From Fictibacillus sp. FJAT-27399 (GTDB lineage Bacteria; Bacillota; Bacilli; Bacillales; Fictibacillaceae): DNA of 64,000 nucleotides. Numbering within the stretch: position 1 is the stretch's first letter; every line of letters begins with the position of its first letter. The notes below the pieces were generated by a model, which saw only the letters and a program-made list of their open reading frames with translations, ran no database searches and had not been told where the DNA came from. This document shows, one piece after another, positions 1 through 64,000 of this stretch. Location: NCBI RefSeq assembly GCF_001510655.1, contig NZ_LMVC01000002.1, positions 1,028,379 to 1,092,378 on the forward strand, given 5' to 3'. Position numbers and translations under genes: made by a program.

Positions 1-1864
1 GGCGCGCGGAGTAAACGGGAAATCATCCGGATCGGTATCATGGCTGGATGATATTGCGAAGCTTACCCATCTGGTTGAGCAGGGCGGGAGTCGCCGCGGC
101 GCTCAGATGATCATGCTCGCGGATTGGCACCCTGACATTATCGATTTTATTATTTCAAAAATGCAAAACCCAAGAATCCTTCGTTACCTGATCGAAAATA
201 CAGAGGACGAAAAAATTAAGCAGGTCGCTCAGGACAAGCTTAAATTTACTCCGCTGACACCGACGGAAAAAGCGATGTATGAAGGAATTCTACGTTACAA
301 AGAGATTCCGGGAACAGGTGGATTTGATGCAGATGTTCACCGTGAGGCAGAGCGTATGCTGCGTGATGGGGGAACATACAGTGTTCACAATTCCGAATTC
401 CTGACAGGGGCGAATATCTCAGTAACGATCACGAAAGAATTTATGGAAGCTGTAGAAAATGATGAAGAGTACGCTCTTCGCTTCCCGAACGTTGAAAATT
501 ACACACCGGAAGAAATGAGAGCTTACAACAAAGAATGGCATGAAGCTGGTGATGTAAGAGTCTGGGAAGAAAAGGGCTACAGCATCCGTGTTTATAAAAG
601 GATCAAAGCAAGAGAGCTTTGGAACCTCATTAACATTTGTGCAACCTACTCAGCTGAACCAGGCATCTTCTTTATCGATAATGCTAACGACATGACCAAT
701 GCTGTTGCCTATGGGCAGAAGGTTGTAGCGACAAATCCATGTGGAGAACAGCCTCTTGCACCATATTCTGTCTGTAACCTTGCTGCTGTTAACCTCGGCA
801 CCATGGCAGACAAAGAGTACAAAACGATAGATTTTGAGAAATTGGAGCGCACAGTAGAAGTTGGCGTTAGAATGCAAGACAATGTAATTGACGCGACACC
901 TTACTTCCTTGAACCAAACCGCATCCAAGCACTCGGTGAGCGCCGTGTCGGCCTTGGTGTCATGGGTCTTCATGATCTACTCATCTATTGCGAAACAATG
1001 TACGGTTCAGAAGAAGGAAACAAGATGGTGGATAAAATCTTTGAAACCATCGCCACTACCGCATACCGTACATCCATCGAGCTTGCCAAAGAAAAAGGAA
1101 GCTTCCCGTTCCTGGTGGGAAAGACAGAAGCAGAAACGAAACAGCTTCGTGAGAACTTTATTAAAACCGGCTATATGAAAAAACTGCCGGAAGATATCCA
1201 ACAAGGCATCTTGAAATACGGGATCAGAAACTCGCATTTATTAACTGTGGCTCCTACAGGAAGCACCGGGACCATGGTTGGTGTCTCGACAGGGCTTGAA
1301 CCTTACTTCTCCTTCTCGTACTTCAGAAGCGGAAGACTGGGTAAATTTATTGAAGTGAAAGCGGATATCGTCAAAGAATATTTGGATCGGAATCCGGAAG
1401 CGGACGAAAACAACCTGCCTGAATTCTTTGTTTCAGCTATGGAATTGTCTCCTGAAGCGCATGCGGATACGCAATGTGTGATCCAAAACTGGGTAGACAG
1501 CTCCATAAGTAAAACGGTGAACGCGCCGAAGGGCTATTCTGTCGATCAGGTGAAAAAAGTGTATGAGCGTTTATACAAAGGCGGAGCAAAAGGCGGGACC
1601 GTGTATGTGGACGGAAGCCGTGATGCCCAAGTCTTAACGCTGAAGGCTGAGGAGTCATTTGAACAAACAGAAATGAACCTTGGGGAAGAAGAAAAAAGTA
1701 AAGTAGTACTTGTAGATACGATTACAGATCTTCGCTCAACAGATGTTACAGTCGGAAACGAGGTTGGCAATACATGCCCAGTCTGCCGCAAAGGAAAAGT
1801 AAAAGAAATCGGCGGCTGCAACACGTGCACGAACTGCAACACTCAGCTAAAATGTGGATTGTAA
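1..1864 (+). CDS. nrdJ: Adenosylcobalamin-dependent (class II) ribonucleotide reductase, 3' part
   Basis: Reduces ribonucleotides to deoxyribonucleotides for DNA synthesis using adenosylcobalamin as radical source. The reading frame is open from base 2 at the window edge, so the gene begins upstream and the first ATG inside the window (107) is not its start. Visible features are GGSRRGAQM near the edge, the NPCGEQPLAPYSVCNLAAVNL region (active-site cysteine and N-C-E radical motif), the PTGSTGTM phosphate-binding loop, and a C-terminal tail with two CxxC pairs (CPVC and CTNC), typical of the long NrdJ form that needs a zinc-like tail and thioredoxin-type re-reduction. A terminator follows directly. 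The downstream neighbour mntR is transcribed from its own promoter. The family call is secure; the substrate level (di- or triphosphate) is inferred from the family. Confidence 0.93.
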   Translation, partial: ARGVNGKSSGSVSWLDDIAKLTHLVEQGGSRRGAQMIMLADWHPDIIDFIISKMQNPRILRYLIENTEDEKIKQVAQDKLKFTPLTPTEKAMYEGILRYKEIPGTGGFDADVHREAERMLRDGGTYSVHNSEFLTGANISVTITKEFMEAVENDEEYALRFPNVENYTPEEMRAYNKEWHEAGDVRVWEEKGYSIRVYKRIKARELWNLINICATYSAEPGIFFIDNANDMTNAVAYGQKVVATNPCGEQPLAPYSVCNLAAVNLGTMADKEYKTIDFEKLERTVEVGVRMQDNVIDATPYFLEPNRIQALGERRVGLGVMGLHDLLIYCETMYGSEEGNKMVDKIFETIATTAYRTSIELAKEKGSFPFLVGKTEAETKQLRENFIKTGYMKKLPEDIQQGILKYGIRNSHLLTVAPTGSTGTMVGVSTGLEPYFSFSYFRSGRLGKFIEVKADIVKEYLDRNPEADENNLPEFFVSAMELSPEAHADTQCVIQNWVDSSISKTVNAPKGYSVDQVKKVYERLYKGGAKGGTVYVDGSRDAQVLTLKAEESFEQTEMNLGEEEKSKVVLVDTITDLRSTDVTVGNEVGNTCPVCRKGKVKEIGGCNTCTNCNTQLKCGL

Positions 1865-1880
1865 GAACAGTTCTTTTATA

Positions 1881-1916
1881 AAAGAGGCATGACCTGCGGG
1901 TCGGCCTCTTTTTTTA
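1881..1916 (+). terminator. Rho-independent terminator after nrdJ
   Basis: AAGAGGC and GCCTCTT form the outer stem and GACC/GGTC the inner stem, followed by a T run. It starts 16 bases after the nrdJ stop. Confidence 0.85.
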
Positions 1917-1951
1917 CGGACGGAAGTACTGGAAAGGCAAAATCCCACTGC

Positions 1952-2001
1952 CGCCCGAATATTTTCTTAAGGCGCCCGAAAAAACTTCTCAGCCGCCCGA
2001 A
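1952..2001. repeat. Three CGCCCGAA repeats at 21-bp spacing
   Basis: CGCCCGAA occurs at 1952, 1973 and 1994, exactly 21 bp apart, in a longer GCCGCCCGAA context, with unrelated AT-rich sequence between. No reading frame is supported. The intergenic stretch 1865-2137 otherwise holds the nrdJ terminator, a palindrome and the mntR promoter. It looks like a remnant of a dispersed intergenic repeat or a helically phased protein-binding array. Confidence 0.6.
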
Positions 2002-2032
2002 AGCAGTAAATTCATCACGAAAGCGCAGAGCC

Positions 2033-2046
2033 CAGAGTGCACTCTG
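2033..2046. promoter_or_regulatory. 14-bp perfect palindrome upstream of mntR
   Basis: CAGAGTGCACTCTG reads the same on both strands. It ends 22 bp before the -35 box of the mntR promoter. A dimeric regulator site is possible; no known operator is recognised. Confidence 0.35.
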
Positions 2047-2068
2047 TTACATATAAAATCAAACAGCC

Positions 2069-2097
2069 TTGTCACCCTTTCTTTTGTATAGTAAAAT
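2069..2097 (+). promoter_or_regulatory. Sigma-A promoter of mntR
   Basis: TTGTCA, a 17-bp spacer, then TAAAAT. The start codon lies 41 bp beyond the -10 box, leaving a short leader with a GGAGGG ribosome binding site. Confidence 0.7.
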
Positions 2098-2137
2098 TTT
2101 AGACAGAGCAGAGAAAGAATGAATCGGAGGGAACAGC

Positions 2138-2566
2138 ATGCCCCCAACACCCAGCATGGAAGATTATATTGAACGAATCTATGCGTTAATTGAAGAAAAA
2201 GGATATGCCAGGGTTTCTGATCTTGCTGAAAGTCTGGAAGTACATCCCTCCTCAGTTACAAAAATGATACAAAAGCTGGATAAAGGAAAGTACCTCGTCT
2301 ATGAAAAGTATCGCGGATTCGTATTAACGCCAAACGGAAAAAAACTCGGCAAACGCCTCGTTTACCGGCATGAATTACTGGAAGGCTTTTTAAAAGTTAT
2401 CGGTGTTGACCAGGAAAAAATCTTTGACGACGTAGAAGGAATCGAGCATCATTTAAGCTGGAATGCCATCGACAGGATCGGGGATCTTTTGCAATATTTT
2501 GAGGAAGATCCGCAAAGAGTTGAAGTATTAAAAGAGATACAGCAAAAAAATCAGGAACAATCATAA
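2138..2566 (+). CDS. mntR: Manganese-responsive transcriptional regulator MntR (DtxR family)
   Basis: Represses manganese uptake genes and activates efflux when Mn2+ is bound. The 142-aa length is that of Bacillus MntR. The N-terminal winged helix contains [20 protein letters not shown] as recognition region, and the metal-binding and dimer domain follows. All ligands of the binuclear Mn site are in place: D9, E12, H78, E100, E103, H104. Start ATG has a GGAGGG site 6 bases upstream and a clear sigma-A promoter. It is a single gene between nrdJ and a patatin-like gene, in the same place relative to yqhO as in B. subtilis. Confidence 0.95.
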
Positions 2567-2642
2567 CAGGCGTTGTGATTGTTTTTATTTTTGTTGAATA
2601 TTGTACTTCCCCTCGTGATTAGGATAATAAAGGGGGGAATTC

Positions 2643-3569
2643 ATGATGATGGTGGATGGAGTATTCTCAGGCGGTGGCATTAAGGGGATATCATTGATAG
2701 GTGCCATTCAGGCAGCAGAAGAGAGGGGCCTTCAATTCAAACGTGTAGCCGGAACGAGTGCCGGGGCGCTCGTGGCTTCCCTCGTAGCAGCTGGATATAC
2801 CTCTGCTGAACTGAAAGATCTTATTCACAATGTCGATTTGAAACAGTTTCTTGATGAAAAGAAATCATGGGTGCCCATACCGTTTATGAATTGGCTGAAG
2901 GTGTATTGGAAATTAGGTCTTTATAAAGGGGATGCCCTTGAAAGATGGGTTAAGGAGCTTTTAAAGGCAAAAGGCATTGAGACTTTTGCGGATATTCAGG
3001 ACGGATCGCTGAAAATTATAGCTTCAGATATTACCCGTGGAAGGCTGGTCGTTCTGCCTGATGACCTGCAGGAATACGGTTTGCTGAAAGAAAAGTTTCC
3101 GGTAGCCAGAGCGGTAAGGATGAGCTGCAGCATTCCTTACTTTTTTTATCCGATCACCCTTTATAACCGCCTGGGCCAAAAAAGCTTTATTGTAGATGGG
3201 GGTGTTTTAAGCAATTTTCCGATTTGGCTGTTTCAGCGAAAAGACCGAACGTCTGAACGGCCGGTCCTTGGGTTTCAGTTAAGTTCATCGTACGGAAATA
3301 TTCCGGCGCATAAAGTGAACAATGCCTTTAACTTGTTTAAGGCTCTGTTTCAGACGATGATGGAAGCCCATGATAACCGCCATATTTCCAAGTATGATGC
3401 GAGTGATATTATTTTTATCCCTGTAAAGGAAATTTCAGTCGTTGATTTCGAACTGGCAGAGGAAACGAAAAATGCTTTAATGGATTTTGGGTATCTGCAG
3501 GGAACAGAGTTTTTAAACCGGTGGGTGGCAGGAAAAAAAATATGGACCCCATATAAAAATCGAGCCTAA
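2643..3569 (+). CDS. yqhO: Patatin-like phospholipase (YqhO family)
   Basis: Predicted cytoplasmic or membrane-associated acyl hydrolase of the patatin/RssA type. The oxyanion motif GGGIKG lies at the N terminus, the nucleophile elbow GTSAG (GXSXG) follows around residue 40, and the catalytic Asp is in DGG near residue 195, so the Ser-Asp dyad is complete. The 308-aa length suits the family. A very strong ribosome binding site (AAAGGGGGGAA) precedes two adjacent ATG codons and a third at codon 3; 2643 is chosen as the first. It converges on yqhP with a shared terminator. The lipid substrate is unknown. Confidence 0.85.
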   Translation: MMMVDGVFSGGGIKGISLIGAIQAAEERGLQFKRVAGTSAGALVASLVAAGYTSAELKDLIHNVDLKQFLDEKKSWVPIPFMNWLKVYWKLGLYKGDALERWVKELLKAKGIETFADIQDGSLKIIASDITRGRLVVLPDDLQEYGLLKEKFPVARAVRMSCSIPYFFYPITLYNRLGQKSFIVDGGVLSNFPIWLFQRKDRTSERPVLGFQLSSSYGNIPAHKVNNAFNLFKALFQTMMEAHDNRHISKYDASDIIFIPVKEISVVDFELAEETKNALMDFGYLQGTEFLNRWVAGKKIWTPYKNRA

Positions 3570-3590
3570 AAAGAAGCTCGATTTTTTTTC
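3557..3590. terminator. Bidirectional terminator between yqhO and yqhP
   Basis: AATCGAGC and GCTCGATT form an 8-bp stem with T runs usable from the plus strand and A runs on the other side. It overlaps both convergent stop codons. Confidence 0.8.
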
Positions 3591-3916
3591 TTATTCTTTT
3601 TTCCTTCAATTACTGTGAGGTTGTGTTCTTTTTTACGTTTTTTGAATGGAGCGGGTTTGTTTGCAGCTGAACTCTTCTTAATCGGTGGGGCAGATTGATT
3701 ATATTTTCGTTTGGACTGCTTTACCGCTTTTTTGTATTTTCCGTTTTCACCGGGACGAAACCGCTGAAAGATAAAATAAACAAGAGCAACAACCAAGCCG
3801 ATCATGAGCAAATTCGTGATTAACTTTTGAGGTGAAAAGAATAATTGTGACCCAAGTCCAATTACTGCCAACACGATAATAACCCAAATGACTGGATGAA
3901 ATGATTTTCGATGCAA
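3566..3916 (-). CDS. yqhP: YqhP family small membrane protein
   Basis: Small protein of about 116 aa with two hydrophobic helices in the first 50 residues (VIWVIIVLAVIGLG and LLMIGLVVALVYFIF) and a very basic, probably cytoplasmic tail rich in Lys and Arg. Function is not known. The first possible start, GTG at 3925, lies inside the AAGGAGG site, so the TTG at 3916, eight bases after GGAGG, is the better start. It is transcribed away from yqhO and downstream of yqhQ, from which it is separated by only about 20 bp, so the two likely form an operon, as in B. subtilis. Confidence 0.75.
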   Translation of the reverse strand: MHRKSFHPVIWVIIVLAVIGLGSQLFFSPQKLITNLLMIGLVVALVYFIFQRFRPGENGKYKKAVKQSKRKYNQSAPPIKKSSAANKPAPFKKRKKEHNLTVIEGKKNKKKNRASF

Positions 3917-3937
3917 CAGGTTCACCTCCTTGAAGAA

Positions 3938-4888
3938 TTAAACGATTTTTGTACTGTTTTCGAGTTTTCTTTTTTCATGTTCGGCATCCCGGCGGAGCAT
4001 TTCGGTAAATGACAGGATGGCCACTTCGGTCTGTTCACGGTCAGGTTCTTTCGTGGTGAGAAGCTGTAGCCATAAGCCAGGAAATCCGAGATATTTGAGA
4101 ACAGGGACATTCCTTAGTTTGTTCGTAATCTGCAAAACTTCAAAAGAAACACCGAGGACTACCGGAATCAGCACTAGTCTGTAAACAACCCGCTGCCATA
4201 AAGGATCAGACGGAACGAACAGATAGATAAAGACTCCGACCACTACCGTAAACAGTATGAAACTGCTTCCGCAGCGGTAATGAAGCCTGGTTTGCTTCTT
4301 TACATTATCAACGGTAAGTTCAAAACCGTTCTCGTAGGCATTAATTACTTTGTGTTCCGCTCCGTGGTATTGAAAGACTCTTTTTATTGTTGGCGTTAAA
4401 GACACAAAGTAAATGTACGATAGGAGAAAAAGAAATTTAAAGAATCCCTCCAGCAGGTTTTGGCCGATATGGCTTTGCACCCAAGGCCTGAATGCTTCTG
4501 CGAGAAAAACAGGAACTAGGGTAAAAACAAATTTTGCAAACAGAAAAGAGACGATGCCAATAATGGCCAGACTGAAAACGAACATCGCTTTGGATGGGGA
4601 GGACTCTTCCTTTTTTAATTCCTCACCTGGCGGGACGTTATATCTTTCAGTAGAGTAGTTCAAATGTTTGGTTCCGTTTGAACTGGCCTCCAGAATAGCC
4701 GCGATCCCCCGAAGAAAAGGAACCTTTTTAATCTTGTTCAGCCATGGGCTGTAGCGCTTAATCACTTCGAAATACTCAATACTGTCATCATTCCTGCGGA
4801 TGGCGGTAACATATGTGTGCTTGCCGGCAAACATCACCCCTTCGACGACTGCCTGGCCGCCGTATGCCGGTTTTTTGTTTTCTGTCAT
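3938..4888 (-). CDS. yqhQ: YqhQ, DUF1385 integral membrane protein
   Basis: Conserved membrane protein of 316 aa, function unknown. The N terminus carries the family signature YGGQAVVEGVMF, followed by a soluble stretch, then several transmembrane helices from about residue 100 on, and the conserved YHGAEHKVINAYE motif near the middle. The length matches the family. The ribosome binding site is GAGGTG on the minus strand ahead of the ATG at 4888. It is the first gene of the yqhQ-yqhP pair, divergent from yqhR. The 190-bp region up to yqhR shows no motif that can be named with confidence. Confidence 0.88.
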   Translation of the reverse strand: MTENKKPAYGGQAVVEGVMFAGKHTYVTAIRRNDDSIEYFEVIKRYSPWLNKIKKVPFLRGIAAILEASSNGTKHLNYSTERYNVPPGEELKKEESSPSKAMFVFSLAIIGIVSFLFAKFVFTLVPVFLAEAFRPWVQSHIGQNLLEGFFKFLFLLSYIYFVSLTPTIKRVFQYHGAEHKVINAYENGFELTVDNVKKQTRLHYRCGSSFILFTVVVGVFIYLFVPSDPLWQRVVYRLVLIPVVLGVSFEVLQITNKLRNVPVLKYLGFPGLWLQLLTTKEPDREQTEVAILSFTEMLRRDAEHEKRKLENSTKIV

Positions 4889-5078
4889 TTCTACACCTCT
4901 ACCCTTTATGTTTATTAGCTTAATTCTACAGGAAAAAGCTATAAACCTCTAGGCAATCGTGCGTTATCTTTATTTTTCCCATTTTATACATTTTTAACAC
5001 GGAATATTAATAGAACTCAACTTATTGAAAGCAATGAAAGAAAACGGGACATACTGTATGATGGAGGTGTTTTTTCCA

Positions 5079-5579
5079 ATGGATGATTTTAAACAGGACA
5101 AGAATAAGCGAGAAGAACCGATGTCCTTTATGGCCAGGGTGGTCAGTGTTGGATTCTTTGGGGGGCTTTTCTGGGGGCTTGTCGGTTATTTTGCATACTA
5201 CCTTAATTTGTCCAAGATTGGACCAGGGCTCATCCTTGCACCATGGGCGCTTGGAAAATGGAAGTCGCTATGGCTTGGCCAGCTCATCGGTGTCATTGCC
5301 ATTTCTCTTCTTTCCATTCTCGTTGCTATTTGTTACCGATATCTTCTAGCAAAAGTAAAAAGTATGGCTGGCGGCCTCTTTTTCGGTATTGTTCTCTGGG
5401 TCATCGTTTTTTACTTGCTCCACCCCATATTTCCAGGCTTGGAACCGATGGGTAAAATAGGAAGAAATACGATTGCCACTACACTGTGCCTGTATATTCT
5501 GTATGGCATTTTCGTTGGGTACTCCATATCTTTCGAATATCAGGAACGGCAACCTTCAAAAAGCGGGGAAAGTACCTAA
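5079..5579 (+). CDS. yqhR: YqhR conserved membrane protein
   Basis: 166-aa protein with four or more predicted membrane helices (around VVSVGFFGGLFWGLVGYFAYYL, LIGVIAISLLSILVAICYRYLL, LFFGIVLWVIVFYLL and TLCLYILYGIFVGYSI, quoted here as separate segments), preceded by a short charged N terminus DDFKQDKNKREE. Function is unknown; synteny with B. subtilis yqhR supports the name. The ATG at 5079 is preferred over the upstream in-frame start at 5025 because GGAGGTG lies 11 bases ahead of it. A hairpin and T run downstream separates it from aroQ. Confidence 0.8.
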   Translation: MDDFKQDKNKREEPMSFMARVVSVGFFGGLFWGLVGYFAYYLNLSKIGPGLILAPWALGKWKSLWLGQLIGVIAISLLSILVAICYRYLLAKVKSMAGGLFFGIVLWVIVFYLLHPIFPGLEPMGKIGRNTIATTLCLYILYGIFVGYSISFEYQERQPSKSGEST

Positions 5580-5603
5580 CTATTCAAAAAAATACCTGTA
5601 TGA

Positions 5604-5633
5604 TAGAATGTTCATGGAACATTCTATTTTTTT
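5604..5633 (+). terminator. Hairpin with T run between yqhR and aroQ
   Basis: TAGAATGTTC and GAACATTCTA form a perfect 10-bp stem with a 3-base loop, followed by seven Ts. It sits only a few bases before the aroQ ribosome binding site, so it may end yqhR transcripts or attenuate read-through into aroQ. Confidence 0.65.
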
Positions 5634-5646
5634 AAGGGGGCCAATC

Positions 5647-6081
5647 ATGGAACGAATACTGGTCATTAACGGCCCGAATTTGAACCGGCTCGGTACAAGG
5701 GAGCCCTCCATATACGGTGATGACACACTGGCTTCTCTTGAACAGCGGCTCATTCATTTCGGAGAGATAAAAAACGTGAAGGTAGAGTGCAGGCAATCCA
5801 ATCATGAAGGGATCTTACTGGACTGGATTCAAGAAGCAGAGAGTAAATTTGGCGGGATCGTCTTAAATGCAGGGGCCTTTACACATTATAGTTATGCAAT
5901 TCGGGATGCCATTGCTAGTGTGAACATCCCGGTTGTTGAAGTACATATTTCAAACATTCATGCAAGAGAGGAATTTCGCCACCATTCGGTCATCGCACCT
6001 GTTGTGGCCGGACAGATCGCAGGTCTCGGGTTCAAGGGCTATGAGCTTGCGGTTTTAGCACTGCTTGATTCGTTCAGCTAA
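5647..6081 (+). CDS. aroQ: Type II 3-dehydroquinate dehydratase
   Basis: Catalyses the third step of the shikimate pathway, 3-dehydroquinate to 3-dehydroshikimate, as a cytoplasmic dodecamer. At 144 aa it has the family's usual length. Active-site features visible are NGPNLNRLG, the lid Tyr23, the QSNHEG motif, N74 with GAFTH, and H100 in VEVHISN. The longer open frame from 5473 is ignored; the ATG at 5647 follows AAGGGGG. It is followed at 26 bp by the proline-peptidase gene and then efp, the conserved Bacillus order. Confidence 0.95.
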   Translation: MERILVINGPNLNRLGTREPSIYGDDTLASLEQRLIHFGEIKNVKVECRQSNHEGILLDWIQEAESKFGGIVLNAGAFTHYSYAIRDAIASVNIPVVEVHISNIHAREEFRHHSVIAPVVAGQIAGLGFKGYELAVLALLDSFS

Positions 6082-6107
6082 AATAGGGCATTAGGGGAGG
6101 AAAAGGC

Positions 6108-7181
6108 ATGTCAAGATTAGAGAAATTTAGAGCGGAATTTCAAAACCATGATATTGACGGGCTCATCGTAACATCCGGGAAAAATCGAAGATACCTCAGC
6201 GGATTTACAGGAAGTTCTGGTGTGCTTGTCATCTCTGAAAAAGAAGCGAAACTCATTACCGATTTCAGGTATATGGATCAGGCAGCAGAACAAGCGAGAG
6301 ACTTTGAGGTTATTAAGCACACTGCTGCTATTCAGGAAAAAGCTGTTCAAGCCGCGGCCGAAATGGGAATAAGGAAAGCCGGGTTCGAGCAGGATCATCT
6401 CACCTTTGCGCAATACCGCACGTACGAGAAGTACATCTGCAGCCAGGACACGGAGCTTGTGCCGATTTCCGGTCTGATTGAAAAATTACGCTTGATTAAG
6501 GATAATTCAGAGATTAAGATATTAAAGGAAGCCGCACAAATTGCGGATGCAGCATTCTCTCATATCACTTCTTACATAAGACCTGGCCTAACTGAGCTTG
6601 AGGTCTCGAATGAGCTTGAATTTTTCATGAGGAAGAATGGGGCATCGTCTTCTTCTTTCGATATTATTGTGGCATCAGGCTATCGCTCCGCACTTCCGCA
6701 TGGAGTAGCTTCTCAGAAGAAAATAAGCGAGGGAGAACTCGTCACCCTTGATTTTGGAGCATACTATAAAGGCTATTGCTCGGATATTACACGGACGGTT
6801 GCTGTTGGCGAAATTTCTTCGGAGCTTCGGAAGATTTATGAAACGGTTTATGAAGCACAGGCAAGGGGAATGCAGGGAATAAAACCCGGAATGACTGGAA
6901 GGCAGGCAGATGCCTTGACGAGGGACTATATTACCGAACAGGGATATGGTGAAAATTTCGGGCATTCGACGGGTCATGGCATTGGCCTCGAGGTTCATGA
7001 AGGACCTAGTCTTGCTGTCCATTCAGACATCGTTCTTGAGGCGGGTATGATCGTCACGGTAGAACCGGGAATCTATGTTTCCGGTTTAGGCGGAGTAAGG
7101 ATTGAAGATGATGCCCTTATTACGGAACAGGGGAATGAATCTCTTACTCATTCTTCAAAAGAAATGCTTATTTTAGGTTAG
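6108..7181 (+). CDS. yqhT: M24 family Xaa-Pro peptidase (YqhT-like)
   Basis: Predicted cytoplasmic metallopeptidase that cleaves Xaa-Pro bonds, 357 aa. The N-terminal creatinase-like domain (to about residue 125) is followed by a pita-bread catalytic domain. All five metal ligands of the dinuclear centre are visible: Asp in LDFGAYY, Asp in CSDITRT, His in GHSTGHGIGL, Glu in TVEPGIYV and Glu in RIEDDALIT. A GGGGAGG site precedes the ATG. The gene ends 20 bp before efp. Functional link to EF-P, which relieves stalling at polyproline, is suggestive but only contextual. Confidence 0.9.
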   Translation: MSRLEKFRAEFQNHDIDGLIVTSGKNRRYLSGFTGSSGVLVISEKEAKLITDFRYMDQAAEQARDFEVIKHTAAIQEKAVQAAAEMGIRKAGFEQDHLTFAQYRTYEKYICSQDTELVPISGLIEKLRLIKDNSEIKILKEAAQIADAAFSHITSYIRPGLTELEVSNELEFFMRKNGASSSSFDIIVASGYRSALPHGVASQKKISEGELVTLDFGAYYKGYCSDITRTVAVGEISSELRKIYETVYEAQARGMQGIKPGMTGRQADALTRDYITEQGYGENFGHSTGHGIGLEVHEGPSLAVHSDIVLEAGMIVTVEPGIYVSGLGGVRIEDDALITEQGNESLTHSSKEMLILG

Positions 7182-7201
7182 TATGATCAGGAGGAAAAGC
7201 G

Positions 7202-7759
7202 ATGATTTCAGTTAATGATTTTAGAACAGGATTGACCATTGAGGTAGACGGCGGGATTTGGCAGGTAATGGAGTTCCAGCACGTAAAACCAGGAAAAGGA
7301 GCTGCCTTCGTTCGTTCTAAGCTCCGCAATCTCCGTACAGGGGGCATTCAGGAAAAAACGTTCCGCGGCGGTGAAAAAGTAGCTAAAGCTCACATCGAGA
7401 ATAGAAAAATGCAATATTTATATGCTTCAGGTGATACACATACGTTCATGGATAATGAATCGTATGAACAAACCGAACTCACATCCGCTCAGCTTGAGCA
7501 TGAATTAAAATTCCTGCTTGAGAACATGGTCGTTCAGATCATGACCTATCAAGGCGAAACCATCGGGGTTGAGCTGCCGAACACGGTAGAATTGGAAGTT
7601 ACAGAAACAGAACCTGGAATTAAAGGCGATACAGCTTCAGGCGGATCAAAACCAGCTACTCTTGAGACTGGCTTGATTGTACAAGTTCCTTTCTTTATTA
7701 ACCAAGGCGACAAATTAATCATTGATACACGTTCAGGTGACTACGTTTCCAGAGCGTAA
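7202..7759 (+). CDS. efp: Translation elongation factor P
   Basis: Binds the ribosome between P and E sites and rescues stalling at consecutive prolines. The 185-aa length and three beta-barrel domains fit the family. The modifiable lysine is K32 in the loop KPGKGAAF, flanked by Pro30; in B. subtilis the equivalent lysine carries 5-aminopentanol. The C-terminal region carries the conserved [22 protein letters not shown] precedes the ATG. A terminator closes the aroQ-yqhT-efp group. Confidence 0.97.
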
Positions 7760-7771
7760 ATTTACACATGC

Positions 7772-7812
7772 AAAAAGCTTCATTCCTCATCGGAGGGATG
7801 GAGCTTTTTTGT
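7772..7812 (+). terminator. Terminator after efp
   Basis: AAAAGCTTCATTCC pairs imperfectly with GGGATGGAGCTTTT around a short loop, followed by Ts. Confidence 0.8.
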
Positions 7813-7822
7813 ATTTCCTCAG

Positions 7823-7851
7823 GTCATAAAGCGTGCTGACAAGCATAAGGT
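7823..7851 (+). promoter_or_regulatory. Sigma-E type promoter of the spoIIIA operon
   Basis: GTCATAA, a 14-bp spacer and CATAAGGT resemble the sigma-E pattern (ATA-type -35, CATA-type -10). The spoIIIA operon is a known mother-cell sigma-E target, and the site lies about 30 bp before spoIIIAA. Confidence 0.6.
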
Positions 7852-7882
7852 ATAATACCTATTTCTTTTTGGGGTGGTGCGC

Positions 7883-8827
7883 TTGGAAAATGTAATGGCC
7901 GTGTTGCCGGAAGCTGTCTGTAAATTGATTATAAAGTACCCGAAGGAGCGGTTAGATCAACTTGAGGAAATCCGTTTTCGATTGCAAAAACCGCTTGAGC
8001 TGATCATTAATGGCAAACCTGAATACCCTTCCACCGGAAGCGGATATTATATCGTTCGTCCGGAAGATGGCGTTCAGCTGATCAATAAGCTAAGCCGGTA
8101 TTCCCTTTACGCTCTGGAAGAAGAACTGAAGAGAGGCTATATCACCATCAAAGGCGGACACCGGGTGGGTCTCGCGGGTAAAGTGATCACGGAAAAAGGT
8201 GAAGTAAAAGCGATTAGAGATATCGGTTCTTATAACATCCGCATCGCCAGACAAAAAATCGGAAGCGCTGATCCTTTCCTTTCGGTTCTCTACCATAACC
8301 GCCGGTGGCTTAACACTTTGATCGTGGGAGCGCCTCAGACAGGAAAAACAACGCTGCTGCGGGATCTTGCAAGAGCGGTCAGTGCAGGATGGCCGGAAAA
8401 CAATATACCATCCAGCAAAGTAGGCATTGTTGATGAACGCTCAGAGATTGCAGGGAGTGTGAAGGGGGTGCCGCAGTTTGTATTGGGACAAAGAGTGGAC
8501 GTGCTCGATGCCTGTCCCAAAGCGGAAGGCATGATGATGATGATCCGGTCGATGAGCCCGGAAGTGCTGATTGTTGATGAGATCGGAAGAAAAGAAGATG
8601 TGGATGCCATTCTGGAAGCGATGAACGCAGGGGTAGGAATGATGATGACCGTTCACGGACACTCCCTTGAAGAAGCGCTCCGGCGTCCTGCCATTTCCCC
8701 TCTTGCTGATATGAAGCTTTTTGACAGGTACATTGAACTGACAAGGGCAGGCAAACCTGGCACCGTCCGAGGGATCTATGATGAGAACAGGAAGCGTATC
8801 TCTGCAGAAATGAAGAGCAGGCCATGA
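7883..8827 (+). CDS. spoIIIAA: Stage III sporulation protein AA, ATPase
   Basis: Secretion-type ATPase of the SpoIIIA-SpoIIQ feeding channel, acting at the mother-cell face of the engulfed forespore. The product is about 314 aa. Walker A is GAPQTGKTT and Walker B is VLIVDEIGR, with the family stretch IRSMSPE before it. Two GTG codons at 7874 and 7877 lie inside the GGGGTGG ribosome binding site, so TTG at 7883 is chosen; it makes the N terminus (MENVMAVLPEA) match the B. subtilis protein. The stop overlaps spoIIIAB by ATGA, indicating translational coupling. Confidence 0.93.
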   Translation: MENVMAVLPEAVCKLIIKYPKERLDQLEEIRFRLQKPLELIINGKPEYPSTGSGYYIVRPEDGVQLINKLSRYSLYALEEELKRGYITIKGGHRVGLAGKVITEKGEVKAIRDIGSYNIRIARQKIGSADPFLSVLYHNRRWLNTLIVGAPQTGKTTLLRDLARAVSAGWPENNIPSSKVGIVDERSEIAGSVKGVPQFVLGQRVDVLDACPKAEGMMMMIRSMSPEVLIVDEIGRKEDVDAILEAMNAGVGMMMTVHGHSLEEALRRPAISPLADMKLFDRYIELTRAGKPGTVRGIYDENRKRISAEMKSRP

Positions 8828-9336
8828 ACTGGTTTGGAGCGGTACTTATTCTACTGTCGACTACATGGATCGGCTTTGAGCTGGCTAAAAAAGTAAGAGA
8901 AAGGCCGAAACAGCTTAGACAGCTGAAAGTAGGCCTCCAATCGCTGGAGGCTGAAATCATGTACGGCCTCATTCCGCTTGATGAAGCCTTCCTCCATCTC
9001 AGTACCCAGCTGAAAGGGCCGGTTGCCGAATTTTTTCTCGATGTATCGAATCGGCTGGAGGAATCGGCTTCTTCTGTACTGGATGCTTGGGAGAGTGGTT
9101 TAGCCGGTCTGTCCGACGCCTCTGCCTTTAAAAAAGAGGAGATCGAGATCCTCAGGCAGTTCGGCGCAACCCTTGGGAGACACGACCGGGAAAACCAGCA
9201 AAGACAAATCAAGTTAACACTCGTACATCTGGAGAGAGAACTTTCTGAAGCGAACGAAGCACAGTTGAAATATGAAAGAATGTACAAGAGTCTCGGTATT
9301 CTTGCGGGGCTGCTTCTCATCATCTTATTGTTCTAG
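8824..9336 (+). CDS. spoIIIAB: Stage III sporulation protein AB
   Basis: 170-aa protein with an N-terminal membrane helix (NWFGAVLILLSTTWIGFEL), a helical soluble domain related to the type II secretion F-protein fold, and a C-terminal helix (LGILAGLLLIILLF). Contains the conserved RPKQLRQL stretch. Thought to link the SpoIIIAA ATPase to the channel. The gene starts inside the end of spoIIIAA (ATGA overlap) and precedes spoIIIAC. Confidence 0.92.
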   Translation: MNWFGAVLILLSTTWIGFELAKKVRERPKQLRQLKVGLQSLEAEIMYGLIPLDEAFLHLSTQLKGPVAEFFLDVSNRLEESASSVLDAWESGLAGLSDASAFKKEEIEILRQFGATLGRHDRENQQRQIKLTLVHLERELSEANEAQLKYERMYKSLGILAGLLLIILLF

Positions 9337-9353
9337 TCATGGGAGGAAATCAG

Positions 9354-9557
9354 ATGGGTTTTGAAGTGAACGTTGTCTTTCAAATTGCTGGTCTTGGAAT
9401 CATTGTGGCGATGCTGCACAGTGTTCTGAAGATGGTTGGAAAAGAAGATTATGCAAATTGGGTGACACTGCTTGGGTTCATAGTAGCGTTATTTATCGTT
9501 ATTTCACTTTTAAGCGACCTGTTTCAAAAAGTGAAAGGCGTCTTTCTTTTTCAGTAA
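9354..9557 (+). CDS. spoIIIAC: Stage III sporulation protein AC
   Basis: 67-aa membrane protein with two helices (FQIAGLGIIVAMLHSVL and WVTLLGFIVALFIVISLL). Component of the SpoIIIA channel in the mother-cell membrane. The ATG at 9354 follows GGAGGAAATC; the upstream in-frame ATG at 9339 lies before that site and is rejected. The length then matches B. subtilis SpoIIIAC. Confidence 0.9.
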   Translation: MGFEVNVVFQIAGLGIIVAMLHSVLKMVGKEDYANWVTLLGFIVALFIVISLLSDLFQKVKGVFLFQ

Positions 9558-9575
9558 CTGAAGGGGGTTTCCAAC

Positions 9576-9965
9576 ATTGAGATTCTTCAAATTGTAGGAT
9601 TAGGTTTAATAGGTACGTTTCTTGCTCTCATTCTGAAAGAACAAAAAACGTCCTTTGCCTTTTTGCTTACCCTCGTTGTAGGAATTACGATCTTTCTATT
9701 CTTGATCGATCAGATTGCTCTAGTGTTAAGGATGCTGGAGCACCTGGCTGAAGAAGCACATATCAATCTTATGTACGTTGAAACGATCATGAAGATCATC
9801 GGTATTGCATATATTGCCGAGTTCGGTTCACAGATTACGAGGGACGCCGGGCAGGGTGCAATCGCTGCCAAGATCGAACTTGCGGGCAAAATTCTCATTC
9901 TTGTCATGGCGATCCCGATCTTGTCTATCATTATTGAGACAGTCATTAACTTGATTCCGAAGTAG
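9576..9965 (+). CDS. spoIIIAD: Stage III sporulation protein AD, apparent ATT start
   Basis: Membrane protein related to SpoIIIAC, about 129 aa, with four hydrophobic segments and the strongly conserved ETIMKIIGIAYIAEFGSQ stretch. The homologous N terminus (IEILQIVGLGLIGTFLALI) is fully encoded, but no ATG, GTG or TTG exists in frame there. The only in-frame codon at correct distance (8 bases) from the AAGGGGG site is ATT at 9576; a TTG at 9577 is out of frame and stops after six codons. The first conventional start, TTG at 9663, would delete the first membrane helix. Homology of the N terminus is remembered, not computed. Confidence 0.85.
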   Translation: MEILQIVGLGLIGTFLALILKEQKTSFAFLLTLVVGITIFLFLIDQIALVLRMLEHLAEEAHINLMYVETIMKIIGIAYIAEFGSQITRDAGQGAIAAKIELAGKILILVMAIPILSIIIETVINLIPK

Positions 9966-9971
9966 GAGGTG

Positions 9972-11174
9972 ATGAAGACGGCACAGCAGGAATTATTATC
10001 CAAGAAATTAATCTTTTTATTTCTTTTGTTATATGGACTCTATACATGGAACAATGGAGTGCAGCCGGCCAGAGCCTCTTCCATCACCCAAAACATCATG
10101 GATGATCAGCTGTCCAAGCTTGGGGTAGAGGATATTAAAGAATATTGGACAACCATTATGACAGACTACGGAGGCTTTTTGCCGGAAACGCAAAAAGGGT
10201 CTCTGATGGAATTCATAAAAGGAGAAAAAGATTTTAGTATAAAAGCATGGGCATTAGGCATCTTAAAATATTTATTCTATGAAGTTCTTATTCAAGGGAA
10301 GCTGCTTGGCACGCTCATTTTACTGACTGTTTTCAGTATGCTGCTGCAGACGATCCAAAATGCTTTTGAGCACCATACTATCAGCAAGGTCGCATACTCT
10401 ATCATCTATATGGTATTGATCATACTTGCCTTAAACAGCTTCCACATCGCCATGCAATATGCCCAGGAATCGATCAGCACGATGATGAACTTTATGATGG
10501 CTCTCGTTCCTCTCCTGCTCGCTCTGATGGCCACAGTAGGAAGCGTGACATCGGTTGCATTTTTTCACCCGGTCATCGTGTTTCTGGTCAATTCGAGCGG
10601 TCTTTTAATCAACAATTTTGTTCTCCCCCTATTATTCCTGTCGGCGTTGCTGAGCATTGTGAGCACACTGTCTGAGCATCATAAGGTCACCCAGCTGGCA
10701 AAGCTGCTGAGAACTATTGGAATGGGGGCGCTGGCTGTTTTTTTTACGGTTTTTCTAAGTGTGATCAGTGTACAGGGAGCGACGACAGCGGTAGCTGACG
10801 GAATTACGGTAAAAACCGCCAAATTTATCACCGGCAACTTCATCCCGGTCGTGGGCCGGATGTTCACGGATGCGACGGATACAGTCATGAGTGCCTCAGT
10901 ACTATTGAAAAATACAGTTGGTATTGCAGGCGTTGCCATCTTGTTTCTCCTGGCTGTTTTTCCAGCCATCAAAGTACTTGCTCTGGGGTTTATCTACAGT
11001 TTTGCAGCTGCAGTCCTTCAGCCGCTGGGAGGCGGACCGATCATCGAATGCCTGGGTATTATCGGAAAAAGCGTGTTGTATATTTTTGCAGCCCTGGCAA
11101 CGGTCTCCATCATGTTCTTTCTTGCGGTAACGGTTATTGTAGCAGCAGGAAATCTATCATTAATGATCCGTTAG
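9972..11174 (+). CDS. spoIIIAE: Stage III sporulation protein AE
   Basis: Polytopic membrane protein of about 400 aa with a cleavable-looking signal peptide (LIFLFLLLYGLYTW then ARASS) and at least six further helices from residue 110 on. Part of the SpoIIIA transenvelope channel. The gene overlaps the spoIIIAD stop region; GGAGG lies at 9965-9969, so both GTG 9969 and ATG 9972 are unusually close to the ribosome binding site. ATG 9972 is given, with the start uncertain by a codon or more. Ends 12 bp before spoIIIAF. Confidence 0.9.
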   Translation: MKTAQQELLSKKLIFLFLLLYGLYTWNNGVQPARASSITQNIMDDQLSKLGVEDIKEYWTTIMTDYGGFLPETQKGSLMEFIKGEKDFSIKAWALGILKYLFYEVLIQGKLLGTLILLTVFSMLLQTIQNAFEHHTISKVAYSIIYMVLIILALNSFHIAMQYAQESISTMMNFMMALVPLLLALMATVGSVTSVAFFHPVIVFLVNSSGLLINNFVLPLLFLSALLSIVSTLSEHHKVTQLAKLLRTIGMGALAVFFTVFLSVISVQGATTAVADGITVKTAKFITGNFIPVVGRMFTDATDTVMSASVLLKNTVGIAGVAILFLLAVFPAIKVLALGFIYSFAAAVLQPLGGGPIIECLGIIGKSVLYIFAALATVSIMFFLAVTVIVAAGNLSLMIR

Positions 11175-11186
11175 CAGGAGGCCAAA

Positions 11187-11825
11187 ATGAATTTTTTGAC
11201 AGACTGGATTTCAAATATCGTACTGATCATTCTCCTTGCTGTTATCGTGGATTTGCTCATACCCAATAGCAGTTTTCAAAAATATATCAAAATGGTGGTC
11301 GGACTGCTTCTGATCCTGGCGATCCTCAACCCGATACTAAAAATTGCTGGATCCAATGTGGACAAAGTATTCGAGGCGATCGGTGTTGAGCATAAGTTCA
11401 ATGAGAATGATATAAAAAATTCGATAGAAAAGAATAAAAGAGAAATACAAGACTCCCAGTCTGCATATATTTTAGAACAAACGCGTGTCCACATGGAAAA
11501 CCTAGTAAAAGAGGAGTTGAAGGCAAACTATGGTGTAACGATACTAAGTCTGCAATTGATCCCTAAAAATGGACCTGCTCAAGGTAAGCTGAAAGCAAAT
11601 GACATAGATTCAGTCCATGTCATCATCGGGCAGGGCGGAGATAAGAAAGACATAATGGTACCGGCTGTTAAGAACGTGGAAATAAACGCAGATCAACCTG
11701 TCCAGAAAGAAAAAGAAACGCAAATTAAAGCTAATCCTGTTCAAACGTTCCTAGCAAAGAAATGGCAGATGAAAAAAGAGAACGTACTGATCTCTACGGA
11801 AGGAGGAGAGGAAAATGCCGGGTAG
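11187..11825 (+). CDS. spoIIIAF: Stage III sporulation protein AF
   Basis: 212-aa protein with two N-terminal membrane helices (IVLIILLAVIVDLLIP and MVVGLLLILAILNPIL) and a soluble C-terminal domain of ring-building type. Component of the SpoIIIA channel. CAGGAGGCC precedes the ATG. The last codons overlap the start of spoIIIAG by 11 bases, so translation is probably coupled. Confidence 0.9.
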   Translation: MNFLTDWISNIVLIILLAVIVDLLIPNSSFQKYIKMVVGLLLILAILNPILKIAGSNVDKVFEAIGVEHKFNENDIKNSIEKNKREIQDSQSAYILEQTRVHMENLVKEELKANYGVTILSLQLIPKNGPAQGKLKANDIDSVHVIIGQGGDKKDIMVPAVKNVEINADQPVQKEKETQIKANPVQTFLAKKWQMKKENVLISTEGGEENAG

Positions 11826-12468
11826 GAGTAAGGGGTCGCTTCAAAAAATATTGGACCTGCTTCCCGGCGGCAACGGCAAAAAAGGGCCGCCTCCTTATAT
11901 CTGGCTTCTTCTGCTGCTTGGTTTTGCCATTATGATCGCAAGTAAAATTTTCACCCCGCCATCTTCGGAGAACGGTAGCTTGCCAACGGCTGCCATAAAG
12001 GCGCCGGAAGAAGCAAAAACCGTATTTAAATCCTCCGGGACCTCTACTTCAAAGAAGTTCAGAGCGTACGAAGATAACTATGAAACACAATTGAAAGACA
12101 TTTTAGAGCAGATCTCCGGTGTTAAGAAGGTCAGGGTGATGGTTACTCTTGATACTACGGAGATCAAGGAGATTGAGAAGAACGAGAGAAGGCAAAATCA
12201 GACGACCAAAGAAACGGATAAGAACGGCGGAGAGCGAACGATCAATGACATCAAAACCGATGAAGAAGTGGTGACGATTAAAAGCGGTGATGAAGAAAGG
12301 CCCATCATCATAACGACGGAGAAGCCTAAAGTCCGTGGTGTAATCGTGGCTGCAGAGGGTGCGGAAAACCTGCGCATAAAGGAAATGATCATAGATGCGG
12401 TTACAAAAGTATTTGATATTGGAAGCGACAGAGTATCAGTGATACCGAAAAAATTTGAGGGGGAATAA
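11815..12468 (+). CDS. spoIIIAG: Stage III sporulation protein AG
   Basis: 217-aa bitopic membrane protein: short cytoplasmic N terminus, one helix (YIWLLLLLGFAIMIAS), a linker, then the EscJ/FliF-like ring domain with the conserved LKDILEQISGVKKVRVMVTL region (listed here as one motif block at about residues 91-110) and a variable insert rich in charged residues. Forms the large ring of the channel. Start ATG follows GGAGGAGAGG. Overlaps spoIIIAF by 11 bases. Confidence 0.92.
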   Translation: MPGRSKGSLQKILDLLPGGNGKKGPPPYIWLLLLLGFAIMIASKIFTPPSSENGSLPTAAIKAPEEAKTVFKSSGTSTSKKFRAYEDNYETQLKDILEQISGVKKVRVMVTLDTTEIKEIEKNERRQNQTTKETDKNGGERTINDIKTDEEVVTIKSGDEERPIIITTEKPKVRGVIVAAEGAENLRIKEMIIDAVTKVFDIGSDRVSVIPKKFEGE

Positions 12469-12471
12469 GAA

Positions 12472-13020
12472 ATGCTATTAAAGAAACAAACTGTTTGGCT
12501 ATTAACAATGCTTAGCTTGATCATCGTCCTGTCCGTATACTATATCACCGCTCCAGGATCGGGAGATGACCTTGCTTATTTAGAAAAGGGAAAAAATACA
12601 GCGTCATCTAAGCAGGAGCAGGCAGCAAAGAACAAGAAAGGATCTGAAGCAGCCGTTACAAGTGCTGCAGGAGATGATCTATTTACCGCTCTCCGCATGA
12701 AGAGAGACGAATCACGCGACGAACTAAGCAGCAAGTATACAGCGGCTATCGCTTCACCAAATGCTTCAGCCGAGGTTCAAACGGAAGCGCTTGCTAAAAT
12801 TTCAGAACTGCAGTCCCTGACCATGAAAGAGTCTACATTGGAAACCTTGATTAAAACAATGGGCTACGATGATGCTCTCGTAAATACGATGGATGATGAA
12901 GTCAGAATCATTGTAAAAGGAAAACATTCTTCTAAAGAAGCAGTTAAGATTATGAAAAAGGCTGAAGAACAGCTGGGGAACAAACAAGTGGCTGTTGAGT
13001 TTCAAAAACCTGCAAAGTAA
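12472..13020 (+). CDS. spoIIIAH: Stage III sporulation protein AH
   Basis: 182-aa bitopic protein whose external EscJ-like domain binds forespore SpoIIQ to bridge the two membranes. One N-terminal helix (TVWLLTMLSLIIVLSVYYI), a linker with Ala/Lys-rich sequence, then the ring domain ending in KQVAVEFQKP. GGGGGAATAAG precedes the ATG. Last gene of the operon; a strong terminator follows at once. Confidence 0.93.
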   Translation: MLLKKQTVWLLTMLSLIIVLSVYYITAPGSGDDLAYLEKGKNTASSKQEQAAKNKKGSEAAVTSAAGDDLFTALRMKRDESRDELSSKYTAAIASPNASAEVQTEALAKISELQSLTMKESTLETLIKTMGYDDALVNTMDDEVRIIVKGKHSSKEAVKIMKKAEEQLGNKQVAVEFQKPAK

Positions 13021-13047
13021 GCCGGGGATTATGCCCCGGTTTTTTAT
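13021..13047 (+). terminator. Terminator of the spoIIIA operon
   Basis: GCCGGGG and CCCCGGT enclose a short loop, followed by six or more Ts. The 242-bp stretch up to accB beyond it carries no further gene; a TATGAT at 13196 may be the accB -10 box, but no good -35 partner was found. Confidence 0.85.
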
Positions 13048-13288
13048 TTTTTTCCATTTATTCCAGGTAGTATGGCAATTGGTAACATTGGTCAAGATGA
13101 TACTGAAGAAAAAATAGAGCAACCGCTTACAATGCAGAAAGAATTCATGTAGTATGTACATGTAAAGCGATTTAATCTATTCTTTATACCTAAATTATGA
13201 TATGCTTTGCTAGTACCAGGTAACAATAGAAGGTGCTAAACTACGGCAGACAACACCGTGTATAGATCGAAAAAGGAGTGGAATTTGC

Positions 13289-13777
13289 GTGTTGAAAATA
13301 CAAGAAATCCGAGAATTGATTAAACTAATTGACAAATCCAGTATTGATGAATTCCAATATGAAAATGACGGTGAAAAAATCGTCCTAAAGAAAAATGAAA
13401 CGAGTGTACAGCAAGGATATGAACCAGCTGATGCACCGGCAGCCATTCAGGCGGCGCCTGCTCAGGCTGCTCCTGAAGCTTCGGTTCCGGCAGAAGCTCC
13501 TCAAGCTCCTGTTACTGAGAAAAAGGAAGATGCCAACTTACATAAGATTGAATCTCCAATGGTTGGTACGTTTTACGCATCACAATCACCAGAAAACCCT
13601 GCTTATGTAAAAACAGGAGATAAAGTCAGCAAAGACTCCATCGTATGTATTATTGAGGCGATGAAGCTGTTTAATGAAATTGAAGCAGAAGTAAACGGGG
13701 AAATCGTAGAAATCCTCGTTGAAAACGGGCAGCTCGTTGAGTATGGACAGCCCCTCTTTTTAGTTAAAGCGGAATAG
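13289..13777 (+). CDS. accB: Biotin carboxyl carrier protein of acetyl-CoA carboxylase
   Basis: Carries the biotin that AccC carboxylates and the transferase uses to make malonyl-CoA for fatty acid synthesis. 162 aa: an N-terminal helical part ([14 protein letters not shown]), an Ala/Pro-rich flexible linker at residues 45-85, and the biotinyl domain with the EAMKLF motif whose Lys126 is the attachment site. GTG start at 13289, eight bases after AAAAGGAGTGG, fits the B. subtilis N terminus. accC follows after 14 bases. Confidence 0.95.
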
Positions 13778-13791
13778 AGGTGTCTTCTACT

Positions 13792-15153
13792 ATGATTAAA
13801 AAGCTGTTAGTTGCCAACCGGGGAGAAATTGCGGTCCGGATCATCAGAGCATGTAAAGAATTAAACATAGAAACAGTCGCTGTCTACTCAGAAGCGGACA
13901 AGGATGCGCTGCATGTGCGTTTAGCGGATGAAGCGTATTGCATTGGGCCTAAGTCTTCTAAAGACAGCTATTTAAACTTCACCAACATCATGAGTACGGC
14001 GATGCTGACAGGCAGTGATGCCATTCATCCAGGCTACGGATTTTTAGCGGAGAATGCTGATTTTGCTGAGATTTGTGCAGAATGCAATGTTACGTTTGTC
14101 GGGCCGAGTGCTGAAGCCATTAATAAAATGGGCATAAAAGACGTTGCCCGTGCAACGATGAAAGAAGCAGGTGTGCCGATCGTACCTGGTTCAAACGGAA
14201 TTATTTCGGGGAAAGAAGAAGCAATTGAACTTGCGGAAGAAATTGGGTATCCTGTTATTATTAAAGCCACTGCCGGGGGCGGAGGAAAGGGTATCCGTAT
14301 CGCAAAGACGGAGGCGGAACTGATTAAAGGCATCTCCATTACTCAGCAGGAAGCCGCAACAGCATTTGGAAACCCGGGAGTTTACATTGAAAAGTTCATT
14401 GAAGATTTCCGTCATGTTGAAATTCAGGTTCTTGCTGATAATTACGGAAATGTCATCCACCTTGGCGAAAGAGACTGCAGTATTCAGAGACGGCTGCAGA
14501 AGCTATTAGAAGAAACACCATCACCGGCCATCTCACCGGAAAAGCGTGAGGAGATGGGAAGTGCCGCTGTGAAGGCCGCAGAAGCGGTAAACTATTCAGG
14601 GGCCGGAACGGTTGAGTTTATCTTCGATCATAACAGCGGTGATTTTTACTTTATGGAAATGAACACCCGAATCCAGGTTGAACATCCGGTAACAGAGATG
14701 GTAACTGGCATTGATTTGATCAAACAGCAGATTCGTGTCGCTTCTGGTGAACATTTAAGTGTTTCGCAGGAAGACATTGAATTCCAGGGCTGGTCCATCG
14801 AGTGCCGGATTAACGCAGAGAATCCCGAAAAGAATTTTATGCCGTCTGCAGGCAAGATTGAAATGTACCTGCCTCCGGGCGGGTTGGGAGTCCGAGTGGA
14901 TTCAGCCGCATATCCGGGCTACACGATTCCTCCGTATTATGATTCCATGATTGCAAAGGTGATCACATATGGCAATACGAGACAAGAAGCAATCGACCGA
15001 ATGAAAAGGGCATTGAATGAGTTTGTCATTGAAGGCGTGCATACCACCATTCCGTTCCATCTGCGCCTTTTAAATCATGCCACTTTTGTAAACGGCGACT
15101 TTAATACTAAGTTTTTAGAAATTCACGACTTGACGTCAAAGTCTGTAAATTAG
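13792..15153 (+). CDS. accC: Biotin carboxylase subunit of acetyl-CoA carboxylase
   Basis: ATP-dependent carboxylation of AccB-biotin. About 453 aa with the ATP-grasp fold: N-terminal [14 protein letters not shown], glycine-rich loop [20 protein letters not shown] and the catalytic [19 protein letters not shown] region (a single motif at about residues 285-305). The ATG at 13792 is preferred over the one at 13780 since AGAGGTG lies between them. It is probably also the carboxylase partner for other acyl-CoA carboxylases in the cell, which is inference. Confidence 0.95.
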
Positions 15154-15170
15154 GCACGGAGGTGTAATCA

Positions 15171-15578
15171 ATGATGAGTGAGCTTACATTTGAGATGGAA
15201 GAGCATCAATCTGAACTTGGAAGAGTGGAAATATCTCCCGAAGTGATTGAAGTGATTGCCAGCATCGCTGCATCTGATGTTGAAGGTGTCGCTTCAATGC
15301 GAGGCAACTTTGCGACGGGTGTAGCTGAGCGCTTCGGGAAAAAGTCTCATAGCAAGGGCGTAAAAGTTGAGCTGGGAGAAGAAGGTATTGCCATCAGTGT
15401 ATATGTGATCATGAATTATGGTGTTTCTATACCTGAAGTGGCACAGAGTATCCAGGACCATATCCGGCAAGGACTCAAGAATATGACAGCCCTTGAGGCA
15501 AGTGAGATTAACATTTTTGTTGTCGGTGTCCAGTTTGAGACAAAAGAAAAGCCGCTGGAAGCGCCTGAAGCATACTGA
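15171..15578 (+). CDS. yqhY: Asp23/Gls24 family protein YqhY
   Basis: 135-aa cytoplasmic protein of the alkaline-shock Asp23 family, with the typical VEISPEVIEVIASIAASDVEGV start and VYVIMNYGVSIPEVAQ motif. In B. subtilis yqhY clusters with accBC and its loss disturbs lipid synthesis, so a role in regulating acetyl-CoA carboxylase is suspected but unproven. GGAGGTG site ahead of a double ATG; 18 bp after accC, same operon. A terminator follows. Confidence 0.88.
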   Translation: MMSELTFEMEEHQSELGRVEISPEVIEVIASIAASDVEGVASMRGNFATGVAERFGKKSHSKGVKVELGEEGIAISVYVIMNYGVSIPEVAQSIQDHIRQGLKNMTALEASEINIFVVGVQFETKEKPLEAPEAY

Positions 15579-15611
15579 TAAAGGGGATTCTCATATCCCC
15601 TTTATTTTTTT
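15579..15611 (+). terminator. Terminator after yqhY
   Basis: AAAGGGGAT and ATATCCCCTTT form the stem with a 4-base loop, followed by a T-rich tract. Confidence 0.85.
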
Positions 15612-15615
15612 GCGA

Positions 15616-15645
15616 TTGTTAACTCTTAAGGACATATGATATGAT
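15616..15645 (+). promoter_or_regulatory. Sigma-A type promoter of nusB operon
   Basis: TTGTTA, an 18-bp spacer, TATGAT, about 40 bp before nusB and just past the yqhY terminator. Confidence 0.5.
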
Positions 15646-15685
15646 TTCACTTATATTAAGGTACGAACGAGAAAGGAAGTAAAAA

Positions 15686-16081
15686 ATGAAACGTAGACTT
15701 GCAAGAGAAAAGGCATTTCAGTCTTTATTCCAAATCGAGGTCAGTGATATTGAACCGGAAGCTGCAATCGCACATGTTTTGGAAGAAGGAGAAAAAGAGG
15801 ACGAATTTCTTCATTCCCTCGTGTTCGGAACGGTTCAAAACAAACAGGAGATAGATGAAATCATCGCCAATCATTTGGAAAACTGGAGCTTCTCCCGTTT
15901 AGCGAACGTTGAAAAGGCAGTTCTGCGCCTTGCAGTTTATGAAATGCAGTTTCATGGGGATATTCCCGTTAATGTATCCATGAATGAAGCGATTGAACTT
16001 GCAAAGATCTTCGGAGGAGAAGAGTCAGGCCGTTTTGTCAACGGTGTTCTCGTAAAGATTGTCCAGCATTTTTCAAAATAG
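15686..16081 (+). CDS. nusB: Transcription antitermination factor NusB
   Basis: RNA-binding factor of rRNA antitermination complexes, 131 aa, all helical. Motifs include the N-terminal arginine-rich RRLAREKAFQSLFQ, and the C-terminal VNEAIELAK-like SMNEAIELAKIFGGEESGRFVNGVL block at residues 95-120. AGGAAG precedes the ATG. In B. subtilis folD lies between nusB and xseA; here only 52 bp separate the two, with no folD. Confidence 0.95.
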   Translation: MKRRLAREKAFQSLFQIEVSDIEPEAAIAHVLEEGEKEDEFLHSLVFGTVQNKQEIDEIIANHLENWSFSRLANVEKAVLRLAVYEMQFHGDIPVNVSMNEAIELAKIFGGEESGRFVNGVLVKIVQHFSK

Positions 16082-16133
16082 GGTACGTACCTGCAAGAGA
16101 TGCGGTAGGCTCAAAATCAAAAGGAGACGTTTC

Positions 16134-17483
16134 ATGCAAAATGACCGTTATGTAACGATAAGTTCAGTTACCCGTTACATTAAGCGGGTATTCGAAGAAG
16201 ATGACAATCTCAATAACGTCTGGGTCCGCGGAGAACTATCCAATGTCAAACGACATAGCCGCGGTCATTTGTATTTCACACTAAAAGATGAACAAAGCAG
16301 AGTCAATGCCGTGATGTTTGCCGGCAATAACCGCTTTCTTTCTTTTCAGCCCGAAGATGGGATGAAGGTACTGATTCAGGGCGAAATCTCGGTATATGAA
16401 CCGCAGGGCCAATACCAGCTGTATGCCCGGACCATGAAAAAAGACGGAGTAGGAAATTTGTTTCTGGCTTATGAAGAGCTGAAAAAAAAGCTCGAAATGG
16501 AGGGTCTGTTCGAATCTTCCCGGAAAAAGAAAATTCCTTCGTTTCCGGATGAAATCGGGGTCATCACTTCACCGACCGGAGCAGCGGTAAGGGATATTTT
16601 GACAACGATTAAACGCCGCTTTCCCATTTCAAAAGTAACCGTTTATCCTGTGCTTGTTCAGGGGGCCGGAGCGGCTGCTTCTATCGCAAATGCGATTGAA
16701 AAGGCCAACAGGGGCTCTGCCAATGTCTTGATTGTTGGACGGGGCGGCGGATCCATTGAAGAACTTTGGGCTTTTAATGAAGAACTGGTAGCTAGGGCGA
16801 TCTATCAATCCTCGATACCCGTTATTTCTGCTGTCGGACATGAGACTGATTTTACCATCGCCGATTTTGTAGCTGACTTGAGAGCGCCTACCCCGACTGC
16901 AGCTGCTGAATTGGCTGTTCCTCATATCGCTGAGCTCGAAGACAGGCTCGCTCAGCGCAAATTGAGGTTGACCCGTGCGATGGGTGACCAAATCTCACAA
17001 AATCGCCAGCAGCTGTCAAGGCTGCAAAAGTCATATGCCTTTCGCTATCCTGATCAGCTGATCAAGCAAAAAGAGGTTGATCTCGACAGGGTGCTTGAAG
17101 CGATGACGAGAGAGGTGCAGCGGAATATCGAGTCCCAGAAAAACAGGATCAGCCAGAATCAAAAACAGCTGTCCTATTTCTCCCCTGGAGATCAGATCCT
17201 TAAATTGAAAGAGAAGCAGCTGAAGCTTAGGAAATCATTGATTCGATACATGGAACAGCAAGTAAAGGGCGGTCAGTCAGGCTTTCAAAGCAAACTTTCA
17301 CGCTTGAATGCCTTGAGTCCGCTGGCGGTTATGGAAAGGGGCTACAGTCTTGTTTATACGGAAGACGAGCAGCTCGTAAAAAATGTGAGCCAGGTGCAGC
17401 CTGGAGATACCATTAAGGTTCGCCTGCAGGATGGAAAACTGGATTGCCAGGTTTGGGGATTGGAGGAGAAGAACAATGGCTGA
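16134..17483 (+). CDS. xseA: Exodeoxyribonuclease VII large subunit
   Basis: Catalytic subunit of exonuclease VII, which degrades single-stranded DNA in both directions. 449 aa: N-terminal OB-fold ([17 protein letters not shown] to about 100), catalytic domain with [31 protein letters not shown] (split over residues 200-216) and [17 protein letters not shown], then a long coiled coil and the C-terminal [19 protein letters not shown] 16134 follows AAAAGGAGAC; the longer frame from 16059 would overlap nusB. Overlaps xseB by 8 bases. Confidence 0.95.
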
Positions 17484-17712
17484 AAAAAATAATATTACCT
17501 TTGAGGAAGCAATGGAACAGCTTGAACAAATCGTTGAGCGTTTGGAAGAAGGGGATGTTCCTCTAGAAGAGAGCATAGATCTGTTTCAGCAGGGAATGGC
17601 TCTTTCGAAAGTATGCCATTCTAAACTGCAGAACATTGAAAAGAAAATGGATACCATCATGAAAGATAATGGAGATGCTGCACCGTTTATCATTCAGGAA
17701 GAAGATCAATAA
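17476..17712 (+). CDS. xseB: Exodeoxyribonuclease VII small subunit
   Basis: 78-aa helical partner of XseA with the family signature [20 protein letters not shown] and [23 protein letters not shown] site; the ATG at 17476 lies within the end of xseA, an arrangement that favours balanced translation of the two subunits. ispA begins one base after its stop. Confidence 0.94.
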
Positions 17713-17713
17713 T

Positions 17714-18592
17714 ATGGATATCCAACATTACCTGCAAGGCAAAAGGCAGCTCATCAATGATCATCTCCCTTCCTTTTTAGCTGAAAAATCCATTCCTAGC
17801 CTATTAAAAGATTCCATGCTCTATTCGCTTCAAGCAGGAGGAAAACGGCTGAGACCCATCTTGACATTGGCTGTTCTTGATGCGTTCGGAAAGAATTCGG
17901 AAGCTGGTATTGAAGCCGCCTGTGCACTTGAGATGGTGCATACATATTCATTGATCCATGATGATCTTCCTTGTATGGATGATGATGATTACAGGAGAGG
18001 CAAGCCGACTAACCATAAAACTTTCGGAGAAGCGACAGCCATACTGGCAGGGGATGCACTGTTAACGTTCAGTTTTCAGATGATTGCTGGCAGCAGCACG
18101 TATACCCCCGAACAGAAAGTGGCCCTTCTTACCATTCTGTCCGAAGCATCCGGGGCAGAGGGAATGGTGGCCGGACAAGCTGTGGATATGGAATCAGAAA
18201 ATCAGGAACTGACGATTGAGGAACTGCAATCGATCCATGAAAGGAAAACTGGGCGATTGCTTGAAGCATCGGTTCTTTTTGGCGCTGTACTGGCAGATGC
18301 GGATGCTGAAGAATTCGAGCACCTCGGAGTGTTCAGCCGGCATCTGGGAATCGCTTTCCAGATACAGGATGATATTCTTGATGTGACCGGCGATTCCCAG
18401 CTCATGGGCAAACAAGCCGGAAGCGATGAACATAACTATAAAAGCACCTATCCAAAACTTCTGACTCTTGAGGGAGCCAAGGTACAGCTAGCTCATCATA
18501 TCAAGCTGGCTAAAGATAATCTTCGGAAAACAAAAGTGGATCCTGTCATACTTGAAGGGATCACGGATTATATTGTAAGTAGAAACCACTAG
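17714..18592 (+). CDS. ispA: Farnesyl diphosphate synthase
   Basis: Condenses isopentenyl diphosphate with allylic diphosphates to farnesyl diphosphate, precursor of undecaprenyl carriers and quinone side chains. 292 aa, with the first aspartate-rich motif DDLPCMDDDD, the upstream LQAGGKRLRP substrate loop and the second motif QDDILDVTGD. ATG 17714 sits one base after the xseB stop. It is followed by the OLE RNA region rather than directly by dxs. Confidence 0.95.
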   Translation: MDIQHYLQGKRQLINDHLPSFLAEKSIPSLLKDSMLYSLQAGGKRLRPILTLAVLDAFGKNSEAGIEAACALEMVHTYSLIHDDLPCMDDDDYRRGKPTNHKTFGEATAILAGDALLTFSFQMIAGSSTYTPEQKVALLTILSEASGAEGMVAGQAVDMESENQELTIEELQSIHERKTGRLLEASVLFGAVLADADAEEFEHLGVFSRHLGIAFQIQDDILDVTGDSQLMGKQAGSDEHNYKSTYPKLLTLEGAKVQLAHHIKLAKDNLRKTKVDPVILEGITDYIVSRNH

Positions 18593-18605
18593 TGTTTCAG
18601 CCATA

Positions 18606-18634
18606 TTGTTGGTATTCGAGATTTATGGTATGAT
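18606..18634 (+). promoter_or_regulatory. Sigma-A promoter in front of OLE RNA
   Basis: TTGTTG, exactly 17 bp, TATGAT. Predicted start near 18641, which coincides with the beginning of the non-coding, structure-rich segment. OLE can therefore be made independently of ispA read-through. Confidence 0.7.
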
Positions 18635-18640
18635 AGAAAA

Positions 18641-19295
18641 TACTTTGGAGTGGTGCAGTATTCTAGTCAGTCTCCCATTCTTGAAGGCGGGCCTAAAAAT
18701 CCGCCAAAGGGCACATCGATGAAGTTCCTGGTGTTGGCTTGAGGCGCCCAGCCTTGGGTTAACGCTGGGAGTTAAGGTCGCAGGGCGATCCACAATGGCA
18801 TGTGGGCGTTGACCCTGCTTCCGCGGAGACCCCCATCTTTACGGCTTGCGTTCTAATACCTTGCTGTGAAATGGGGTTTGAACCTGTTTATGTTCTGCGA
18901 ACAGCGGAAACATGCAGCGTAGCCTGCCTTGAGTGGAGCTTGAGGGGATTATGGTCATAGGGACGATGGATGGTTGGCCGCCTGAAATCTGTTCATGCTA
19001 TATGAAATCATCTCTGCAAAAGAGGCTAGGGAAATGGGGAAGGGCTGTTGAGGAAAACTCCTAGACTGTTCCCACCGACATTCAAAAAGGATTATAGTGC
19101 GGACTAAGTGGCAATCCAGTCTAACGTTTGGCGACATCGTTAAGGAGGAAGTAAAGGGAAACCGCGGAGATGGCGACATTTCCGTTTCCTCTTGGGAAAA
19201 CCTACTGGACCTAAGCCGCAGCGTTTACTTTTTGAATGACCACTCCTATTACATAATTCAAATGGAACCTTACGTTTGATCTTGGCGTAAGGCGT
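18641..19295 (+). ncRNA. ole: OLE RNA (ornate, large, extremophilic RNA)
   Basis: A ~650-base gene-free, comparatively G-rich segment between ispA and a small membrane protein gene followed by dxs. This is the hallmark position of the OLE RNA, a very large structured bacterial RNA known from Bacillus halodurans and other extremophile or anaerobic Firmicutes. OLE binds the membrane protein OapA as a ribonucleoprotein complex and is linked to tolerance of cold, short-chain alcohols and Mg2+ stress. Hairpins seen directly include 18686-18705 (GGCGG/CCGCC), 18747-18769 (CCCAGC/GCTGGG) and the terminal 19268-19292 (CCTTACG/CGTAAGG). Stops interrupt all frames at short intervals, apart from short shadow frames without ribosome binding sites. 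Ends are estimates: 5' from the promoter, 3' from the last hairpin. Confidence 0.88.
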
Positions 19296-19317
19296 TCATT
19301 ATATTTAGGGAGATTTT

Positions 19318-19917
19318 ATGAAACATTCTTTTCATAAATCGCTAAAATGGAGTACAGGCATTGCCGTTATCACGCTCGTGTTAGCGGCAATTTTTTCAGT
19401 AGCTTCCACCCTGCTGCTGAGTGGTGTATCATGGGGCATGGGTATGGTGATTGTGTTAATTATTGTTCTTATTGGGGTATTTTTTGATATCATTGGAGTA
19501 GCATCAACTGCAGCTAATGAAGTTCCCTTTCATGCCATGGCATCTGAAAAAGTGCCGGGTGCCAGACATGCCATACTAATTACAAGGAATGCTGACAGGG
19601 TAGCCAATTTCTGCAATGATGTGATTGGAGATATATCAGGCATTATCAGCGGAACGGCTTCGGCCGCGGTAATTGTTGAATTGACAATGAACCTTGGGCG
19701 TGGAGAAGGAACGGTGTTTGAACATACAGTTTCCATCTTGTTTACCGGGATTATTGCGTCTATTACGGTTGGAGGAAAAGCGTTCGGAAAATCATATGCG
19801 ATCCATCATGCCACAGCCATTATTTTTCAAGTGGGCCGTTTAATATATTTTTTTGAGGAAAAATTAAAGATTAAACTAATTGATACTTCTTCTAATAGAG
19901 GAAAGAGAAGGAATTAA
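19318..19917 (+). CDS. oapA: OLE-associated membrane protein OapA
   Basis: 199-aa integral membrane protein, partner of the OLE RNA encoded directly upstream. Hydrophobic segments are seen at about residues 13-37 (TGIAVITLVLAAIFSVAS), 40-62 (WGMGMVIVLIIVLIGVFFDI), 108-125 and 130-155, and a basic C-terminal tail (KIKLIDTSSNRGKRRN) that could contact RNA. The layout resembles the DUF21 (CNNM-type) membrane domain, consistent with the Mg2+ link reported for the complex. Start ATG 19318 follows AGGGAG. It ends 21 bp before dxs and is probably co-transcribed with OLE and dxs. Confidence 0.88.
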   Translation: MKHSFHKSLKWSTGIAVITLVLAAIFSVASTLLLSGVSWGMGMVIVLIIVLIGVFFDIIGVASTAANEVPFHAMASEKVPGARHAILITRNADRVANFCNDVIGDISGIISGTASAAVIVELTMNLGRGEGTVFEHTVSILFTGIIASITVGGKAFGKSYAIHHATAIIFQVGRLIYFFEEKLKIKLIDTSSNRGKRRN

Positions 19918-19938
19918 ATTGGAAAGTGAGGATTTTCC

Positions 19939-21840
19939 ATGAAACTGGAAGATATTCAAAACCCTCAGTTCTTGAAGTCCTACGATCAAGAACAGCTTAT
20001 GAAGCTTGCGCAGGAGATCCGACAATTTTTAATCAGCAAGCTCTCTGTTACAGGCGGGCATCTCGGTGCCAATCTTGGGGTAATAGAACTGACACTTGCC
20101 CTTCATAAGGTTTTTGACAGCCCGAAGGACAAGCTGATCTGGGATGTCGGCCACCAGGCTTATATCCACAAAATGCTGACAGGCAGAACATCGCAATTTG
20201 ATACATTGCGCCAATATAAAGGTTTATGCGGATTTCCGAAACGAGTTGAAAGCGAACATGATGTCTGGGAAACAGGACACAGTTCTACTTCCTTATCAGC
20301 TGCTATGGGGATGGCCATTGCCCGTGATCTAAAAGGGACAGATGAAAAAGTAGTAGCCGTTATTGGAGATGGCGCTTTGACAGGCGGTATGGCTCTTGAG
20401 GCACTGAACCATATCGGGCACGAGAAGAAAGATCTGATCGTCGTTTTAAATGACAATGAGATGTCCATTGCCCCGAATGTCGGTGCTCTGCACAGTGTGC
20501 TCGGCCGCATGAGGACAGCTAAAAAATACAATAAAGCAAAGGATGAACTGGAATCTCTGATCCGCAAAATCCCTGCTTTTGGCGGAAAGCTCGCAGCAAC
20601 TGCTGAAAGGGTGAAAGACAGCCTGAAATACATGCTTGTGTCAGGAATGTTCTTCGAAGAACTGGGATATACCTACCTTGGCCCTGTGGACGGACATGAC
20701 CTTTCTGATCTGGAAGAAAACCTTCGTTATGCGAAAAAGACAGAAGGACCTGTTATTGTCCACGTATTGACGAAAAAAGGCAAAGGCTATAAACCGGCTG
20801 AACAGGACCTTACGGATCATTGGCACGGAGTTGGGCCATATAAAATTGAATCCGGAGAGAAGATTAAAGCGAAACAGGCTGCTCCTTCTTACAGCAAACT
20901 CGTCAGTGATACACTGAGTACGTTGTCAGAGACTGATGAACGGGTTGTGGTGATCACACCTGCCATGATCTTAGGGTCACAGCTTCAAGGGTATGCTCAA
21001 AAGTTCCCTGACAGGCTGTATGATGTTGGGATTGCAGAGCAGCATGCCATGACGATGGCTGCAGGGCTCGCTACTCAAAACATGAAGCCCGTGCTTTCCA
21101 TCTACTCTACATTCCTGCAGCGGGCATATGATCAGCTCGTACATGATGTGGCGAGACAAAATTTAAATGTGATCTTAACCATTGACCGTGCAGGACTTGT
21201 TGGAGCTGATGGTGAAACCCACCAAGGCGTTTTTGATATAGCGTTCATGCGCCATATTCCAAACCTGGTGATCGCTATGGGGAAAGATGAGAATGAACTT
21301 CAGCATCTTGTCCATTCCGCGGTGAATTACGATGATGGCCCGATTGCAATTCGGTTCCCACGAGGAAACGGACTCGGAGTTGAATTAGATCCTGAGTTGG
21401 AAGAGATTCCAATCGGAAGCTGGGAAGTATTGAAAGAAGGAAACGAAGCCGTCATTCTTACATTTGGAACAACGGTTCCGATGGCATTGGAAGCTTGGGA
21501 AATCCTTGCAAAACAAGGTGTTTCCGCCAGGGTGATCAACGCCCGCTTCATCAAGCCCTTTGACCATGAGATGATGATGGGAATCCTTCGTGAAGGGTTG
21601 CCGATCCTCACAATCGAGGAAGCAGTCCTGCAAGGCGGTTTCGGCAGTGCAGTTCTTGAGTATGCCAACGAGCATCAGTTCTACTCATCTATGGTAGACA
21701 GGATGGGGATACCGGATTGCTTCATTGAGCATGGGAGTGTAACAAAGCTGCTTGAAGAGATCGGGATGACGACAGAAGCGGTTGTAGAACGGACGAAGAA
21801 GCTCGTTCTAGAAAAAAAGAAAAAGGGTCTATATACATGA
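19939..21840 (+). CDS. dxs: 1-deoxy-D-xylulose-5-phosphate synthase
   Basis: First enzyme of the MEP isoprenoid pathway: pyruvate plus glyceraldehyde 3-phosphate to DXP, with thiamine diphosphate. 633 aa, the usual length. Visible are [13 protein letters not shown], the ThDP-binding [15 protein letters not shown] to [13 protein letters not shown] region, the catalytic Glu in the [13 protein letters not shown] block, and the [15 protein letters not shown] motif. It feeds the same pathway as ispA, and the OLE-oapA unit sits between them. Overlaps yqxC by ATGA. Confidence 0.96.
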
Positions 21841-22664
21841 AGAAAGAACGAATCGACGTTTTGCTTGTTGAACGGGGTTTGAGTGAGACGAGGGAAAAAG
21901 CAAAACGTTCAATAATGGCCGGGCTTGTCTATTCGGGAAGCGAGCGATTAGACAAACCGGGTTTAAAGATCGATATTGAAGCTCCTCTGGCGGTAAAGGG
22001 CAATGCACTGCCATACGTGAGCAGGGGTGGTTTAAAGCTGGAGAAAGCGATCAAGGTATTCAGCTTGAACCTTGAAGGAAAAATAGTTCTGGATATCGGG
22101 GCATCCACCGGTGGGTTTACCGATTGTGCCCTCCAAAATGGGGCGAAGTTTGTATATGCCCTTGATGTCGGATACAATCAGCTTGCCTGGAAAATCAGAC
22201 AGGATGAACGTGTAGCTGTAATGGAAAGAACAAATTTCAGGTACGTCAAACCAGAGGATCTTGCCTTTGGTCTGCCGGAATTTGCTACGATTGATGTTTC
22301 GTTCATTTCGTTAAAACTGATTCTGCCTGTTCTTAAGACCATCTTAAAACCGGGCGGAGAGGTCATGGCTTTGATCAAGCCTCAGTTTGAAGCCGGGAGA
22401 GCGGATGTTGGCAAAAAAGGAATCGTACGAGATCCTGCTACCCACGAACGGGTTATCGGAGAAATCATCCGATTTTCCCGCAACGAAGGATACAGTGTTA
22501 AGCATCTTTCTTTTTCTCCTATAACTGGCGGGGAAGGAAACATCGAATTTCTTGTTCACTTAAAGTCTGAAGAAGAAACAGCAGATACCTTTCAAGAGGA
22601 AGATATTGCGAAAGTCGTTTCGGAAGCTCACCTTCAATTCAAAAAAACAGATGCAGAAGAATAA
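21837..22664 (+). CDS. yqxC: TlyA-family rRNA methyltransferase / hemolysin-like protein YqxC
   Basis: 275 aa. An N-terminal S4 RNA-binding domain ([20 protein letters not shown], residues 5-24, and following) joins an FtsJ-like SAM-dependent methyltransferase domain with the glycine loop [20 protein letters not shown] and a DVSFISL motif. In mycobacteria TlyA 2'-O-methylates rRNA; the Bacillus target is not established. The start overlaps the dxs stop (ATGA). Terminator follows 12 bp after the stop. Confidence 0.9.
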
Positions 22665-22673
22665 ATAAACAAT

Positions 22674-22713
22674 GGCCCGTATTACAAATCAGTGATACGG
22701 GTTATTTTTTTGC
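22674..22713 (+). terminator. Terminator after yqxC
   Basis: CCCGTAT and ATACGGG pair across a 14-base loop, followed by a T-rich tract. Confidence 0.8.
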
Positions 22714-22830
22714 TCATAGTGGTTATTGTAAGAATAGAGAAAAAATGTACAAGTACCGGACAATATTATAAGATAAGAGCAGATGACATAAGAATTTGGG
22801 CTCCAATTGATATTAAATGAGGTGAAAGAC

Positions 22831-23280
22831 GTGAACAAAGGCCAACGTCATATTAAAATAAGAGAAATCATTACACATAAAGAAATTGAGACACAAGATG
22901 ACCTGGTCGAGCAGCTTCGCAATGCTCATTTTAATGTGACACAGGCTACGGTTTCCCGTGATATTAAAGAACTGCATCTTGTAAAAGTGCCGATGTCAGA
23001 CGGAAGGTACAAATACAGCCTGCCTGCAGATCAGCGTTTCAACCCGCTGCAAAAGCTAAGGCGGACACTGATCGACAGCTTTGTAAGCATCGACCAGGCT
23101 GATCACTTAATTGTTATGAAAACGCTGCCCGGTAATGCCAACGCGATTGGTGCCTTGATCGATAATCTGGACTGGGAAGAGATTATGGGAACCATCTGCG
23201 GTGATGATACGATTCTGGTAATATGCCGTTCGAAAGATGTTTCTCCCGACGTGTCACAGCGGTTTCTTGACATGCTGTAA
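22831..23280 (+). CDS. argR: Arginine repressor ArgR/AhrC
   Basis: 149-aa regulator that represses arginine synthesis and activates arginine catabolism as an arginine-bound hexamer. N-terminal winged helix with [18 protein letters not shown]-terminal domain with the arginine-binding [15 protein letters not shown] and [17 protein letters not shown] at 22831, six bases after GAGGTG, reproduces the family N terminus [14 protein letters not shown]. It precedes recN as in other bacilli. Confidence 0.96.
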
Positions 23281-23330
23281 AATCAATGGGTTTCTAACCT
23301 CAAAAGCTTAAAAAGTAAGGTGTGATGTAA

Positions 23331-25043
23331 TTGCTGGCAGAATTAAGCATCCGCAATTTTGCGATTATTGATGCATTAACCATCTCCTTCAATAAAGGGC
23401 TCACCGTGCTAACCGGGGAAACTGGTGCCGGTAAATCCATAATTATTGATGCCATCGGTCTATTGATCGGAGGGAGAGGTTCCTCAGAGTTCGTACGCTA
23501 TGGAACACCAAAAGCGGAGATTGAGGGGTTATTTTTAGTGGATGCTCCTCATCCCGTTTTTTCAAAAGCTGAAGAATTGGGGATCGATATACAGGATGGA
23601 ATGGTCGTTTTAAAAAGGGACATTATGGAGTCCGGCAAAAGTGTATGCAGGATTAACGGGAAGCTTGTGACGCTGTCACTTTTAAAAGAATGCGGGCAAT
23701 CTCTGGTTGATATCCATGGGCAGCATGAGACACAATACTTAATGCAGCCTGAGATGCATCTTTCGTTGCTCGACAGCTTTGGCGATGATGATATGGAGCT
23801 TCTTGTAAGCCAATATCAATCCGTCTATTATGAATATAAGGATTTGAGGAAGCAGTTAAGAAATCTGACAGAAAACGAACAGCAGATGAACCAAAGGGTT
23901 GATCTGATCCAGTATCAGCTTGAAGAAATCAACAGCGCCGAACTATTGCCCAATGAAGATGAAGAACTGCAGGAAGAGAAACTGAAGCTCGGGAACTATG
24001 AGAAGCTTTTTAACAGCCTTCAGGATTCTTATCAGTCGCTATATGGTGAACAAAAAGGGATTGAACACGTTTCTGTCGCATTGAGCCATCTTCAGAATAT
24101 TTCCCATCTCGATGATGAGTTGAACCAGCTGCAGGAGAATGTGGCAAATCATTTTTATGCACTGGAAGAAGCGGCTTTTTCCATCCGTAACTATTTTGAA
24201 ACCATGGAATTTGATTCGGCAAGACTGGATTTTATAGAGACGAGATTGAACGAAATCAGCAAGTTGAAACGAAAATATGGCAACACTGTAAATGAGATAT
24301 TGGAATATGCATCTAAGATTGAAAAAGAATTAGATATTCTGCAGAATAAGGACGGCAATATCGAAGCAATAAGACAGCAGCTTCAAAAACAGGAAAAACT
24401 CCTTCAGAAACATGCTCAAAAGCTTAGTAAAAAAAGAAAGAACCTTGCCGAGCGCCTGACTTCTGAAATTCTTCAAGAATTAAAAGAACTGTATATGGAG
24501 AAGACTGTGTTCGACATTAAGATTACTTCATTGCAACATGAAGCCGAGCAATTGCGTGAACAGGATTTCGGTAAATACGGCTCTGATCAAGTGGAGTTCT
24601 TCATCTCCACTAACCCTGGAGAACCATTGAAGCCGCTGGCAAAAGTGGCTTCTGGAGGAGAGCTTTCCCGTGTTATTCTAGCGCTGAAATCCATCTTCTC
24701 ACATCATCAGGGAATTACTGCAATTATATTTGATGAGGTGGATACAGGGGTAAGCGGGCGTGTCGCACAAGCGATTGCTGAAAAAATCTTCCGGGTCTCA
24801 GAAGGTTCCCAGGTGCTTTGTATTACTCATCTTCCGCAGGTGGCAGCCATGGCAGATACTCATTTGCATATCTCCAAAGAAACGTCGAAGAAAAGGACGA
24901 CGACACATGTCGTCTCACTGGAAACAACACAAAAAGTCAATGAGATCGGAAGAATGATCTCCGGGGTTGAGATCACAGAGCTGACAAAACAGCATGCAAG
25001 GGAACTGCTTGATCTTGCCGAAGAAATAAAAAAAACATCATAA
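23331..25043 (+). CDS. recN: DNA repair protein RecN
   Basis: SMC-like ATPase that acts early at double-strand breaks. 570 aa: Walker A GETGAGKS at about residue 29, long central coiled coils (residues 150-390), signature VASGGELSRV and Walker B IIFDEVDTGVSG, then a D-loop and CITHLPQVAAMAD. TTG start after AAGGTGTGA matches the MLAELSIRNFAII family N terminus. The upstream region shows no LexA-like box. Confidence 0.95.
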   Translation: MLAELSIRNFAIIDALTISFNKGLTVLTGETGAGKSIIIDAIGLLIGGRGSSEFVRYGTPKAEIEGLFLVDAPHPVFSKAEELGIDIQDGMVVLKRDIMESGKSVCRINGKLVTLSLLKECGQSLVDIHGQHETQYLMQPEMHLSLLDSFGDDDMELLVSQYQSVYYEYKDLRKQLRNLTENEQQMNQRVDLIQYQLEEINSAELLPNEDEELQEEKLKLGNYEKLFNSLQDSYQSLYGEQKGIEHVSVALSHLQNISHLDDELNQLQENVANHFYALEEAAFSIRNYFETMEFDSARLDFIETRLNEISKLKRKYGNTVNEILEYASKIEKELDILQNKDGNIEAIRQQLQKQEKLLQKHAQKLSKKRKNLAERLTSEILQELKELYMEKTVFDIKITSLQHEAEQLREQDFGKYGSDQVEFFISTNPGEPLKPLAKVASGGELSRVILALKSIFSHHQGITAIIFDEVDTGVSGRVAQAIAEKIFRVSEGSQVLCITHLPQVAAMADTHLHISKETSKKRTTTHVVSLETTQKVNEIGRMISGVEITELTKQHARELLDLAEEIKKTS

Positions 25044-25076
25044 GCGTTAAAGTCATTTTGGGCATTATACGTATGT

Positions 25077-25110
25077 AAAGCTATCCATTTAAGGATAGCT
25101 TTTTCTTTTT
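25077..25110 (+). terminator. Terminator after recN
   Basis: AAGCTATCC and GGATAGCTT form a 9-bp stem with a 6-base loop, then a T-rich run. Confidence 0.88.
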
Positions 25111-25195
25111 AAGCGGTTATAATCTTACAGTTCTAAGGCAAAATTAGTAGTACAGCCATGTTGGAGGTGTGGGTAAGGAGCGAGGAGAGTGAAAG

Positions 25196-26497
25196 ATGGT
25201 TAAAGATAAATTAAGGCGGATTTTAGGTGTGATTCTCCTTGGTTGCCTGGTGGGAATTGGTTTCCTTGAGCCGGTCCAGGATTATGTAGGCCTGCCTTCA
25301 GCCCTAAAGGTGTTTAAAGGTCAGGATCGTATCGTTTCCAACCTTCCTGCGGGAACTGAGGTTGCTTCAGCAAAAGGAACAAATGCAATCTTTTCAATAG
25401 GCAAATCGAGTGGCGGACACTCATTTTCAGTCAATGCTCATGAGGATGGTGATTCTGTGGTCACGCTCGAAGCAGGAGGCTTTCCGGTGAAAAAAATGGG
25501 GATAAGTGTATTGCCGGAATTGAAAGTGGTGCCAGGGGGACAATCAATTGGGGTTAAACTGAATACCTTAGGTGTTTTGGTCGTAGGCCATCATCTTGTA
25601 GATACTAAAAAAGGACAAAGATCACCAGGTGAAATCGCAGATATACAAGTTGGTGATATTATTACTAAAATCAACGGTGAAAGCATTGCAAAAATGGGAG
25701 ATGTTGCCCCATTTGTAAGAAAAGCCGGTAAATCAGGCGGCATGCTGGATGTAACAGTGATCAGAAACAAAAAAACGTACCATCGAACATTACAGCCGCT
25801 CCAGGATAAACACGACTTATCTTATCGTATCGGGTTATATATCAGAGATTCTGCTGCAGGAGTCGGAACACTGACGTTCTTTCATCCTCAGTCACATAAG
25901 TATGGAGCACTTGGCCATGTGATCTCAGATATGGATACGAAGCAGCCGATAGTCGTGAACAAAGGAGAAATTTTAAAATCAACCGTTACTTCTATTGAAA
26001 AGGGAAGCAATGGTCATCCTGGCGAGAAATTAGCGCGTTTTTCTGACGAAAATGAAAGCATTGGAAGTATTTCGAGAAACAGTCCATTCGGTATCTTTGG
26101 AAAGCTGAATGACGGTTTATCAAACGGACGGTGGGATAAACCCCTGCCGGTTGCTTTTTCTGATGAAGTAAAAGAAGGACCCGCCAAGATCCTGACGGTC
26201 GTTAACGGAACGAAAGTACAGGCATTCCAAGTGGAAGTTGTCAGTTCAGTTCCTCAAAAGTTCCCTGCAACAAAAGGGATGGTTATAAAAATTACCGATC
26301 CGAAGCTCTTGAAAACAACAGGCGGAATCGTTCAGGGGATGAGTGGGAGCCCGATCATCCAGAACGGAAAGCTCATTGGTGCGGTTACTCATGTGTTTGT
26401 AAATGATCCGACTTCAGGGTATGGTGTTCATATTGAATGGATGCTGGATGAAGCAGGTATAAATATATATGGAAAACAAAAGCAGAAGGCGAGTTAA
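25196..26497 (+). CDS. spoIVB: SpoIVB serine peptidase
   Basis: Forespore-secreted S55 peptidase that cleaves SpoIVFA to trigger pro-sigma-K processing. 433 aa: N-terminal membrane anchor ([16 protein letters not shown]), a PDZ domain at about residues 110-195 ([18 protein letters not shown]), then the chymotrypsin-like domain with catalytic Ser385 in GMSGSPII and a likely His in ALGH/GALGHV. GGAGAG lies ahead of the ATG. No sporulation promoter could be assigned confidently. Confidence 0.94.
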
Positions 26498-26519
26498 AAG
26501 CAGCCTCTGCTTTTTTTCC
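26496..26519 (+). terminator. Terminator after spoIVB
   Basis: AAAGCAG/CTGCTTT with a 3-base loop and a T run directly at the stop codon. Confidence 0.8.
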
Positions 26520-26595
26520 ATCAAAAGGAAAAACCTTCTCCTTTTCATAGACATTTGAATGAATATTTTATACAATACATAGTAGATAAAGAAAA

Positions 26596-26603
26596 TTCGA
26601 CAA
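26596..26603 (-). promoter_or_regulatory. Spo0A-binding box upstream of spo0A
   Basis: TTCGACAA is the reverse complement of a perfect 0A box (TTGTCGAA). It sits 167 bp before the spo0A start, as expected for autoregulation of the sporulation promoter. Confidence 0.7.
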
Positions 26604-26627
26604 GCGTGGTTAAGAAAACTGATATAG

Positions 26628-26634
26628 TGTCGAA
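26628..26634 (+). promoter_or_regulatory. Second Spo0A-binding box
   Basis: TGTCGAA matches the 0A consensus exactly, 32 bp from the first box and in opposite orientation. A sigma-H promoter is expected nearby but could not be assigned confidently. Confidence 0.7.
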
Positions 26635-26769
26635 AATCTAAGGTAATTGAAGAGAAAATGTGATATATTAACCAAAATTAAAAATTTGAGAAAAAATAAA
26701 GGGAAAACAGGTTTTTTGTGGAAATCTTATAAGAGAAACGAAGAAAATGTTGGATAGGGAGGAATATCC

Positions 26770-27573
26770 GTGCAAAAAATAAAAGTTTGTTTAGCTGACG
26801 ATAACCGTGAATTAATTAGTTTGTTAAAAGAATATTTGGCAAATCAGGATGATATGGAAGTGATTGGTGTCGCTTTCAATGGTCAGGAGTGCCTGAACGT
26901 CCTTGAAGATAAAAATCCTGATGTCCTTGTACTGGACATTATCATGCCTCATCTTGACGGGCTTGCAGTACTTGAAAGAATTCGTTCAAACGATCATCTT
27001 CCGCAGCCAAACGTCATTATGCTGACGGCATTTGGCCAAGAGGACGTAACAAAAAAAGCAGTGGAACTTGGTGCTTCTTACTTCATATTGAAACCGTTTG
27101 ATATGGAAAATCTCGCTAGTCAGATTCGCCAGATCAGCGGAACGGAAAAGTCTTTTGTACAGCGTCCATCAACTGCTCGATCAGCAGCATTAAATACAAT
27201 GAAACAGCCGCGGAATCTTGACGCGAGCATCACGAGCATCATCCACGAGATTGGGGTTCCTGCCCATATTAAAGGATACATGTATCTGCGTGAAGCCATA
27301 TCAATGGTATACAACGATATTGAATTGCTAGGATCCATTACAAAGGTCCTCTATCCTGATATCGCTAAAAAGTTCAATACAACCAGCAGCCGAGTCGAAC
27401 GTGCGATCCGCCATGCTATTGAAGTAGCGTGGAGCCGAGGCAACATCGACAGTATTTCATCCCTGTTCGGTTATACGGTGTCCATGTCAAAAGCAAAACC
27501 GACCAATTCTGAGTTTATCGCCATGGTCGCAGACAAGCTGAGAATCGAACATAAATCCAGTATGACCGTTTAA
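26770..27573 (+). CDS. spo0A: Master sporulation regulator Spo0A
   Basis: Phosphorelay response regulator controlling entry into sporulation. 267 aa: receiver domain with acidic pocket DD at 10-11, phosphorylated Asp56 in VLVLDIIMP, Thr in MLTAFG and Lys in LKPFD; a linker; then the Spo0A-specific DNA-binding domain ([19 protein letters not shown] at about 158 and [17 protein letters not shown]). GTG start nine bases after a GGAGG site. Located behind spoIVB as in all bacilli, with two 0A boxes upstream. Confidence 0.98.
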
Positions 27574-27657
27574 ATTAACGCCCTGGCTTTGGGAATAGGG
27601 AGAACGAACTTGTATTCAATTCCTTCCTAGCCTTTGAATGTATACCTCCTTATTCCG

Positions 27658-27688
27658 CAGAAGACTCCGCAAGAGTCTTCTGTTTTTG
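27658..27688 (+). terminator. Terminator after spo0A
   Basis: CAGAAGACTC and GAGTCTTCTG form a perfect 10-bp stem with a 5-base loop and T run. Confidence 0.88.
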
Positions 27689-27696
27689 TGTGCAAT

Positions 27697-27743
27697 AAAA
27701 AATAGTCCACGGAAGAATAGTTCTTCTGCGGACTATTTTTTTT
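27697..27743 (-). terminator. Terminator of the DUF2627 gene
   Basis: AAATAGTCC and GGACTATTT with an inner AAGA/TTCTT pairing; flanked by A and T runs, so usable from both strands. It overlaps the end of the minus-strand gene. Confidence 0.75.
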
Positions 27744-27966
27744 GGAAACGGGTCTGAACTTTATTTCTTTTTCGGTCACGGTAAAATACAAAGCCGGCTA
27801 CAAATGACAGACCGCATACAAACAGGATGAAACCGGCGGCAAACTGAAGCCACAGGGCACCGAATCCGTAATGAATGCCAAACAAAACATCTCTCATTAA
27901 TTTTATTCCGACTACACCTGCAATTCCCGGGATCACCATAATGAGCAGAGCAATTAAACGTTGCAT
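27733..27966 (-). CDS. yqzF: DUF2627 small membrane protein (YqzF-like)
   Basis: 77-aa protein with two membrane helices (LIALLIMVIPGIAGVVGIKL and FAAGFILFVCGLSFVAGFVF) and a basic C terminus (RDRKRNKVQTRFQKK). Function unknown. GGAGAGGA precedes the ATG at 27966. It is convergent with spo0A and divergent from bkdR, a position seen for the family in bacilli. Confidence 0.8.
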   Translation of the reverse strand: MQRLIALLIMVIPGIAGVVGIKLMRDVLFGIHYGFGALWLQFAAGFILFVCGLSFVAGFVFYRDRKRNKVQTRFQKK

Positions 27967-28102
27967 GGTTGTCCTCTCCTTTTACTCCTTCATTTTACTG
28001 CAGTTGTAGTTGGGTGTCGAATGAAAATCCCAATCTTGCAAACCTTTTCATAAAAACGTATGATTAGGGTGTGAAAATAATTGCAAAACTAAGGAGCTGG
28101 GT

Positions 28103-30163
28103 ATGCAAAAAGCAGTTATTTACGGGACAGGGGAGCATCTTGAGTCTCTGGTACTCCTTTTGGCTTCGTCCCGCGTGATTCAAATCAGTGCCATAATTTT
28201 AAGATCTTCTGCTTCTGAAGGATTAAACCGGCTGGCAGAGCAATTTAATATCCCGATCGAAGACAGCTTGGATGGAGCTGCTGACCGTTCTGTTGATTTT
28301 TTGATCGATTTTACCAATCAACTGCCAAGACAAATGGCAATGCTTCATTTTGGGGACCGGGTCAGTATTATCCCATCCTCAATTGCCTGGGAGTTCTGCC
28401 AGACGCTGTCTGCGAGTGAACATTATATCCCTTCTTATAAAAGCAAACTCCATAAGATTAATACTATACTTGATTCGACACATGATGGAATGATTGCTAT
28501 TAATGAAAATTTATCTGTCACTTTATTTAATAAGAGTGCAGAAAAAATGACGGGGAGCAAGAAAGAAGATGTACTTGGCCATCCTGTGCATGAAGTGATC
28601 CCCAACAGCCAGCTGCCTAGAGTAATGTCCGATGGCAAGGAAGAAATCAACCAGGAACAAATACTGGACAATGGCACAAAAATTATTACAACCCGCATCC
28701 CGATTATTGATGATTTTGGCAACAAGATGGGTGCATTTGCAGTATTTAAGGATATCACCGAAATGATTGATCTTGCAGAGGAAGTCACCAATCTGAAAAG
28801 CATCCAGTCCATGCTTCATGCGATTATTCAGTCTTCTGAAGAAGCAATCTCGGTTGTTGATGAAGAAGGAAAAGGGTTGATGATTAACCCTGCCTATACG
28901 AAGCTTACCGGACTAACATCAGAAAAAGTGATTGGAAAGCCTGCTACGATTGATATCTCTGAAGGTGAGAGTATACATATGCAGGTCCTTAAAACGAGAA
29001 AGCCTGTCAGAGGTGCCCGGCTAAAAGTTGGGCCGCAGCGGCGCGATGTTGTCGTCAACGTGGCACCTATTATTGTAGACGGTGTGCTAAAGGGAAGTGT
29101 CGGCGTGATCCATGATGTATCGGAAATTAAATCCCTTACTGAGGAGCTGAGCCGTGCCCGACAAATTATCCGTACACTTGAAGCTAAATATTCCTTTGAA
29201 GATATAAAAGGTGAGTCTGAGGAAATGAAATTTGCCGTCGAGCAGGCCCGTCTGGCCGCTTCAACACCTGCAACTGTACTGCTGAGAGGAGAATCTGGAA
29301 CAGGGAAGGAACTTTTCGCCCACGCCATCCATAATGGGAGCAGCAGAAAGTACAATAAATTTATCAGGGTCAACTGCGCTGCCATATCAGAATCCCTTCT
29401 TGAAAGTGAGCTGTTCGGTTATGAAGAAGGAGCTTTTTCTGGCGCATTGCGCGGAGGGAAAAGAGGGCTGTTTGAAGAGTCCAACGGAGGAAGTATCTTT
29501 CTGGACGAAATCGGTGAACTGGCTCCAGCCATGCAGGCCAAACTGCTTCGAGTGCTTCAGGAAAAGGAAATAAGGAGAGTAGGTGGAACAAAGTCCGTTC
29601 CAATAAATGTAAGGGTCATTGCGGCCACGAACATTAACTTGGAAAGGAAAATTGGTGAAGGTGCTTTTCGGGAAGATCTCTATTACCGCCTGAACCGGAT
29701 GCCGATTTATATTCCACCTTTACGTGCCAGAAAACAGGATATCCGGCTATTGGCAAGCCACCTTATCCATAAGCTCAATCAGGATTATGGAAAAAATATT
29801 GAGGAAATAACAAATCAAGCTGAAGAAATACTAAAACAGTATGAATGGCCGGGCAATGTCAGGGAGTTGGAGAATGTTCTCGGAAGAGCGATGATTCATA
29901 TGGATCATCATAAACAATCCATCAGCTCCAGCCATATTGATCTGCCATCGCTGGATAAAACTGAGGATCAAAAGTCTCGCCCCATACTGGCTGGAGAGTT
30001 TAAACCCTTAGCGCTGCAGATGGAAAAAGTTGAAAGAGACATCCTGCAGGATACGTTGACTAGTGTCCAGGGCAATAAAACCAAGTGCGCAAAAGCACTC
30101 GGCATTTCATTGCGAAGCCTCTACTACAAACTTGAAAAGTATGGAATAAGCCAGGATGAATGA
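28103..30163 (+). CDS. bkdR: Sigma-54-dependent activator BkdR
   Basis: Enhancer-binding activator of the branched-chain 2-oxo acid catabolic operon. 686 aa: N-terminal domain (1-110), two PAS domains around residues 115-220 ([20 protein letters not shown]) and 240-335 ([20 protein letters not shown]), the AAA+ domain with Walker A GESGTGKE, the sigma-54 contact loop GAFSGA (Ser replacing the usual Thr of GAFTGA), Walker [12 protein letters not shown], and a Fis-type HTH at the C terminus ([20 protein letters not shown]). Lies directly upstream of its presumed target promoter. AAGGAG precedes the ATG. Confidence 0.93.
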
Positions 30164-30170
30164 AAATGCA

Positions 30171-30196
30171 TGCAATTTTGTTCACGGTGTGCAATT
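30171..30196 (+). promoter_or_regulatory. Candidate BkdR upstream activating sites
   Basis: TGCAATT occurs twice (30171 and 30190), 19 bp apart, in an AT-rich region 50-75 bp upstream of the -24 box. The distance suits an enhancer; the assignment is by position only. Confidence 0.35.
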
Positions 30197-30246
30197 ATAT
30201 TCATAGGAAAAATAACAATTTAGCCAATTTAAATGGGGGAAACAGT

Positions 30247-30263
30247 TGGCATGGTTCTTGCAT
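30247..30263 (+). promoter_or_regulatory. Sigma-54 (-24/-12) promoter of the ptb-bkd operon
   Basis: TGGCAT, five bases, TTGCAT: agrees with the TGGCAC-N5-TTGCA consensus, including the GG and GC invariant pairs. It lies between bkdR and ptb, 34 bp before the ptb start codon. Confidence 0.88.
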
Positions 30264-30296
30264 GGTAATAGAAGGGTGGCAAAAGGAGGCTGAACA

Positions 30297-31217
30297 TTGA
30301 AACTAGAACATCTGCTCAACTCCATTTCAACGGAATCAAAAAAAGTAGTGGCAGTTGCCGCTGCTGAAGATGAAGAAGTCATTCGGTCAGTGAAGCAGGC
30401 CTATGAAAAAGGGGTTGCATCATTTATCCTTGTTGGAAATAAAGAAAAAATCCAATTTTTGCTACAGCGAAGTAAGCTTGAGCAGAATGAAGAGCTTTTG
30501 ATTATGGAGTCAAAACCTGAAAACGCTGCACTTGAAGCTGTGAAAGTGGTTAGTAGCGGTCAAGCTGACATCGTGATGAAAGGACTGATTCCTACAGCTG
30601 ACCTGCTTAAAGCAGTCCTTCACAAAGAAAACGGGCTGCGGACGGGTAAGATTCTGTCACATGTCGCTGCCTTTGAAGTTCCGGGCTATGATCGGCTGCT
30701 GTTTGTAACCGATTCAGGAATGAATATTGCTCCAGATCTTCAGCAAAAAGCCCAGATCATCGAGAACGCCGTGCAGGTTGCAAGAAGTATCGGAGTGGAA
30801 ATGCCTAAGGTTGCGGTCTTGGCGGCTGTTGAATCCGTGAACCCGGCCATGCAGGCAACGCTGGATGCGAGTGCTCTGATGGTGATGAACAAGAGAGGAC
30901 AAATCAGCGGGTGTATCGTCGATGGTCCCCTTGCATTGGATAATGCCATTTCAGTAAAAGCGGCTGAACACAAAGGCATATCCAGCGAGGTTGCAGGGCA
31001 TGCCGATGTACTGGTTGTTCCTGCGATCGAGACAGGCAACGCTTTGTATAAATCACTTATCTATTTTGCAAATGCCAAAGTGGGAGCAGTAATCGCAGGT
31101 GCCCGTGCACCAATCGTTCTGACTTCCAGAGCGGATACGGCTGCAAGCAAGCTGTACTCTATTGCTCTTGCTGTAAAATCACTTGAAAAAAATAACAACA
31201 ACCAGGAGGAAAAATAA
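30297..31217 (+). CDS. ptb: Phosphate butyryltransferase
   Basis: Exchanges the CoA of butyryl- and branched acyl-CoA for phosphate; with Buk it yields ATP and free acid. 306 aa, phosphotransacetylase/PTB fold, with [12 protein letters not shown] at the N terminus, [19 protein letters not shown] and [19 protein letters not shown] at about residue 140. TTG start, seven bases after AAAGGAGG. First gene of the sigma-54-dependent operon; bcd starts one base after its stop codon. Confidence 0.94.
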
Positions 31218-31218
31218 A

Positions 31219-32319
31219 ATGGAACTATTCAAATACATGGAAACTTATGATTATGAGCAAATGGTGGTTTGCCAAGATAAACAATCAGGATTAAAAGCCA
31301 TTGTTGTTATTCACGATACAACACTTGGGCCAGCATTAGGCGGGACAAGAATGTGGACGTACAACACTGAAGCAGATGCATTTGAAGATGCACTTAGACT
31401 CGCACGGGGTATGACTTACAAAAATGCGGCTGCAGGTCTGAACCTTGGCGGCGGAAAAACGGTTATTATCGGCGATCCGAAAAAAGACAAGAATGAAGAA
31501 ATGTTCCGTGCGTTCGGACGTTTTATTCAAGGTCTTAACGGCCGATACATTACAGCTGAGGATGTAGGTACAACGGTTGAAGACATGGATATCATCTACC
31601 AAGAAACACCATTCGTAACAGGTGTCTCTCCTGCTTTCGGTTCTTCAGGCAATCCATCACCAGTTACAGCTTACGGTGTTTACCGCGGAATGAAAGCGGC
31701 AGCCAACGAAGAGTTTGGCACGGATTCACTTGAAGGGAAAGTAATTGCAGTTCAAGGTGTGGGACATGTTGCCTACAATCTTTGCCGCCATTTAAACGAA
31801 GAAGGCGCACAACTAATCGTTACAGATATCAACAAAGAAGCGGTTGACCGTGTCGTTGAAGAATTTGGTGCGAAAGCCGTCGACCCTGACGAAATCTATG
31901 GAGTTGAATGTGACATCTTTGCACCATGTGCATTAGGTGCGATCATCAATGACCAAACGATCGGTCAGATTAAGGCAAAAGTCATCGCGGGTGCCGCAAA
32001 CAACCAGCTTCGTGAAACACGTCATGGTGATGCGATCCACGAAATGGGAATCATTTATGCTCCTGATTATGTAATCAATGCGGGCGGTGTTATCAATGTA
32101 GCAGATGAATTGAATGGCTACAACCGCGACCGTGCAATGAAAAAAGTTGAGACAATCTATGACAACATTGCGAAAGTTATCGAGATTTCTAAACGCGATG
32201 GTATTCCGACTTATTTGGCTGCTGACAGGCTCGCTGAAGAACGAATTGAAAGAATGCGCAATTCCAGAAGCCAGTTCCTTTTGAACGAACGTCATATCCT
32301 GTCCAGCAGGACCCGCTAA
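31219..32319 (+). CDS. bcd: Leucine dehydrogenase
   Basis: NAD-dependent oxidative deamination of leucine, valine and isoleucine to the oxo acids used by the BKD complex. 366 aa. Catalytic lysines K68 (MTYKNA) and K80 ([15 protein letters not shown]) are present, and the NAD-binding motif is [15 protein letters not shown] 31219 follows AGGAGG; the longer frame from 31183 runs into ptb and is rejected. Confidence 0.96.
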
Positions 32320-32345
32320 TCTCGGTTTGAACATTGGAGGTTTAT

Positions 32346-33455
32346 ATGGTGCCTACAAAAGAATATCGCTTACTCGTCATCAATCCAGGATCAACCTCTA
32401 CCAAAATCGGGATTTTCGACAATGAACGTGCTGTTTTTGAAAAAACTATACGGCATGACAGCGACAGTATCAATAAATTTGAAAATATTATCGATCAATA
32501 TGAATTTCGAAAAAATACAATTCTCGAAACCCTTGATCATGAAGGAATCAACATTTCTAAATTAAGTGCGGTAGTAGGGCGCGGCGGTTTGCTGCGTCCC
32601 ATCGAGGGCGGCACGTATCATGTTAATGATCTGATGCTTGCGGATCTTAGAAAGGGCTATGCGGGAGAGCATGCTTCTAATCTCGGCGGGATCATCTCAT
32701 ACGAAATCGCATCCGGACTAAACATTCCATCATTTATTATTGATCCTGTTGTCGTCGATGAGATGCAGCCGCTAGCGAGAGTCTCGGGAATCCCAGAGAT
32801 TAAGCGGAAGAGTATTTTTCATGCATTGAACCAAAAAGCTGTTGCAAGAAGAGTATCCTCTCTACTTGGTAAGCCATACTCTAGCCTTAGGCTCATTGTT
32901 ACGCACATGGGCGGAGGAATTACCGTTGGTGCTCATTTTTACGGCAAGGTTATTGATGTAAACAACGGTCTTCACGGCGAAGGTCCATTTTCTCCTGAAC
33001 GAGCCGGAACCGTTCCAGTCGGAGATTTAGTGGAATTATGCTTTTCAGGCGAATACTATGCCGATGAGATCATGAAGAAACTGGTCGGACAAGGCGGCCT
33101 TGTCGGATACCTTGGCACGAATGATGCAGTAAGGGTCGAAGCGATGATCGCGAATGGAAATGAAGAAGCGGCGCTGATCTACGATGCGATGGCCTACCAG
33201 GTGGCAAAGGAGATAGGCGCTTCCAGTACCGTATTAGAAGGGCAAGTTGACGCGATCATCATTACCGGAGGACTAGCTTACGGCAAGGAATTTGTGAAAA
33301 AGATTACAGAACGTGTAGAATGGATTGCTGATGTTATCGTTCAGCCCGGTGAAAATGAGCTTCAGGCTTTGGCCGAAGGAGGGCTTCGCGTATTAAAGGG
33401 CGAGGAAGAAGCCAAAGAATATCCTGCATCAGATGTTTCTGTCCGAACGAATTAA
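32346..33455 (+). CDS. buk: Butyrate kinase
   Basis: Converts (branched) butyryl phosphate and ADP to the acid and ATP. 369 aa, acetokinase family: phosphate-1 loop [35 protein letters not shown] and the adenosine motif. ATG 32346 follows GGAGGTTT; the TTG at 32334 precedes that site. Third gene of the operon. Confidence 0.95.
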
Positions 33456-33475
33456 AGTGATAAAGGAGAAACAGT

Positions 33476-34897
33476 ATGGCAACTGATTTTGATTTAGTCA
33501 TCCTCGGCGGAGGTACAGGCGGCTATGTTGCAGCCATCCGTGCAGCTCAAATAGGCAAAAAAGTAGCGATAGTGGAAAAAGGATTGCTTGGCGGAACTTG
33601 CCTTCATAAAGGGTGTATTCCAAGCAAAGCCTTGCTGCGAAGTGCAGAAGTTTATTCTACTTCTAAAAAAGCAGCTGAATACGGTGTTTCCATTGAAGGT
33701 GTGTCCCTTGATTTTAATAAAGTACAGGAACGCAAACAAAAAATTGTTGATCAGCTTCATAACGGTGTAAAGCACCTCATGAAAAAAGGAGACATTCAAG
33801 TCTTCGAAGGGACAGGCCGTATCCTTGGGCCATCCATTTTTTCTCCGATGGCTGGAACCATTTCGGTTGAATTTAACAATGGAGACGAGAATGAAATCCT
33901 CATTCCGCAGAATGTTATTGTAGCGACTGGATCCAGGCCTCGTACACTGCCTGGGTTAGAGATTGACGGCACATTGGTCATGTCTTCAGATGATGCACTG
34001 AAAATGGAGACTCTTCCAGCATCCATCCTGATCATCGGAGGCGGAGTAATCGGCATCGAATGGGCTTCCATGCTCAATGATTTCGGTGTCGAAGTTACGG
34101 TTGTAGAATATGCGGACAGAATCCTTCCGACAGAAGATGAAGAGATTTCCAAGGAAGCTGCGCGCATCTTGAAGAAAAAAGGAATCAAACTTGTTACAGG
34201 TGCGAAAGTTCTTTCAGAAACGCTGAAAAAAGAGGAATCTGTTCAGATTGATGCTGAGCATAAAGGCGGAACGGCATCGTTTTCAGCAGAAAAAATTCTT
34301 GTTTCCGTTGGACGCCAGGCAAATGTGGAAGGAATTGGCCTGGAGAACACAGCGATCAAAGTAGAAAAAGGGTTTATCGAAACAAATGAATATTACCAAA
34401 CGGCAGAAAGCCATATCTATGCCATCGGAGATGTTATCGGTGGGCTGCAGCTTGCTCATGTGGCATCACATGAAGGCATTGCAGCAGTTGAGCATCTTTC
34501 CAACCAGAACCCGCACCCTATTGATTATTCCATGATCTCTAAGTGTATTTACTCCAGCCCGGAAATGGCGAGTGTGGGATATACGGAAAAGGAAGCGAAA
34601 GAGAAAGGGTATACTGTAAAGGTCGGAAAGTTTCCGTTCAAAGCAATCGGTAAGGCTCTTGTTTATGGAGAATCAGACGGATTTGTTAAACTGGTAGTGG
34701 ATGAAGCAACGGACGATCTTTTGGGAGTCCATATGATTGGACCGCACGTTACCGATATGATTTCTGAAGCAGGTCTGGCGAGAGTTTTGGATGCTACACC
34801 ATGGGAGATCGCCCAGACTGTACATCCTCATCCTACACTTTCTGAAGTGTTCGGCGAAGCAGCGCTTGCCGTCGATGGAAAAGCGATTCATTTCTAA
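33476..34897 (+). CDS. lpdV: Dihydrolipoyl dehydrogenase (E3) of the BKD complex
   Basis: Flavoprotein that reoxidises lipoamide with NAD+. 473 aa. FAD motif ILGGGTGGYVAA, redox-active pair Cys42 and Cys47 in GGTCLHKGCIPSK, NAD-binding GGGVIGIEWASM, second FAD motif YAIGDVIGGLQLAH, and the active-site His-Glu pair in VHPHPTLSE near the C terminus. AAAGGAGAAA precedes the ATG. In an operon with the E1 and E2 genes. Confidence 0.96.
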   Translation: MATDFDLVILGGGTGGYVAAIRAAQIGKKVAIVEKGLLGGTCLHKGCIPSKALLRSAEVYSTSKKAAEYGVSIEGVSLDFNKVQERKQKIVDQLHNGVKHLMKKGDIQVFEGTGRILGPSIFSPMAGTISVEFNNGDENEILIPQNVIVATGSRPRTLPGLEIDGTLVMSSDDALKMETLPASILIIGGGVIGIEWASMLNDFGVEVTVVEYADRILPTEDEEISKEAARILKKKGIKLVTGAKVLSETLKKEESVQIDAEHKGGTASFSAEKILVSVGRQANVEGIGLENTAIKVEKGFIETNEYYQTAESHIYAIGDVIGGLQLAHVASHEGIAAVEHLSNQNPHPIDYSMISKCIYSSPEMASVGYTEKEAKEKGYTVKVGKFPFKAIGKALVYGESDGFVKLVVDEATDDLLGVHMIGPHVTDMISEAGLARVLDATPWEIAQTVHPHPTLSEVFGEAALAVDGKAIHF

Positions 34898-34915
34898 AAA
34901 TAGGAGGGATCTATC

Positions 34916-35908
34916 ATGGACGAAAACCGCCATGAAAGACTTGGTTTAACGGACGAAAAAGTCCTTGAAATGTATAGAACGATGCTGATGGCCAGAAAAA
35001 TCGATGAGCGTATGTGGCTGTTGAACCGGGCTGGTAAAATCCCGTTCGTTATCTCTTGCCAGGGGCAGGAAGCAGCACAGGTCGGAGCCGCGATGGCGCT
35101 GGACCGTGAAAAAGATTTCGCATTGCCGTATTACAGAGACATGGGAGTCGTCCTTTGGTTTGGGATGACTGCAAAAGACTTGATGCTTTCAGGTTTTGCA
35201 AAAGCAGAAGATCCTAACAGCGGCGGAAGGCAGATGCCGGGTCACTTTGGAGGAAAAAAATATCGAATCGTTACAGGTTCTTCCCCGGTTACGACTCAAG
35301 TGCCACACGCTGTCGGTATGGCACTTGGCGGAAAACTTGAAGGAAAAGATCTTGTTACATTTACTACCTTTGGAGAAGGTTCCTCCAATCAGGGAGATTT
35401 TCATGAAGGCATCAACTTTGCCAGTGTTCACAAACTTCCTGTTATCTTCATGTGTGAAAATAATAAATACGCCATTTCTGTACCGATCCAAAAACAGCTG
35501 GCGTGCAAAAATGTTTCAGACCGTGCTTTAGGCTATGGCATTCCTGGTGTTACCGTAGACGGAAACGATCCGTTGGCTGTATATGAAGCAGTAAAAGAAG
35601 CTGCAGACCGCGGACGCCGCGGAGAGGGTCCAACATTGATCGAAGCCGTGTCATACAGGCTGACTCCTCACTCCAGTGATGATGATGACCGTGCCTATCG
35701 TACAAGGGAAGAAGTTGAAGAAGCAAAGGCAAAGGATTCGATCTTTACGTTTGCTCAATATCTAAGAGATGCAGGCGTTCTAACTGACGAGTTTGAGAAG
35801 CAATGCCATGAAGAAATTGCAGCGATCATTGATGAAGCAACTGATTATGCAGAAGCAGCGCCGTATGCAGACCCAGAATCTGCAATGCGCTTTGTTTATG
35901 CAGAGTAA
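34916..35908 (+). CDS. bkdAA: Branched-chain 2-oxo acid dehydrogenase E1 alpha
   Basis: ThDP-binding alpha chain of the decarboxylase that turns branched oxo acids to acyl groups. 330 aa. Contains SCQGQEAAQVG, the phosphorylation-loop equivalent RQMPGHFGGK and the ThDP/Mg motif FGEGSSNQGDFHEGINFASV (about residues 160-179). TAGGAGGG precedes the ATG. bkdAB follows after 12 bp. Confidence 0.96.
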   Translation: MDENRHERLGLTDEKVLEMYRTMLMARKIDERMWLLNRAGKIPFVISCQGQEAAQVGAAMALDREKDFALPYYRDMGVVLWFGMTAKDLMLSGFAKAEDPNSGGRQMPGHFGGKKYRIVTGSSPVTTQVPHAVGMALGGKLEGKDLVTFTTFGEGSSNQGDFHEGINFASVHKLPVIFMCENNKYAISVPIQKQLACKNVSDRALGYGIPGVTVDGNDPLAVYEAVKEAADRGRRGEGPTLIEAVSYRLTPHSSDDDDRAYRTREEVEEAKAKDSIFTFAQYLRDAGVLTDEFEKQCHEEIAAIIDEATDYAEAAPYADPESAMRFVYAE

Positions 35909-35920
35909 GGGGGAGAAACC

Positions 35921-36904
35921 ATGCCGATTATTTCCTATATAGATGCAGTAACACAGGCGATACGAGAAGAAATGCAACGGGATAAAAAAGTTTTTGTGGT
36001 TGGAGAAGACGTTGGAGTACGCGGAGGAGTGTTCCGTGCCACTGCTGGATTGATAGAAGAGTTTGGTGAAGATCGAGTAATTGATGCTCCATTGGCGGAG
36101 TCCGCGATTGCAGGCGTAGGAATTGGTGCAGCGATGTATGGCATGCGGCCTATTGCTGAAATGCAGTTTGCTGATTTCATCATGCCTGCTGTAAACCAGA
36201 TTGTTTCCGAGGCTGCGAAGATCCGTTACCGTTCGAACAATGACTGGACATGTCCGATCACTATCCGCGCTCCGTATGGCGGCGGGGTTCATGGTGCTCT
36301 GTACCATTCTCAGTCAGTCGAAGCATTGTTCGCTAATGTTCCTGGACTTAAGATCGTGATGCCTTCGACTCCTTATGATGTAAAAGGCCTTCTGAAAGCT
36401 GCGATTCGTGATGAAGATCCTGTTCTATTCTTTGAACATAAACGCGCTTACCGTTTGATTAAAGGTGAAGTTCCAGAAGAAGAATATACACTGCCGATCG
36501 GCAAAGCCGATGTTAAACGTGAAGGTGATGATATTACGGTCATTACATATGGCTTATGTGTACATTTTGCTCTTCAAGCAGCAGAAAAGCTTGAGAAAGA
36601 CGGAATTTCCGCTCATGTCCTTGACTTAAGGACCGTATATCCTCTTGATAAAGAAGCGATTATTGAAGCTGCTTCAAAAACAGGCAAAGTAATGCTATTG
36701 ACTGAAGATAATAAAGAAGGAAGCATTATGAGCGAAGTTTCTGCTATTATCGGTGAACATTGCCTCTTTGAACTGGACGCACCGATTAAACGTCTTGCCG
36801 GGCCTGATGTGCCTGCAATGCCTTACGCTCCAACGATGGAGAAGTATTTTATGGTGAATCCAGATAAGGTAGAAAAAGCAATGAGAGAACTTGCTGAATT
36901 CTAA
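35921..36904 (+). CDS. bkdAB: Branched-chain 2-oxo acid dehydrogenase E1 beta
   Basis: Beta chain of the E1 heterotetramer. 327 aa with the transketolase pyrimidine-binding fold: FVVGEDVGVRGGVFRAT, LAESAIAGVGIGAAMYG, MQFADFIMPAVNQIV and the C-terminal transketolase domain ending near PYAPTMEKYFM. AAGGGGGAG precedes the ATG. Co-transcribed with bkdAA and bkdB. Confidence 0.96.
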   Translation: MPIISYIDAVTQAIREEMQRDKKVFVVGEDVGVRGGVFRATAGLIEEFGEDRVIDAPLAESAIAGVGIGAAMYGMRPIAEMQFADFIMPAVNQIVSEAAKIRYRSNNDWTCPITIRAPYGGGVHGALYHSQSVEALFANVPGLKIVMPSTPYDVKGLLKAAIRDEDPVLFFEHKRAYRLIKGEVPEEEYTLPIGKADVKREGDDITVITYGLCVHFALQAAEKLEKDGISAHVLDLRTVYPLDKEAIIEAASKTGKVMLLTEDNKEGSIMSEVSAIIGEHCLFELDAPIKRLAGPDVPAMPYAPTMEKYFMVNPDKVEKAMRELAEF

Positions 36905-36932
36905 AACAGCACTCTAGCAGGAGGGTGAATAA

Positions 36933-38258
36933 ATGGCTACGGAAAAAATCTTAATGCCCCAGCTCGGGGAGAGCGTTACAGAAGGAACAATCAGCAAATG
37001 GCTTGTACAGCCTGGTGATCATATAAAGAAATACGATCCGCTTGCTGAAGTAATGACCGATAAGGTAAATGCAGAAATTCCTTCTTCATTTACTGGAGTT
37101 ATTAAAGAATTGTCTGCTCAGGAAGGCGACACACTCGCTGTAGGCGAGTTGATCTGTTATATCGATACGGAAAGCGGGACAGCGGAAAAAAGTAATGATC
37201 AAGCAGCACCAGCAGCTTCTTCTTCTGATAAAAAAGAAGAAGGAACGGCGACTGCTTCTGCAGAAACTGGGCTTCCTAAGCGGGACAAATCTGAGAAAAA
37301 CCGTTTTTCTCCAGCTGTCCTTCGAATAGCGGATGAACATAACATTGATCTGAACCAAGTGGAAGGTACCGGAATGAATGGCCGGATTACCCGCAAAGAT
37401 TTAATGAAATTGATTGAATCCGGTAATATTCCGGCACAAGGAACAACACCGGCTCAAGCTCCGATTCAGGAGGCAGCAAACGTCAAGGCCCCAGAACCAC
37501 AGGCGGCTCCTCAAACTGAAGCACCAAAACCAGCAGCATCGGTTGAAAGCCAGCCTGGCGATATTGAGATTCCAGTTACAGGTGTAAGAAAAGCGATTGC
37601 TGCCAACATGGTGAGGAGCAAACACGAAGCTCCTCATGCGTGGACGATGGTCGAAGTAGATGTTACTAACCTGGTGTCTTACCGCAATGGCGTGAAAAAC
37701 GATTTTAAATCAAAAGAAGGCTACAACTTAACGTTCCTGCCTTTCTTTATCAAAGCTGTCGTCGAATCACTGAAAGAATTCCCTCAATTGAATTCCATGT
37801 GGGCTGGCGATAAGATTATACAGAAGAAAGACATTAACATTTCTATCGCTGTAGCGACCGATACTGCACTTTACGTTCCTGTTATCAAACAGGCAGATGA
37901 GAAGAGCATCAAAGGTATAGCGCGTGAAGTGAAGGAACTGGCAGATAAAGTCCGTACGAACCGTTTGGGCGCTGATGATATGAAAGGCGGCACGTTCACT
38001 GTCAATAATACCGGCTCTTTTGGATCTGTCATGTCTACACCGATTATTAATTACCCGCAAGCAGCGATTCTTTCGGTAGAATCCATTGTAAAACGTCCGG
38101 TTGTTATAAATAACGGTATGATCGCAGTCCGTGATATGGTTAATCTTTGTTTGTCACTTGATCACCGCGTACTTGACGGACTTGTCTGCGGAAGGTTCCT
38201 TGCCCGTGTTAAAGAACGCTTGGAAAATATTTCGAGTGAAACAACATCTATTTATTAA
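36933..38258 (+). CDS. bkdB: Lipoamide acyltransferase (E2) of the BKD complex
   Basis: Core of the BKD complex. 441 aa: lipoyl domain with Lys44 in MTDKVNAEIP, an Ala/Pro-rich linker, E1/E3-binding domain (SPAVLRIADEHNIDLNQVEG, residues 127-146), second linker, and catalytic domain with His411 and Asp415 in DHRVLDG. GCAGGAGGG precedes the ATG. Products supply anteiso/iso fatty acid primers; terminator follows at 38328. Confidence 0.96.
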   Translation: MATEKILMPQLGESVTEGTISKWLVQPGDHIKKYDPLAEVMTDKVNAEIPSSFTGVIKELSAQEGDTLAVGELICYIDTESGTAEKSNDQAAPAASSSDKKEEGTATASAETGLPKRDKSEKNRFSPAVLRIADEHNIDLNQVEGTGMNGRITRKDLMKLIESGNIPAQGTTPAQAPIQEAANVKAPEPQAAPQTEAPKPAASVESQPGDIEIPVTGVRKAIAANMVRSKHEAPHAWTMVEVDVTNLVSYRNGVKNDFKSKEGYNLTFLPFFIKAVVESLKEFPQLNSMWAGDKIIQKKDINISIAVATDTALYVPVIKQADEKSIKGIAREVKELADKVRTNRLGADDMKGGTFTVNNTGSFGSVMSTPIINYPQAAILSVESIVKRPVVINNGMIAVRDMVNLCLSLDHRVLDGLVCGRFLARVKERLENISSETTSIY

Positions 38259-38327
38259 AAAGAGGTTTATGTGGGAATGAAAAGGGTAAGTAAGAAGTAT
38301 CAACACCTCCATACCCCATAACCCCCT

Positions 38328-38362
38328 AAAGAAAAGACGCTTCGGTAAGCGTCTTTTCTTTG
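38328..38362 (+). terminator. Terminator of the ptb-bkd operon
   Basis: AAAGAAAAGACGC and GCGTCTTTTCTTT form a 13-bp stem with a short TTCGGTAA loop. Confidence 0.9.
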
Positions 38363-38411
38363 TATTCATAGAGAAAACGGGTAAAATAAAGGTAGAAAGG
38401 GGAGGTCAGCA

Positions 38412-38843
38412 ATGAATTTAAATTTTAACTTTTTCATGAATGATGCCGTTGAATCAGCACGAAAAGAAATCGTAGAGGCTGGATATACGCAATTAACGAC
38501 GCCTGAAGAGGTAGATGAAGCACTAGCTAAAAATGGAACAACGTTGGTTATGATCAATTCTGTATGCGGATGCGCAGGCGGTATTGCCAGGCCGGCTGCT
38601 TCTTATTCAGTTAAGCAGGGTATCCGCCCGGATCATCTCGTTACCGTTTTTGCCGGACAGGATAAGGAAGCGACAGAGAAAGCGCGTTCTTATTTTACCG
38701 GTTATCCTCCTTCTTCCCCATCCTTTGCGCTTCTAAAAGATGGAGAAATTCAAACGATGGTACAAAGACACGAAATTGAAGGCGAAGAACCGATGGAAGT
38801 TGTCAATAAATTAATTAGTGCGTTTAATACCTATTGCAAATAA
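38412..38843 (+). CDS. brxB: Bacilliredoxin BrxB (YqiW)
   Basis: Thiol-disulfide protein that removes bacillithiol from S-bacillithiolated proteins after oxidative stress. 143 aa. The active-site CGC motif is Cys52-Gly-Cys54 in [13 protein letters not shown]. Start ATG follows GGGGAGGTC. Located between bkdB and the amino acid transporter, as yqiW is in B. subtilis. Confidence 0.93.
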
Positions 38844-38850
38844 ACATTTA

Positions 38851-38884
38851 AGACCCATTCTCTTTTAGAGGATGGGTTTTATTA
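38851..38884 (+). terminator. Terminator after brxB
   Basis: ACCCATTCTC and GAGGATGGGT pair imperfectly around a short loop, then TTTTATT. Confidence 0.75.
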
Positions 38885-39024
38885 TGCACTATCATGAATA
38901 GAAATACATTCGGAATTATCTAAAAACTAATATCACTCACTTTTTGTGTTAAAATACATTATATTGAATAAATATGAATGCATAAATTTTTTAGAGACAC
39001 TTTTTAAGAAAGTTGGGGGATATA

Positions 39025-40494
39025 ATGCTAAAAAGAACCTATGTATTGCTTTCACTTGCGCTATTGATCATTTTCAGTGCAGTGGGGGCTGTATTGCCAA
39101 TGGGCGAGCACCAGGCTTTAGCAAAAGAAAAACATAAAAAAACACTGGTGATGGGAACATCTGCCGATTATGCGCCTTATGAGTATATCGATACGACCAA
39201 AGGCAACAAAATCATTGGTTTTGATGTGGATGTGGCTAATCACATCGCGGACAAGCTTGGCTATAATCTCGTCATAAAAGATATGGATTTTAACGGGTTG
39301 GTTCCTGCACTTGATTCAAAGCGGGTCGATTTCGTCATGGCTGGCATGACGCCGAATGCAGAGCGGAAGAAGAAGGTGGATTTCTCAAACACCTACTATC
39401 AAGCTAAGCAACTGGTAGTTACAGATAATCCTAAAATTAAAACGATTCAGGATTTAAAAGGAAAAACAATTGGTGTCCAGCTAGGTTCCATCCAGGAAAA
39501 TGAAGCGAAAAAAATTGCTGATAAAGTGGACAAGGTTCATATTGAAAAAAGAAATAAAGTTCCTGACCTTGTACAGGAAATTATGTCAAAAAGATTTGAT
39601 GGAGCCGTTATTGAAGACGGAGTCGCTATTGAATATCTAAATAAAAACTCAGATTTAAGTGCTTTTGAAATACCTGATTCCGCATCTGCCGGTTCTGCGG
39701 TTGCCCTTCAAAAAGGAAGTAAGCTGACGGATGATTTTAATCAGCAGATTGCGCTGATGAAAAAGAATGGCGAGCTGGATAAAATCGCCAAGAAATGGTT
39801 TGAGCCGAAATCCAAGAAAAAAGCAGAGAAGAAATCGATTGTTGACTTTTCAACCATCATGCCATCTGTACCGTATATTTTAAAAGGCATATTAACGACC
39901 CTGAAATTTGTGGTTGTGTCCATTCTTTTAGGCTTTGTGCTTGGTACGATCCTTTCTCTGTTCAAAATAAGCAAAGTGAAAGTGCTTCGATGGGGAGCAG
40001 ACGCTTATACGTCCATCTTCCGTGGAACACCGCTTATTCTTCAGCTGCTCATCATCTATAATGCGACACCTCAGCTGACTGGATATAAAATCGAACCATT
40101 TCTTGCGGGTGTACTGACCTTTGGATTGAACTCAGCAGCTTACGTTTCCGAAATCATCAGGGCCGGAATCAATGGAGTTGATAAAGGGCAGCGTGAAGCT
40201 TCTATGGCGCTTGGGGTCTCCTATGGTTCAATGATGAGACAGATCATCCTTCCTCAAGCCTTGAAGAACATTCTGCCGGCACTGATGAACGAATTTATTA
40301 CCCTAACGAAGGAATCAGCCATCATTGCGGTGATTGGTACGACAGATATCATGAGGCGCGCACAGATTGTCGGGGCGGATACGTACCGTTATTTTGAGCC
40401 GCTGATAACTGCAGGAATCATCTATTATCTGATGGTAATGGCATTAACTGTTCTGGGACGAAAGCTTGAAAGGAGAATGAGCCGCGGTGATTAA
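39025..40494 (+). CDS. Polar amino acid ABC transporter: fused substrate-binding protein and permease
   Basis: 489-aa fusion. Residues 1-38 form a signal or anchor segment ([20 protein letters not shown]) with an ALA-K site but no lipobox Cys; residues 40-270 are a family 3 solute-binding domain ([26 protein letters not shown]); residues 285-485 are a HisMQ-type permease domain with the EAA-like loop [20 protein letters not shown]. Equivalent B. subtilis genes artP and artQ are separate, and there the binding protein is a lipoprotein. Glutamine or arginine is the likely substrate, unproven. ATG 39025 is preferred over TTG 39013, which precedes the GGGGG site. Overlaps the ATPase gene by 8 bases. 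Confidence 0.88.
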
Positions 40495-41209
40495 AATCGA
40501 AAACCTTCATAAAAGATTTGGAAAAAACGAAGTATTAAAAGGCATTTCCACTGAGATCGGACAAGGCGAGGTCGTTGCGATCATCGGTCCTTCCGGCTCA
40601 GGGAAATCGACTTTCCTCCGATGTATAAACATGCTTGAAGAACCGACGGATGGAAAAATCTTATTCAAGGATCAGGAGGTAACTGCTCAAGCATCTAAAA
40701 TCCAGCAAGTCCGAAAGAAGATCGGGATGGTGTTTCAGCATTTTCATCTCTTTCCGCATATGACTGTAATGGACAACTTAACGTATGCACCGGTTACCGT
40801 TAATAAAGTTTCTAAACGCGAGGCAGAAGCAGCTGCCCGTGAGCTTCTGAAGAGAGTCGGTCTTGCTGATAAAGAAGCCGAATATCCCGGCAGGCTTTCC
40901 GGTGGCCAGAAGCAGCGTGTAGCGATTGCAAGAGCTCTTGCGATGAATCCGGAAGTAATGCTCTTTGATGAACCCACGTCTGCTCTTGATCCTGAGATGG
41001 TAAAGGAAGTACTTGACGTTATGAAATCCCTTGCTCAAAGCGGGATGACCATGGCCATCGTCACTCATGAGATGGGCTTCGCCAAGGAAGTGGCGGACCG
41101 TGTTCTATTTTTGGATGACGGTGTGCTTGTGGAAGATGCTGAGCCGGCTGAATTTTTTGAACAGCAAAAAACAGAAAGAGCGAAATCCTTTCTTGAAAAA
41201 GTATTATAA
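40487..41209 (+). CDS. artM: Polar amino acid ABC transporter ATPase (ArtM/GlnQ-type)
   Basis: 240-aa ATPase for the fused binding protein-permease. Walker [11 protein letters not shown]-loop [11 protein letters not shown], signature [15 protein letters not shown], Walker [15 protein letters not shown] and switch His in [12 protein letters not shown] start at 40487 lies inside the end of the upstream gene, with AGGAGA ten bases before. Terminator immediately downstream. Confidence 0.94.
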
Positions 41210-41235
41210 GAGACCTTTTCAGGTCTCTTTTTTTG
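41209..41235 (+). terminator. Terminator of the amino acid transporter operon
   Basis: AGAGACC and GGTCTCT stem, 6-base loop, seven Ts. Confidence 0.88.
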
Positions 41236-41239
41236 CTGG

Positions 41240-41470
41240 AAGTAATGTCCAGCTCCAGCACCCAAAGCTGAAAACATGTTTTTTGTTTTCAGCATAAAAG
41301 ATGAAATATGAATCTTATTTCATCCCTGGTCCTTGAAAGATGAAAAGTTAATATCTCTTTTTCATCCTTGGTCGCCTCACTCTTACTTCACAACACAAAC
41401 TACGTGTTGCTGTGTAAGAATTCCAGCGCTTGTCGGACCTAACAGGGCGCTTCCGCTTTTCTATGTGCAT
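41240..41470. repeat. Remnant of a dispersed intergenic repeat
   Basis: Segments such as CCAGCTCCAGCACC near 41250 and CGGACCTAACAGGGCGC with a following CTTCCGCTTTTCT near 41434-41462 resemble a repeat recalled from Bacillus intergenic regions, here interrupted by the hairpin cluster. Recognition is from memory and boundaries are approximate. Confidence 0.35.
41267..41373. repeat. Cluster of three hairpins in the artM-yqjA intergenic region
   Basis: Three inverted repeats in a row: GCTGAAAAC/GTTTTCAGC (41267-41293), GATGAAAT/ATTTCATC (41300-41324) and GATGAAAA/TTTTTCATC (41339-41366). Units two and three are imperfect direct copies, each ending CATCCyTGGTC. No reading frame or gene is seen in 41236-41541. 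Confidence 0.6.
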
Positions 41471-41541
41471 GTGAAAATTCTTTCTGCCGCATGCTAAACA
41501 TGAGATAATCGTTGGGAGTACAGCAAGAAAGGAAGGCTAAT

Positions 41542-42501
41542 ATGCCAGCAATCAAAATCGGCTACAGGACGGTAAAGACAGCAATCGGGACGGCTCTTGC
41601 TATCGGCATCGCTCAGTGGTTGGGTCTGGAATTCTACAGCTCCGCAGGAATATTAACAATTCTTTGTGTTAAAGTGACGCAGAAACGGTCCTTGATCAGT
41701 TCCTGGGAACGGTTTGCGGCATGTATTATCGGTATATTGTTTGCCGCGGTTTTTTTCAATGTTCTAGGGTACCATCCTTGGAGCATCGGGCTGCTGATCC
41801 TGATGTTTATCCCTGTCCTTGTTGCCTTAAACCTTAAGGAAGGCATCATTACAAGTTCGGTAATCATTCTTCATCTGTATACACTGGAATACCTCAGCTG
41901 GAAAGCGGTAGGGAATGAAGTTGCCCTGATTTGTATCGGAATCGGCATGGCCCTTATCGTCAACTTGTATATGCCAAGCATGGAACATACCGTTAAGAAG
42001 ATCCAGTCGGACCTCGAGGAACAATTCAAATCCATCTTTCTTGAGTTTCGGGACTATCTGTATGACCATAACCATCTTTGGGACGGGCATGAGATCACTA
42101 AAGCGGCCCAGCTGATCGATGAGGGGAAGGATCTTGCTTTCCGTGATGTGGAGAATCATACGGTACGCTATGAAAATGAATATTACCTTTATTTCAGGAT
42201 GAGGGAAAAGCAGCTTGAACTGATCGAGAGGATGATGCCGATCCTTTCTTCTATTGATCAGAGATATATGCAGGGGTACATCCTTGGAAATTTCTTCAAT
42301 GAATTGAGCGAAGCCGTACATCCGGGCAATACGGCAGTCATCTATCTTGATAGTATTGAAAAATTGAGAGGCAAGTTCCGAGAGATGGATTTGCCGAAAG
42401 ACCGGGAAGAATTTGAGACAAGATCGAAGCTGCTTCATCTTTTAAATGAGATTGAGCGTTACTTGCAGATTAAGAAAAGCTTTAAGAAAAGTGATATTTA
42501 G
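41542..42501 (+). CDS. yqjA: YqjA, aromatic acid exporter family membrane protein
   Basis: 319-aa protein. The first ~145 residues carry four to five membrane helices (IGTALAIGIAQWL, FAACIIGILFAAVFFNVLGY, SIGLLILMFIPVLVAL, VALICIGIGMALIVNLY); the rest is a helical cytoplasmic domain of the DUF939/ArAE type. Probable efflux protein, substrate unknown. ATG 41542 follows AAAGGAAGGC; the earlier frame from 41512 has no ribosome binding site. Confidence 0.85.
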   Translation: MPAIKIGYRTVKTAIGTALAIGIAQWLGLEFYSSAGILTILCVKVTQKRSLISSWERFAACIIGILFAAVFFNVLGYHPWSIGLLILMFIPVLVALNLKEGIITSSVIILHLYTLEYLSWKAVGNEVALICIGIGMALIVNLYMPSMEHTVKKIQSDLEEQFKSIFLEFRDYLYDHNHLWDGHEITKAAQLIDEGKDLAFRDVENHTVRYENEYYLYFRMREKQLELIERMMPILSSIDQRYMQGYILGNFFNELSEAVHPGNTAVIYLDSIEKLRGKFREMDLPKDREEFETRSKLLHLLNEIERYLQIKKSFKKSDI

Positions 42502-42503
42502 TG

Positions 42504-42538
42504 CAAAAAAAATAAGCCGCAAAGGCTTATTTTTTTTG
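42504..42538. terminator. Bidirectional terminator between yqjA and the Prli42-like gene
   Basis: AAATAAGCC and GGCTTATTT with a 5-base loop, flanked by A8 and T8 runs, serving both convergent genes. Confidence 0.85.
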
Positions 42539-42545
42539 GTTTTTA

Positions 42546-42638
42546 TTAGAACAATGCACTTATCCCCGTCAGCAAGGTTGTCAGCAGCAAGGAGCCAAGC
42601 ATGATAAAGACTATGGTTTTTATTAATTTTCGAGACAT
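42546..42638 (-). CDS. prli42: Prli42-like stressosome-associated miniprotein
   Basis: A 30-aa frame on the minus strand, too short for ordinary ORF calling: a basic N terminus (MSRKLIK) and one membrane helix (TIVFIMLGSLLLTTLLTGIS) ending ALF. This is the build of Prli42, the membrane miniprotein found in Listeria to anchor the stressosome and sense oxidative stress, conserved in Firmicutes. AAGGAGGG lies five bases before the ATG at 42638 (a second ATG at 42641 is closer and less likely). A terminator sits directly behind it. The identification is by pattern and remembered sequence, not a search. Confidence 0.75.
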   Translation of the reverse strand: MSRKLIKTIVFIMLGSLLLTTLLTGISALF

Positions 42639-42733
42639 CATTACCCTCCTTATCCAATTATTATTGTACAAGGAATTGAACAGTGTAACAAGATTTCCTT
42701 CCATCTGTCTATAATTTTAGCAATTTTGGCAGG

Positions 42734-42747
42734 AAAAAGCGTTTTCA
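42734..42747 (+). promoter_or_regulatory. Candidate cre (CcpA) site before the methylmalonyl-CoA operon
   Basis: AAAAAGCGTTTTCA matches a cre consensus (TGAAAGCGTTTTCA) at 12 of 14 positions, missing the first TG. It lies downstream of a TATAAT at 42710 and 58 bp before the mutase gene, so carbon catabolite repression is plausible. Confidence 0.4.
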
Positions 42748-42804
42748 AAAAGAAAGTAATGTAAGAAAGAAAATGTCGAATGATAGGTTATAGGAGGCAG
42801 CCAT

Positions 42805-44448
42805 ATGAGCAAGCATCAGGAGAGAGTAAAGAATTGGAAGCTGGCAACAGAGAAAAGCATGCAGCGGTTTCCAGAACGAAAGCAAACATTTGAAACGAGT
42901 TCAAAGTTTGAGATTGACCGGCTTTATGGAGCAGAAGCAGAAGATTACGATATAGAGAAACTTGGATTGCCTGGCGAATATCCCTATACTAGGGGTATAC
43001 AGCCAACGATGTACAGGGCCCGCTACTGGACGATGAGGCAATATGCCGGCTTTGGTTCTGCTGAAGAGACCAACAAGCGGTTCCGCTACCTGTTAAAACA
43101 AGGGCAAACGGGTCTTTCCGTCGCTTTTGATCTTCCTACCCAGATCGGCTATGACTCTGATCATGCGATGTCCAAGGGAGAAGTAGGGAAGGTAGGGGTA
43201 GCCATCGATTCATTGGAAGATATGGAAGCGCTTTTACGGGATATCCCGCTGGATCAGGTCAGTACTTCGATGACAATCAATGCACCTGCATCCGTCTTGC
43301 TGGCAATGTACATTGCTGTGGCAGAAAAGCAAGGTGTTTCTTCAGAAAAAATATCCGGTACGATTCAGAATGATATTTTAAAAGAGTACATTGCGAGGGG
43401 AACGTATATTTTTCCTCCTAAGCCGTCTATGCGCCTCATCACGGATATATTTGCATATTGCAAGGAACAGGTACCGAAATGGAACACCATAAGTATATCA
43501 GGCTACCATATCCGCGAAGCCGGGGCGAATGCTGTTCAAGAGCTGGCATTTACGATTGCCAATGGAAAAGCGTATGTCGATGCAGCCTTGGAAGCCGGAT
43601 TGAACATCGATGACTTTGCACCGAGGCTGGCGTTTTTCTTTAACGCCCATAATCAGTTCTTTGAGGAAGTCGCCAAGTTCAGGGCAGCCAGAAGAATATG
43701 GGCCAAACTTATGAAGGAACATTATCAGGCAAAGAACCCGAAGAGCTGGCAGCTTCGTTTTCACACCCAAACAGGCGGCTCTACGCTGACGGCCCAGCAG
43801 CCTGATAACAATATTGTCCGTGTAACCCTTCAGGCGCTGTCAGCCGTAATGGGTGGCACTCAAAGCCTGCATACGAATTCGAGGGATGAAGCACTCGCCC
43901 TTCCGACCGAGGATTCTGCGAGAATCGCGTTAAGAACTCAGCAGATCATCGCCCATGAGAGCGGGGTGGCGGATACGGTGGATCCTCTGGCCGGATCTTA
44001 TTATGTGGAGCACCTGACGGATGTCATGGAGGAAGAAGTCAAACTTTATCTTGAAAAAATCGAATCACTGGGCGGAGCAGTGGCTGCTGTTGAACAAGGT
44101 TACATGCAGCGCGAAATTCATCATACGTCTTATGAAATACAAAAGGCGATTGAAAAAGGGGATGAAGTCATCGTAGGCATGAATTCATTCACGGTTGATA
44201 ATGAAGTCCAGCCTGAACTTTTAAGAGTCGATCCAACACTGGGGGAGAAGCAAAAAGAAAAGCTGAACCGTTTGAAGTCTGCGAGGGACCACGACCGAGT
44301 GAGCGCTCGGTTGGATGCGCTGCGCCAAGGTGCTCAAGGAGCAGAAAATCTTATGCCGCTCATTTTGGACTGTGTGCGTGATTATTGCACGATCGGAGAG
44401 ATCTGCGGCATCCTCCGGGAAGAGTTTGGGGAATTTACAGGAATATAG
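42805..44448 (+). CDS. Methylmalonyl-CoA mutase large (catalytic) subunit
   Basis: 547-aa TIM-barrel subunit without its own B12 domain. Interconverts (R)-methylmalonyl-CoA and succinyl-CoA. [17 protein letters not shown] contains Tyr70 and [10 protein letters not shown] contains Arg198; these correspond to the Tyr/Arg pair that selects methylmalonyl-CoA, whereas isobutyryl-CoA mutases carry other residues. Also seen: [12 protein letters not shown] and [19 protein letters not shown] precedes the ATG. The B12-binding part is encoded by the next gene. Confidence 0.88.
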
Positions 44449-44470
44449 ACAGACAGGAGTGGGAAGAACA

Positions 44471-45319
44471 ATGAATAAGAAAATACGTGTGCTGGTAGCA
44501 AAGCCAGGGCTTGACGGGCATGACCGCGGAGCTCTTGTGATCTCTCAGGCTCTTCGTGATTATGGGATGGAGGTCATTTATACCGGCCTTCGCCAGACGC
44601 CAGAACAAATTGTAGCTGCTGCTGTGCAGGAAGATGTGGATGCCATCGGTTTATCTTGTCTGTCTGGAGCACATAATGAACTGTTTCCTGAGGTGATGTC
44701 GCTTTTAAAACAGCGGGGAGCAGAGGATATTATCGTAATAGGAGGCGGTGTTATCCCCTGGGAGGACATTCCTTTCCTTGAATCAGCGGGCGTAAGAAAG
44801 ATATTTACACCCGGCACACCAACGGTTGAAACCGCTAAATTCATTGAGGCAGCCGTGCTCGAGCGGGATGGTTATCCAGCACCAGCAGGCATGGAACCGC
44901 CAAAAAAAATCGACCATATCGGCATAGCCGTCGAATCCCTCGATGAGGTTCTTCCGTTTTATGTGAACACACTCGGTCTTAAGCTTGAAGCTGTCGAAGA
45001 CGTGAAGTCTCAAAAGGTAAAGGTAGCTTTTTTGAAGATCGGCCAGACACGGCTGGAGCTTCTAGAGCCAATGGATGAACAGAGTCCGATCCGGCAATTT
45101 ATTATCAAACGCGGACAGGGGGTCCACCATGTCGCTCTAGGTGTGGAAGATATTGCTTCGAGAATCGAAGAATTGAAGAAAGCCGGTGTTAACATGATTC
45201 AGGATCAGCCGGTGAAAGGTGCGGGCGGGGCATCCATCGCATTCATCCATCCATCTTCTACTCATAAGGTGCTGTTTGAACTGTGCGAAAAACACGAAAA
45301 GGGAGGAGGAGTGTCCTGA
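44471..45319 (+). CDS. Fusion of B12-binding mutase subunit and methylmalonyl-CoA epimerase
   Basis: 282 aa. Residues 1-137 form a cobalamin-binding Rossmann domain with the DxHxxG motif (Asp15-Gly-His17-Asp-Arg-Gly20), SCLSGAH and GGGVIP. Residues 145-275 are a vicinal-oxygen-chelate epimerase with metal ligands His149 (IDHIGIAV), Glu196 (RLELLEP), His220 (VHHVALGV) and Glu270 (LFELCE). One polypeptide thus supplies the mutase cofactor domain and racemises its substrate. The ATG at 44471 follows a weak GGAGTGGGAAG site; the frame from 44315 overlaps the mutase. TGATG overlap with the next gene. Confidence 0.88.
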
Positions 45320-46869
45320 TGGATATGTACGATAAAATGGACGAATTATATGACAGGAAACGTGAGATTGAGCTTGGCGGCGGAGACGAGAAGATTGATA
45401 AACAGCATGAGCGCGGAAAACTGACCGCAAGGGAGCGAATCGATCTTTTGCTCGATGAGGGAACGTTTGTGGAGTTGAATCCTTTTATTGAGCACCGCTG
45501 CACCGATTTTGGTCTGCAGAATATGAAGGCTCCTGGAGAGGGAGTTGTTACAGGCTATGGAAAGATTCACGGCCGGCCGGTTTATTTATTTGCTCAGGAT
45601 TTTACGGTTTTTGGAGGAGCGTTAGGAGAGATGCATGCTCACAAGATCGCCAGTGTGATGGATCTTGCGGCTAAGAATGGAACACCGTTTATCGGACTGA
45701 ACGATTCAGGAGGAGCGAGAATTCAGGAAGGTGTTGTTTCTCTGGACGGCTACGGGCAGATCTTTTACAGAAACTCCATCTACTCTGGTGTCATTCCACA
45801 GATTTCAGTTATTCTGGGGCCTTGTGCAGGTGGAGCTGTCTATTCACCGGCTATTACGGATTTCGTTTTCATGGTGGAGCAGACAAGCCAAATGTTTATC
45901 ACCGGGCCGAAAGTCATCGAAACGGTAACGGGCGAAAAAATTTCATCTGAGGATCTTGGCGGGGCAAAGGTACATAGCACGAAAAGTGGAAACGCCCATT
46001 TTATGGGGGAAACAGAGGCTCAAGTGCTCGAGCAGGTTAGGGCGCTGGTAGCCTTGCTTCCTCAAAACAATAAAGAAAAACCGGCTAGAATAGAAGTTCA
46101 GGAGCACAAGAATGATGACCGCCCGGATATTGCCGAGGTGGTACCTGTGGATGCCACAAAACCTTACGATGTTCGTAAGGTCATCGAGCAAGTGGTCGAT
46201 CAGGATACTTTTTTAGAAGTTCAAGCGTATTTTGCCAGAAACATAGTCATTGGTTTTGCCAGGATTAAGGGTGAAGTGGTAGGATTAGTATGTAATCAGC
46301 CAAAAGTTATGGCTGGCGGCCTTGATATTGATTCTTCGGATAAGGCATCGCGCTTTATTCGTTTTTGTGACGCTTTTAATATTCCGATTATCACCTTTGA
46401 GGACGTCACCGGATTTTTTCCAGGAATTAAACAGGAGCACGGCGGCATCATAAGACACGGAGCTAAAATCCTGTATGCCTATTCCGAGGCAACCGTCCCA
46501 AAAATAACGGTCATTACCCGCAAGGCTTATGGCGGGGCTTATGTGGCATTAAACAGCAAGTCCATCGGCGCTGACCTTGTTTTTGCCTGGCCAAATGCGG
46601 AGATCGCAGTCATGGGACCGCAGGGTGCGGCGAACATCATCTTTGCCAGAGAAATCGAACAAAGCGATGATCCTGAAGCGACAAGGCAGGCTAAGATTGA
46701 CGAGTACCGGACGAAGTTTGCCAATCCTTACGTTGCAGCTGCAAGAGGAATGGTCGATGATGTCATCAACCCACGGGATACGAGGATCAAATGTATTCAA
46801 GCACTGGAAATGCTGCGGACGAAGCATGAGGAAAGGCCCTGGAAGAAACATGGCAATATCCCGTTATAA
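45319..46869 (+). CDS. yqjD: Acyl-CoA carboxylase carboxyltransferase subunit (YqjD, propionyl/methylmalonyl-CoA)
   Basis: 516-aa carboxyltransferase beta-chain of the propionyl-CoA carboxylase / methylmalonyl-CoA decarboxylase family. Motifs: KLTARERIDLLLDEGTF, FAQDFTVFGGALGEMHA, SGGARIQEGV, GPCAGGAVYSPA and KAYGGAYVAL. No biotin carboxylase or carrier lies nearby, so it must borrow AccB/AccC or other partners, an inference. GGGAGGAGG site; start overlaps the upstream stop (TGATG). Confidence 0.88.
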   Translation: MDMYDKMDELYDRKREIELGGGDEKIDKQHERGKLTARERIDLLLDEGTFVELNPFIEHRCTDFGLQNMKAPGEGVVTGYGKIHGRPVYLFAQDFTVFGGALGEMHAHKIASVMDLAAKNGTPFIGLNDSGGARIQEGVVSLDGYGQIFYRNSIYSGVIPQISVILGPCAGGAVYSPAITDFVFMVEQTSQMFITGPKVIETVTGEKISSEDLGGAKVHSTKSGNAHFMGETEAQVLEQVRALVALLPQNNKEKPARIEVQEHKNDDRPDIAEVVPVDATKPYDVRKVIEQVVDQDTFLEVQAYFARNIVIGFARIKGEVVGLVCNQPKVMAGGLDIDSSDKASRFIRFCDAFNIPIITFEDVTGFFPGIKQEHGGIIRHGAKILYAYSEATVPKITVITRKAYGGAYVALNSKSIGADLVFAWPNAEIAVMGPQGAANIIFAREIEQSDDPEATRQAKIDEYRTKFANPYVAAARGMVDDVINPRDTRIKCIQALEMLRTKHEERPWKKHGNIPL

Positions 46870-46883
46870 TGGAGGAAGACACA

Positions 46884-48005
46884 ATGGTTAATGAGCAACG
46901 ATTACTAGAAGAGTTTTTGGAATTGATACAGATCGATTCTGAAACAAAATTTGAAAAGGAAATCTCCAAAGTCCTTACTAAAAAATTCACTGATCTTGGT
47001 GTCGAAGTATTCGAAGACGACGCTGAGTCCAAAACTGAACACGGCGCCGGCAACCTGATTTGTACGCTGAAAGGCAACAAAGGCGGGGTGGATCCAATTT
47101 ATTTCACCTCCCATATGGATACGGTCGTACCTGGCAATGGGGTAAAACCTTCGATTAAAGATGGGTATGTTGTAACCGATGGAACGACCATTCTTGGGGC
47201 GGACGACAAGGCAGGCCTCGCAGCGATGCTCGAAGCCGTTAAACTTTTAAAGGAACAAAATATTAAACACGGAGACATCCAGTTCATCATCACAGTTGGG
47301 GAAGAGTCAGGGCTTGTAGGAGCGAAAGAACTGGATCCTGCCCGATTAACCGCAAAATTCGGTTTCGCGCTCGACAGTGACGGCAAAGTCGGTGACATTA
47401 TTGTTGCAGCGCCGACACAAGCTAAACTGATGGTTGATATCTATGGAAAGACCGCGCATGCCGGTGTTGCTCCTGAAAAAGGTGTATCAGCCATCACAAT
47501 CGCTGCAAAAGCCATTTCTAAAATGCCGCTCGGAAGAATTGATGAAGAAACCACGGCTAACATCGGAAGGTTTGAAGGAGGCACACAGACCAATATCGTT
47601 TGTGATCATGTGGCCATTTTGGCAGAAGCCCGTTCTCTCGTAACAGAGAAAATGGAAGCTCAGGTTGCTAAGATGAAAGAGGCATTTGAAGCAACGGCTT
47701 CTAAGTTCGGCGGACGTGCTGAAGTGAATGTGAAAGTCATGTACCCTGGATTTAAGTTTAGTGATGGAGACCATGTCGTTGAAGTGGCTAAGAAAGCTGC
47801 TGAAAGGATCGGACGTTCTCACCGCTTGCTGCAAAGCGGCGGCGGAAGTGATGCGAATGTGATTGCCGGTCATGGGATTCCAACTGTCAACCTTGCTGTA
47901 GGCTACGAGGAAATACACACTAAAAATGAAAAAATGCCGATCGAGGAACTGGTGAAAACAGCCGAGATCGTGGTTGCAGTCATTCAGGAAGTAGCAGGAG
48001 AGTAA
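46884..48005 (+). CDS. yqjE: M20 family peptidase (YqjE, peptidase T-like)
   Basis: 373-aa zinc aminopeptidase. Metal-binding motifs: FTSHMDTV, GADDKAGLAA (Asp bridging), GEESGLVGAK (Glu base and ligand), ALDSDGKVG and the C-terminal VGYEEIHTKNE with the last His. ATG 46884 follows GGAGGA; the ATG at 46869 overlaps that site. Its place at the end of the methylmalonyl operon is conserved from B. subtilis; the physiological substrate is unknown. Confidence 0.9.
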   Translation: MVNEQRLLEEFLELIQIDSETKFEKEISKVLTKKFTDLGVEVFEDDAESKTEHGAGNLICTLKGNKGGVDPIYFTSHMDTVVPGNGVKPSIKDGYVVTDGTTILGADDKAGLAAMLEAVKLLKEQNIKHGDIQFIITVGEESGLVGAKELDPARLTAKFGFALDSDGKVGDIIVAAPTQAKLMVDIYGKTAHAGVAPEKGVSAITIAAKAISKMPLGRIDEETTANIGRFEGGTQTNIVCDHVAILAEARSLVTEKMEAQVAKMKEAFEATASKFGGRAEVNVKVMYPGFKFSDGDHVVEVAKKAAERIGRSHRLLQSGGGSDANVIAGHGIPTVNLAVGYEEIHTKNEKMPIEELVKTAEIVVAVIQEVAGE

Positions 48006-48009
48006 AGCT

Positions 48010-48275
48010 AAGGGGCTGTCCAGAAAGTCATAAACTGACCTTCTGGCAGCTCCTTTTTTAAAAAAATTTGACTGTGGAAACATTACATGCAAAAAAATCT
48101 TCGATGACAAGTTGAGTGGAGTGGAAGGTGCGAGACTCCAGCGGGACGAGCGTGACAGATGAGACCCGCAGGCGCTTGCGCCGGGGGGCTCAACGCACGC
48201 CCCGCGGAAAGCGAGTAGCCTGAAACGGAAATCAACCACTTCTAAGAGCAACAAAGATTACGAAAACAGCCTTTT
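48010..48275 (+). repeat. Dispersed repeat, copy A (degraded 3' end)
   Basis: Begins AAGGGGCTGTCC, contains the shared core (AGGTGCGAGACTCC, GACCCGCAGGCGCTTGCGCC, CCCCGCGGAAAGCGAG) and ends in a poor copy of the inverted terminus (AACAGCCTTTT). The first 50 bases form a hairpin ending CAGCTCCTTTTTT and may terminate the yqjE transcript. It has no plausible coding frame. Two better preserved copies lie at 60164 and 63692. Confidence 0.75.
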
Positions 48276-48298
48276 GTTATGTCCCCCTCAGGTCAAGG

Positions 48299-48327
48299 TT
48301 GACATATATAGCTCGAATTAGTATATT
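48299..48327 (+). promoter_or_regulatory. Sigma-A promoter of the MarR/Hpr-like gene
   Basis: TTGACA, 17 bp, TATATT: an almost perfect vegetative promoter, 61 bp before the start codon and directly after repeat copy A. Confidence 0.8.
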
Positions 48328-48387
48328 TGGTTGTAGTTTAATCATGGAAAAAAATGTCTAAATAGGATGGGAAGCCGGAGGGATTGG

Positions 48388-48894
48388 ATGAGTGAACTTG
48401 CGAACATGCATATGATGATGAATTATTTGCGGGGAGTGTACAAGGTTCTTGAAGATGAATGGCAAAAATCAGCGAAGTCATTGGGATTGACCCAAGCTGA
48501 ACAGCATATTCTATGGATTGTATCCTTTGAACGAGAAGCGACGATTTCCCGCATAGCACACCTCGGATTATGGGATGTTTCGACAGTCATGCAGGTTATA
48601 AAACGCCTGAAAGATAAAGGCTTAATACAATTATTGAAAAAAGATCATGATCGGCGAATTTCGTACGTAACGCTTACGGAAGAAGGAGCAAAAAGACAGC
48701 AGATGTCTTCTGAAGGCAAATACTCAGTGTACAGTTATCTGCAGGCCTGGAGCAAGGATCATGGGAACCAGGAATTTCTGGTGCAGCTTGTAAACTTACA
48801 TAGGGATATGAATGAGCATTTTCACGGAACAGAATACGTGGAATGGATTGAAAACACAGGCAGGCAGCTGCGGGATAAAGTGGAGACAAGGTGA
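48388..48894 (+). CDS. MarR-family regulator resembling Hpr/ScoC
   Basis: 168-aa winged-helix protein. The stretch EQHILWIVSFEREATISRIA and GLWDVSTVMQVIKRLKDKGL resemble Hpr (ScoC), the transition-state regulator of protease and sporulation genes, but the similarity is in the DNA-binding core and the C-terminal third differs. The ATG at 48388 lies five bases after GGAGGG; an earlier ATG at 48367 does not have a site. Preceded by a strong promoter. Targets unknown; a generic MarR role remains possible. Confidence 0.72.
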   Translation: MSELANMHMMMNYLRGVYKVLEDEWQKSAKSLGLTQAEQHILWIVSFEREATISRIAHLGLWDVSTVMQVIKRLKDKGLIQLLKKDHDRRISYVTLTEEGAKRQQMSSEGKYSVYSYLQAWSKDHGNQEFLVQLVNLHRDMNEHFHGTEYVEWIENTGRQLRDKVETR

Positions 48895-49010
48895 ATAAAC
48901 CTTGTCTTTTTTATGGTGTGAACCCTGTGATAGTGAACGGCTTTCGCTTTTCTTATGATCTCCCATTTCATATAATGGGAAAGGAAAAGGATTGAAGGAG
49001 ATGGAACAAC

Positions 49011-50204
49011 ATGGATAGGTCTGCCAATATAAAACGAAGATTTATCCTGCATGTCGACATGAACAGCTTTTATGCTTCTGTAGAAAGTATGATGGATCCC
49101 ACTTTAAAGGGAAAGCCTCTTGCGATCGCCGGCAATCCCGAAGAGCGCCGCGGCATCATCGTAACCTGCAGCTATGAAGCACGTAAGTTTGGAGTGAAAA
49201 CTACGATGCCTCTGTGGCAGGCAAAAAAACTTTGTCCATCTCTTATCGTCTTACGGCCGGATTTTCAAAAATACAGGACGATGTCTCAGAAGATGTTTCA
49301 GCTGCTTCGGGAATATACTGAGCTTGTAGAGCCTGTTTCAATCGATGAAGGATATCTTGATATTACGAGGATATCCATGAGCCCCATCGAAGCTGCCGAG
49401 GAAATTCAAAACAGGCTGTATCATGAACTGGGTCTTCCCTCCAGCATAGGGATTGCCCCGAATAAATTTCTTGCGAAGATGGCTTCAGATATGAAGAAAC
49501 CTATGGGGATTACCGTCTTGCGAAAGCGGGAGATCCGGCAGATCCTCTGGCCGATGACCGTAGGTGAAATGCATGGGATCGGAAAGGCCACAGAAGAAAA
49601 ACTAAAAAAATATAATATTCATACGATCGGTGACCTGGCAAAGGAAGACGCGTACAGTTTAAAACACCGCTTCGGAAAAAACGGAGTGAGGATGTGGGAG
49701 CGTGCGAACGGGATCGATGACCGCCCAGTAGACCCGGAGCGCGCCTCAGAATTTCAATCCGTTGGCAACTCGACCACTCTGGCTGAAGACGTGAGAGATG
49801 AAACGGAGCTTAAACGCGTCTTTTCAGTTCTGGCTGATTCAGTTGAACGCCGGATGAAAGGGAAGAAAGTCGTCGGTCAAAATCTTCAGATCGTGATCCG
49901 GTATGGAGACAGGAAGACGGTTACGAGAAGCAAGACACTGGAGAATCCCTTTCATGATAAGAGTGAAATCCTGGAACATGCCTGGTCCTTGTTTACAAAA
50001 CACTGGAACGGTGAACCTGTACGGCTGCTCGGCATTACGGCCGCGGATGTTATCCCTAAAGAAAAAGCCTATAAACAGATGGACTTGTTTACTTTTGAAC
50101 AGGAAAAAAAACGGGATGATGTAAATCGATTGATCAGTGATATTCAAAAAAAGTTTGGTGATCATTCCATTATTCGAGGCAAACTAACAGATGATCCATC
50201 ATAG
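49011..50204 (+). CDS. dinB: DNA polymerase IV (PolY1/YqjH)
   Basis: Y-family translesion polymerase, 397 aa. Palm motifs FILHVDMNSFYASVE (first catalytic Asp) and SIDEGYLDIT (second Asp and Glu), helix-hairpin-helix GEMHGIGKATEEKL, little finger domain, and a C-terminal clamp-binding motif QMDLF at about residue 370. GAAGGAGATGG lies upstream of the ATG at 49011. A 16-bp imperfect palindrome CCCATT/AATGGG at 48962-48980 precedes it, but no LexA box is seen. Confidence 0.94.
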   Translation: MDRSANIKRRFILHVDMNSFYASVESMMDPTLKGKPLAIAGNPEERRGIIVTCSYEARKFGVKTTMPLWQAKKLCPSLIVLRPDFQKYRTMSQKMFQLLREYTELVEPVSIDEGYLDITRISMSPIEAAEEIQNRLYHELGLPSSIGIAPNKFLAKMASDMKKPMGITVLRKREIRQILWPMTVGEMHGIGKATEEKLKKYNIHTIGDLAKEDAYSLKHRFGKNGVRMWERANGIDDRPVDPERASEFQSVGNSTTLAEDVRDETELKRVFSVLADSVERRMKGKKVVGQNLQIVIRYGDRKTVTRSKTLENPFHDKSEILEHAWSLFTKHWNGEPVRLLGITAADVIPKEKAYKQMDLFTFEQEKKRDDVNRLISDIQKKFGDHSIIRGKLTDDPS

Positions 50205-50254
50205 CTATAGGTTGTAGACAGCTTTTTATCGAGCCAAAGGCCGGGTGATTATAA

Positions 50255-50905
50255 TTGAAGAAAAGTATCCATCTGCCATACGTGCTTGGATTTTTGTTGC
50301 TTTTTATTTTCTTTTTTCTGCTTGCAGCCGTCTATCGGGAGGCTGGCGTAAAGAGACTGGATCAGACGGTGATTGATGCAGTAACGGCATATCAGCCCCA
50401 CGAGCTGACCCGAGCTTTTATAGTGATCACAAACAGTGCAGCAAGGACCAATGAATTTATAGTGCTTGCCGTGTTCTCTGCTTTTTCTATTTTATGGAGG
50501 AGGAGCTGGCTTGAACCGGTAATCCTGGGGATTTGTTTGTTTGTCATCCGTTACGGTAACGCTTTTCTTAAAGGAATCTATGAAAGAAAGAGGCCATCCC
50601 TCCATCGCCTAGTTGATATCGGAGGATATAGTTTCCCGAGCGGACACGCCATGATCTCCATCGGTTTTTTTGGACTGTTATTCTACCTTCTTGTGAGACA
50701 GGCTAAGCATAGTTGGATGCGGCATCTTATAACCGCTGGGGGATGTGTTTATATCGTGCTTGTCGGATTAAGCAGAGTCTATCTTGGTGTGCATTATCCG
50801 AGTGATGTGCTGGCAGGATTTCTTGCGGGAGGAAGCTTGCTCCTTTTTTTCGTTGTCACTTATCGCCTCATGATTTCTATTTTAAAGCATGAAAGGAATA
50901 GCTGA
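50255..50905 (+). CDS. PAP2 family membrane phosphatase
   Basis: 216-aa integral membrane protein, probably undecaprenyl-diphosphate or phosphatidylglycerophosphate phosphatase type. All three phosphatase motifs are present: KGIYERKRP (KX6RP), PSGH and SRVYLGVHYPSD (SRX5HX3D), which should lie at the outer membrane face; five to six helices surround them. TTG start after GGGTGAT. Its stop codon lies one base before the RNase Z start, so the two are coupled. Confidence 0.88.
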   Translation: MKKSIHLPYVLGFLLLFIFFFLLAAVYREAGVKRLDQTVIDAVTAYQPHELTRAFIVITNSAARTNEFIVLAVFSAFSILWRRSWLEPVILGICLFVIRYGNAFLKGIYERKRPSLHRLVDIGGYSFPSGHAMISIGFFGLLFYLLVRQAKHSWMRHLITAGGCVYIVLVGLSRVYLGVHYPSDVLAGFLAGGSLLLFFVVTYRLMISILKHERNS

Positions 50906-50906
50906 T

Positions 50907-51842
50907 ATGGAACTTCATTTTCTGGGAACGGGAGCCGGAATGCCTTCAAAGGAACGGAATGTTTCTTCGGTTGCCCTTAAATTCCTGCAGACGGGAGGAG
51001 AAATCTGGCTCTTTGACTGCGGAGAAGCTACACAGCATCAAATCCTGCACACTTCTCTCAAACCGCGTAAGATCAATAAAATTTTCATTACTCATCTGCA
51101 CGGTGACCATCTATTCGGTCTGCCGGGCCTGCTGGGAAGCCGCTCCTTCCAAAATGGTGAAGAGAGTCCGGTATCCATATACGGACCAAAGGGAATAAAG
51201 GCCTTCATCGACACCTCTTTGAACATAAGCCAGACGCATCTTACCTATCCGATTCAAGTGATAGAAATAGATGAAGGGCTGATCTGTGAAGAGGAAGGCC
51301 GCCGGGTATACGCCAAGCAACTTGAGCATGTGATCCCTTGTTTCGGTTTTCGCGTAGAAGAGCAGGCACAGCCCGGAAAGCTGGAAGCCGGCTTGTTAAA
51401 AAAGATGGGCCTTCCGCCCGGTCCTTTATATCAGCAATTGAAAGAAGGCAGGGATATTACTCTGGAGGACGGAACGGTGCTCAAGAGCAGTGAATTTGTT
51501 TCCCCTCCTGTTCCTGGCCGGATTGTCGCTATCCTTGGCGATACTAAATACTGCGAGAATGCGGTGGAGCTGGGAAGAGATGCTGAGGTACTTATTCATG
51601 AGGCTACTGTTCTTCACGAACTGGCTGAAAAGGCAGCGGAATTCGGCCATTCTTCAGCCAGATCGGCTGCTGTTACCGCCAAACGGGCGAATGCAGCTGC
51701 CTTGATCTTGAACCATATCAGTTCCAGATATCATAAAGAGGAGAAGACTCTTCTTTTAAAAGAGGCACGGGAAGTCTTTCCGAATACGCAGATTGCCGAT
51801 GACTTCAGTGTCTTTCCAATTGAAAAGCTCAGCAAAAAATGA
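50907..51842 (+). CDS. rnz: Ribonuclease Z
   Basis: Removes 3' trailers of CCA-less tRNA precursors. 311 aa, metallo-beta-lactamase fold with LGTGAGMPSKERNVSS, the zinc motif THLHGDHLFGLPG, exosite-like GLLKKMGLPPGPLY, GDTKYCEN and HEATVL plus LNHISSRY. ATG 50907 gives the family N terminus MELHFLGTGAG; the ATG at 50889 lies in the upstream gene. Ends in a bidirectional terminator. Confidence 0.95.
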   Translation: MELHFLGTGAGMPSKERNVSSVALKFLQTGGEIWLFDCGEATQHQILHTSLKPRKINKIFITHLHGDHLFGLPGLLGSRSFQNGEESPVSIYGPKGIKAFIDTSLNISQTHLTYPIQVIEIDEGLICEEEGRRVYAKQLEHVIPCFGFRVEEQAQPGKLEAGLLKKMGLPPGPLYQQLKEGRDITLEDGTVLKSSEFVSPPVPGRIVAILGDTKYCENAVELGRDAEVLIHEATVLHELAEKAAEFGHSSARSAAVTAKRANAAALILNHISSRYHKEEKTLLLKEAREVFPNTQIADDFSVFPIEKLSKK

Positions 51843-51866
51843 GCGGGCAGCCGCTCATTTTTTTTT
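51838..51866. terminator. Bidirectional terminator between rnz and ugpQ
   Basis: AAATGAGCGG and CCGCTCATTT with a 4-base loop and T9 run; covers both convergent stops. Confidence 0.88.
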
Positions 51867-52634
51867 TAACTTATTATACATTTCAAGGATTAAGCTTTTT
51901 TGTTCAGTAATTTCTCCATTTCTAACAGCCAACGCCACATCGGGTACATCTGTGATGATGGCATCCACCCGCCAATTCATTAAATAATGCAGCCATTTTT
52001 CTTGATTGACCGTATAAGGCCTGACCCGTATCCCATGCTCATGAAGGCTTTGCAGTATCACGGGATGAAGGCTCTTAAATTGAGGATGCACACTCAGCGA
52101 ACCCATGCTTCTTGCATAGTTCCATGGCTCGTAGATGGCCGAAGAGTAGAGGGGAGCAATGTCAATGTAAGAGTCCATGCTCCTTAATTTCACAAGGCTG
52201 TAATGGTTAAAAGATGAATAGATCGTTTTTTCTTTCATTCCATAAGCATTTACGAGATTGTATACTTTTTTCTCTAAATCTTCATACATCACTTTGTTAT
52301 TCTTCAATTCTATATTGAGAAGCAGCGGCTTGGTACAGATCCATTGCAGGAACTCTTCTAGTGTGAGGATCCGTTCATTTTGAAAGGTTGGAGAAAACCA
52401 GCTTCCCGCGTCCAGCTGTTTAATTTCAGCGAGCGTGAAATTTTTTACATATCCTTTTCCGTTGGTTGTCCGTTTGACCGTATCATCGTGAATGACGACA
52501 GGAACACCGTCGCTTGTTAAATGGACATCAATTTCAAGTCCGTCTGCGCCCATTTCATAAGCCCGAGTATAGGAGGCCATTGTGTTTTCGGGGCATACCT
52601 TGCTTGCGCCCCGGTGTCCAAAGATTTTTGTCAT
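51855..52634 (-). CDS. ugpQ: Glycerophosphodiester phosphodiesterase
   Basis: 259-aa TIM-barrel enzyme releasing glycerol 3-phosphate from deacylated phospholipids. Motifs: FGHRGASKVCPENTMAS (catalytic His, Arg, Glu, Asn), LEIDVHLTSDGVPVVIHDDTVKRTT (split at residues 35-60, with metal ligands and second His). No signal peptide, so cytoplasmic. Minus strand, with a weak AAGGAG site. Follows rnz convergently. Confidence 0.9.
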   Translation of the reverse strand: MTKIFGHRGASKVCPENTMASYTRAYEMGADGLEIDVHLTSDGVPVVIHDDTVKRTTNGKGYVKNFTLAEIKQLDAGSWFSPTFQNERILTLEEFLQWICTKPLLLNIELKNNKVMYEDLEKKVYNLVNAYGMKEKTIYSSFNHYSLVKLRSMDSYIDIAPLYSSAIYEPWNYARSMGSLSVHPQFKSLHPVILQSLHEHGIRVRPYTVNQEKWLHYLMNWRVDAIITDVPDVALAVRNGEITEQKSLILEMYNKLKKK

Positions 52635-52702
52635 AGCGGGAAAAACTCCTTTCCTCTTTATATTTTACCTTAACATAAGCAGGTCAAACGTTCTAAATCC
52701 AA

Positions 52703-52738
52703 GAAAAAAACAAGCCCATTCCCTTTCAGGGGCTTGTT
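52703..52738 (-). terminator. Terminator of the 51-aa minus-strand gene
   Basis: On the minus strand ACAAGCCC and GGGCTTGT enclose a 12-base loop followed by a T run. It overlaps the stop codon of the small gene. Confidence 0.8.
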
Positions 52739-52893
52739 TAGGTGGCTCGCGCCGATGTGCGTTCGATGCTCACATCATTTTTTACGATCCATTTTATAAA
52801 ATCTTTTTCCTTTTTTGTCAGTGGCCGTGTAAGAAACTGCTCAAACTCTTTAAACAACAGATTGTACCGCTTGAATTCTTCTTGATCAAGCAT
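52738..52893 (-). CDS. Hypothetical 51-aa protein
   Basis: Short minus-strand frame starting MLDQEEFKRYNLLFKEFEQF and ending ERTSARAT, acidic-basic and probably helical, without membrane segment. A good GGAGGTATAAG site precedes the ATG at 52893 and a terminator closes it, so it looks expressed. Not recognised. It lies between proC and ugpQ, all on the minus strand. Confidence 0.65.
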   Translation of the reverse strand: MLDQEEFKRYNLLFKEFEQFLTRPLTKKEKDFIKWIVKNDVSIERTSARAT

Positions 52894-52952
52894 CTTATAC
52901 CTCCCGTTGCTGCTCTATAGTCGTTTTATTATAAAATTAAATAACAGAATTG

Positions 52953-53795
52953 TCAAACTATTCCTTCGGCAGAGGGCGGGGTGTACATGCTCCCGAGCTC
53001 TTCAGAGCGCTGTGCGGCACGCTTGACGCATGATTCAATCGCTTCTTTTACTTTAAAATGGTCCAGCATTTGAATTCCGGCTTCGGTGGTTCCACCCGGA
53101 CTGGTTACCTTTTGCCGAAGCAGCCGGGGATGTTCGCCGCTCATTTTCAGCATATGGGCAGCACCCAACAGGGTCTGCGCGATCAAATCCCTTGCCTCAG
53201 TTTCACTGAGATTGAGCGAGGAGGCTGCCTGTTGCATCGCTTCTACTAAATAATAAACATAAGCGGGACCGCTTCCTGCCAACCCGGTTACGGCGTGCAG
53301 GCTTTCTTCTTTCAAGCAGGTGGTCGTTCCGATGCAATTAAAAAGCTCTTCGGCCCGTTTTACATGTTGCTCTTCAGCATACTTTCCAGCGGCGAGGCCG
53401 GTTGCAGAATAACCGATCGCAGCAGATGTGTTCGGCATCGCCCGTATGACAGGGGCATCCGTATGAAGCAGAGTGGAGATGTGATCTGTTGATATCCCCG
53501 CAAGTACGGAAATGACAAGGTGCTGTTTATGGATAGCGTCCCTGATCGAGTGCAGGGCGTCTTCAGCATCTTTCGGCTTCATAGCAAGGATGATGATTTC
53601 TGCCTCACGCACTGCATCTGCGGCTGAGGCGGAAATTTTTATCTCATACTTCCTTTGCAGTTCAAGAAGCCTTTTTGTGTTCATTCTGTTTGTGGCAATG
53701 ATCTGTTCAGGTGAGGCCAGCTTGTTGGCGATCAATCCTGAAATCATTGCTTCTGCCATGGCACCTGCTCCGATAAACGCGATTTTTTTATTCAC
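52953..53795 (-). CDS. proC: Pyrroline-5-carboxylate reductase
   Basis: Last step of proline synthesis, NADPH-dependent. 280 aa: N-terminal dinucleotide motif IAFIGAGAMAEAMISGL, AMKPKD, RAMPNTSAAIGYS and the C-terminal GLAGSGPAYVYYLVEAM and VTSPGGTTEAGIQML. GTG start at 53795 six bases after GGAGGG. Expression is controlled by the T-box leader upstream. The proline made here could also serve as a compatible solute, which is inference. Confidence 0.94.
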   Translation of the reverse strand: MNKKIAFIGAGAMAEAMISGLIANKLASPEQIIATNRMNTKRLLELQRKYEIKISASAADAVREAEIIILAMKPKDAEDALHSIRDAIHKQHLVISVLAGISTDHISTLLHTDAPVIRAMPNTSAAIGYSATGLAAGKYAEEQHVKRAEELFNCIGTTTCLKEESLHAVTGLAGSGPAYVYYLVEAMQQAASSLNLSETEARDLIAQTLLGAAHMLKMSGEHPRLLRQKVTSPGGTTEAGIQMLDHFKVKEAIESCVKRAAQRSEELGSMYTPPSAEGIV

Positions 53796-53821
53796 GGCAA
53801 TCCCTCCAACTTAGGTTAACG

Positions 53822-54075
53822 TAAAAACGCACTCCTCGATCCTTGGAAAAGGACGGAGGAGTGCGGTCCGCGGTACCACCTTAATTGGCTTGGTAAAAAG
53901 CCCAGCTTATCGCCTGTATCGAAGGCATACGATCAGGTTCAATCCCTGATGGCTCGGGGGATAGGTTCATTCATTTCGCACTGCTGGAATCTTTCAGCCG
54001 GTGGATTCCATTCTCTTTCAGCCGTTTAATGAATTACTGGTCCCTTTCAGCGCCGTGTTCAGCGTTCAGTTATTA
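53822..54075 (-). ncRNA. Proline-specific T-box leader of proC
   Basis: On the minus strand the leader has the AGTA motif and stem I, a specifier loop reading GAA-CCT-A (CCT, a proline codon, at 53963-53965), the T-box AAGGTGGTACCGCGG (53868-53882) and a terminator with a 10-bp stem CGCACTCCTC/GAGGAGTGCG plus five Ts at 53823-53865. Uncharged tRNA-Pro should pair with the CCU codon and stabilise the antiterminator, switching proC on when proline is scarce. The UGGU in the T-box fits the tRNA 3' end. The 3' boundary is the terminator. Confidence 0.92.
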
Positions 54076-54081
54076 CAAAAC

Positions 54082-54111
54082 ATTATGCAATGAGTCAGTA
54101 CAGTATGTCAA
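54082..54111 (-). promoter_or_regulatory. Sigma-A promoter of proC T-box leader
   Basis: Minus strand: TTGACA (54111-54106), 18-bp spacer, CATAAT (54087-54082). Predicted start near 54075, about 280 bases before the proC start codon. Confidence 0.75.
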
Positions 54112-54164
54112 GTTTATAAAAAAGATAATTTTGAATATTTACTTTTTTTATAGTGCTGATCTTT

Positions 54165-54173
54165 TGCTATACT
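54165..54173 (+). promoter_or_regulatory. Extended -10 promoter of yqjP
   Basis: TGCTATACT is an extended -10 (TG-N-TATACT), with no good -35 box. It lies 38 bp before the yqjP start. Confidence 0.45.
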
Positions 54174-54211
54174 GTTTGATATATATATGCATGAGAAGAG
54201 GTCAGGTGAAA

Positions 54212-55180
54212 ATGTTGAACCAGAATATTATAACCATCGCGCTTCCGACACCGTTTCCGGTAGGGGATGTCAATGTCTATCTCATACGGGGAGAAAAGCT
54301 TACCCTTGTTGACTGCGGACCAAAAACGCCTGAGGCATGGAGCATCTTCCGGGAGAAACTGGCGGAGAACGGGCTGGAAGAAAACGATATTGAACAGGTG
54401 GTCTTTACCCATTATCACCCGGACCATGTCGGACTTTATTCATACTTTACGAGCCCGGTGCCTGTTGTGCTCGCAAGTTTAGAAGAAATACCCTATCTCA
54501 GCCAGCAGCAAGAATTTTTTGTACATAGAAATCAATTTTATGAGGGGTTTTACAAAAAAATGGGAATGCCGGAAGAAGCCGTCCGGTTTGAACATAGGAA
54601 ATTAAAGAAGTATCTTGAGTTTTCTGCTGTGGTCCATGCTTCCCCGGCGTTGTATGAAGGAGAAGAAGTGCCAGGGCTGCCAGGGTGGACAATCATGAAA
54701 ACACCGGGCCATTCTCCAGATCATCTTTCTCTGTTTCATCAAGAGAGCGGTATTATGATCGGAGGGGACTTTTTGCTGCAGCGTATTTCTTCCAACGCAC
54801 TCATCGAGCCTCCCCCTCTCACGAAAAGAGACCGGCCTAAACCGCTGCTGCAATACCGGGATTCACTAAAGACAGCAGCCGAACTCCCTATAACCGTCAT
54901 CCTGCCGGGGCATGGACTTCCGATCTCCAACAGTTCTGAGTTGATCGAAGAAAGGCTTGCACAGCAGAACAACCGGGCGGATGTCCTATGGGAGATGCTC
55001 GCCGGATATAAGACGGCTTATGAATTAAGCAAGCTTTTATTCCCGAGCATCTATCAAAAGGAACCTGGGCTTACTCTCTCCGAAACCGTTGGGCATCTTG
55101 ATCTGCTTGAAGAGGAGGGAAGGATTCAAACGGAGGACATAAAGGGTATTATTTACTACAAGCGGGCAGAAGGAGCGTAA
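54212..55180 (+). CDS. yqjP: MBL-fold metallohydrolase (YqjP)
   Basis: 322-aa metallo-beta-lactamase fold hydrolase, substrate unknown. Zinc-binding motif HYHPDHVGLYSY, then TPGHSPDHLSLF, GGDFLL and PGHG, in the order usual for the family, and a C-terminal helical domain. The long frame from 54029 is ignored; ATG 54212 follows CAGGTGAAA. yqjQ starts three bases after its stop, so the two form an operon as in B. subtilis. Confidence 0.88.
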   Translation: MLNQNIITIALPTPFPVGDVNVYLIRGEKLTLVDCGPKTPEAWSIFREKLAENGLEENDIEQVVFTHYHPDHVGLYSYFTSPVPVVLASLEEIPYLSQQQEFFVHRNQFYEGFYKKMGMPEEAVRFEHRKLKKYLEFSAVVHASPALYEGEEVPGLPGWTIMKTPGHSPDHLSLFHQESGIMIGGDFLLQRISSNALIEPPPLTKRDRPKPLLQYRDSLKTAAELPITVILPGHGLPISNSSELIEERLAQQNNRADVLWEMLAGYKTAYELSKLLFPSIYQKEPGLTLSETVGHLDLLEEEGRIQTEDIKGIIYYKRAEGA

Positions 55181-55183
55181 GAT

Positions 55184-55972
55184 ATGAAGGAACTAAAAGG
55201 AAAAACGGTGGTTATCACAGGGGCTTCCGGAGGGCTTGGAGCCCGGATCGCGTTTGATGCGGCAAGCCTTGGTGCTAAGCCGGTGCTGATCGCCAGAAGT
55301 CTGGACAAACTAGTGAACGTAAAAAAAGATCTAAAAGAACATTTTGAGGTGGAAGCGCTGATCTATTCGCTGGACGTTAGCAACGCAGAAGAGGTGAAAG
55401 CGGTTTTCGCAGAGATCACTCGTACGGTTTCTGTCGATGTTCTGATCAACAACGCTGGATTTGGAATATTCGACTACTTCATTGATGCGGACCTAAATGA
55501 TCTTTCCTGCATGCTTCAGACCAACGTGGTCGGCCTGATGGCTTGTACACAGGCAGTGCTGCCGCAAATGCTGGAACGGCGTTCTGGCCATATTATCAAT
55601 ATTGCGTCACAGGCAGGAAAGATATCCACTCCGAAGTCGACCGGATATGCCGCTTCTAAACACGCTGTTCTTGGCTTCTCAAACGGATTGCGGATGGAAC
55701 TCGCAGACAGTGGAATATGGGTAACAGCCGTCAACCCGGGGCCGATTGAAACGAACTTTTTTTCCATCGCAGACAAATCGGGTTCCTATGAGAAAAACAT
55801 CAAGAAGTGGATGCTGTCCCCAGAGTATGTTTCTAGAAAAATCATTTCGGCGATCGGCCGTCCTGTCCGTGAGATCAATCTGCCTCTTTGGATGAATGCA
55901 GGCAGTACGCTTTATCAGCTTTTTCCCCGGCTTGTAGAAAAGCTTGGCGGAAATGCATTCAAACAAAAATAG
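55184..55972 (+). CDS. yqjQ: Short-chain dehydrogenase (YqjQ)
   Basis: 262-aa SDR-type oxidoreductase. Cofactor motif TGASGGLGARIAFDA, NNAGFG, catalytic Ser in INIASQ and YxxxK in STGYAASKHA. C terminus ends NAFKQK. Substrate unknown. Coupled to yqjP, terminator downstream. Confidence 0.88.
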   Translation: MKELKGKTVVITGASGGLGARIAFDAASLGAKPVLIARSLDKLVNVKKDLKEHFEVEALIYSLDVSNAEEVKAVFAEITRTVSVDVLINNAGFGIFDYFIDADLNDLSCMLQTNVVGLMACTQAVLPQMLERRSGHIINIASQAGKISTPKSTGYAASKHAVLGFSNGLRMELADSGIWVTAVNPGPIETNFFSIADKSGSYEKNIKKWMLSPEYVSRKIISAIGRPVREINLPLWMNAGSTLYQLFPRLVEKLGGNAFKQK

Positions 55973-55994
55973 ACAATAATTATATTATGTAAAC

Positions 55995-56027
55995 AAAAAG
56001 ATGCGCTGATATACGCATCTTTTTTCT
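55995..56027 (+). terminator. Terminator after yqjQ
   Basis: AAAGATGCG and GCGTATC-like arms: AAAAGATGCG/CGCATCTTTT with a 7-base loop and T run. Confidence 0.82.
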
Positions 56028-56090
56028 TTTCCTAAACCTTCACCAAAAGGAAGAAAGTCTTAATTTGATAGGTCTAAAGAACCTATTGTG

Positions 56091-56115
56091 GTTTGTCTGG
56101 GGAGAGAACGGGTAT
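56091..56115 (+). promoter_or_regulatory. Sigma-B promoter of the sucrose synthesis genes
   Basis: GTTTGT, 13-bp spacer, GGGTAT: agrees with the general stress sigma-B consensus (GTTTAA, 12-14, GGGTAT) with a perfect -10. It lies 51 bp upstream of the glycosyltransferase. An inverted repeat ATAGGT/ACCTAT (56068-56086) precedes it. Confidence 0.7.
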
Positions 56116-56165
56116 AAGTAACTTACAGGTTATAGACCGCAACAACAGAAAGAGGGGTAGCAGTT

Positions 56166-57410
56166 ATGAATAAAAAAGTTTTATTTATATCAGACCATGG
56201 AGACCCGCTGGCAAAACTGGGCGGAAAGCAAGCTGGAGGACAGAATAATTATGTGTACCATTTGGCGCTTGCCATGGAAAATAGGGGATGGGATGTTGAT
56301 GTCATAACCCACTGGTGTGATAAAGATGCTCCGCAGATGGAGGCGTTTGGAAAACGCTCTAGAGTTATCCGTATCCAAGCCGGTATCAAAGGCTTTGTAT
56401 CCAAAAATGAAATGTTTCAAATATTACCCGCCTTTTTTAAAGAAATCGAGGAACTTGTTCCTGTTGAACAATATGATATAATTCATACTCATTACTGGCT
56501 GTCAGGAATATTAGGCCGCCAGCTTCGCAGAAAGTACAATATACCGTTTGTCCATACTTCACATTCCCTTGGAGCAGCTAAAGAACGGGCCACAGGAGAA
56601 AGGGATGAGCGCAGGTTCCAGTATGAACGAACCATTCTCCGTTCCGCTAACCGCGTGATCGCCACGACCAACAGCGAGAAGAGCCTGATCCATGACTTTA
56701 CTAAACAGCCTGCACCTGTTGATGTCATTCCGATCGGTGTATCTCCAACTTTTTATCCTTTAAACCAAAAACCCGCAATAAAACAAAAATTGGACGTTTA
56801 CGGCCCCCTCGTGTTTTATGCCGGCCGTCTGGAAGAAACCAAGGGTGTTGAAACCCTCCTTAAAGCATTCAGATACTTGATTCAATGGGGTGACGTCCCG
56901 TCAAACACAAGACTGATTCTTGCTGGAGGACAGAAAGAAGAAATCGGTGATGACCAGCTTCCGATTCAGGAAAAACAGCGTTCTTGGGTGAAAGGAATTG
57001 AGCGTTATGTTCAGTTTGTAGGGCCGAAAAGCCAGGAGGAGCTGGCGGAATACTTTAACGCTGCCAACGTTGCTGTCGTGCCTTCCTATTATGAATCGTT
57101 CGGAATGGTGGCTGCAGAGGCACAGGCATGCGGATGTCCAGTGATTGCCTCACGTGTCGGCGGGCTTCAAAATGTGGTCGTTGAAGGAGAAACAGGGCTG
57201 CTCGTCAACCCGAAAGACGCTCAGGACTTGGCGCTCACCCTGGAAATTATTTTAAACAATGACATCATTGCGCAAAGGCTCGGCAAACAGGCATCCTCTC
57301 TTGCAGAACGCGATTACCGCTGGCCGAATGTGGCAGCGAGGGTAGAGCAGGTGTACGAGGAGGTTCTGTCAGGTGAAACGAGAAAACGTTACACATCTTT
57401 TAGCTACTGA
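56166..57410 (+). CDS. Sucrose-phosphate synthase-like GT4 glycosyltransferase
   Basis: 414-aa retaining glycosyltransferase. N-terminal domain with SDHGDPLAKLGGKQAGGQNNYV (the AGGQ.Y acceptor loop typical of sucrose-phosphate synthases), THYWLSG and HTSHSLG; C-terminal NDP-sugar domain with FYAGRLEETKGVETLLKAF and the EX7E motif ESFGMVAAE. Assigned to sucrose-phosphate synthesis because the next gene is a sucrose-phosphatase; alone the family would only suggest a GT4. Sucrose would act as a compatible solute. Overlaps the next gene by 38 bp, in a different frame. Confidence 0.8.
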   Translation: MNKKVLFISDHGDPLAKLGGKQAGGQNNYVYHLALAMENRGWDVDVITHWCDKDAPQMEAFGKRSRVIRIQAGIKGFVSKNEMFQILPAFFKEIEELVPVEQYDIIHTHYWLSGILGRQLRRKYNIPFVHTSHSLGAAKERATGERDERRFQYERTILRSANRVIATTNSEKSLIHDFTKQPAPVDVIPIGVSPTFYPLNQKPAIKQKLDVYGPLVFYAGRLEETKGVETLLKAFRYLIQWGDVPSNTRLILAGGQKEEIGDDQLPIQEKQRSWVKGIERYVQFVGPKSQEELAEYFNAANVAVVPSYYESFGMVAAEAQACGCPVIASRVGGLQNVVVEGETGLLVNPKDAQDLALTLEIILNNDIIAQRLGKQASSLAERDYRWPNVAARVEQVYEEVLSGETRKRYTSFSY

Positions 57411-58119
57411 TCTAGACGGAACCTTAGTGGGAGAGAAGGAACTGACTTCTTTGCTGTTTGATTATTATAAAGAACGTCCCTACAATGTGCAGCTCGTTTA
57501 TGTTACAGGAAGACACTATGCTTCTACTATGGAGCTGATCAAAGAGGAAGAGCTTCCGATGCCTTCCATCCTCATTTCGGATGTTGGTACGGAAATGTAT
57601 GATTTGAATGATCCAGAGCTTCATGAGCGCTGGAAAAAAACATTGGAAGAAAAGTGGAATCCCGTTGATATTTCTCGCATCGTTCAATCCTGCAGCGGAT
57701 TAACGCCTCAATCGATTCCATCCGTGCATCGGCTTTCCTATTTTGCAGAAAGCGATGAGGCGGTTGAGGAAGTGAAACAGAAGTTGAGCGGCAGTACGGT
57801 GCCGCACAAGCTGATTTTCAGTTCTGGAAGAGATGTAGACATTCTTCCGCCAAATGCAGGGAAGGGAGAGGCGCTATCCTTTCTGCTTCGGGAAAAAGGC
57901 TGGGAGAAAGCAAATGTATTAGTTGCCGGCGATTCCGGCAATGACCGTGATATGATTACACTTGGATATCCGGCTGTCGTTGTCGGAAACTGCCAAAAGG
58001 AATTAAAACAGCTGCCAGACCACCCTATGATTTTCCGTGCGCAAAAGCATTGTGCAGGCGGAATTCATGAAGCGTGGGAGCATTTCTTTGAAAAAACTCC
58101 AGTTAAGAATAGCATATAA
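57373..58119 (+). CDS. Sucrose-6-phosphate phosphatase-like HAD hydrolase
   Basis: 248 aa, HAD superfamily. Motif I LLATDLDGTLVG, motif II region VTGRHY, the family-specific SDVGTEMY (characteristic of sucrose-phosphatases), motif III Lys in GKGEAL, and motif IV GDSGNDRDM. GTG start at 57373, inside the end of the glycosyltransferase, with AGGAGG nine bases before. Dephosphorylates sucrose 6-phosphate made by the upstream enzyme. Ends in a strong terminator. Confidence 0.82.
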   Translation: MKRENVTHLLATDLDGTLVGEKELTSLLFDYYKERPYNVQLVYVTGRHYASTMELIKEEELPMPSILISDVGTEMYDLNDPELHERWKKTLEEKWNPVDISRIVQSCSGLTPQSIPSVHRLSYFAESDEAVEEVKQKLSGSTVPHKLIFSSGRDVDILPPNAGKGEALSFLLREKGWEKANVLVAGDSGNDRDMITLGYPAVVVGNCQKELKQLPDHPMIFRAQKHCAGGIHEAWEHFFEKTPVKNSI

Positions 58120-58122
58120 AGG

Positions 58123-58163
58123 AAGCAAACCCCTTATAAGCCTCGCTTATCGGGGGTTTGCTT
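58123..58163. terminator. Bidirectional terminator between sucrose-phosphatase and YqzH-like gene
   Basis: AAGCAAACCCC and GGGGTTTGCTT form an 11-bp stem; TTATAAG/CTTAT extend it inward. Serves both convergent genes. Confidence 0.85.
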
Positions 58164-58359
58164 ATTCTTTTGTAATAAAGCTGTATACGACATCTTGAAC
58201 CGTCAAATAAGGATCTTCTGCCTCTTCGGTTTGAAGTTCTTTTTTTATTCGTTCCTGCAGGAGAGCATAATCCTTTTCAGTATAAGGGATGGCCTCTTTC
58301 TCGTAAAAATAATCCAGCAAAGCCTTTTCCAGCCATTTGCGCAGCAGCTGATTTTCCAT
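58162..58359 (-). CDS. yqzH: YqzH-like small protein
   Basis: 65-aa protein starting MENQLLRKWLEKALLDYFYE and ending VQDVVYSFITKE, acidic, probably helical, no membrane segment. The position between yqjQ-like and yqjW-like genes and the C-terminal DVVY stretch match B. subtilis YqzH, whose function is unknown. ATG 58359 follows AAAGGAAGTG; upstream in-frame starts lie before the site. Confidence 0.68.
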   Translation of the reverse strand: MENQLLRKWLEKALLDYFYEKEAIPYTEKDYALLQERIKKELQTEEAEDPYLTVQDVVYSFITKE

Positions 58360-58453
58360 TCTGCACTTCCTTTCCCCTCCCAACAATGTAGCCTACGAAT
58401 GCCTGCCGGTCAATGGATTTTTTAAGCCGGAAAGCCCCCTGAAAAAATTTCCA

Positions 58454-58483
58454 TTGAGAAGAGAACATATATTCGGTTAAAAT
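58454..58483 (+). promoter_or_regulatory. Promoter of the uvrX-yolD operon
   Basis: TTGAGA, 18 bp, TAAAAT. The spacer encloses a LexA-like box, an arrangement that lets LexA block RNA polymerase. Confidence 0.5.
58462..58475 (+). promoter_or_regulatory. LexA-like box 1
   Basis: AGAACATATATTCG matches the Bacillus SOS consensus CGAACATATGTTCG at 8 of 10 core positions, with the preferred ATAT centre. It lies between the -35 and -10 boxes of the uvrX promoter. Confidence 0.6.
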
Positions 58484-58501
58484 GGGTATACATAATAAAT
58501 G

Positions 58502-58515
58502 AGAACGAACGTTTG
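58502..58515 (+). promoter_or_regulatory. LexA-like box 2
   Basis: AGAACGAACGTTTG matches 8 of 10 core positions of the SOS box. It lies 40 bp downstream of box 1, in the leader of uvrX. Confidence 0.45.
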
Positions 58516-58536
58516 CTTTTGGAGGGGTGAAGGAAG

Positions 58537-59796
58537 TTGATCGATTATTCTATGATTCAAAATCGTTCAATTCTGTGCATGGACATGAAAAGTTTTTATG
58601 CCAGCTGTGCGGCTGTGCGCTTAGGGCTGGACCCGCTGACCTGTTACCTTGCTGTAGTAGGGAATACAGAGAGGCAGGGAAGTGTGGTCCTGGCTGCTTC
58701 TCCTTGTCTGAAAAGAGATTTTGGAATAAGAACCGGAAGCCGGCTGTTTGAGATTCCGAAAGACAGCCGTATTCACATCGTGGATGCCCAAATGGCTTTT
58801 TTTCTACAGCGTTCCATGGAGATCACGCGCCTGCTCAATCGGTTTGTTCCAAAAGAGGCCATTCATACTTACAGTGTGGATGAAAGTTTTATTCAGGCAG
58901 ACGGGACAGAACGCCTGTGGGGAGGGCCGGTGCAGCTGGCCCAGGCCATCCGGATTGCCATAAAAGAAGAGTTCGGTCTGCCTTGCGCCATCGGAATCGG
59001 GCCGAACATGCTGATGTCTAAGCTCTGTCTGGATTTGGATGCGAAGAAGAAAGGCGTGGAAGAATGGACGTATGAGGACATTCCGGAGAAGCTATGGAAA
59101 CTTTCTCCCTTGAGCAAGATGTGGGGCATCGGTTCCCGTGTGGAACGGACGCTTAATCTGATGGGCATTACAACCGTAGGCGATCTTGCCCATTATCCGC
59201 TGGAGCTCTTGGAAAAAAAATTCGGCGTGATGGGAAATCAGCTTTATTATCATGCGTGGGGAGTGGATCTCTCGGAGGTGGGGGCTCCCATCATGCAAGG
59301 CCAGATCAGCTATGGAAAAAGCCAGATCCTTCTTCGTGATTATACCGATCCGAAAGAGGTTCAGCATGTTATTTTAGAAATGTGCGAAGAAGTGGCAAGG
59401 CGGGCCAGAACAGCGAAAAAAGCAGGAAGAACGGTCAGTCTGGGAATCGGCTACAGCAAAGAAGAATGGGGCGGGGGTTTTTACCGTTCAAAGACCGTAG
59501 CTGAACCGACTAACATTACGATGGAGATCTACCAGGTGTGCCTGGAACTCTTTCATACCTTTTATGAAGGAAAGACGGTCCGTAAAATCACCATTGCTCT
59601 ATCCAATGTATGTGAAGATAACGAAACGCAGCTCAGCATCTTTACACTTGAGCATCCTAAAAAGCGAAAGCTTGGATACGTGATGGACGATATCCGCAGG
59701 AAATACGGCTCCAATGCTCTTCTCCGGGCCGTTTCCTATACGAGCGGAGGAACGGCTCTGCACCGCAGCACCCTTTTAGGCGGGCATAAAGCATAA
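58537..59796 (+). CDS. uvrX: Y-family DNA polymerase UvrX/YqjW
   Basis: 419-aa translesion polymerase, the second Y-family enzyme in this window. Catalytic motifs LCMDMKSFYAS and SVDESFIQ, then GSVVLAASPCLKRDFG, and a helix-hairpin-helix WGIGSRVERTL. TTG start after AGGAAG. Followed 21 bp later by a YolD-family gene, a pairing usual in bacilli, and preceded by LexA-like boxes, so SOS induction is likely. B. subtilis YqjW is its closest remembered relative. Confidence 0.9.
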   Translation: MIDYSMIQNRSILCMDMKSFYASCAAVRLGLDPLTCYLAVVGNTERQGSVVLAASPCLKRDFGIRTGSRLFEIPKDSRIHIVDAQMAFFLQRSMEITRLLNRFVPKEAIHTYSVDESFIQADGTERLWGGPVQLAQAIRIAIKEEFGLPCAIGIGPNMLMSKLCLDLDAKKKGVEEWTYEDIPEKLWKLSPLSKMWGIGSRVERTLNLMGITTVGDLAHYPLELLEKKFGVMGNQLYYHAWGVDLSEVGAPIMQGQISYGKSQILLRDYTDPKEVQHVILEMCEEVARRARTAKKAGRTVSLGIGYSKEEWGGGFYRSKTVAEPTNITMEIYQVCLELFHTFYEGKTVRKITIALSNVCEDNETQLSIFTLEHPKKRKLGYVMDDIRRKYGSNALLRAVSYTSGGTALHRSTLLGGHKA

Positions 59797-59817
59797 AACC
59801 AGAATGGAGGGTCTCTA

Positions 59818-60150
59818 ATGATCAAAGACCGCGGAAGCATCAAATGGACGGCAATGATGCTGCCTGAGCACGTAAAGCAGTTAAGGGACTGGGAGCGGGA
59901 AGAGGCGTGGCTTGAGAACACTGAGCTTGATGAACAGCAGTTGGAGGAAATGAACCAGCAGATCTTTTTTGCGATGGAAGAGGCAAGGAAAGTAGCCGTC
60001 CTTTGCCGTAACCCCCTTGGTGAAAAAGCAATACTGGGCCTCATCCATTACTATGACCCTCATCGCCGTCTGCTCAGAATAATGAATGATGAAGGAAAGA
60101 AACAGGATGTTTCTCTCGATGCCATCATAGGGATAGAGATGGATGTTTAA
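59818..60150 (+). CDS. yqjX: YolD-family protein
   Basis: 110-aa acidic protein with the family N terminus DRGSIKWTAMMLPEHVK. YolD proteins are usually encoded next to UvrX-type polymerases and are thought to take part in translesion synthesis or its control; the molecular role is not settled. GGAGGG precedes the ATG, 21 bp after uvrX. Repeat copy B starts 14 bp after the stop and probably supplies its terminator. Confidence 0.85.
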   Translation: MIKDRGSIKWTAMMLPEHVKQLRDWEREEAWLENTELDEQQLEEMNQQIFFAMEEARKVAVLCRNPLGEKAILGLIHYYDPHRRLLRIMNDEGKKQDVSLDAIIGIEMDV

Positions 60151-60163
60151 AGACAAATAAAAA

Positions 60164-60411
60164 AAGGGGCTGTCCTGAAAGTCGAAAATTGACCTTCAGG
60201 CAGCTCCTTTGACGTGAAAAATCTTCAATGAAAAGTTGATTGGAGTGCAAGGTGCGAGACTCCTGCGGGACTAGCGTGACAGGTGAGACTCCCGCAGGCG
60301 CTTGCGCCAAAAAGTAGGCGTTCACGCCGGTAAGGCTCACCGCACGCCTCGCGGAAAGCGAGCAGCCTGGAGCGGAGATCAACAGCTACCAGACTTCTTG
60401 GACAGCCCCTT
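60164..60411 (+). repeat. Dispersed repeat, copy B (intact inverted ends)
   Basis: 248 bp framed by AAGGGGCTGTCC (60164-60175) and its reverse complement GGACAGCCCCTT (60400-60411). Inside are a terminator-like hairpin (CCTGAAAGTC/GACCTTCAGG then CAGCTCCTTT), CCTGCGGG/CCCGCAGG and GGCGCTTGCGCC. Compared with copy C it has about 20 extra bases near 60312-60328. Its right end overlaps the HPr-like stop codon. Confidence 0.85.
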
Positions 60412-60655
60412 ATTCGGCCTCAGCAAACAGATCAGAGGCCAATAATTTTCTCTGCAGGGAGTCAAGATTCGCTTCGCTTGAAATTTCGATTTCTTGCCCT
60501 GGCTGTATGGATAATGCGATAAGGCCGAGCAGGCTTTTTCCGTCGGCTGTCTTATCTCCTTTTTTAACATACACGGCTTCTTCATAACTTCCCGTGAACT
60601 GGACGAATTGGCTTGCGTTTCCGGCATAGATGGGTTTTTTCGCAATAATTCTCAA
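60410..60655 (-). CDS. HPr-like protein lacking the catalytic histidine (Crh-type)
   Basis: 81 aa, HPr fold. The region matching the HPr active site (IHARPA) reads IYAGNA, so the phosphorylatable His is Tyr10 and the arginine is lost; the regulatory serine is kept as Ser41 in GKSLLGLIALS. It thus cannot carry PTS phosphate but could be a target of HPr kinase, like Crh. TTG start at 60655 with AGGGAGAGAG upstream. Regulatory role is inference. Divergent from a VTT-domain gene. Confidence 0.75.
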   Translation of the reverse strand: MRIIAKKPIYAGNASQFVQFTGSYEEAVYVKKGDKTADGKSLLGLIALSIQPGQEIEISSEANLDSLQRKLLASDLFAEAE

Positions 60656-60804
60656 GTTAATCTCTCTCCCTGCATATCCTTTTTATACAGCTTATGAAGG
60701 GTGAATTGAGAAATGTCATAAAATTTATTTTAAATTAAAGTGACTTCTATCGGAAAATAAAGGAAAATATAGAAAGTAAGATGTGTGGAGAGGAGCAGTA
60801 AAGA

Positions 60805-61455
60805 GTGATTCGCAACAAAAAAAGAATAATGAACTATTTAATTATATTAAGTTTGGCAGTCTGCCTTTTATATATCAACCATCGGTATTTAAATTTAACG
60901 CCGGAGCGGTTTAGAGGCTGGATTCTGTCGTGGGGAGTTTGGGCTCCAATCGTTTATATCGCTTTATATGCCTTCCGGCCGTTTGTGCTGTTTCCGTCAT
61001 CCGTGTTTGCAGTGACAAGCGGCTTGGCCTTCGGGTTATATTGGGGGTGTCTGTATACATACCTGGGATCCTTGTCAGGCGGACTCATGACGTTTTTAGC
61101 AGTGAAATGGATCGGCAAAAAAAGCGTAAAAAAGGAATGGAAGGGAAATTATCAGAAGATCCAGGAGGGCATCAAGCAGCGTGGATTTATTTATGTACTG
61201 ATCCTCCGCCTCCTGCCGATATTGAATTATGATCTTGTGAGCTACTTGACGGCTGCCGCAAACGTCAAGTTTAAAGATTACGCGGCAGCCACGGCCATCG
61301 GAATCATACCGGGCACATTGGCATACACGTACATAGGAGCTTCAGTGGCGAATACAGGAATGAAGGAAATTTTAATTTCATCCATCATCATTATTACTTT
61401 GATTATTCTTCCGGTTGTAACAAGGAAGAGATGGCAAAAAAAACTGGGCCTCTAG
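60805..61455 (+). CDS. TVP38/TMEM64 (VTT-domain) membrane protein
   Basis: 216-aa membrane protein with about six helices: MNYLIILSLAVCLLYI, APIVYIALYAFRPFVLFP, SVFAVTSGLAFGLYWG, then GSLSGGLMTFLAVKWIG, LRLLPILNYDLVSYLTAAANV (the VTT core) and the C-terminal IIIITLIILPVV. The superfamily includes undecaprenyl-phosphate and phospholipid scramblases. GTG start after AGGAGCAG. Divergent from the HPr-like gene and convergent with a second one. Confidence 0.88.
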   Translation: MIRNKKRIMNYLIILSLAVCLLYINHRYLNLTPERFRGWILSWGVWAPIVYIALYAFRPFVLFPSSVFAVTSGLAFGLYWGCLYTYLGSLSGGLMTFLAVKWIGKKSVKKEWKGNYQKIQEGIKQRGFIYVLILRLLPILNYDLVSYLTAAANVKFKDYAAATAIGIIPGTLAYTYIGASVANTGMKEILISSIIIITLIILPVVTRKRWQKKLGL

Positions 61456-61468
61456 CCTCTCTCATGGA

Positions 61469-61503
61469 AAAAGAAGCGCTGAATGGCATTAGCGCTTCTT
61501 TTT
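61469..61503. terminator. Bidirectional terminator after the TVP38 gene
   Basis: AAGAAGCGCT and AGCGCTTCTT with a 9-base loop, then T run; lies between convergent genes. Confidence 0.85.
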
Positions 61504-61508
61504 TATGC

Positions 61509-61793
61509 TTATGTAGTCGCTTTGGAAGGGAGAAGCTGCTGAAGAAGCTGCTGGATGGCCGAATCAGCATCGGCCCCCTCGGTGATCAGCAGAAAAGATT
61601 CACCTTTTCGGAGCATCATGAAAAACGAAACAAGGCATGTTAGTTTTTTCGCGTGCAGGGTGACTCCGTTTTTACATAAAAAGACGTTGGACTGAAACGA
61701 TCTGGATATTTTTACGAAATCCGTAACCTTTTGAATGGTGAATTTAGAAGCGTCACTGGTAATGGAGACGGTTTTTGAACAAATCTTTTTCAT
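61509..61793 (-). CDS. Second HPr-like protein, both phosphorylation sites lost
   Basis: 94 aa with the HPr pattern: N-terminal strand SKTVSITSDA, the helix after the active site (QKVTDFVKISRSFQSNVFL), VTLHAKKLTCLVSF in place of the serine loop, and a C-terminal helix with EGADADSAIQQLLQQL. The His position is Phe18 and the Ser position is Lys50. No PTS activity expected; a binding or regulatory role is possible. CAGGAGGA precedes the ATG. Could instead be an unrelated small protein, but alignment by eye is persuasive. Confidence 0.62.
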   Translation of the reverse strand: MKKICSKTVSITSDASKFTIQKVTDFVKISRSFQSNVFLCKNGVTLHAKKLTCLVSFFMMLRKGESFLLITEGADADSAIQQLLQQLLPSKATT

Positions 61794-61932
61794 ATATAGG
61801 ATCCTCCTGAAATGGATTGTAATAGTTATCTACAGCGTATCTACCCTGTAATAAACCGTTTCAAACCAAGTGAGATTGAAAACATCAGGAAAGGGAATAG
61901 AGAGGGGGAGAAAGAAGGAGGAGGATGCACGG

Positions 61933-62508
61933 ATGTTTGAAATGATCTTTCATTTTTTAAAAGAGTTGGGAGCGGTCGGGCTATTTATCGGGACCGCCCT
62001 GGAGGCTTCCTCGATTCCTTTTCCCGGTGCGCTGGTCATTCTGATCTACGGATTTCTGCTGAAGCCAAACCTGGTCGAGAGCTTGCTTCTGGCATTGGCA
62101 GTAAGTGCAGTATACACCATATTCAGCTATGTACCTTATATGATAGGTTATAAGCTTGAAAGCAAGATGAAAGAGAAGTTCAACGAGAAGAAAGTAGAGA
62201 AAACGAAGAAAGTGTTTAAAAAATACGGAGAGTGGAGCATTGCTCTTTCCCGGCCTTTGGGAATCGGAAATTATGTTTCCTACGCAGCAGGGATGAGCAA
62301 GGTCAATCGGTGGAAATTCGGCGGGCTGACCTTTATCGGCATCTTTCCTTTAGCAGTTGCCATGCTGTTTTTAGGCAGGCTGGGGGAAGTCAAGACCGTT
62401 AATCATGTGCTGCAGGCTTCACAGTCCTATATTCTTGCAGGGGCAGGAGTCCTGCTGGTTGGTTTTTTACTGTATAAATTCGTTTATAAGAAAAGGACGG
62501 CAAGCTAA
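61933..62508 (+). CDS. DedA-like VTT-domain membrane protein
   Basis: 191 aa with four to five helices: LGAVGLFIGTALEASSIPFPGALVILIYGF includes the conserved E-x-x-x-x-P-x-P motif (written over residues 11-40), later SRPLGIGNYVSYAAGM and a C-terminal helix (YILAGAGVLLVGFLLYKF). Family proteins move lipid carriers across the membrane. ATG 61933 follows GAAGGAGGAGG; the longer frame from 61870 has no site. Second VTT gene in 1.2 kb. Confidence 0.85.
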   Translation: MFEMIFHFLKELGAVGLFIGTALEASSIPFPGALVILIYGFLLKPNLVESLLLALAVSAVYTIFSYVPYMIGYKLESKMKEKFNEKKVEKTKKVFKKYGEWSIALSRPLGIGNYVSYAAGMSKVNRWKFGGLTFIGIFPLAVAMLFLGRLGEVKTVNHVLQASQSYILAGAGVLLVGFLLYKFVYKKRTAS

Positions 62509-62523
62509 AATAAGAGACAAATC

Positions 62524-62558
62524 AAAAAAGCGGAAATCTCGAAGGTTTCCGCTTTTTG
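62524..62558 (+). terminator. Terminator after the DedA-like gene
   Basis: AAAAAGCGGAAA and TTTCCGCTTTTT, 9-base loop. Confidence 0.88.
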
Positions 62559-62606
62559 ATTTTTGAGATCTTCTATAGCTTTTGCTCTCTTTTCACCTTA
62601 TTATTG

Positions 62607-62626
62607 ATATGTGTATTTTCACATAT
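62607..62626. promoter_or_regulatory. Candidate PadR operator
   Basis: ATATGTG, six bases, CACATAT: a perfect 7-bp inverted repeat 80 bp upstream of padR. PadR-family operators often have ATGT/ACAT arms. An extended -10 TGTTAAAAT lies downstream at about 62664. Confidence 0.5.
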
Positions 62627-62706
62627 GTTCATCAAGCATTTTCCCTTAAAAATTGTGTAGAATATGTTAAAATGACAAACAGATACGGAAAGAAGGAATG
62701 AAGAGG

Positions 62707-63258
62707 ATGGCGTTGAGATATGCGCTGCTTGGATTGTTGGCCAAGAGCGAGGCAACCGGATATGAACTGAATCAGCAGTTTAAAGAAACGATGATCCACT
62801 TCTGGACAGCCCATCATACCCAGATTTATCGGGAACTTGTAAAGATGGAGGAAGAGGAGCTTGTAACCTCGCAAGTGATTCATCAGGTGGACTATCCGGA
62901 TAAGAAGGTATATCAAATCGAACCAAAAGGCTATGAGAGGCTGCTGAAATGGCTGCTGAGCAAGGAAATCTCACAGTCGAAACTAAAGGATGACCTGTTA
63001 TTGCGTGTTTCATTGTTTCATCTTATACCTCCAGATACGGCTGTTGCTTTTTTAGAACGGGCCAAAGAGCAGCATTCTTTCGGCCTCGGCTTGATGAAAG
63101 ACTGGAAAGACAGCCATTTTCCTGAAGACAGCTTTCAGCAGGAGGATCTAGGAGAATATTTAACATCGGAATTCGGGAGAAGATACCTGCAAAACTGGAT
63201 TGAATGGTGCGACTGGGCCATTCAGGTCATACAAACCATGAACAGCAAGGAGAAGTGA
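62707..63258 (+). CDS. PadR-family transcriptional regulator
   Basis: 183 aa: N-terminal winged helix (LRYALLGLLAKSEATGYEL to QIYRELVKMEEEELVTSQ) and a C-terminal coiled helical domain of the Vir_act_alpha_C type for dimerisation. Represses genes until a ligand (phenolic acids or drugs in known cases) binds; ligand here unknown. ATG 62707 is taken because the one at 62698 is too close to AAGGA. yqkB starts 2 bases after its stop. A perfect palindrome upstream suggests autoregulation. Confidence 0.85.
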   Translation: MALRYALLGLLAKSEATGYELNQQFKETMIHFWTAHHTQIYRELVKMEEEELVTSQVIHQVDYPDKKVYQIEPKGYERLLKWLLSKEISQSKLKDDLLLRVSLFHLIPPDTAVAFLERAKEQHSFGLGLMKDWKDSHFPEDSFQQEDLGEYLTSEFGRRYLQNWIEWCDWAIQVIQTMNSKEK

Positions 63259-63260
63259 AT

Positions 63261-63599
63261 ATGAAACTGGAATGGACGGAAAGGGCGATCGAAAAGATAA
63301 AGAGTAAGATGCAGGAAGGAGACAGCGTACTGCTAAAGTATGATACGGAAGGGTGCGGCTGTGTTGTCAGCGGGGTGTCCGCACTCTGGATTGTGGATGA
63401 AGAACCGGAGGGCACGGTCCAGCTTGAAACGAACTTCCTGCCCGTTTATATGGAGAAAACCAAAATGGTATTCTTTGATGAGCAGATGACGATCGATTTT
63501 AAAAAGGAACAGCATACGTTTCAGCTGAAAAGCCCGAACCAGATGCTTAATCCGCATCTGAGACTCGAGAATAAAATCAAAACAGGAAAAGACGCCTAA
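63261..63599 (+). CDS. yqkB: HesB/IscA-like iron-sulfur biosynthesis family protein YqkB
   Basis: 112-aa protein of the IscA-like superfamily. A conserved pair Cys-Gly-Cys occurs early in DTEGCGCVVSGVSALW, but the C-terminal CxC of classical A-type scaffolds is missing; the end reads KSPNQMLNPHL. B. subtilis YqkB has the same build and no proven function. AAGGAG precedes the ATG; translation is coupled to padR. Confidence 0.88.
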   Translation: MKLEWTERAIEKIKSKMQEGDSVLLKYDTEGCGCVVSGVSALWIVDEEPEGTVQLETNFLPVYMEKTKMVFFDEQMTIDFKKEQHTFQLKSPNQMLNPHLRLENKIKTGKDA

Positions 63600-63616
63600 A
63601 AAAGCGTCTTTTTTTA
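63587..63616 (+). terminator. Terminator after yqkB
   Basis: AAAAGACGC and GCGTCTTTT with a T run; begins inside the last codons of yqkB. Confidence 0.82.
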
Positions 63617-63637
63617 AATCCAGTGTTTCAATACTGA

Positions 63638-63664
63638 AAAAAGACGCCTAAAAGGGCGTCTTTC
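63638..63664 (+). terminator. Duplicated second terminator
   Basis: GACGCC/GGCGTC stem with the same AAAAGACGCCTAAAA left arm and loop as the first terminator 51 bp upstream; a partial duplication. Confidence 0.65.
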
Positions 63665-63691
63665 CTATTTTTTAGTGCATCAATGATGATG

Positions 63692-63918
63692 AAGGGGCTG
63701 TCCTGAAAGTCGAAAATTGACCTTCAGCAGCTCCTTTTTGGCTTGAAAATCTTCAATGAAAAGTTGATTGAAGTGGAAGGTGCGAGACTCCTGCGGGACT
63801 AGCGTGACAGGTGAGACTCCCGCAGGCGCTAGCGCCAAGAGGCTCACCGCACGCCCCGCGGAAAGCGAGCACCCTGGAACGGAAATCAACAGCTTACAGA
63901 CTTCTTGGACAGCCCCTT
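63692..63918 (+). repeat. Dispersed repeat, copy C (intact inverted ends)
   Basis: 227 bp between AAGGGGCTGTCC (63692-63703) and GGACAGCCCCTT (63907-63918). Same internal parts as copies A and B: hairpin with CAGCTCCTTTTT, GTGCGAGACTCCTGCGGG, CCCGCAGGCGC and CCCCGCGGAAAGCGAG. Bases 63919-64000 after it show no gene. Confidence 0.85.
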
Positions 63919-64000
63919 TCATGTTTTGAAAGAAGGTATTGCCTGCTTTGAAGGCTGCGGGAAACAAAAGGAGAGATAAACTCCACAGCCTCAAGGAGAA

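Follow-up and report, generated by a model that had tools for sequence, protein, structure and literature searches.

A conserved hairpin within oapA at OLE RNA loci is retained in many Bacillales genomes without an OLE match

The window analyzed here, a stretch of 64,000 nucleotides from Fictibacillus sp. FJAT-27399, contains on its forward strand the gene order ispA, OLE RNA, a gene for an OapA-like protein, and dxs. Few structured bacterial RNAs are larger than OLE. An earlier note on this DNA had recognized an OLE locus from the sequence and proposed a covariance search; we ran it, and the Rfam OLE model (RF01071) matched positions 18634–19259 over model positions 1–616, scoring 508.5 bits (gathering score, 50) with an E-value of 3.5e-147, far above chance. 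The RNA is full length, and a single copy was detected in the genome. The neighbourhood described in that note, with the membrane protein gene between OLE and dxs, was likewise borne out by NCBIfam and Pfam: the upstream ispA (farnesyl diphosphate synthase, 17714–18592) matches NF045485 (E 4e-123) and Pfam polyprenyl_synt, and the downstream dxs (19939–21840) matches TIGR00204 (E 1.7e-281). Within the RNA, the GGCC palindrome at 18976–18979 is the probable L9.3 kissing loop of the OLE dimer, judging from the Rfam alignment and passages of a cryo-EM study (PMC12286853). We found OLE in 32 of the 34 genomes of the window's family. According to the portions of two published accounts available to us, the class comprises 2,822 matches in Bacillota (PMC11332333), and OLE ranks fifth in abundance among RNAs other than rRNA and tRNA (PMC12265935). 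The copy described here is one more member of this known class, and the locus is an ordinary, genuine OLE locus with its OapA partner gene, which is established biology. The note further supposed that this organism may share the tolerance of cold, alcohol and Mg2+ that is linked to OLE in Bacillus halodurans.

The oapA gene (19318–19917, 199 aa) lies directly downstream of OLE. The assignment of its product to OapA is supported by its position, by a weak match to the Pfam CNNM domain (20.9 bits, below the cut-off of 28.4), and by orthologues that track OLE, since the 32 of 34 family genomes that have OLE are also those with intact oapA beside it. The weak CNNM similarity of OapA is already on record in the published text we consulted (PMC11332333). 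The nearest relatives of the gene among named genomes are those of Fictibacillus species (F. terranigra, 96%). The protein had been described as having four helices and a basic tail; the tail is indeed basic (7 K/R and 3 D/E among the last 25 residues), and its hydropathy is compatible with about four helices without resolving four. A second OapA-like protein, 43–44% identical and encoded far from the OLE locus, was observed in three genomes of one genus, g4 (G026:C1:382231-382773, G028:C1:3459554-3460096 and G031:C1:1324001-1324537).

The genome also encodes OapB, a KOW protein whose gene sits between map and infA and which matches the solved OapB (7k9b) with an E-value of 1.2e-34, and an OapC candidate of the L7Ae family, located upstream of an rpsL-like start. 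Full-length OLE with oapA directly downstream, the ispA and dxs neighbours, and the OapB and OapC genes are thus shared with the OLE-OapA-OapB-OapC complex of Halalkalibacterium halodurans. In contrast to that system, the window genome has two full-length MpfA-type proteins (with CNNM, CBS and CorC_HlyC domains) besides OLE. According to a published tendency, which is not a rule, OLE genomes carry at most one MpfA, and the window genome does not follow it. Two or three CNNM matches over the cut-off coexist with OLE in 24 of the 32 OLE-carrying family genomes, a count of domain matches in which the full domain make-up was examined for the two proteins of the window genome.

Upstream of OLE lies a promoter-like site, here called P_ole (18606–18634), consisting of TTGTTG (18606–18611), a 17-nt spacer and TATGAT (18629–18634), with a TG at 18626–18627 that makes the -10 an extended one. 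The earlier note had placed a promoter at exactly these coordinates and with this spacing; its statement that transcription starts at the first structured base is only approximate, as the conserved OLE core starts about 14 nt past the -10 and the Rfam match starts at 18634. P_ole did not appear in a generic promoter scan (8/12 against a cut-off of 9/12). When relatives were compared with a score that rewarded the TG, the best-scoring promoter-like site ended 7–18 nt before the OLE core in 69 of 70 OLE loci; in the exception (L025) a different site scored best. The best reading of these similarities is that OLE probably has its own extended -10 promoter.

Just past OLE, CCTTACG (19268–19274) pairs with CGTAAGG (19286–19292), with a fold z of -4.0. 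This stem lies where it had been reported as the terminal stem of the RNA, but it is not a general OLE end: among 30 family loci it was present in six, all from the window's genus, as a stem of 7 to 9 bp. Being confined to the genus and lacking a clear T-tract, it was dropped as a candidate OLE terminator. Some 70 nt past this stem, within oapA codons 15–27, lies a far more conserved hairpin that had been missed. This element, which we call T_ole (19360–19396), reads GCCGTTATCAC-N4-GTGTTAGCGGC-N2-TTTTTT and comprises a hairpin (19360–19391) with a conserved core (19363–19388) and a T-tract (19391–19396). The surrounding 45 nt fold with -17.1 kcal/mol (z -5.2), and the stable hairpin stands directly 5' of the T-tract, as in an intrinsic terminator. 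A simple terminator scan missed T_ole because of an internal mismatch, and no Rfam family matched the element in a search of the window at E up to 1. When the window's oapA was recoded synonymously 600 times, 6 versions contained a hairpin just as stable ahead of a T-tract. Judged on this one sequence the hairpin is therefore only modestly unusual, and the comparative evidence is much stronger.

For a codon-level comparison, 61 unique oapA ORFs were gathered with the OLE model or the OapA protein as the query, and not by the DNA pattern, and synonymous identity was computed between proteins less than 75% identical. It reached 0.85–1.00 at the stem and T-tract codons (16–18, 21–23, 25 and 26), against 0.22–0.23 at loop codons 19 and 20, 0.68 at codon 24, and a mean of 0.40 outside codons 16–27, where a few single codons were high (maximum 0.96, codon 56). 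The best window of eight codons (21–28) scored 0.82, compared with 0.63 for the highest of 200 codon shuffles. The exact element was present in 52 of the 61 ORFs, and seven had no match within 3 mismatches; one of these seven, L057, is counted there only because the ORF used starts later, and its DNA has the element. The oapA of L057 (Bacillus sp. RAR_GA_16) shows an apparent frame change near the start, perhaps an assembly error, with the hairpin intact.

We then consider the distribution of T_ole in the order. A pattern search allowing up to 3 mismatches across 397 sampled genomes of the window's order found the element in 287 of them, which represent 105 of 135 genera; with the pattern reversed, 8 of the 397 matched. 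OLE was found in at least 225 of the same genomes, a lower bound resulting from stricter filters and from scoring two candidates per genome. Both were found in 215 genomes, the element only in 72, OLE only in 10 and neither in 100, so that the element accompanies 215 of 225 OLE genomes versus 72 of 172 without an OLE match. A dispersed repeat was rejected as an explanation, given the usual single copy per genome and the rarity of the reversed pattern. Some genomes had a second, weaker match, and in one family (f23) one site was listed on both strands. In a sample of the class, the element matched 9 of 360 genomes from other orders and the reversed pattern 8 of 360, which is chance overall, five of the nine having 0–1 mismatches; the window's order contributed 38 genomes to this sample, and 18 of them matched.

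We read 41 of the 72 element-only loci. The element lay between ispA and dxs in 39 of them, in gaps of roughly 170–560 nt, too short for OLE and oapA; of the other two, one (G227) has it upstream of dxs, near where the contig begins, and one (G203) has it elsewhere. Intact oapA was absent beside the element in all 41, and Rfam at the gathering score reported no OLE in the 27 loci searched (17 + 10) and no family at the element there. The only two genomes of the window's family without OLE (G022 and G001, of 34) gave no OLE match at E up to 10 and also lack intact oapA. Their ispA–dxs gaps measure 560 and 374 nt, respectively, and in both one hairpin stands out by eye, that of the window's oapA codons 16–24. 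G001 retains a fragment matching oapA residues 5–41, and G226 likewise retains an oapA fragment. A promoter-like site was found upstream of the hairpin in 13 of 21 OLE-less gaps, compared with 0.57 expected from shuffled sequence, ending 15–83 nt before it; the promoter–hairpin pair thus often outlasts the loss of the sequence between. In each of five families (f1, in two genera, f11, f14, f28 and f42), genomes with OLE occur alongside OLE-less ones, among those read, in which the element persists. Judged by families rather than on a tree, this suggests six or more separate losses of OLE that spared the element.

The remaining classes of genomes were also sampled. Of 18 genomes taken with neither OLE nor the pattern, 17 had a dxs match and 16 gaps were read by eye: seven carried a diverged form or another loop length, eight no recognisable form, and one a promoter-like site with a different terminator. 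In the ispA–dxs gap of L160, the promoter-like site is kept and an unrelated terminator-like stem, GGCTTGC...GCAAGCC, replaces the hairpin. Six loci of OLE-less relatives within one family (L096–L098, L105, L106 and L115) have by eye a common short leader, about ACTACTATGT...GTAGTGCATAGGTTT, between the promoter-like site and the hairpin; it is possibly a small RNA gene left where OLE was. Conversely, 10 of the 225 OLE genomes lacked the pattern, and in all four of these that were read the hairpin is missing while oapA and dxs are present, so that OLE can work without the hairpin, which is not an essential part. Four loci (L091, L092, L094 and L095) carry the element with tlyA rather than dxs after oapA, and the idea that it serves dxs alone was dropped for this reason.

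Arms and tract were compared between 64 OLE loci with the element and 27 loci without oapA, one of which (L154) was checked for oapA only. The arms are identical in 61 of the 64 OLE loci and exact in 18 of the 27 loci without oapA. Nine distinct arm pairs occur; in eight of them a single pair, number 6, 7 or 8, is non-standard. Pairs 1, 3 and 5 vary and yet remain paired, although the events are few; one change is two-sided (C-G to U-A, pair 3, in L159). In the 27 loci the 10 nt after the stem contain on average 6.7 T, versus 3.3 in the gaps, with at least 4 in all 27 and at least 6 in 22. Some OLE-less genomes have a weak tract or have lost it: it reads TATTTTAAAC in L099 and L100 and ATTGTTTGCG in G022, and L164 has none. 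Three OLE-less genomes have a loop of 3, 5 or 6 nt; in the remaining loci compared it has 4 nt. The T-tract, the loops of 3–6 nt and the few compensatory changes favour an RNA hairpin, probably, over a DNA operator of fixed spacing, with covariation sparse.

On these comparisons, the T_ole hairpin is probably a stop signal for transcription, and we think it reasonably likely that P_ole drives OLE and that T_ole ends many OLE transcripts and limits expression of oapA and dxs. OLE would be transcribed from P_ole, and T_ole, in the first 27 codons of oapA, would act as an intrinsic terminator for many of these transcripts, whose 3' ends would afterwards be trimmed towards the fold of OLE. Only some of the polymerases would pass into oapA and dxs, and this partial passage would keep OLE abundant relative to oapA mRNA. 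A terminator about 100–140 nt past OLE would yield many short OLE precursors and few long mRNAs, and would in this way reconcile the abundance of OLE with two reports in the published passages at hand, namely that the OLE gene cluster of H. halodurans gives one polycistronic RNA (PMC12265935) and that the 3' end of OLE is processed (PMC11332333). A terminator could plausibly act within a gene, given that in B. subtilis and many low-GC Gram-positives polymerase moves faster than the ribosomes, according to the part of a study we consulted (PMC13323073); this difference also makes masking of the hairpin by ribosomes less likely. Several observations count against this reading. A plain terminator needs no fixed stem sequence, yet the arms are nearly invariant at OLE loci; two-sided pair changes are few; the T-tract is weak or lost in the OLE-less genomes named above; and ten OLE genomes lack the pattern.

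A stem fixed beyond the needs of termination points to a putative binder. One tentative possibility, to which we give well under even chances, is that P_ole and T_ole together make up a regulatory unit which persists after OLE is gone, and in which a stem-recognising factor would control read-through into dxs, or into oapA and dxs. After loss of OLE and oapA, what would remain is a tiny gene made of a promoter, a variable leader and the near-invariant hairpin, and where OLE is present, control of read-through at T_ole may set the balance of OLE to OapA. The hairpin could instead be mainly a site on the RNA for binding, processing or stabilisation by a ribonuclease, a chaperone or an OLE partner, with weak or absent termination; the invariant stem with its one non-standard pair and the processed 3' end reported in the text available (PMC11332333) speak for this, but intergenic copies conserve the T-tract and the element is kept where OLE was lost, and we hold it to be improbable. 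Equally doubtful is a DNA operator, at which a dimeric regulator bound to the imperfect palindrome GCCGyTAwCAC-N4-GTGwTArCGGC would control transcription into oapA and dxs. It would account for arms whose sequence, not merely their pairing, is kept, and for an element usually present once per genome; however, the fixed half-site spacing expected of such an operator was not found, given the three OLE-less genomes with other spacings, the T-rich tract is one-sided and runs along the operon, and the codons of the tract are constrained as well.

The promoter and hairpin of OLE-less genomes could be neutral leftovers of recent loss, functionless there, and the oapA remnants next to the hairpin in G001 and G226 do show loss in progress, while half of the 16 gaps read in genomes without OLE or pattern have no recognisable form. 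We consider this unlikely, since by eye the gaps vary widely in length and sequence between families whereas two thirds of the arm pairs (18 of 27) are exact, and since the losses that kept the element number at least six, again by families. That the conservation merely mirrors the protein sequence of the first membrane helix of OapA can be set aside almost entirely. The OapA peptide at the hairpin codons is well conserved across the order, but synonymous sites are fixed in the stem and free in the loop, the element persists in genomes without oapA, and four loci (L116–L119) encode similar residues without the hairpin. A coding-only explanation was accordingly rejected, contradicted by the synonymous fixation and by the OLE-less genomes that keep the element.

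Like the intrinsic terminators and attenuators of Bacillales, T_ole combines a GC-containing hairpin with a T-tract on its 3' side and points the same way as the operon; it differs from them in lying within a coding sequence, in a stem that is near-fixed across the order, and in its single internal mismatch. The RAT-type antiterminator sites of the BglG/SacY/LicT family are imperfect hairpins of about 30 nt with a conserved stem sequence and are tied to termination. T_ole is like them in these respects, its own link to termination being a proposed one; unlike them, its hairpin bears its own T-tract, and neither a regulator nor a competing hairpin was found. What is new here is the conserved hairpin inside oapA; OLE RNA beside its partner gene was already known. 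The hairpin was not found in the titles, abstracts and passages searched, a scope outside which the original 2006 OLE paper falls. It goes unmentioned in the portions covered of the literature, including PMC12286853, PMC9723947, PMC10898510 and PMC12054373, and in those of the published accounts of the H. halodurans system. Passages on OLE termination or readthrough and on dxs or ispA attenuation contained no oapA hairpin either, which does not establish its absence from print, and the arm sequences as a text query returned only matches of unrelated subject, judged by title.

The passages of the OLE literature examined offer no explanation of how the level of OLE is set against that of OapA. 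The hairpin in oapA is a concrete, testable control point, as synonymous changes can break the stem and leave the protein unaltered. If H. halodurans carries the element, ole-oapA deletions would also remove it. That the hairpin survives in species without OLE hints that it may have some function beyond the OLE complex. If the element is indeed a regulatory device that outlives OLE, a hairpin placed within the coding sequence of a membrane helix would tie OLE output to isoprenoid synthesis.
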